A DNA stretch of 21,678 nt from a virus, in IMG/VR virus record IMGVR_UViG_3300025217_000002, positions 1 to 21,678 of that record; one strand, 5' to 3'. This document shows, in pieces, positions 1 through 21,678 of the stretch. Each line of letters begins with the position of its first letter. Position 1 is the stretch's first letter. The notes beneath the pieces are model-generated. The model was given only the letters and a program-made list of their open reading frames with translations, was not told where the DNA came from and ran no database searches. Made by a program: the position numbers and the translations under genes.

Positions 1-384
1 CAGCCGGTCCAGTTCGGCGAGGCCCATGGCCAGGCCCTTGGCCAGCGCCTTGGCGCGCTGCTCGGGCGTCGGCTCCTTCCAGAACAGATCGGCGAAGGGC
101 CAGCTTTCCGGGATGTCGCTGGGCGCGCGCGTTTCGTCGGGGCGCAACTCCAGATCGATATAGGTGTCGATGTAGCTTTTGGCGCCCAGCGCCAGCTCGG
201 CCTCCTGATAGCCCATGTCCGTGTCGGGCAGGTAACCGTGGACCTCGATCTGCTCGATGCGCTCGCCGATCAGCATGCGCAGGGCCGGGCCGGCGAGGAA
301 GGCCAGGGTCGCTTCGCTGTTGGCGGTGGCGATGGGCGGCAGGGGCGCGAGATGCAGCGCCTGGGGAATGAAGGGATCAGTCAT
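1..384 (-). CDS. Hypothetical early phage protein, partial (C-terminus outside window)
   Basis: The frame is open from an ATG at 384 to the left edge, giving at least 128 residues (starts MTDPFIPQALHLAPLPP). It is the last visible gene of the minus-strand early operon, and its start overlaps the end of the upstream gene by 8 bases (ATGACTGA), which suggests translational coupling. The visible part is acidic and soluble, with no membrane segment and no motif I can name; the region after residue 100 is helical and rich in Ala, Lys and Leu. Its high-GC codon use matches the other phage genes. I do not recognise the family. The coding call is supported by the long open frame and the overlap, not by homology. 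Confidence 0.75.
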   Translation of the reverse strand, partial: MTDPFIPQALHLAPLPPIATANSEATLAFLAGPALRMLIGERIEQIEVHGYLPDTDMGYQEAELALGAKSYIDTYIDLELRPDETRAPSDIPESWPFADLFWKEPTPEQRAKALAKGLAMGLAELDRL

Positions 385-586
385 GGTGAGACGGTTCCTG
401 TTCATGGGAAGGGAGATCGGCGCTCAGATCGCCACGATGGGTGAGTGATCCGTAATGGATGGCGCCGGGCGCCATGGGCTGACGCGACCAGCTGACATGA
501 TCGCCGGGGGCATATTCGCGCGTGTCGCGCGCTTCGCCGGGCCAGCGGTCCGATGGGCAGTTGGGCAGGAGCCCTTCGCCGCTCAT
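377..586 (-). CDS. Hypothetical small phage protein (69 aa)
   Basis: This short gene reads MSGEGLLPNCPSDRWPGEAR and ends in a hydrophilic His/Ser-rich tail. A longer reading of the same frame exists upstream, but it would overlap the upstream gene almost entirely; the ATG at 586 forms a 4-base ATGA overlap with that gene's stop, so this start is preferred. It overlaps the downstream gene by 8 bases. No domain is recognised. Being in a chain of overlapping genes is the main evidence that it is translated. Confidence 0.6.
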   Translation of the reverse strand: MSGEGLLPNCPSDRWPGEARDTREYAPGDHVSWSRQPMAPGAIHYGSLTHRGDLSADLPSHEQEPSHHD

Positions 587-837
587 TGGGGGAGCCTCTG
601 GTGCGCCGCTCCGCTCGAACGGCCGGCAGCGATTGCGACCCGAGCCGAAGCCGTGAGACAGATGGGCGTGCCGCGCTTCACATTGCCCAGAAGCGCCTGC
701 GCCCTGACGGCGCACCAGAGGTCGCGGCGCGTGCAGCCCAGGCCGGTTTCCAGATCGGAAACGGACATGGGCACGCCGCAGTCGAAAAGATGGACGAGCA
801 GGGCCTGCTCGATCGGTGCTCGGTCGATCCGGGTCAT
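583..837 (-). CDS. Hypothetical small protein, possibly winged-helix-like (84 aa)
   Basis: The 84-residue product (MTRIDRAPIEQALLVHLFDC...) has a compact helical N-terminal part (residues 7-50). Its pattern of helix, short turn, helix and basic residues resembles a small winged-helix or DNA-binding fold: an ALLVHLFD helix, a VSDLETGLG segment, then a CTRRDLWCAVRAQALLG segment followed by a short wing. This is a fold impression, not a family assignment. It starts in an ATGA overlap with the upstream micro-gene and ends in an ATGA overlap with the downstream gene. It may be a small regulator or modulator of the early operon. Confidence 0.65.
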   Translation of the reverse strand: MTRIDRAPIEQALLVHLFDCGVPMSVSDLETGLGCTRRDLWCAVRAQALLGNVKRGTPICLTASARVAIAAGRSSGAAHQRLPQ

Positions 838-953
838 GATGCCATCCAGTGCAGGACAAGGATCAGCAGCTGACCGCCGCCGATCAGGGTGATGCCCGCG
901 GCCGCGCCCATCATCTGCGCGGTGAGCGGATCGGGGCCGAGCTGGCCGTTCAT
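834..953 (-). CDS. Tiny single-span membrane protein (39 aa)
   Basis: This gene is too short for most gene callers. It begins MNGQLGPDPLTAQMMGAAAG and continues with a hydrophobic run of about 20 residues (roughly 17-37, including ITLIGGGQLLILVL) that would span a membrane once. The ATG at 953 overlaps the upstream stop as ATGA, and its own stop overlaps the next start as ATGA, so it fits exactly into the coupled operon. Position right after the immunity region and size suggest a phage-encoded inner-membrane peptide, but I recognise no family. Two such peptides lie side by side. Confidence 0.55.
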   Translation of the reverse strand: MNGQLGPDPLTAQMMGAAAGITLIGGGQLLILVLHWMAS

Positions 954-1048
954 GCGAAGAAGGCCAGCGTGAAGATGATGACGAGGCCGATCGCGCCGGC
1001 GGCGTCGAACGGTTCCTGGCGCACGCGCCCGAGCATGTGGCGCAGCAT
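950..1048 (-). CDS. Tiny membrane protein with C-terminal hydrophobic tail (32 aa)
   Basis: The 32-residue product starts MLRHMLGRVRQEPFDAAGAI and ends in a hydrophobic stretch (GLVIIFTLAFF) reaching the last residue. This is the layout of a basic cytoplasmic N-terminus with a tail anchor. The start at 1048 lies one base past the upstream gene's stop (1050-1052), and the stop overlaps the next gene's ATG as ATGA. A longer reading of the same frame extends to 1390 but would lie wholly inside the upstream gene, so the short form is chosen. Function unknown. Confidence 0.5.
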   Translation of the reverse strand: MLRHMLGRVRQEPFDAAGAIGLVIIFTLAFFA

Positions 1049-1049
1049 G

Positions 1050-1508
1050 TCAGGCGGTCCGCCGGGGGAGCGCCGCGACGAGCGCATGGGCATTGGCGGC
1101 AAGTTCCCTTGCCGCCGTCTTCGCCTCGATCGCGTCATCCCGAACCCGCTCGGCGGGTGCCCGGAAATTGTCGAACCATTCTTCCACCCGCGCGCGGGGG
1201 AAGAGCGAGCGCCGGATGATGGCGCGCGCGCCCCGCGCCAGCGTGCGCTCGCCGCGATGGGTGATGAAGCGCGGATTGCGCGGATCGGGGAAGCTGTAGC
1301 GCTCATTGAGCAGTCGCACCTTGTCGATGATGCAGCGCCAGCTTTCGCCGGCAATGCCCAGACGCTGGGCGATTTCGACAAGGCCCACATCGGCCTGCCG
1401 CGGGGCCACCGCCGGCAAGGCCGGGATGGTCAGCGGCGCGGGTGGAATGACGGCCACAGGGGCCGGCCCACTAGCCGGAAATGGGAGAATATTCGACGGG
1501 GGTGTCAC
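1050..1508 (-). CDS. First gene of the leftward early operon, putative DNA-binding protein (152 aa)
   Basis: A GTG at 1508 is chosen as start because a perfect AGGAGG (1514-1519 on the opposite strand) precedes it by five bases. The same frame could begin at a GTG at 1553, but that codon lies inside the operator and has no ribosome site. The first 35 residues are a Pro/Ala-rich linker (VTPPSNILPFPASGPAPVAV). The rest is helical, with a segment around residues 42-60 (VGLVEIAQRLGIAGESW) resembling the first helices of a helix-turn-helix, and a basic segment near residues 92-112 (RTLARGARAIIRRSLFPRAR). A regulatory or excisionase-like role is possible but unproven. The promoter and two operator-like sites lie just upstream. 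Confidence 0.7.
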   Translation of the reverse strand: MTPPSNILPFPASGPAPVAVIPPAPLTIPALPAVAPRQADVGLVEIAQRLGIAGESWRCIIDKVRLLNERYSFPDPRNPRFITHRGERTLARGARAIIRRSLFPRARVEEWFDNFRAPAERVRDDAIEAKTAARELAANAHALVAALPRRTA

Positions 1509-1535
1509 ATATGCCTCCTGTTTAAGGGAGGCCAA

Positions 1536-1564
1536 TATGTGCCTATTTGACACATTGCCGTCAA
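1536..1564 (-). promoter_or_regulatory. Leftward early promoter (PL-like)
   Basis: Read on the minus strand, a TTGACG -35 box (1564-1559) is followed after four bases by the 17-bp operator at 1538-1554. The local sequence GGGCTTGAC...AATGTGTCA-ATAGGCACAT is almost the same as at the rightward promoter (2121-2152). No convincing -10 box is visible; at 17-bp spacing the hexamer is CACATA. Repressor bound at the operator would cover the core promoter. Confidence 0.55.
1538..1554. promoter_or_regulatory. Operator-like site O1
   Basis: TGTGCCTATTTGACACA, an imperfect inverted repeat with TGTG/CACA ends, inside a 19-bp ATGTG...CACAT frame. It lies just downstream of the -35 of the leftward promoter. 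It matches O2 at 16 of 17 positions and is nearly the inverted form of O3. Confidence 0.75.
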
Positions 1565-1572
1565 GCCCAAAA

Positions 1573-1589
1573 TGTGCCTATTTGTCACA
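1573..1589. promoter_or_regulatory. Operator-like site O2
   Basis: TGTGCCTATTTGTCACA, one base different from O1 and 35 bp from it start to start. It lies upstream of the leftward -35 box (1559-1564), so two sites bracket that box, an arrangement typical of cooperative repressor binding. Confidence 0.75.
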
Positions 1590-1678
1590 TGCTTGTGTGG
1601 CCATTGGCGCGCGCCATGGGGCCTTGGTGCGAGGTGCGACCCGGTTGAGTTTGTTTTACTTGTCGGGCTTGCCTGATA

Positions 1679-2062
1679 TCAGCGAAGGTCGTCGTTCGCG
1701 GCGCGCTTCTGCTGGTCGGTCTCGGGGGCAAATGTGCTGGCAATATCAGCGACCCGGTTACGATCGCCGCTTTCCATGCGTCGCATGTTGTCGATAACCG
1801 ACTGTTCCTGGGCGGAAAGGCGATTGGGGAAATGATCGTCGGTCAGGAAGTCGGCCACCGAACAATTCAGTATCCGGGCTAGGCGCTCCATGGTTTCGAG
1901 GTCGAGCTTTCGCACGCCGCGTTCCATGTTGGACAGGTGCGTGTGGGTCATGCCCATATGTTCCCCCAGCTGCACCAGGGTCATGTTCGCTTGTTTGCGC
2001 ATCGCGCGCAGGCGGTTCGGCAATTTGTCCATGGGAATGAAATGTAAGATAATTGCAGGCAT
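1679..2062 (-). CDS. XRE-family phage repressor (CI-like), no peptidase domain (127 aa)
   Basis: An XRE helix-turn-helix covers about residues 16-73 (MRKQANMTLVQLGEHMGMTH, then THLSNMERGVRKLD and a final helix ending in CSVADFL). The Cro/CI family binds operators as dimers. The C-terminal 45 residues are short and hydrophilic with no S24/LexA-type serine-lysine peptidase, so RecA-stimulated self-cleavage is not expected. The ATG at 2062 is chosen because an AGAGGGGG ribosome site lies nine bases before it; an internal ATG at 2032 lacks one. The gene sits between two outward promoters that share its presumed operators, the position of a lysogeny repressor. Its own promoter should lie in 2063-2130; TTGTCA (2129-2124, minus) is a weak -35 candidate. 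Confidence 0.85.
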   Translation of the reverse strand: MPAIILHFIPMDKLPNRLRAMRKQANMTLVQLGEHMGMTHTHLSNMERGVRKLDLETMERLARILNCSVADFLTDDHFPNRLSAQEQSVIDNMRRMESGDRNRVADIASTFAPETDQQKRAANDDLR

Positions 2063-2123
2063 CAATGCAGACCCCCTCTTGGTACATTTGGGCCGCGACT
2101 TTTCAGAATGAAAGCATCGGGGC

Positions 2124-2152
2124 TTGACAATGAATGTGTCATATAGGCACAT
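2124..2152 (+). promoter_or_regulatory. Rightward early promoter (PR-like)
   Basis: A consensus -35 box TTGACA (2124-2129) is followed after five bases by the operator at 2135-2151. The -10 is not clear. The arrangement copies the leftward promoter, so one repressor can switch off both early operons. Confidence 0.6.
2135..2151. promoter_or_regulatory. Operator-like site O3
   Basis: TGTGTCATATAGGCACA; read on the other strand it is TGTGCCTATATGACACA, differing from O1 at a single central base. It lies directly after the -35 of the rightward promoter and before the Cro-like gene. An ATG at 2134 is part of this operator and is not taken as a start codon. Confidence 0.75.
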
Positions 2153-2160
2153 CCTTTGCC

Positions 2161-2493
2161 ATGCCAATAGAAACTGCCGCTGTCCCAATTGAGGATTCCG
2201 CCCTTCGCGCCTGGCGCAAATCGCGATCGCTGACGCTGGTCGAAGCGGCTGACCTGGTGCCGACGACGCATAGCGTATGGTTGCGCTGGGAGAGCGGGGA
2301 GCGCGACCCGAATGGAGGGTCTTTGCGGCGGCTTTCCGAGGTGACAGGCCTGACCACAGACCAGATCTTGAAGCTGACGCCCCACAATATCGAGCCCCAT
2401 GGCACTGGCCCGCAACCCCAAGACCCTGCCGGTGCCAACCTGGCGGAGGAGGATGCCGCACGCGCCTCCTCCGCCTCTTTTCCGAAGGGATAG
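2161..2493 (+). CDS. Cro-like XRE-family regulator (110 aa)
   Basis: Residues 12-65 form a helix-turn-helix of the Cro/C1 type (ALRAWRKSRSLTLVEAADLV, then SVWLRWESGERDPNGGSLRRL and VTGLTTDQILKL). The last 40 residues are a low-complexity Pro/Ala/Ser tail. It is the first gene rightward of the operator, divergent from the repressor gene, which is the standard position for Cro. The ATG at 2161 is chosen because the upstream ATG at 2134 is inside the operator; the ribosome site is weak (AGG at 2145-2147), so a near-leaderless or poorly translated message is possible. The role as early-lytic regulator is inferred from position and fold. Confidence 0.8.
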   Translation: MPIETAAVPIEDSALRAWRKSRSLTLVEAADLVPTTHSVWLRWESGERDPNGGSLRRLSEVTGLTTDQILKLTPHNIEPHGTGPQPQDPAGANLAEEDAARASSASFPKG

Positions 2494-2496
2494 GCC

Positions 2497-3576
2497 ATGG
2501 CCGGGGGGCAGGATATCGCCGTCGCGGATATCGCGCAGATGCTGGCGCCGCATGCCGCCGCCGTGTGCCGGCAGGTCTTGCCGGCGGGACGCGAGGAAGG
2601 CGGTTTCTATTGCGTCGGGTCGATCGACGGCGAACCGGGCAGCAGCTTGAAAATCTATCTGCGCGGCGCGCGGCAGGGGCGATGGCGCGACTATGCCGGC
2701 GATGCGCGCGGCGATCTGCTCGAGCTGGTCGCGCAGGCGGCCTATGGCGGCGACAAGAAACCGGCGATCGACTGGTGCAAGGCGTTTCTGCGCATAGCCG
2801 AGCTGACGCCCAAACAGTTCAAGGAAGTGCGGCGCAAGGCGATCGCGTCGGCCGAACGGCAGCAGCGCGAGCAGGCCGAGGCCGACGCCAAGTCGCGCCG
2901 GCAGGCCCGCGCCCTGTGGCTGTCATGCGAGCCGATCGCCCAGACGGCGGGCCAATATTATCTGGAGGCGCGCGGGATCGATTTCGGCCTGCTGGGCCAT
3001 ATCCCCGGCGCGCTGCGCTATGGCCGGGTCTATCATTCGACATTGAAGCGCGAGGCGCCGTGCCTGGTCGCGGCGATCATGCGCGGTGGCCAGCATGTGG
3101 CGACGCACCGCACCTGGATCACGCGCGAGGGCGGCACATGGCGCAGCATGAAGGCGGAGCTGGGCAAGCTCACCAAGATGACGCTGGGCCGATACTATGA
3201 AGCGGGCGGCTATATCCCTTTGTGGAAGGGGCTGAACGGCAAGGGCGAGATACCTGATGGCGCGTTCGAGCCGATCGCCATGGCCGGGCCGGTGCATTGC
3301 GGCGAGGGCATAGAGAATGTGCTGACCATCGCCCAGGTCGCGCGCGGCATCCCCGCCGCGGCTTCGGTGGCGCTGGCCAATCTGCGCCAGCTGCCCTTTC
3401 CGCACATCGTCTGGATCGCCGATCGCGACGCCGCCGACAGCAAGGCCACGGCCCTGCTGGAGAAGAATATCGCCGTGCAGCAGGGGATGGGCAAGCGGAT
3501 GCAATTCATCTGGCCCGATCCCGGCTTCAAGGATGTCAATGACCAGCTGATGGGGAAGAGGATGCGCGATGCGTGA
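2497..3576 (+). CDS. Toprim-domain primase-like replication protein (359 aa)
   Basis: The C-terminal half contains a Toprim fold: a glutamate in CGEGIENVLTI (Glu about 270) and a DRD motif in WIADRDAADS (Asp about 309 and 311), the acidic residues that bind metal in primases and topoisomerases. The N-terminal part (CVGSIDGEPGSSLKIYLRG, then RWRDYAGDARGDLLELV) matches the layout of phage and plasmid primases of the DUF7146/Toprim type, where it precedes a helical linker (residues 105-150). No cysteine zinc-finger is present, so it may lack the usual DNA-recognition domain. The next gene overlaps its end by eight bases, and a replication ATPase follows. It most likely primes phage DNA replication. 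The ATG follows a GAAGGGAT ribosome site. Confidence 0.85.
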   Translation: MAGGQDIAVADIAQMLAPHAAAVCRQVLPAGREEGGFYCVGSIDGEPGSSLKIYLRGARQGRWRDYAGDARGDLLELVAQAAYGGDKKPAIDWCKAFLRIAELTPKQFKEVRRKAIASAERQQREQAEADAKSRRQARALWLSCEPIAQTAGQYYLEARGIDFGLLGHIPGALRYGRVYHSTLKREAPCLVAAIMRGGQHVATHRTWITREGGTWRSMKAELGKLTKMTLGRYYEAGGYIPLWKGLNGKGEIPDGAFEPIAMAGPVHCGEGIENVLTIAQVARGIPAAASVALANLRQLPFPHIVWIADRDAADSKATALLEKNIAVQQGMGKRMQFIWPDPGFKDVNDQLMGKRMRDA

Positions 3577-4378
3577 CAAATTCGAGACCTATGGCCGCGA
3601 GCCGCGCATGCCGCTTTGGGCCAAGTTGTTGGGCGCCACCTATTGGGCCGGCGATGGTTCGGTGCGGACCAAGATCGGCGAAATCGGCTATCGCTATCGC
3701 ACGGTCGCCTGCAAGGCGGTCTATTATGGTGACAGCACGGATGAGGACCGGCCGAGCCTGATGTTGGGATTTGGCCTGTTCACATGGTTCGCGCCGATGC
3801 CACTGTGGACGCGACGTTTCTTTGCGGAGCGCGAGCTGGGCAGGGGCCGGGCGTCCTATGGCTTCAGTTCGTCGGACGATGGCCTGATGTTCTATTGGGG
3901 CCAGCGATCCGCGATCCTCTGGTGGCCGTGGGGCCTGGAGCATATCCGCACGGATTATCTGGGCACTGACATGCGCTGGCATGACGATCGCAGCCATCCC
4001 GAAAATCACTGGGCGCGCAAGCACCCTAATCCGCTGCATCGCTACGTCGGCCCGATTGGCCCTGAAAAGTGGAGCGAGGTCCATCCCTATCGCTACATGC
4101 TGCAGAATGGCACCGTGCAGGAAGTGCAGGCGACCATTACGCGCCGTCGTGCCTTTCATGGGCGCCGCTGGTTCGGGCCGATCCGATTTCGGCGGTTTAT
4201 TCGCTCGATCATGCCCAAGAAGGTCTTTGACAGTATCGACGTGCAGTTCAGCGACGAGGTTGGCGAGCGCGCCGGCAGCTGGAAAGGCGGTACCGTGGGA
4301 TGCAGCTATGACATCCTGCCAGAAGAAAGACCGCGATCCGCGCTGATGCGGATGCAGCGTGACCGTCGTTTTCGCTGA
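3569..4378 (+). CDS. Hypothetical phage protein (269 aa)
   Basis: This unknown protein is strikingly rich in aromatic residues (many Trp, Tyr and Phe; for example LMLGFGLFTWFAPMPLWTRR and ILWWPWGLEHIRTDYLG). It has a basic C-terminal third (RRRAFHGRRWFGPIRFRRF). No clear membrane-spanning helix is present, since charged residues interrupt the aromatic stretches. It overlaps the primase gene by eight bases and is followed within ten bases by the replication ATPase, so it is probably made together with them. Similar aromatic-rich proteins occur beside replication genes in alphaproteobacterial phages, by my recollection, but I know no assigned function. Confidence 0.75.
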   Translation: MRDKFETYGREPRMPLWAKLLGATYWAGDGSVRTKIGEIGYRYRTVACKAVYYGDSTDEDRPSLMLGFGLFTWFAPMPLWTRRFFAERELGRGRASYGFSSSDDGLMFYWGQRSAILWWPWGLEHIRTDYLGTDMRWHDDRSHPENHWARKHPNPLHRYVGPIGPEKWSEVHPYRYMLQNGTVQEVQATITRRRAFHGRRWFGPIRFRRFIRSIMPKKVFDSIDVQFSDEVGERAGSWKGGTVGCSYDILPEERPRSALMRMQRDRRFR

Positions 4379-4387
4379 TAGTCTATC

Positions 4388-6343
4388 GTGGCAAAATCAT
4401 CCGCACCCGGCCTGGAATCCGTCGCCGCCGCTGCCGCCGCACCGGTGGACGCGCCGCTGCTGGGCGACATGGCGCCCGCGCAGCGGCGCCGCCCCGACCC
4501 GTCCGCCACGGGCCTGCCGCCCGATTGCCCGATCATCGCGCTGGGCAAGTTCGGCAAGACCTATTTCTTCATCGACGACAATGGCCAGCTGGTCGATGTG
4601 TCGAGCCAGTTCACCAAGGGCGATATCTATTCGCTGTTCGGGCGCGATCCGGGCAAGGCCGACGCTCTGTTCCCGCAATATGGCAAGCCGGTGAAAGACC
4701 CGGCGACCGGCGACCCGATGATCGACGAATGGGGTGCGGCCGTGTTCGAGATCAAGGGGCTGGACCAGACCAAGGCGCAAAAGGCGCTGATCCGTGCGTG
4801 CAGCTGGGCCGGGATTTTCGATCCCAATACGCAGGAGCTGGGCCGCGGGGCGCATGTCGGCCGCGACGGCCAGCTGATCCTGCATTGCGGTGACAAGCTG
4901 CTGATCGGCGAGACGGTCGGATTGCAGGGGCAGAGGCGGGCGCCGCACTATGTCGAGCCCGGCCTGGTCGACAAGGCGGTGTTTCCGAGCGGCGCCGAGC
5001 TGCCGCCGCCGTCCGAGCGGCCGAGCGAGATCCGCGAGGCGACCGAGACGCTGCAGCTGTTCGCGCAATGGCATTGGCGCGAACCCAGCATCATGCCGTT
5101 GCTGCTGCTGGGTCAGTGCGCGGCGATGCTGATCCCCGGCGCGCTGCCCTGGCGCCCGCATATGTGGCTGAACGCCGCGTCGGGCAGCGGCAAGACCACG
5201 CTGATGAACATCATCGACTGGTTGATGGACGGATGGCGGCTGCGCGCCGAATCCGCGACCGAGGCGGGGATAAGGCAAATGCTGCGCCGCGACGCGCTGG
5301 CGGTGCTGATCGACGAGTTCGAGGCCGAGGCCGGCGACGACAACAAGATGAAGGTGTTGGGCCTGGCCCGCATTTCCAGTTCGGGCGGCACGGCGCTGAA
5401 AGGCAGCAGCGAGCATAAGGGGCAGAGTTTCACGGCGAAAAGCTGTTTCTTCTTCACCTCGATCCTGCACGCGCCGCTGATCGCGCAGGACCGCAACCGC
5501 ATCACCGTGCTGGACGCCCTGACCCTGCCGCAGGGCAGCAAGGAACCGGCGATCGTGCCCGATGTGATCCGCCAGCGCGGCGCGGCGATGCGGCGGCGGA
5601 TGATGGACCAGTGGCCCCGCTACCTGCGCACTTATGACCGGTACAAGCTGGAGATCCAGCGCGAGGGATTTTCGGCGCGGCATGGCGACCAATATGGCTC
5701 GTTGCTGGCCTGCGCCGACATGCTGCTTTACGACGACGCGCCGCATTCGGGCGACCTGGCCGACATGAACGCGGATGACGGGCGGGTTAAGCGCTATGTG
5801 GCGATGCTGCTGCCGATCATCCTGCAGGCCGAGGTGGACGGAGAAAGCGACCATGTGCGTTGCCTGCGCACGCTGACCACGCACAAGCTGCCCGCCGCGA
5901 GCGGGCTGGAGCAGGAAAGCGTGGGGCGGTGGATCGCCAAGGCGCTGACCGAGCGGGACGGCGCCCTGATCGACGAGAAGGCGCTGAACAAGCTGCGCAC
6001 CTATGGCCTGCGCCTGGTCAATGCCAAGCCGCCCAGCGCCAAGGCGAAGGACGCGCGGTGGGGGATTGAGCGCGATTTCACACCGTTCAAGTTCGTCTAT
6101 CTGGCGGTGTCGAGTGCCAAGGAACATAAGGGACTGGCCGAAGTGTTCGCCGCCACCGACTGGAAGGGCGGGGTTTGGTCGCAGTCGCTCAATCGCGTGA
6201 AGGGCAAGGCGGAGGCCGATGGCGCTGCGATCAGCCGCGTCATGGTGCGCTATGACGGCAATCCCGAAAGCTCGACCCTGATCCCGCTCAATCTGGTTGT
6301 CGAATGGGACCAGAAGGGGCCTTTGCCGGCGGAGGTGGCATGA
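4388..6343 (+). CDS. AAA+ replication ATPase/helicase-like protein (651 aa)
   Basis: Residues about 262-272 give a Walker A motif (NAASGSGKTTL) and residues 304-312 a Walker B (LAVLIDEFE). These define an ATPase core like that of phage and plasmid replicative helicases or DUF927-type proteins. The first 45 residues are a low-complexity Ala/Pro leader. The segment from about 47 (CPIIALGKFGKTYFFIDDNG) is an N-terminal domain often seen in such phage proteins, and the C-terminal 250 residues are helical. With the Toprim protein two genes upstream it probably forms a primase-helicase pair. The start is a GTG with no good ribosome site; an ATG at 4469 (residue 28) is an alternative. It ends in an ATGA overlap with the next gene. 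Confidence 0.8.
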   Translation: MAKSSAPGLESVAAAAAAPVDAPLLGDMAPAQRRRPDPSATGLPPDCPIIALGKFGKTYFFIDDNGQLVDVSSQFTKGDIYSLFGRDPGKADALFPQYGKPVKDPATGDPMIDEWGAAVFEIKGLDQTKAQKALIRACSWAGIFDPNTQELGRGAHVGRDGQLILHCGDKLLIGETVGLQGQRRAPHYVEPGLVDKAVFPSGAELPPPSERPSEIREATETLQLFAQWHWREPSIMPLLLLGQCAAMLIPGALPWRPHMWLNAASGSGKTTLMNIIDWLMDGWRLRAESATEAGIRQMLRRDALAVLIDEFEAEAGDDNKMKVLGLARISSSGGTALKGSSEHKGQSFTAKSCFFFTSILHAPLIAQDRNRITVLDALTLPQGSKEPAIVPDVIRQRGAAMRRRMMDQWPRYLRTYDRYKLEIQREGFSARHGDQYGSLLACADMLLYDDAPHSGDLADMNADDGRVKRYVAMLLPIILQAEVDGESDHVRCLRTLTTHKLPAASGLEQESVGRWIAKALTERDGALIDEKALNKLRTYGLRLVNAKPPSAKAKDARWGIERDFTPFKFVYLAVSSAKEHKGLAEVFAATDWKGGVWSQSLNRVKGKAEADGAAISRVMVRYDGNPESSTLIPLNLVVEWDQKGPLPAEVA

Positions 6344-6579
6344 GCGAGCGGAGCGAACTGCGCCTAGTCCATGGCGGTCGCAATCTGGTCGAGCTGCTGG
6401 AAGAGCAGCTGGCCAAGGTGAAGGCGGGCGAGGTCGAGATATTGGTTGTCGCTACGGTCGACACGGACAAGGTGCAGCGGTGGAGCTGGGCCTATGTCGA
6501 CGGGATCGACTTCGCTTGGGCGCGCATGGTCGCGGCCGTGGCAGGCGTGTCGCATGATCTGATGTCGGATGGTATTTAG
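6340..6579 (+). CDS. Hypothetical small protein, end of rightward early operon (79 aa)
   Basis: The gene begins in an ATGA overlap with the ATPase gene. The product (MSERSELRLVHGGRNLVELL...) has an N-terminal helix, a beta-rich centre (VEILVVATVDTD) and an aromatic segment (QRWSWAYVDGIDFAWARMV). It is acidic and has no recognised domain. The frame extends upstream as far as 6304, but that part lies inside the ATPase gene. A GC-rich palindrome directly follows, marking the operon end. Confidence 0.65.
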   Translation: MSERSELRLVHGGRNLVELLEEQLAKVKAGEVEILVVATVDTDKVQRWSWAYVDGIDFAWARMVAAVAGVSHDLMSDGI

Positions 6580-6600
6580 GCGGCGCCGATCGGCGCCGCC
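6579..6600. terminator. Perfect GC-rich palindrome between convergent operons
   Basis: The arms GGCGGCGCC and GGCGCCGCC flank a GATC loop, a 9-bp perfect stem. It overlaps the stop of the rightward operon and lies eight bases from the end of the leftward antirepressor operon. There is no U-tract on either strand, so it may work as a two-way terminator with Rho or as an RNA end stabiliser. Confidence 0.55.
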
Positions 6601-6607
6601 CTCATTG

Positions 6608-6769
6608 TCAATTATCGTTCGACCGCGATTTGAGCGGCACCGGCCGGGCTGGCACGGTGTCGCACATCAGCGCCATGATGTTGCGCTTGAAGCGGCGCGA
6701 GCTGACCGGGCGATAGAGGCCCGGCGCCGGGCGATGGAAGCGCAGGATATTGTCGTCGCCCATGTTCAT
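6608..6769 (-). CDS. Hypothetical basic small protein downstream of the antirepressor (53 aa)
   Basis: The product reads MNMGDDNILRFHRPAPGLYR and continues with a basic, Arg/Lys-rich second half ending in SRSNDN. The ATG at 6769 overlaps the antirepressor stop as ATGA; a second ATG at 6763 is also possible. The strong positive charge would suit nucleic-acid or protein binding. No family recognised. Confidence 0.55.
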   Translation of the reverse strand: MNMGDDNILRFHRPAPGLYRPVSSRRFKRNIMALMCDTVPARPVPLKSRSNDN

Positions 6770-7491
6770 GCTCCCGTGGCCTGGGCGCCATCAGCGACGA
6801 TGAACACGTTGACGATGCGATCGCCGCGGCGGACCGTGTGCCGGCGGAAGCCCAGCGCGCGCAGCAGCCTGCCGATGCGCAGGCGTGTGGCCAGGTCGAG
6901 ATCGGGCACGCCAATGCCTTCCGCGCATTCCTCGATCGAGAAACCGCTGCGCCCGGTCGCCCAGGCAGCAATGCTGGCGGCGAAGGGATCATCCTCCAAC
7001 TCGGCCGTGGCGTCGGCGATCGCGACGGGCAGGCCGCACTGTGCCCAGACCCGGCGGGCCGTCGCAATACCATAGAGGCGCCGTGCGGCGTTTGTCAGCG
7101 CCACGGCCGCCATGATGCGCGGCGGATCGATATCGGCCGACACCAGCGGCCGGGGCGGCGCGTCATGCAGGATATAACGGCCGGTGCGGCGCAGGGTGGG
7201 CAGCAGCTGCGACGTGATCCATTTCTTGAACCGCCGCGCTTCCGGCTTCCTGCTGCCCAGAACCAGTGAATACATGCCGGATTCCGACACGATGTTTGTC
7301 GTCCGTGTCTGATCGCTACCCTTAATTGAAATGAGGGTAGCTTCGTCATCATCTAGCCGTTTGATCGCATTGGTTACATTGTCGAGATCCAGCGCTGCGC
7401 AAATGTCGGTCGCGACAAACCATGGCTCGTCATCAATCATAATGACGCGAACCTGCTGATCTTCGAAACTGAATGGAATTACTTCGCTCAT
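6766..7491 (-). CDS. Phage antirepressor with BRO-N domain (241 aa)
   Basis: Residues 1-110 are a BRO-N (Bro/antirepressor N-terminal) domain: FEDQQVRVIMIDDEPWFVAT, DICAALDLDNVTNAIKRLD, a TTNIVSESGMYSLVLGSRKP stretch and a basic KKWITSQLLPTLRRTGRY helix. The C-terminal 80 residues (from about 165) look like a small DNA-binding or winged-helix unit (GFSIEECAEGIGVPDLDLAT then RLRIGRLLRALGFRRHTVRR). Antirepressors bind and disable phage repressors, triggering lytic growth. The ATG at 7491 follows an AAGGA site seven bases away; that site is complementary to a loop of the upstream C4-like RNA, so translation is probably blocked in the lysogen. Confidence 0.88.
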   Translation of the reverse strand: MSEVIPFSFEDQQVRVIMIDDEPWFVATDICAALDLDNVTNAIKRLDDDEATLISIKGSDQTRTTNIVSESGMYSLVLGSRKPEARRFKKWITSQLLPTLRRTGRYILHDAPPRPLVSADIDPPRIMAAVALTNAARRLYGIATARRVWAQCGLPVAIADATAELEDDPFAASIAAWATGRSGFSIEECAEGIGVPDLDLATRLRIGRLLRALGFRRHTVRRGDRIVNVFIVADGAQATGA

Positions 7492-7535
7492 GGCCTATTC
7501 CTTGTGAAAGGCCCGGCAACCAAACGCCAAATTGG

Positions 7536-7610
7536 TGGCCGGACGTGCCCGGATTGGCGTACCGCCCACAAGGTAGCGGCGACCCGAAGGTCTCCAGACA
7601 CGCCCGACCA
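7536..7610 (-). ncRNA. c4: C4-type antisense RNA controlling the antirepressor
   Basis: On the minus strand, 7610-7594 pairs with 7552-7536 to make a 17-bp stem (G-U pairs included). It encloses a GACC-UUCG-GGUC hairpin (7592-7581) and a CCGC/GCGG hairpin (7579-7562), followed by the GGUACGCCAAUCC segment I associate with the C4 RNA family of phages P1 and P7. Two unpaired segments match the leader downstream: CCUUGUG (7573-7567) is complementary to CACAAGG (7506-7500), which contains the antirepressor Shine-Dalgarno, and ACGCCAA (7560-7554) to UUGGCGU (7530-7524). In P1, C4 is cut from the same leader transcript and blocks icd/ant expression through two such pairings. Here the block would fall directly on the antirepressor ribosome site. 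Confidence 0.82.
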
Positions 7611-7704
7611 TAAAGAACCGCGCCTAGACGGGCGGTCCGGCGCGGGTGCGCCTTGTGTAGAGCGTGACGCCAATCACGTGCCGGGGATTTACCCGGCGAG
7701 CGAA

Positions 7705-7733
7705 TTTATGGCAGGCAAGGCGATCACGATCAA
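7705..7733 (-). promoter_or_regulatory. Candidate promoter for C4 RNA and antirepressor
   Basis: On the minus strand TTGATC (7733-7728) and CATAAA (7710-7705) are separated by exactly 17 bases. Transcription would start near 7698, upstream of both the target-like segment (7674-7651) and C4. Each box matches the consensus at four of six positions, so this is only a reasonable candidate. It overlaps the start region of the divergent small membrane protein gene. Confidence 0.4.
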
Positions 7734-7743
7734 GGGTGTGCTG

Positions 7744-8043
7744 ATGTTCAAGGTTGCATTCAACATCGTCCTTTGCGCGGCGCTGGCTGCGATAGGCACG
7801 TTCCAATACCTGATTTGGAAAGAGGTGAGCGCGGCAAAGCGCGCGGCACTTTACGGCATTGTCAAGGCCGAAGAGGCGGGTCATTCCGCTGGCCTCGCAA
7901 GCGATCGAGCAGGAATAGCGTGCCGTGCGTCGCTGGAGGCGATCGGGAAACTGCCGAAAGGTGCTACGATCTGGGAGACGCCGACGGTTGAAAGCTCGAT
8001 GAAAAGCGGGTTCTGTGGCGGCGCGGATCTCGATAATCTTTGA
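7744..8043 (+). CDS. Small membrane-anchored protein, probable moron (99 aa)
   Basis: The product begins MFKVAFNIVLCAALAAIGTF, one hydrophobic segment (residues 4-24) that would act as signal anchor or uncleaved signal. A hydrophilic, Ala/Glu-rich helical domain follows, with a cysteine pair region (ACRAS near 59 and FCGG near 90) that could form a disulfide if the domain is periplasmic. The ATG at 7744 is chosen for its AAGGG site eight bases upstream; an in-frame ATG at 7708 is the alternative. It is the only plus-strand gene among minus-strand genes from 9717 to 6608, which suggests a separately acquired cargo gene expressed on its own. I recognise no family. Confidence 0.6.
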   Translation: MFKVAFNIVLCAALAAIGTFQYLIWKEVSAAKRAALYGIVKAEEAGHSAGLASDRAGIACRASLEAIGKLPKGATIWETPTVESSMKSGFCGGADLDNL

Positions 8044-8060
8044 TGGCGTGGTGAGGTGCA

Positions 8061-8759
8061 TCAAGCAGCCTTCCCGAAGATTTCTGCCATCGCCTGCGCG
8101 CCCCACTGGTCGGCCATGGCGGCCGCCATGCCGGGCCAGAAGCGCGAGCGGTTGGCGGCGCGGGCTTCGCCGCCCTTGCCCCAACCCGTATGCCGGTGGA
8201 TGCCCGACCAGCGCTTGTGCGCGGCCGTGCCCGGTGCCGGCGGATCGAGGCGGCGGGTTTCCATGAGCGGATCGAGGTTCTTGAGCCAGAAACAGGTGCG
8301 CTTGAAGGCGCGGTGGCCGAACTGCCAGGGCTGGACGCTTTGCGCCGGCTCGACATAGCCGCGGATGCGTTTCTTGCCATGGCGGTGCATGATCGGGTTT
8401 TCGATCGCGATGCGGTCGATCGGCGCGTGCAGGAAGGTGGCGAACAGCTCGGCCGCCTCGTCCAGTTCAGCCCACATGTCGGGCAAGGTGCGGCCAGGCG
8501 GCGGGGCGCTGAGCCAGCGCACGCCGCTGTTGCAAAGGCGGGTGCAGGGCGGATGCGCGACGATCAGCATATCCCAGCCCCAGCTGATGATATCGCGGGC
8601 GTCGCCGGTGATGTGGCGGTTGCTGCGCTTCTCGTCCGGTTTCAGGTCGCAGGACCAGGCATCGAAGCCGCGCGCCAGGAAGGCGTCGCGCACGGTGCCG
8701 GAACATTCGCAGGCGATCAGGACGCGGGGCGAGGCGTCGAGCAGGTCGAGCTGGATCAT
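8061..8759 (-). CDS. Phage DNA cytosine methyltransferase-like protein (232 aa)
   Basis: A Rossmann-type S-adenosylmethionine motif lies at residues 13-27 (VLIACECSGTVRDAF). A catalytic-loop-like HPPC motif is at 69-72 (IVAHPPCTRLCNSGVRWL) and an ENP motif at 120-122 (IAIENPIMHRHGKKRIRGY). The order and the later QPWQFGHRAFKRTCFWLKNL segment match the compact phage proteins annotated as DNA cytosine methyltransferases, which are shorter than classical C5 enzymes and lack a large target-recognition domain. It probably modifies phage DNA, perhaps as protection from host restriction. The ATG at 8759 is chosen because it overlaps the upstream stop as ATGA. It is the last gene of a five-gene minus operon. 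Confidence 0.8.
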   Translation of the reverse strand: MIQLDLLDASPRVLIACECSGTVRDAFLARGFDAWSCDLKPDEKRSNRHITGDARDIISWGWDMLIVAHPPCTRLCNSGVRWLSAPPPGRTLPDMWAELDEAAELFATFLHAPIDRIAIENPIMHRHGKKRIRGYVEPAQSVQPWQFGHRAFKRTCFWLKNLDPLMETRRLDPPAPGTAAHKRWSGIHRHTGWGKGGEARAANRSRFWPGMAAAMADQWGAQAMAEIFGKAA

Positions 8760-9028
8760 GCCGGGCGCTGATACTGCTCGGCCGGCTTTTTCCAGGCGAC
8801 ATGATTGGATGGCCATTGGCCATGCGTCTCCAACGGAGATCGGCCGCTATAAGCGGCTCCCCATTGCCCATAGTCGCGGCACATGCCGGCAACAGAGCCA
8901 TCTGGGCGGATTTCCCATGCCCGGCCGACTTGCCAGCTGCCGTCCTGCCAGAACCATGCGCGTTTGCCATCGCGCCCGATGCTTTGCGGGGCAGGGCGCT
9001 CGATAAAGCCCATATCAATCTGGCTCAT
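8756..9028 (-). CDS. Hypothetical phage protein (90 aa)
   Basis: The product (MSQIDMGFIERPAPQSIGRD...) is rich in Trp and Gly. It carries short beta-hairpin-like segments (RAWFWQDGSWQVGRAWEI, then WGAAYSGRSPLETHGQWP) that suggest a small all-beta fold. It is linked by ATGA overlaps to the zinc-ribbon gene upstream and to the methyltransferase gene downstream, so the three are co-translated. No known domain is recognised. Confidence 0.7.
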   Translation of the reverse strand: MSQIDMGFIERPAPQSIGRDGKRAWFWQDGSWQVGRAWEIRPDGSVAGMCRDYGQWGAAYSGRSPLETHGQWPSNHVAWKKPAEQYQRPA

Positions 9029-9237
9029 AGGGTTTCCTTATTGCAGGACGGGCACGGAATGCCGCGCCGGGCTTCGCTGCGGCTGGCGTAGATCCATCCG
9101 CTGTCATGGTTGCAGCGGTGGCAGACGAACTGCGCGGCGTCCTTGCCGTCCGGGAAGCTGCCAGCATCTATCGCGTGCATCAGCACGCGCGGACGGCGGC
9201 GTCGGGCCGTGTGGCCGAACAGATCGGGCTGGGGCAT
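9025..9237 (-). CDS. Small zinc-ribbon protein (70 aa)
   Basis: Two CxxC pairs (FVCHRCNHDSGW near residues 40-50, and IPCPSCNKE near residues 60-68) form a typical four-cysteine zinc ribbon. The N-terminal third is basic (MPQPDLFGHTARRRRPRVLM). The ATG at 9237 is supported by a GAGGA site just upstream; a longer frame to 9345 would run through a strong hairpin and overlap the preceding gene. The end overlaps the next gene as ATGA. Small zinc-ribbon proteins like this are common in early and middle phage operons and usually bind nucleic acid or host proteins. Confidence 0.7.
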   Translation of the reverse strand: MPQPDLFGHTARRRRPRVLMHAIDAGSFPDGKDAAQFVCHRCNHDSGWIYASRSEARRGIPCPSCNKETL

Positions 9238-9252
9238 GGCATCCTCAACTGG

Positions 9253-9299
9253 CTGCATGGAGGAGGCGCGGGATCCGGCCCGCGCCTCGGGCAATGCAG
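9253..9299 (-). other. Large two-part hairpin inside the middle operon
   Basis: GAGGCGCGGG (9263-9272) pairs perfectly with CCCGCGCCTC (9279-9288) around a 6-base loop. Outside it CTGCAT (9253-9258) pairs with ATGCAG (9294-9299). It fills most of the only real gap in an otherwise overlapping operon. No U-tract follows on either strand, so RNA processing, stability or attenuation is more likely than simple termination. Confidence 0.5.
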
Positions 9300-9304
9300 T
9301 CAGG

Positions 9305-9538
9305 TCACCATTCGCCGTAGAGCGCGCCGCCCTTGGCCGGTTCATGCCAGACCGTCATGATGTAGGTGGGGCCGTTATCCTCGCGGGCGTCGACGAAATG
9401 CACGTCGGTGCACTCGGCGCCCTGCTTGCTTTCACCGGCGCCGGTACAGAGGACGGTCATGCCATAGTCGCGCGTGGCGAAATGATCGACGACATAGGCG
9501 ACAGCATCGGCGTCAGTGGGGCGGGTGGCGATGCTCAT
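9305..9538 (-). CDS. Hypothetical small phage protein (77 aa)
   Basis: The product starts MSIATRPTDADAVAYVVDHF and is acidic with a probable mixed alpha/beta fold (GMTVLCTGAG, then THVHFVD-like and YIMTVWHE strands). The ATG at 9538 shares one base with the upstream stop (TGATG), so translation is coupled; a longer frame to 9592 would overlap the upstream gene without reason. It is followed by the hairpin at 9253-9299. No family recognised. Confidence 0.65.
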   Translation of the reverse strand: MSIATRPTDADAVAYVVDHFATRDYGMTVLCTGAGESKQGAECTDVHFVDAREDNGPTYIMTVWHEPAKGGALYGEW

Positions 9539-9717
9539 CAGTAGACACTCCCGGCCTGGTCGAAGCTGATCGCGTCGCTGTCCAGCATCCATCCGTTGAT
9601 GCGGATCATTTCGCCGCTTTCGGCATCGATCGCGTCAAAGGCATCATCAAGATCGGTGCCGGCGGGGATCAGCACGTCCAGGGTTTCACTTCCATAGTCG
9701 ATGATTGCGCGTTGCAT
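9538..9717 (-). CDS. Hypothetical small acidic protein, first gene of middle operon (59 aa)
   Basis: A perfect AAGGAGG site eight bases before the ATG at 9717 identifies this start. The longer frame reaching 9891 crosses the operator-like site and is not used. The product (MQRAIIDYGSETLDVLIPAG) is strongly acidic (many Asp and Glu). Small acidic phage proteins can mimic DNA or bind host regulators, but nothing specific is recognisable here. A TTGACA (9800-9795, minus) upstream may be its -35 box, without a clear -10. Confidence 0.7.
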   Translation of the reverse strand: MQRAIIDYGSETLDVLIPAGTDLDDAFDAIDAESGEMIRINGWMLDSDAISFDQAGSVY

Positions 9718-9806
9718 GTGGTCGGCCTCCTTGCCGTGCCACCCGGACCAATTACCGGCGTGGCATGCATGTGCTGCCCCAGCCCCGACCCGCCTGTCAA
9801 CAAAAA

Positions 9807-9823
9807 TGTGCCAGATGGGCACA
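9807..9823. promoter_or_regulatory. Operator-like site O4
   Basis: TGTGCCAGATGGGCACA, with perfectly symmetrical arms ATGTGCC/GGCACAT when the flanking bases are included. It has the arm sequence and 5-bp spacer of O1-O3 and lies just upstream of a TTGACA (9800-9795, minus) before the middle operon. The relation to O2, which also sits just upstream of a -35 box, suggests repressor control of this operon. Confidence 0.7.
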
Positions 9824-10032
9824 TTCATTCTATCCGGCTGGCGCCAAACTATGCGGACAGGTGCCGCGCAGCGGCGCCGGTGCGTCCGCATTCCTTATCC
9901 TCTCTCCCGGCCGGAAAGACGAAACATAACAGCATCTTACATCTTCCATCCTCTCCTATGGGTTCTTACCCCGACCCATTTTCAGCAGAGAATTAATTGG
10001 GCGGTTTGTGGCTGCGCCGAGCGGGTCTGGGG

Positions 10033-10302
10033 GTTGCCATTGTTGCCACCTTGGTAAGCGATGTTGCCAAGGTAATATCGCTATTTATCAGGATGTTGCG
10101 CCTCTTGTTGCCATGTTGCCGCTGGCTAGCCGTGCTTCGCATATGTGGGCGCGGGTGCGCGGGCCTGTGCGCATGTGTGCGCGAGGCAAATGCGGCAACA
10201 TGGCAACAATATGCCTATGCATGATCTAGGACTATGATTTACCTAGGAAATCCTGTTGCCAGTCCCGTTGCCATTGAAACAATCGCTGGCAACAGCGGCA
10301 AC
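10033..10302. repeat. Cluster of GTTGCC/GGCAAC motifs (iteron-like)
   Basis: Eleven perfect copies of GTTGCC or its complement lie within 270 bp, starting at 10033, 10042, 10063, 10107, 10115, 10194, 10202, 10255, 10267, 10288 and 10297; a GTTGCG variant is at 10094. Pairs are usually 8-12 bp apart and many extend to TGTTGCCA. The copies at 10105-10122 and 10192-10209 form a perfect 18-bp inverted repeat, and CTGTTGCCAG (10253-10262) is repeated inverted at 10286-10295. An AT-richer patch with CCTAGG lies at 10209-10250. No gene is visible. Iteron-like replication origin or a protein-binding locus are the obvious readings. Confidence 0.8.
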
Positions 10303-10941
10303 AAGAGGGCGGCCGCCTTGACCGCAATTGCGCCTATCAGATACATCGTTGCGCCATGCCTGGAGCGCGTTCCCTTCCTCTGATCGGTCGCCCGAATAAA
10401 CTACGGGGCGTATATTCGCGTCCTTCGCCTGGACGGGTGTTGTGGGGGGATCGGGGCGCGGTCCTGGGGATTTTTTCGGGGCTGGTCGCGCCGATCGGCG
10501 TGGCGATCGGCCAGGCCGTGGGGGTGAAAGTCGGTCGGGAAAAGTCGGCTGTCGCCTACCGGGCCACGCATTTCTGCGGGTTTCGGGCGCTCGGGCCACT
10601 AATGGGGCGTTGGGCGCGGCCGATTTCGGGCCTCGATCGCCGCCACCCCGGTGCCCCCCTGGGCGCCGCGCGGTCGTCCAGACATCCCGTCGCACGCAGC
10701 GGATCGGAAATCTGGAAAATGCGCTGGCCGATGGCCGGCCTCAATCAGTTTCTGCGCTGGGCCCATCCCCGCAACGAAAACTCGCCCGCAAACGGGTCGG
10801 GGTGCGGCGGATGGCCAAGGAAAATAGCCCTCAAGCGGGTCGGGGACCGCCTGATTTCCTGCGGAAATACGCGCTTTTCATCAATTTTCGGGCTTTCGCG
10901 GCCGGGATTGGAAGCGGCGACGCTAGGCGGGGGATTTGTCC
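10303..10941. other. Non-coding region upstream of the terminase genes
   Basis: About 640 bases without a convincing gene. Open frames exist on both strands (for example 10356-10952 plus and 10243-10695 minus), but their products are of shadow type (Arg, Gly and Pro rich), codon use is mixed, and no good ribosome site is seen. Near its right end are two 19-bp direct repeats. Position just before the small terminase gene is where cos or pac sites often lie. Confidence 0.5.
10784..10845 (+). repeat. Two 19-bp direct repeats before the small terminase gene
   Basis: GCCCKCAARCGGGTCGGGG occurs at 10784-10802 and 10827-10845, 43 bp apart start to start with two differences. The first copy contains the inverted repeat CCCG-CAAA-CGGG. 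A pair of direct repeats about 100 bp before the terminase genes would suit terminase recognition sites, but this is inference. Confidence 0.6.
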
Positions 10942-11559
10942 GTGTCAACTGAGCCGAGCAGCCTGGAAAAAGCGATGCGCGCGGTGACCGGCGAGAGCAT
11001 CACAGCCGGGATGGAGCCCGAGCAGCTGGACATGCTGCGCGACGAGAAGGGTTTCCTGCCGTCCGACGTGTTCCGGCGGATGCGGCAGCGCGGCCCAGGC
11101 CGGCCAGCGGGCGCGCGGAACAAGCGGAACGATGATCTGGCGAAGCTGGTGGCGCAGCAGCATGGCGATCCCGTGCTGTTCATGGCCAGCCTTTATTCGA
11201 CGCCGCTGGACCAGCTGGTCGAGCTGATGCTGATCGCCGATCCCGGCGGCAAGGTGCAGAAGATGGGCGACATCGTCGCCAAGGCGCTGGCAGTGCAGTT
11301 GCAGGCGGCCAAATCGGTCGCGGAATACACGCACAGCAAGAAACCGGTGCAGGCCGAGGTCAAGGTGGGCGTGGATGGCGTGATCTTCATGCCGGCAGCG
11401 TCGGCGCTGGGGCAGAGCCCGGTCGAACAGGTGATGGGCACGATCGCCGCCGCCGTGAATGACGGGCGGATCGACCCGGCCCAGCTGGCCGACCTGCGCA
11501 TTGTCGACGGCGAATTTGCCGAACTGATCGGCGATGACGAGGAAGGCGACGATGTCTGA
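10942..11559 (+). CDS. Terminase small subunit-like protein (205 aa)
   Basis: The product is helical, with a basic motif near residue 50 (RQRGPGRPAGARNKRND) resembling the GRPxGxxNK entry of phage DNA-binding proteins of the DUF5681/small-terminase type. A long helical middle and an acidic C-terminus (GDDEEGDDV) follow. Small terminases recognise the packaging site and hand DNA to the large subunit, whose gene lies one gene downstream. The GTG at 10942 is chosen because a GGGGGA site lies about eight bases upstream; an earlier TTG at 10936 is too close to that site. It ends in an 8-base overlap with the next gene. Assignment rests on position and the basic motif. Confidence 0.65.
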   Translation: MSTEPSSLEKAMRAVTGESITAGMEPEQLDMLRDEKGFLPSDVFRRMRQRGPGRPAGARNKRNDDLAKLVAQQHGDPVLFMASLYSTPLDQLVELMLIADPGGKVQKMGDIVAKALAVQLQAAKSVAEYTHSKKPVQAEVKVGVDGVIFMPAASALGQSPVEQVMGTIAAAVNDGRIDPAQLADLRIVDGEFAELIGDDEEGDDV

Positions 11560-11911
11560 CCCGTCCGGCCGCGTCAGCAGGCCGTGCGCGGGCCTGGTCT
11601 GTCATATCGGCGCCATCACCGGCATCGGCTGTTCCGGCAATGATCGGTGCCCGTTGGTCGTGCTTGCCGAGCGCGGCGTGATCCAGTTTCCCGTCATAAC
11701 CGAGAGGGGCGTCAGGTACGAGCCGCAAGCTCCCTTGCATCCGGTGATCGCGCCGGATCCCGCGTCGCAAGAGCGCCCCGTTGCAGAAGGGGCGCGGCCT
11801 TCCACCGCCGCGCTCCGCCCTGTCCCGCCCAAGCCGGACAAGATCGCGCTGCCGCGCTTTGGCGAGATGGAAAAGCGGTTCGACCGCTGCACGCGGGCCC
11901 AGCTGTCTTGA
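11552..11911 (+). CDS. Hypothetical protein between terminase genes (119 aa)
   Basis: The ATG at 11552 overlaps the preceding stop by eight bases (ATGTCTGA), and the stop overlaps the TTG start of the large terminase (TTGA). The N-terminal 45 residues contain four cysteines (RPCAGLVCHIG, then GIGCSGNDRCPLVVL) that could bind a metal. A Pro/Ala-rich linker and a basic tail (EMEKRFDRCTRAQ) follow. It is conserved only by position here; I recognise no family. Being locked between the two terminase genes suggests a packaging-related role. Confidence 0.65.
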   Translation: MSDPSGRVSRPCAGLVCHIGAITGIGCSGNDRCPLVVLAERGVIQFPVITERGVRYEPQAPLHPVIAPDPASQERPVAEGARPSTAALRPVPPKPDKIALPRFGEMEKRFDRCTRAQLS

Positions 11912-13461
11912 GCGGCTTTGCATCCCTGATGGCACCGGTCGGCCCCAAGGCCGAGGGCTTCGTGAACGACCAGCGGTTTTTGACCGCGATCATGGGGCCG
12001 TTCGGGTCGGCGAAGACGACGACGTGCATCCGCAAGATCGTCAACAGCGCCTTCTGGCAGAATCCGGGGCCCGATGGCGTGCGCCGGGTGCGCTGGTGCT
12101 GCATCCGCGACACCTATGGCCAGCTGGAAGCGAACGTGATGAAATCATGGTTCGCCTGGTTCCCGAAAACCAAGAATAACTGGCATGGCGGGCTGATGCA
12201 GCACACGCTGCGCTTCGACGTGATCGACGGCACGGGCCAGCCCTGCCAGATCGAGATCGAAATGCTGTTCCGCGCGATGGGCGACCAGAAGGCGGAAGAC
12301 GTGCTGAAGGGGCTGGAGCTGACCGGCCTGTGGCTCAACGAAACCGACACGCTGGACCAGAGCGTCTTCCTGTTCGGCTGGCCGCGCACGGGCCGCTATC
12401 CGCCGGCCAAGATGGGCGGGTGCCAGTGGCGCGGCGTGATCGCCGATTTCAACGCGCCCGACATCGACAATTGGACCTATGATTTCTTCGTCGAGGGCAA
12501 GCTGGGCCTGAATGAAGAGCAGGAAAACCAGCTGAAAGAGGTGCTGGGGCCGCGCTTCGGCATCGGTTACTGGAGGCAGCCCGGCGGCCTGTCGAAAGAC
12601 CCGCCGCCCGAGAATATCCAGAACCTGCCCGAAGGCTATTATGAGGGCCTGCTGCTGGCCTATGCCAACCAGCCCAATTATCTGCGCCGGTTCGTGCATA
12701 ACGAGTTCGGCGCGGTGCGGAACGGCCAGCCCGTCTTCCCCGAGTTCAACGAGCAGATGCACGTCGCGCGCGAGCCGATCACGCCCGACCCTAATCTGCC
12801 GTTGCTGGCGGGGCTGGACGGCGGCCGCACCCCGGCGATGATCTTTGCCCAGCTGAGCGACATGGACCAGCTGCGCGTGCTGGGCGAGCTGGTGCTGTTC
12901 GATCCCAAGCAGAAGGGCGAACTGGCCCGGCTGGGTCCGACCGCCTTCGCCGAAATCGCCCGCGAGTTTATGGGGCGGCGCTGGCCCAATCTGCGCTTTG
13001 GCCGGGGTTTCTATGACCCCGCCGCCGATTTCGGCGAGTTTGACGATGCCGGCACCTGGATGGACATTTTCAAGCGGACATTCGGCGGCGAGTGGCGGCC
13101 GGGCGGCCGCGATGGCAACCGGCTGGAGCCGCGGCTGGAAGCGGTGCGCAAGCGGCTGAACCGATCGCCGGGCGGCCAGCCCGCCTATCTGCTGGACCCC
13201 AGCTGTTCGATGCTGCGCCGGGGCTTTACCGCGGGCTACATCATCGAGCGGATCAAGACGAGCGCGGGCGACCGATTCCGCGACATGCCCAGCAAGAATG
13301 ATTTCAGCCATTCGCAGGACGGCAACCAGTATCTGTGCCTGGGGCTGGAGGAGATGCGCGGGCGCATCATCGACGACATGGACCGCCGGTCGGCCGCGCG
13401 CAAGGCGCCGGGGCCGCGCGTGTCCTACGGCAGCGGATATTTCAGCCAGAGGGGGCACTGA
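11908..13461 (+). CDS. terL: Terminase large subunit (517 aa)
   Basis: The ATPase part carries a Walker A variant GPFGSAKTT (about residues 30-38) and a Walker B with catalytic glutamate in LTGLWLNETD (Glu about 145). The C-terminal RNase H-like nuclease has metal-binding aspartates in LLAGLDGGRTPAMIF (about 302) and YDPAADFGEFD (about 370). Together they pump DNA into the procapsid and cut it. Length is normal for this family. A TTG at 11908 overlaps the upstream stop (TTGA), suggesting coupled translation; an ATG at 11929 is the alternative start. Neither has a strong ribosome site. It lies between the small-terminase region and the portal module. Confidence 0.92.
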   Translation: MSGFASLMAPVGPKAEGFVNDQRFLTAIMGPFGSAKTTTCIRKIVNSAFWQNPGPDGVRRVRWCCIRDTYGQLEANVMKSWFAWFPKTKNNWHGGLMQHTLRFDVIDGTGQPCQIEIEMLFRAMGDQKAEDVLKGLELTGLWLNETDTLDQSVFLFGWPRTGRYPPAKMGGCQWRGVIADFNAPDIDNWTYDFFVEGKLGLNEEQENQLKEVLGPRFGIGYWRQPGGLSKDPPPENIQNLPEGYYEGLLLAYANQPNYLRRFVHNEFGAVRNGQPVFPEFNEQMHVAREPITPDPNLPLLAGLDGGRTPAMIFAQLSDMDQLRVLGELVLFDPKQKGELARLGPTAFAEIAREFMGRRWPNLRFGRGFYDPAADFGEFDDAGTWMDIFKRTFGGEWRPGGRDGNRLEPRLEAVRKRLNRSPGGQPAYLLDPSCSMLRRGFTAGYIIERIKTSAGDRFRDMPSKNDFSHSQDGNQYLCLGLEEMRGRIIDDMDRRSAARKAPGPRVSYGSGYFSQRGH

Positions 13462-13462
13462 C

Positions 13463-13699
13463 ATGGGTTTGGCCAAGGCGCTCATTTCGCCGGTCTTCGC
13501 GATCGCCAGCAATCTGTTTTCGCGTCCCAAGGTGAAGACGCCGCAGGCGCAGCCGCTGCCGACGCGCAACGAGGCGGCCGAGCGCGCTGCCCTGAATGAC
13601 GAGCTGGCCCGGCGTCAGGGGACGCGGGCCAACCAGCGCACCGGTTACGGCGGCGCGGAAGCGAGCACGGGGGCCAAGACCAGCCTGTTGGGCCGGTAA
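13463..13699 (+). CDS. Small phage morphogenesis-associated protein (78 aa)
   Basis: The product starts with an amphipathic to hydrophobic helix (MGLAKALISPVFAIASNLF), has a basic Pro/Gln linker and a charged helix (NEAAERAALNDELARRQGTR), and ends in GAKTSLLGR. Small proteins with a hydrophobic N-terminus and a G-x-x-(S/T)-(L/I)-L C-terminal motif occur beside the portal gene of many temperate podophages; their role is not established. A GAGGGGG site lies a few bases upstream of the ATG, which follows the terminase stop almost directly. Confidence 0.7.
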   Translation: MGLAKALISPVFAIASNLFSRPKVKTPQAQPLPTRNEAAERAALNDELARRQGTRANQRTGYGGAEASTGAKTSLLGR

Positions 13700-13714
13700 G
13701 CGAAAGGACGGACG

Positions 13715-14380
13715 ATGGAAGAGAAGATCAAGACATTGAGCGATGGCACGCTGGACGAGATGCGCCAGGCCCTGGGTGATCTGGATGGTGCGGAGCTGGC
13801 GGCGCTGAAAGCGGCCGAGCAGGCGAAGGGCAACAAGGCGCGCGCAGGGGCGCTGGAAATGATTGACAGCGCGCTGGCCGATCTGGAACCCGCCGACGCG
13901 CCCGACGCGCCCGACGCGCCCGACGCGCCCGACGCGCCCGACGCGCCCGACGCGCCCGACGCGCCCGACGCGCCCGCGGCCAAGCCGCAGCGCATCGTGT
14001 TGCTGATCCCGGCGTCGCCATCCGAGCGGGCCGAGCTGATCGCGCGGCTGGAAGATGCGCTGGCCGCTGGCGATAGCGTGGCGATCGTCTTCGCCGATGC
14101 GGATGGCGAGCTGTTGCCGGTGCCGCCGATCGAGGCGCGTCCGAGCGATTTCCAGCGTTTCGCCGGCAGCGTTGCGCGCCTGGTCTACAAGCCGTCGATC
14201 GAGCTGGGCATGGCCCTGCCGACGGTAGCCGTGCGCCAGGCCTTCCTGCTGGTCGAGCCGAAGATGGCGGATGACGGGCCGACGGCGGTGGCCGTATGCC
14301 GCCTGACCGCCGACCTGCATGCCGGCGGCGGCCGCAAGGCCGAGATACCGGACGGGAACCTGCTTTTCAGCCTGGGCTGA
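13715..14380 (+). CDS. Hypothetical structural-module protein with nine DAP repeats (221 aa)
   Basis: An N-terminal helical region (residues 1-60, MEEKIKTLSDGTLDEMRQAL) is joined by nine tandem Asp-Ala-Pro triplets (residues 61-87) to a C-terminal alpha/beta domain of about 130 residues (QRIVLLIPASPSERAELIAR onwards). The DAP linker is encoded by nine identical 9-bp units and should be stiff and extended. An AAAGGACGG site precedes the ATG. It lies between terminase and portal genes, so it is made with head proteins, but no family is recognised. The two-domain tethered layout suggests an adaptor. Confidence 0.75.
   Translation: MEEKIKTLSDGTLDEMRQALGDLDGAELAALKAAEQAKGNKARAGALEMIDSALADLEPADAPDAPDAPDAPDAPDAPDAPDAPDAPAAKPQRIVLLIPASPSERAELIARLEDALAAGDSVAIVFADADGELLPVPPIEARPSDFQRFAGSVARLVYKPSIELGMALPTVAVRQAFLLVEPKMADDGPTAVAVCRLTADLHAGGGRKAEIPDGNLLFSLG
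13895..13975 (+). repeat. Nine perfect tandem copies of GACGCGCCC
   Basis: Nine identical 9-bp units run without interruption in frame and encode (DAP)9. Perfect identity at the DNA level, not only at the protein level, implies recent slippage or expansion, so copy number may vary between isolates without breaking the frame. Confidence 0.97.
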
Positions 14381-14450
14381 TCGCTTTCGTCTGCTGCCCC
14401 TGCGCTCGGGGTGGCAGGCGGGACTGGCGGGGCGCGCACGGGGGTGGAGC

Positions 14451-16109
14451 ATGTTCGACGCACAACAGATCATCAAGGATCAGGAGGCGATGGCGCAGGA
14501 GCGTCGTCCCTTCGAGACGTTGATGCAGGAGTGCGCCGAGCTGCTTTTGCCCCGCCAGTCCAATTTTCGCAATCTGGCCCAGATGCAGCAGGGCCAGAAT
14601 TTGCAGACGCGCATTTTCGACGAATATGCCCAGCAGGCGCTGGAGCAGGGCGTTTCGCTGTTCGAGGGCTATGTTATGCCGCGCGGCCAGATTTGGCAGC
14701 GCTGGGAGATTGACGACGAGGATCTGATGAAGATCCAGCGGGTGCGCGCCTGGTGCGACCGAAAAAACGCCCAGCTGTTCGCGCTGCGCAACGATCCGCG
14801 CAGCGGCTTTGCCGGCCAGGTGCATGAAAGCGTCGCGTCGCTCTTCTGCTTCGGCATGCAGTCGACATGGCCGGATATCCGCCGGGACATGGCGGGGCGT
14901 CCGGTCGGCCTGTCCTACAAGAGCGAGTTCATCGGCCAGACATTCGTGCGCGAGGACGCCAATGGCCTGATCGACACGATCCACAACGCGTTTTCGCTGC
15001 ATGCGCGGCAGGCGGCAGCCAAATGGGGCACCGCCGCGCCCGAAGCGGTCAAGAAGGCGATGCGCGACGATCAGCCCGACGCCGTGATCGAGTTCATCCA
15101 TGTGATCGCGCCCAACCGCCGGTTCGAGCCGGGTCAGCTCGACGCATCGGGCAAGCCGATCGCGGGCGCGTTCCTGTGCAAGACAGGCGGCGCGGAGATT
15201 TTCCAGACGGGTGGTTACAGGGTGATGCCGCGCATCGTGTCGCGGTTCATCAATGCACCCAATGAGAGCTATGGCCGGTGTCCGGCCTTTACCATCCTGC
15301 CGGCGGTGCGGGCAACGCAGCAGATGATGGTGGACATCATGGTCGCGTCCGAACTGTCGGCGCGGCCGCCGATGGGCGCGCATAGCGACATGGAAGATCG
15401 CATGGTCCGCTATGCCGCCGGTGAGATCACCTATGGCGCGATCGACAGCCGGGGCCAGCAGATGCTGCGTCCGCTGATCGAGGGCGCGGACCTGCAGGGC
15501 GCGATGGCGATGCTGGACAAGCTGCACGGCCATATCGACCGGGCCTTCTATGTCGACATGCTCCAGATCCGCAACGAGATGAAGAGTCATGTCACCGACA
15601 GCCAGCTTTACCAGCGGGACGAGGAAAAGGGCATGCTGCTGGGCCCGTTCGCGACGCAGGAAACCGAATGGCTGTCGCCGATGCAGGAGCGCGAGATCGA
15701 CCTGATGGACGAGCTGGGCCTGCTGGACGACATGCCGGGCGAGGTGCAGGAGGCAATGGAAGACGGGATCGGCCTGCGCACCGTCTATGACAATGGCCTG
15801 TCGCGCGCGCAGGAAGCGGGCGCAGCCGCCGGCTATTTCCGCATGCGCGAGCAATATGCCGGGGTGGCGCAGAATGACCCGGAAGCCTGGGCCGCGTTCA
15901 ACCGCAAATATCCGCCCGACAAGGTGCTGGACAAGCTGGGCCGCATCAACGGCGTGCCGGCCAGCTGGGAAGCGACCGACGAAGAACGTGCGGCGGCCGA
16001 GGAGGCGGATGCGAACCGCCAGAGCGCGCAGGACATGCTGGCGATGCTGGGCCCGGTCAGCGATGCGGCGAAAAATCTGAGCGCGGCGGTGCCTGCCAAT
16101 GCCGCGTGA
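14451..16109 (+). CDS. Portal protein, podovirus head-to-tail connector family (552 aa)
   Basis: Length, position directly after the terminase genes, and sequence pattern match the head-tail connector (portal) family of T7-like and BPP-1-like podophages. The N-terminal helix reads RRPFETLMQECAELLLPRQS, a LFEGYVMPRGQIWQRWEID segment follows near 70-90, then a long mixed region, and a helical C-terminus rich in Ala and Glu. Twelve copies form the ring through which DNA enters and leaves the head. The ATG at 14451 follows a GGGGTGGAG site; a frame extending to 14319 overlaps the previous gene and is not used. Its stop is overlapped by 11 bases by the next gene. Confidence 0.9.
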   Translation: MFDAQQIIKDQEAMAQERRPFETLMQECAELLLPRQSNFRNLAQMQQGQNLQTRIFDEYAQQALEQGVSLFEGYVMPRGQIWQRWEIDDEDLMKIQRVRAWCDRKNAQLFALRNDPRSGFAGQVHESVASLFCFGMQSTWPDIRRDMAGRPVGLSYKSEFIGQTFVREDANGLIDTIHNAFSLHARQAAAKWGTAAPEAVKKAMRDDQPDAVIEFIHVIAPNRRFEPGQLDASGKPIAGAFLCKTGGAEIFQTGGYRVMPRIVSRFINAPNESYGRCPAFTILPAVRATQQMMVDIMVASELSARPPMGAHSDMEDRMVRYAAGEITYGAIDSRGQQMLRPLIEGADLQGAMAMLDKLHGHIDRAFYVDMLQIRNEMKSHVTDSQLYQRDEEKGMLLGPFATQETEWLSPMQEREIDLMDELGLLDDMPGEVQEAMEDGIGLRTVYDNGLSRAQEAGAAAGYFRMREQYAGVAQNDPEAWAAFNRKYPPDKVLDKLGRINGVPASWEATDEERAAAEEADANRQSAQDMLAMLGPVSDAAKNLSAAVPANAA

Positions 16110-16458
16110 CGCGCGCCTGCCGTCGATCACGGCGGAGCTGTTCGCCGTGCAGCAGGGGGCCGAAAGCAATTCGGTCCGCGCCCAGCGTCATGCGCGCCAG
16201 CAGGTGGATGTCCACCGCGCCTATCAGCGACTGTTCTTCGACGAAGGCGGCCGCCTGACCGAGGCGGCGCGGCTGGTGCTGTTCGACATCATGGAGGAGG
16301 CCGCGATCGGCCTGGCCAGCCCGTCGCTGGACCATGCCGAGCTGGCCGCGAAGGAAGGCAAGCGCCGGCTGGCGCTGCACATCATCGGCCGTTTCCAGCT
16401 TTCCGAGGAACGGCTGCGGACACTTGAGCGACAATTGAACCAGGAGGAAGAAGAATGA
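16099..16458 (+). CDS. Bbp19-like small phage protein (119 aa)
   Basis: After a short N-terminus, residues 35-100 (VDVHRAYQRLFFDEGGRLTE, then AARLVLFDIMEEAAIG) match the pattern of Bbp19-like proteins first noted in Bordetella phage BPP-1, which sit right after the portal gene. The product is helical and ends in a run of glutamates. It begins inside the portal gene (11-base overlap) and its stop overlaps the scaffold start as ATGA, so portal, this protein and scaffold are made in sequence. The exact function is not known to me. Confidence 0.7.
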   Translation: MPRDARLPSITAELFAVQQGAESNSVRAQRHARQQVDVHRAYQRLFFDEGGRLTEAARLVLFDIMEEAAIGLASPSLDHAELAAKEGKRRLALHIIGRFQLSEERLRTLERQLNQEEEE

Positions 16459-17333
16459 GCGACACCCCGGCGCCTGCGCCTACGCCAACCCCAGCGCCTA
16501 CCCCGACGCCGACGCCAGCCCCGGCTCCAACGCCCACGCCCACGCCTTCGCCGACGCCCGCACCTGCTCCGTTGCTGCGGGATCCTGCGCCAGCCCCGTC
16601 AGGCGAGCAGCTGCCCGAATGGATGGGCGGCCTGCCGGACGATCTGAAGGGCGACGCGACGCTGCGCCGGTTCGGATCGATCGAGGATCTGGCCAAGGGC
16701 CATATCGAGGCGCACCGCATGGCCAAGTCCAAAGTGCCGCTGCCCAAGGATGGCGACGCCGACAGTTTTGGCCGGTTCGCCGCGGCGATCCGTCCCGAGA
16801 CGCCGGACGCCTACAGCTTCAACATTCCCGAGGGGCACGACAGCAGCCTGGCCGATGCGATGCGGCCGATCTTCCACCAGGCAGGGCTACACGCCGAATC
16901 CGCCAAGATCCTGGTCGATGGGTGGAATGCCCATATGGACCAGCTGACCCAGGCGGCGGACCAGAAGGGCAAGGATGAACTGGCCGGGCTGGAAGCGGAG
17001 ATGGGCCGCGACGAGTTTGCCAAGGGCAAGCAGGCGGCGGTCAACATGCTCAACAAGCTGGGCTTGCCCAGCGATTTCGAGAATGACATGGCCCGCTTCA
17101 TCGGCGGCGGCAACACGCTGCGCATGTTGTTCAGCCTGGCCGACCGGATGGGCGAGCTGGGCCGAGTCGATCCCACCGACATCAAGATCACGACGGGCCA
17201 GCTGAAGCCGGCGGAGGCGATGGCGGAGGCCCGGCGCATGATCCAGGACAAGGAAATTGCGCCCAAGCTGGCTATCGCCGGGAGCGCGGAAAAGGCCCGC
17301 TATGACGAGTTGGTGAAGATCGGCGGCCAATAG
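16455..17333 (+). CDS. Scaffolding protein (292 aa)
   Basis: The gene sits between portal and major capsid genes, the usual place of the scaffold. Residues 5-50 are a low-complexity Pro/Ala/Thr tract. A conserved-looking core (LPEWMGGLPDDLKGDATLRR, FGSIEDLAKGHIEAHRMAK) and long helices follow, with a C-terminal helical part ending KARYDELVKIGG. Scaffolds of this kind guide assembly of the capsid shell and are then released. Start by ATGA overlap with the preceding gene is firm. The tract length is unusual compared with the more compact core. Confidence 0.82.
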   Translation: MSDTPAPAPTPTPAPTPTPTPAPAPTPTPTPSPTPAPAPLLRDPAPAPSGEQLPEWMGGLPDDLKGDATLRRFGSIEDLAKGHIEAHRMAKSKVPLPKDGDADSFGRFAAAIRPETPDAYSFNIPEGHDSSLADAMRPIFHQAGLHAESAKILVDGWNAHMDQLTQAADQKGKDELAGLEAEMGRDEFAKGKQAAVNMLNKLGLPSDFENDMARFIGGGNTLRMLFSLADRMGELGRVDPTDIKITTGQLKPAEAMAEARRMIQDKEIAPKLAIAGSAEKARYDELVKIGGQ

Positions 17334-17335
17334 GC

Positions 17336-17362
17336 TTGACGAACTTTTCCATTTGATACATT
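17336..17362 (+). promoter_or_regulatory. Weak candidate promoter before the capsid gene
   Basis: TTGACG (17336-17341) and TACATT (17357-17362) lie just after the scaffold stop in a locally AT-rich stretch. The 15-bp spacing is short; with 17 bp the -10 would be CATTTT. An extra promoter would let the capsid gene be made in large amounts. Confidence 0.35.
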
Positions 17363-17378
17363 TTTCCGCCGGGCCATC

Positions 17379-17480
17379 GGGGGAGCGGCCTGCCGCTTCC
17401 CCATCCCGTCCGGCCATCCCGCCCCGCGTTTCTGCGAAGAAGCGCGGGCGGCCCCGGTGCTGACCCGCCAAAGTGGCGGG
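17379..17480 (+). other. Three consecutive hairpins between scaffold and capsid genes
   Basis: Hairpin 1 pairs GGGGGAGCGG (17379-17388) with CCGCTTCCCC (17393-17402), loop CCTG. Hairpin 2 pairs CCGCGTTTCT with AGAAGCGCGG around a GCGA loop (about 17427-17450). Hairpin 3 pairs CCCGCCA with TGGCGGG around AAG (about 17464-17480). None is followed by a U-tract. They may slow or partly stop transcription, or protect the capsid message. Confidence 0.55.
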
Positions 17481-17499
17481 CGCCCCAAGCACAGCGACA

Positions 17500-17516
17500 T
17501 GTGCCAGATAGGCCCA
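17500..17516. promoter_or_regulatory. Operator-like site O5 (degenerate)
   Basis: TGTGCCAGATAGGCCCA matches O4 at 15 of 17 positions, but one arm is imperfect (GGCCCA for GGCACA). It lies 66 bases before the capsid ATG. It may be a weak repressor site or a chance or decayed copy. Confidence 0.4.
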
Positions 17517-17581
17517 GCGTCCGCTGCCATCCCTGTCGAAAATCACGCGAACCGTCATTTTTGACCGAAGGGATTGCCATC

Positions 17582-18496
17582 ATGGCAGACGAGAATTGGC
17601 CGGAAGGCACGCGCACTACCAGCTTCCAGCTGGCGGTGGAATATGAACTGAACGCCACGCCCGGCAAGCTGTCGCCGCTGGTCGGCGGATCGGGCACGTT
17701 CAGCGACAAGTCGGTCGAGATCACCGACCGTTTCGGCGACATCTATCTGGAAGACAAGACGGGCCGGAACGAGGACACCAACCACACCGATATCGATCAT
17801 AGCCGGCGCTGGATCAAGAAGCCGAAGTCGGCCGATAACGGCGTGCTGCTGGACCGCGACGACGTGAAGGCCACGCGCGTCGACATCAAGTCGCCGATCG
17901 CCGTCCAGGCCGGCAAGGGTGCCCGCCGCTACCATGACGATATGTGGATCGTCGGTTATTTCGGCAATGCCTGGGTCGGTGAAACCGGCGACACGGCGGT
18001 GCCGTTCAAGGCCGCCAACATCATCCCGCACGGCAATACCGGCTTCACCAAGGCGAAGCTGCTTGATGCGCGCGAGATGATGAACCTCAACGATGTCGAT
18101 ATCGAAGCGGAGATGCCGATCATCCTGCTCGATCCGCAGTCGGAAACCGAGCTGCTCCAGATCGAGGAATATGTGAACTCCGATTATCAGGAGGGGCATC
18201 CGCTGGTGCGCGGCGAGATCAAGCCGTGGCTGGGCTTCCGCTTCGTGCGGACCAACCTGACCAGCGCCCGCGCCTACAAGCGCGGTTCGTCGCTGCTGGT
18301 GCCCGAAGCCGGCGCGGTTGCGCTGCCCTGCTTCGTGCCGAGCGGCCTGTATCGCGGCGTGTGGGAAGAGTTTTTCGGCTCGATCGACAAGCTGCCGGGC
18401 AAGAAGTTCAGCTGGCAGATCTATGTCGAGGCCTGCTCGGCCGTGACCCGCGTCCATGAGGACAAGTGCTACCAGATCATCGTCAAGCATAGCTGA
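17582..18496 (+). CDS. Major capsid protein (304 aa)
   Basis: Position after the scaffold gene, size and pattern match the major head protein of temperate podophages (phage capsid family distinct from HK97 gp5 in sequence but expected to share its fold). The N-terminus begins MADENWPEGTRTTSFQLAVE; later segments include RRYHDDMWIVGYFGNAWVGE and a terminal YVEACSAVTRVHEDKCYQII. The ATG at 17582 is chosen with a GAAGGGA site upstream; a frame extending to 17501 runs through the operator-like site. Many copies form the shell around the genome. The long leader before it suggests special control of its level. Confidence 0.85.
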   Translation: MADENWPEGTRTTSFQLAVEYELNATPGKLSPLVGGSGTFSDKSVEITDRFGDIYLEDKTGRNEDTNHTDIDHSRRWIKKPKSADNGVLLDRDDVKATRVDIKSPIAVQAGKGARRYHDDMWIVGYFGNAWVGETGDTAVPFKAANIIPHGNTGFTKAKLLDAREMMNLNDVDIEAEMPIILLDPQSETELLQIEEYVNSDYQEGHPLVRGEIKPWLGFRFVRTNLTSARAYKRGSSLLVPEAGAVALPCFVPSGLYRGVWEEFFGSIDKLPGKKFSWQIYVEACSAVTRVHEDKCYQIIVKHS

Positions 18497-18565
18497 CGGG
18501 TCGCCGGGACGGCGGCCGCGGTCGCCATCCCGTATTTCTTCAGCCCCACGGGGAAGGAACGGAAC

Positions 18566-19000
18566 ATGGCAAAGATTTACGGAAAGACGCTGACCGCCGT
18601 GCTGAGTGGCGCGGCCGATGCGCTGGCGCCGGGCAGCAGTGTCAATGCTGGCATGCGGGTCCATCGCGAGGTTTTCGACCTGGCCAGCCCGGATGCGTCG
18701 GCCGCCGACATTCTGGTGCTGGCCAAGCCGCGCAATGGCGATGTGATCCTGGGCTTCAAGCTCAGCAGCTCGGTCGACCTGTCGGCGATGACGATCAAGA
18801 TCGGCACCGCCGCCGACGACGATTATTACATGACGGCCGTGGCCGGCCCCGCGACCCCTGGCGTAACCAAGGAAGTGGGCCTGACCAGCGGTATCGACGA
18901 CGGCCCGCTGGCCAGCGCGGTCGAGATACTGGGCGTGCTGGGCGGGACCGTTCCCGCCGCCGGCATCCTGGTCGTCCAGACCATCGTTTCCCACCGTTGA
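18566..19000 (+). CDS. Probable head accessory (decoration) protein (144 aa)
   Basis: The product is beta-rich with many Ala, Gly and Asp residues (MAKIYGKTLTAVLSGAADAL, then VILGFKLSSSVDLSAMTIKI and AAGILVVQTIVSHR). It has no cysteine and no membrane span. Genes in this position, between capsid and tail tubular A, often encode small capsid-associated proteins in podophages. A strong AAGGAACGG site lies before the ATG, fitting high expression. A perfect GC-rich hairpin follows ten bases after the stop. The decoration role is inferred from place and composition, not from a recognised family. Confidence 0.7.
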   Translation: MAKIYGKTLTAVLSGAADALAPGSSVNAGMRVHREVFDLASPDASAADILVLAKPRNGDVILGFKLSSSVDLSAMTIKIGTAADDDYYMTAVAGPATPGVTKEVGLTSGIDDGPLASAVEILGVLGGTVPAAGILVVQTIVSHR

Positions 19001-19010
19001 TCGGTGGTTC

Positions 19011-19032
19011 GCCCGCTGCCCCGGCAGCGGGC
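19011..19032 (+). terminator. GC-rich terminator-like hairpin after the accessory gene
   Basis: GCCCGCTGCC (19011-19020) and GGCAGCGGGC (19023-19032) are exact inverted repeats separated by CC; folding would open the inner pairs to make a loop. It is followed by GGTGTTTC, with only a short T run, so it is at best a partial terminator. It marks the end of the highly expressed head genes. Confidence 0.55.
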
Positions 19033-19138
19033 GGTGTTTCCCGCCGCTGATCTGGCGGTGGGTGGGCGCGCCGTCGCAGCGGTCTTTCCGGTTATCCTTC
19101 CTGGGGCCGGAAATGCCGGGATTGGAAACCCGCGACGG

Positions 19139-19171
19139 CGCGTCCTTCTGATTTTCAGGAGGGCGCGTTTT
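19139..19171 (+). terminator. Intrinsic-terminator-like hairpin covering the tail tubular A ribosome site
   Basis: CGCGTCCTTCTG (19139-19150) pairs with CAGGAGGGCGCG (19156-19167) over 12 bp including two G-U pairs, loop ATTTT, followed directly by TTTT (19168-19171). This is a textbook intrinsic terminator shape. The 3' arm contains AGGAGG, the Shine-Dalgarno for the TTG start at 19170, so the hairpin also hides the ribosome site. Either way it should lower tail protein expression relative to capsid. Confidence 0.7.
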
Positions 19172-19811
19172 GGCCAATATCGTGACATCGCAGACGCGGA
19201 TCGCCAATCGCGCCTTCATCCTGCTGGGAACGACCGCCCGCATCACGAGCGTCGATGATCCCGATCCGCTGGCGATCCAGACCAAGGATCTGTGGCATGA
19301 GAGCCGGCGCCAGATATTGGTGGCACATCCGTGGAATTGCGCGATCCGGCGGGCGCGGTTGAACAAGGCGGGCACGGTTCCCGCCTTCGGCTATAGCGCG
19401 CAGTTCCAGCTGCCTGCCGACAATCTGCGCTGGTTGCCATGGGTGACCGGCGATTGCGACTGGTTCGAGGGCGAGGAGGAGGGCGGCGCCATCCTGTCCA
19501 ACGAGGCCGGGCCGATCAACATCCGCTACATTGCCGATATCGAGGATGTGACCAAATGGTCCGCCCATGTCCAGTTGCTGATGGCCTATCGACTGGCCTG
19601 GGATCTGTGCGAAAGCGCGACCCAGATCAGCGGCAATGTCGATGAAGCCCGGATCGCCTATGAAGGGCAGGACGGGCGCGGCGGATATCTGGCCGAAGCG
19701 CGCCGGCTGGATGGCATGGCAACCGGGCGACGCGCGAATGACAGCGCCCGCGCGGGATCGCGCTGGCTGGATGGCTATGCCGGCGGGCGACGGCCGCCGG
19801 AGGTGTGGTAA
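19170..19811 (+). CDS. Tail tubular protein A-like (gp11 of T7 type, 213 aa)
   Basis: The N-terminus (TRIANRAFILLGTTARITSV) has the characteristic N-(R/K)-A-x-x-x-L-G-x-x-x-I-x-S-x-D pattern of tail tubular A proteins, followed by a WHESRRQILVAHPWNCAIRR segment typical of the family. Twelve copies form the ring between portal and nozzle. The TTG at 19170 is chosen because a perfect AGGAGG lies seven bases upstream and residues right after it match the family start. Length fits the family. The message start is inside a terminator-like hairpin. The next gene, seven bases on, encodes the nozzle partner. Confidence 0.85.
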   Translation: MANIVTSQTRIANRAFILLGTTARITSVDDPDPLAIQTKDLWHESRRQILVAHPWNCAIRRARLNKAGTVPAFGYSAQFQLPADNLRWLPWVTGDCDWFEGEEEGGAILSNEAGPINIRYIADIEDVTKWSAHVQLLMAYRLAWDLCESATQISGNVDEARIAYEGQDGRGGYLAEARRLDGMATGRRANDSARAGSRWLDGYAGGRRPPEVW

Positions 19812-19817
19812 CCGCCC

Positions 19818-21678
19818 ATGTCGCGCGTTTCCCCGATCCAGACCAATTTCAACGGCGGCGAGCTGTCCCCCTATATGCTCGGTCGGGTCGATCATGCCGT
19901 CTATGGCATATCGACCGCCGCGATGGTGGGATGGATTCCGCGCCCGCAGGGCGGGCTGGAGGCCTGCCCCGGTTTCGAGTTCATCGAGAAGGCGGTGGGG
20001 CCGTGCCGGCTGATCCCGTTCGAGCCCTATGTGACGCAGGGCCATGTGATCGAGGCCAGTGCCAATCTGTTCCGTTTCTACACCAATGACGTACTGTTGC
20101 GGGACGGTAGCGACCTGCCGGTGACCGTTGCGACGCCCTGGACCTATGACGAGGTGCGGGCGCTCAACACGACGCAGAGCAATGATGTCGTCTATCTGTT
20201 CCATGGCGATCATCAGCAGCGGCGGCTGATCCGCACGGCGGCGACCAGTTTCACGCTGGAGGCGCTGGAGCTGGAAAACGGCCCCTTCGCCGATCGGAAC
20301 AATGACGAAACCAGCCTGGTCAGTTTCAGCGGCGTGACGGGTAGCGTCACCATCACCGCGACACAGCCGATTTTCGCCGCAGGCGACGTGGGCGGGTTGT
20401 TCGAGGTGGAGGCGAGTGACCTTGGCCGGATTCCGAGCTGGGAACCGGGCATCACCGTGTCGCTGGGCGACCTGCTGCAATGGAATGGCCGGGTCTATCA
20501 GGTTGTTGGCGGCGGCACGGCGATGAAGACGGGCACGGTGCAGCCCTTCCATTCGCGCGGGGTCGAGTGGGATGGCATCGGCAAGGGCAAGGATATCAAC
20601 GACAAGGATGCCGGCGGCGTCCAGCTGGCCTATCTGCACGACATGTTCGGCCGGCTGAAAATCACCGGCTATGTCAGCACGACACAGGTGACGGCGACGG
20701 TGACCCGCCGCCTGCCGCTGACCGTGGCCAGCAGCTACAGTTTCAGCGAATATGATTATGGCGGCTATACCGCCGGCGGCGGGTTTGATCCGGGCGATTA
20801 TGATTATGTGCCCGGCGGTGGCGGCACCTATACCACCGGCACCTGGCGCTGGCGCTTCGGCGCGTTCAGCGCGCGTCGGGGCTGGCCGGAGGGCGGCGTC
20901 ATCTATGACCAGCGGCTCTATCTGTGGAAGGGTGACACCATCTATGCATCGGTCGCCGGATCGCTGCATGATTTCGACCGTCTGGACGAAAATGGCGACG
21001 CCACCACCGACAGCGCGTTCACCGGCACGATCGACAACCCCAATCCGATCCGATGGATGATGGCCGGGGCGGCGCTGTTCGTCGGCACCGCCATTGCCGA
21101 GCATGTGCTGGGCCCGGCGAGCCAGGCCAAGGGCATCGGCTATGACAATGTGAAGCTGACGGCGCATAGCAATAACGGGTCGGCGGCGGTGCGCCCGATC
21201 GAGAGCGATGGCCGCCCGATCTTCCTGCAGCGCAATGGCCGCAAGCTGTTGATGCTGACCGAAGAGCGGGTGGAGAAATATAGCGGCGAGGATCTGACCC
21301 GCTATGCCGACCATATCGGCAATTCGCCCTTCGTGGAATTTTGCTGGCTGCGCGAGCCGATGCGGCTGATCTGGGCCGTGCGCGAGGATGGCACGCTGGT
21401 CTGTGCGGATTCGATGCCGACCGAGGAAGTGCTGGGCTGGTGCCGCCGTCCGCTGGCCGATGGGCTGCTGGCCCGGTCGGTCTGTTCGATCACATCGCCG
21501 GACGGGCGGCGCGACCAGCTGTGGACGGTGGCGCAGAAGGGCAGTGAATGGTGGGTGATGGCGCTGGCGCCGTTCCGCCAGGCCGGCGAAAGCGACGCCA
21601 ACGGCATCATGGCCGACGCCGCGCTGCGCTATGCCGGCGACGCCGTGACGGAAGGGGGGGCGCCGCATCTGGCCGGGA
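19818..21678 (+). CDS. Tail tubular protein B / nozzle protein (gp12 type), partial
   Basis: The frame is open from the ATG at 19818 to the right edge (at least 620 residues, no stop). The start SRVSPIQTNFNGGELSPYML, the W(I)PRPQGGLEACPGFEFIE segment and later WRFGAFSARRGWPEGGVIYD with QRLYLW are hallmark motifs of podophage nozzle proteins. The family normally has about 700-900 residues, so the C-terminus lies outside. Six copies form the tail nozzle below tail tubular A. A Gly/Tyr/Asp-rich insert (about residues 310-340, near YDYGGYTAGGGFDPGDYDY) looks like a flexible loop. No clear ribosome site is seen in the seven-base gap, so translational re-initiation from the upstream gene is likely. 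Confidence 0.88.
   Translation, partial: MSRVSPIQTNFNGGELSPYMLGRVDHAVYGISTAAMVGWIPRPQGGLEACPGFEFIEKAVGPCRLIPFEPYVTQGHVIEASANLFRFYTNDVLLRDGSDLPVTVATPWTYDEVRALNTTQSNDVVYLFHGDHQQRRLIRTAATSFTLEALELENGPFADRNNDETSLVSFSGVTGSVTITATQPIFAAGDVGGLFEVEASDLGRIPSWEPGITVSLGDLLQWNGRVYQVVGGGTAMKTGTVQPFHSRGVEWDGIGKGKDINDKDAGGVQLAYLHDMFGRLKITGYVSTTQVTATVTRRLPLTVASSYSFSEYDYGGYTAGGGFDPGDYDYVPGGGGTYTTGTWRWRFGAFSARRGWPEGGVIYDQRLYLWKGDTIYASVAGSLHDFDRLDENGDATTDSAFTGTIDNPNPIRWMMAGAALFVGTAIAEHVLGPASQAKGIGYDNVKLTAHSNNGSAAVRPIESDGRPIFLQRNGRKLLMLTEERVEKYSGEDLTRYADHIGNSPFVEFCWLREPMRLIWAVREDGTLVCADSMPTEEVLGWCRRPLADGLLARSVCSITSPDGRRDQLWTVAQKGSEWWVMALAPFRQAGESDANGIMADAALRYAGDAVTEGGAPHLAG

Follow-up and report, generated by a model that had tools for sequence, protein, structure and literature searches.

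C4 RNAs form a family of RNAs of about 77 nt that arise by RNase P processing of a longer transcript at a GG site. The original papers on the P1 system are reportedly those of Citron, Schuster and co-workers. In the P1 record (NC_005856), the elements follow each other as a1, b1, c4, a2, b2, icd and ant1. The C4 RNA is annotated at 48343-48419, begins with GGT and matched the C4 model with 68.8 bits, and a1 and b1 are annotated as putative target sites. The Rfam family c4-a1b1 matches both P1 and Gifsy-1; in Gifsy-1 it overlaps isrK, and a C4 match (69.0 bits) adjoins them. The C4 model of the Gifsy-1 locus (L018, 33513-34333) lies between isrK and anrP, in a stretch that passages of PMC4825925 call orf45/STnc1160; in the main text of that paper, the terms "C4 RNA" and "C4 antisense" were not found.

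Passages of a 2010 survey list C4 and c4-a1b1 as conserved motifs (PMC2864571), and relatives of C4 in Acinetobacter are apparently processed at the GG site, according to passages of PMC5320573. The CI RNA of satellite phage P4 with its seqA and seqC sites, likened here by description only, is presented in parts of PMC4825925 as an antisense RNA that is cut from a leader and pairs with upstream and downstream sites, and parts of PMC4825925 and PMC10111431 state that it acts by early transcription termination. Relatives of P4 CI and of seqA are among the RNAs picked up by the C4 and isrK models, according to passages of PMC10111431. The window analysed here, a viral record 21,678 bases long, very probably carries an immunity cassette of the P1/Gifsy-1 C4 type.

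Identification of the C4 RNA and its target sites

A sequence-only reading of the window had proposed a C4-type RNA directed against the ribosome site of an antirepressor gene. The check with the Rfam C4 model (RF01695) gave a match on the minus strand from 7615 to 7531, covering the full length of the model (1-87 of 87) with 61.2 bits (E 7e-10, cut-off 45). The C4 antisense RNA is placed at 7531-7615 (-) from this match, from the fold and, for its ends, by analogy with P1. The stretch folded with a minimum free energy of -47.5 kcal/mol, and 0 of 200 shuffles were equally stable (z = -4.75). The predicted fold showed the family layout, a long stem around a tetraloop hairpin and the b' hairpin. 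Both inner hairpins had been described before, but the outer stem contained 18 pairs in the minimum-energy fold instead of the 17 given earlier. The match has a GC content of 65%, which would suit a chance stem in GC-rich DNA. The family match, the fold compared with shuffles, the covariation and the shuffles of the target sites all contradict such a stem, and its probability is negligible. GGT was found at 7609, the same start as in the C4 RNA of P1, and by comparison with the P1 record the mature RNA is predicted to extend from about 7609 to 7534; its 76 nt would be near the length of about 75 nt estimated before. A blastn search of the leader against the annotated phages searched gave no DNA match for the C4 region.

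The b' loop CCUUGUG (7567-7573, -) and the a' linker ACGCCAA (7554-7560, -) were assigned from the sequence, the fold and the comparison of loci. Read on the minus strand, b' (7573-7567) is complementary to CACAAGG at 7506-7500, and a' (7560-7554) to UUGGCGU at 7530-7524, all segments being present as the sequence-only reading had described them. The downstream sites are a2 (7524-7530, -), an exact match, and b2 (7500-7506, -), which contains the Shine-Dalgarno sequence of the gene ant and is supported by an exact match and by covariation. The predicted duplex energies were -11.7 and -10.3 kcal/mol for b'-b2 and a'-a2, respectively. The earlier inventory of sites was right about a2 and b2 but had missed a second copy of each upstream of C4, together with a leader containing a terminator-like hairpin. 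The upstream copies are a1 (UUGGCGU, 7667-7673, -), an exact match complementary to a', and b1 (CACAAGG, 7651-7657, -), an exact match complementary to b' that is also supported by the comparison of own with exchanged upstream regions. Of 20,000 dinucleotide-preserving shuffles, 3 contained the downstream site pair, 4 the upstream one and 0 all four sites. CACAAGG by itself is not rare in the window, with 3 matches, and as many were found in 30 of 100 shuffles. The family match, the fold and the complementarity of a' and b' to a2 and b2 in front of ant therefore confirm the earlier observation.

The antirepressor gene and other genes of the window

The gene ant (6766-7491, -) encodes a putative antirepressor of 241 aa, identified by Pfam and PHROG matches. 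Its product contains a Bro-N domain (80.9 bits, Pfam cut-off 25.6), which places it among the Bro-N-type proteins, and it matched PHROG 130, anti-repressor Ant, with 165.3 bits, so that the identity given to it earlier held. The start codon is the ATG at 7491-7489, and 8 nt separate it from CACAAGG. As ant lies immediately behind b2 with no icd-like gene in between, the operon is not of the P1 c4-icd-ant type, and the second pairing would fall on the ribosome site of ant itself, as proposed.

The ant product would inactivate the phage repressor, for which two divergent HTH regulators (1679-2161, -, and 2134-2493, +) form a candidate pair. Peptidase_S24 was found in neither of the two records searched, that of the window and that of the near relative L002, both of which are possibly fragments; this is compatible with the earlier suggestion of a repressor that lacks a self-cleaving domain. 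The earlier assignment to an alphaproteobacterial phage found some backing, as proteins of the window weakly matched phages of Pelagibacter and Rhizobium and plasmids of Phaeobacter, Leisingera and Azospirillum. Proteins of the window also matched phages and plasmids of other proteobacteria, however, and such an origin is only hinted at. The product of 3569-4378 (+), next to a primase-like gene, matched Pfam Acb3 (CBASS inhibitor) with 131.8 bits and is possibly an anti-CBASS gene product of the phage. An open reading frame at 13715-14380 (+) contains a run of Ala-Pro-Asp repeats.

Comparison with other IMG/VR loci

At least 120 loci in IMG/VR matched a sequence pattern for the cassette, and they are to be taken as a sample. 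Together with the window they made 121 rows, or 74 without repeats and with 72 distinct loops; after L121, which has no gene start, was dropped, 73 loci with 71 distinct loops remained, the window counted. The pattern is strict and missed L002, P1 and Gifsy-1, although C4 is present in all three. These loci (L019-L138) show the same cassette as the window, with loop sequences that vary and sites that match them. For the 71 loops among the matches listed, the longest exact complement of b' within 32 nt before the own first gene averaged 7.55 nt, compared with 4.23 nt at the start sites of others, and 0 of 5,000 permutations of b' and start sites reached 7.55 (largest 4.73). Among the matches listed, 61 loops had a b2 match of at least 6 nt, and for 49 of these its 3' end was located 7 to 10 nt upstream of the ATG; the best match was 5 nt or shorter in 10 of the 71 loops. 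Since the pattern fixes GCCAA and leaves the b' loop free, only two a' bases could vary in the a' test, in which the exact own a2 was present at 61 of 71 loci among the matches listed and in 0.17% of the leaders of loci with a different a'; no exact a2 was present at the other 10.

The upstream tests covered 69 of the 71 loci. An exact own a1 was present in 68 of the 69 loci with enough upstream sequence, compared with 0.65% in others, and a1 was missing in 2 of the 71, L050 and L066, the latter with 42 nt of upstream sequence (all among the matches listed). The own b1 match measured 6.88 nt and the exchanged one 4.87 nt, and 5,000 permutations gave at most 5.33 (69 loci among the matches listed). 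This agreement of a1, b1, a2 and b2 with the own rather than another C4 strongly supports the upstream and the downstream pair alike as real targets of C4 in these loci.

Genes following C4

The direct arrangement, in which C4 covers the ribosome site of an antirepressor without icd, had been presented as a shortened and novel form of the circuit. This novelty did not hold up, because an antirepressor-type Pfam domain was found in 27 of 73 first genes among the matches listed, the window included, and Gifsy-1 has the same arrangement; on these gene orders the arrangement is not new. The first-gene domains among the matches listed were Bro-N, P22_AR_N, Rha, KilA-N and ORF6N, with 12, 6, 6, 2 and 2 matches, respectively; the 28 domain matches correspond to 27 genes, as L071 has two. 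Thirty of the 73 first genes were also scanned singly, and the sixth P22_AR_N member lies outside those 30. For L105, the rule selected a 26-aa frame, and a 260-aa frame was used for the domain count. Single PHROG anti-repressor families matched up to 19 of the 73 first genes, in counts not split by member and excluded from the 27. The other 46 of the 73 first genes gave no antirepressor-type Pfam match among the matches listed; set against the window, L019-L138 had such a domain in 26 of 72 first genes and lacked it in 46. Among the matches listed, 40 of the 73 first genes were shorter than 120 aa, and 7 domain matches of the 45 second genes were antirepressor-type. In the relatives, C4 thus faces antirepressors of several families. 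Conversely, among 10 viral contigs that encode a relative of the window's antirepressor, L002 was the only one with a C4 match, so that the presence of C4 does not follow from membership in this antirepressor family; among genome contigs, relatives of the antirepressor were found at 4 loci, and the strict C4 pattern was absent from all four.

A short frame through C4, like orf45 of Gifsy-1, could instead couple translation to ant. The window has such a frame, with 38 codons from 7611 and a stop that begins 6 nt before ant. However, ATGG stands at the C4 stem in 54 of the 71 loci, and in these the frame extends to the start of the following gene 36 times, the other two frames 32 and 40 times (among the matches listed). 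These counts give no sign of selection on the frame, and coupling of this kind was rejected as very improbable.

The leader upstream of C4

A possible -10 element of a leader promoter, ATAAAT (7704-7709, -), aligns with the conserved TAT-CT box of the relatives in a leader model termed R1. As a promoter scan of 6500-8200 gave one site, at 7098-7069, and none at the leader, this element is put forward as a candidate. It is followed by hairpin 1 (7680-7697, -), predicted from the fold and with pairs that covary in the alignment of 46 relatives. Hairpin 2 (7663-7678, -), with a1 in its loop, was taken from the consensus structure of the 46 relatives, the window left out, and from the R1 alignment; it is absent from the window's own minimum-energy fold. 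A predicted fold further contains a terminator-like hairpin at 7615-7638 (-) with a short U tail (UUCUUU region), and a terminator pattern scan of 6500-8200 listed 0 sites.

The leader matched isrK (RF01394) with 26.2 bits (E 0.00085), which is below the cut-off of 50 and leaves it outside that family, and Rfam c4-a1b1 (RF03163) had no match in the window at E values up to 10. Model R1 rests on the leaders of 46 other loci and excludes the window; 68 other loci were available, and 22 look-alikes or odd ones were dropped by eye. R1 scored 65.6, 63.4 and 43.1 bits (E 2.9e-10 for the last) on P1, Gifsy-1 and the window, respectively, and all 9 control antirepressor loci without a C4 match scored 14.1 bits or less. 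Judged by this model and the isrK match, the upstream stretch of the window is a c4-a1b1/IsrK-like leader.

The near relative L002, from a 41-kb contig, encodes an antirepressor 99% identical to that of the window, and its leader is almost unchanged. Over the stretch from hairpin 1 to the ATG of ant, three bases differ, namely a compensated change of one C-G pair of hairpin 1 to U-A and a change of the tetraloop from UUCG to UACG. Upstream of about 7716 the alignment showed no clear similarity between L002 and the window, the frames differ and the start of similarity is abrupt; this position, near the candidate leader promoter, is a possible mosaic boundary. The C4 cassette would behave as if it were an exchangeable module.

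Possible roles of a1 and b1

The upstream sites also fit a mechanism in which C4 acts mainly by attenuation, as P4 CI does at seqA, so that pairing with a1/b1 promotes termination before C4 and ant. Passages of PMC4825925 and PMC10111431 provide the P4 precedent. In counts inflated by related loci, 64 of 69 leaders among the matches listed, the window included, had a strong stem between a1 and C4 with a T tract at its end, compared with 9.1% of dinucleotide shuffles (69 leaders, 30 shuffles each). A second stem at or near b1 was sought in 71 leaders (the 69, P1 and Gifsy-1), of which L043 and L054 have no T tract and 69 were scored; among the matches listed it was present in 64 of these, including P1, Gifsy-1 and the window. 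Its mean score was 13.7 and that of b1-side shuffles 6.3, with 7.7 as the largest of 200 shuffle means (leaders among the matches listed), and in 44 of the 69 it held at least 2 b1 bases and at least 3 bases of the 5' arm of the terminator. When heads and tails of 67 leaders among the matches listed were exchanged, the doubtful L049 and L107 having been removed by hand, own combinations scored 13.7 and exchanged ones 10.0, and 2,000 permutations gave at most 11.67. The leaders of L085 and L105 have a competing hairpin arm of AGGAGA/TCTCCT and GGAGA/TCTCC, respectively, where GGCGG/CCGCC is frequent, and we propose this arm as a natural variant of such a switch.

In folds that are equilibrium and not co-transcriptional, 30 of 69 leaders gained more than 0.1 in predicted termination when b1 was blocked and 1 showed a decrease, but in 38 the change was 0.1 or less (among the matches listed). 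For the window and for Gifsy-1, predicted termination was 1.00 whether b1 was free or blocked, and for P1 it was 0.99 versus 1.00; for the relative L128 it was 0.03 with b1 free and 1.00 with b1 blocked. In the window, moreover, the terminator stem pairs with a segment that spares the b1 hairpin, and the U tail is short. The window thus retains the b1 hairpin and the terminator-like stem, yet no switching is predicted for it, and attenuation as the main mode of action is rather unlikely. For C4 phages generally, we tentatively consider, at fairly low probability, that the a1/b1 leader is a three-segment C4-sensing switch, in which C4 bound at b1 would free the terminator from a competing hairpin with the 3' end of b1. 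Such a switch is suggested by the relatives but not predicted for the window. If it exists, C4 would secure ant at two levels, through an end to transcription and through a hidden ribosome site, and would limit its own supply.

Alternatively, the a1/b1 leader could be set free as a small RNA of the IsrK kind, which would titrate C4 and turn ant on. The IsrK match of the window (E 0.00085) and the overlap of c4-a1b1 with isrK beside C4 in Gifsy-1 agree with this, as does the increase of about 140-fold in anrP translation with IsrK in trans, given in passages of PMC4825925. In the same paper, however, activation is attributed to a refolding of the orf45-anrP mRNA, and the growth arrest caused by IsrK became more pronounced, rather than being relieved, when orf45 (STnc1160) was co-expressed; in addition, the window's match is under the Rfam cut-off. 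Release of such an RNA is conceivable, though we lean against it.

Proposed mechanism and comparison with known systems

The family match, the predicted structure, the four sites, the covariation of loops and sites and the gene order were computed here, and from them we infer transcription, processing, a translational block, an effect on lysogeny and a role of a1/b1. In the favoured C4 immunity cassette, an upstream promoter would give a transcript with the a1/b1 leader, then C4 and then ant, from which C4 would be excised. The exposed a' would pair with a2 and b' with b2, hiding the Shine-Dalgarno sequence of ant, so that little antirepressor would be made and the lysogen would stay repressed. 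The cutting of C4 and the block of ant translation through a2/b2 are transferred from P1, with sequence and covariation pointing to them here. The a1/b1 copies may bind C4 as well, either as a decoy that caps C4 or as an aid in stopping transcription before C4 and ant, and both readings fit. Titration of C4 is a possible induction switch, as had been suggested.

The immunity layout of P1, with both sets of C4 sites, recurs in the window, a phage sequence whose C4 region had no DNA counterpart in the annotated phages searched. The comparative set supplies natural pairs of C4 and target that differ in specificity, and with it the role of a1/b1, putative sites in the P1 annotation, becomes directly testable.

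The window shares with P1 the order a1, b1, c4, a2, b2 and gene start; in P1, however, icd (222 nt) comes first and ant1 follows, whereas ant of the window is located directly after b2. Gifsy-1 resembles the window in that a 7-nt complement of the C4 loop abuts the Shine-Dalgarno sequence of the antirepressor-like gene STM2616 and a2 is present. The likeness of STM2616 to ant comes from its annotation, that of a conserved phage protein resembling an antirepressor. Gifsy-1 differs from the window in its loop sequences and in its longer T tract, TTTTTT compared with TTCTTT.
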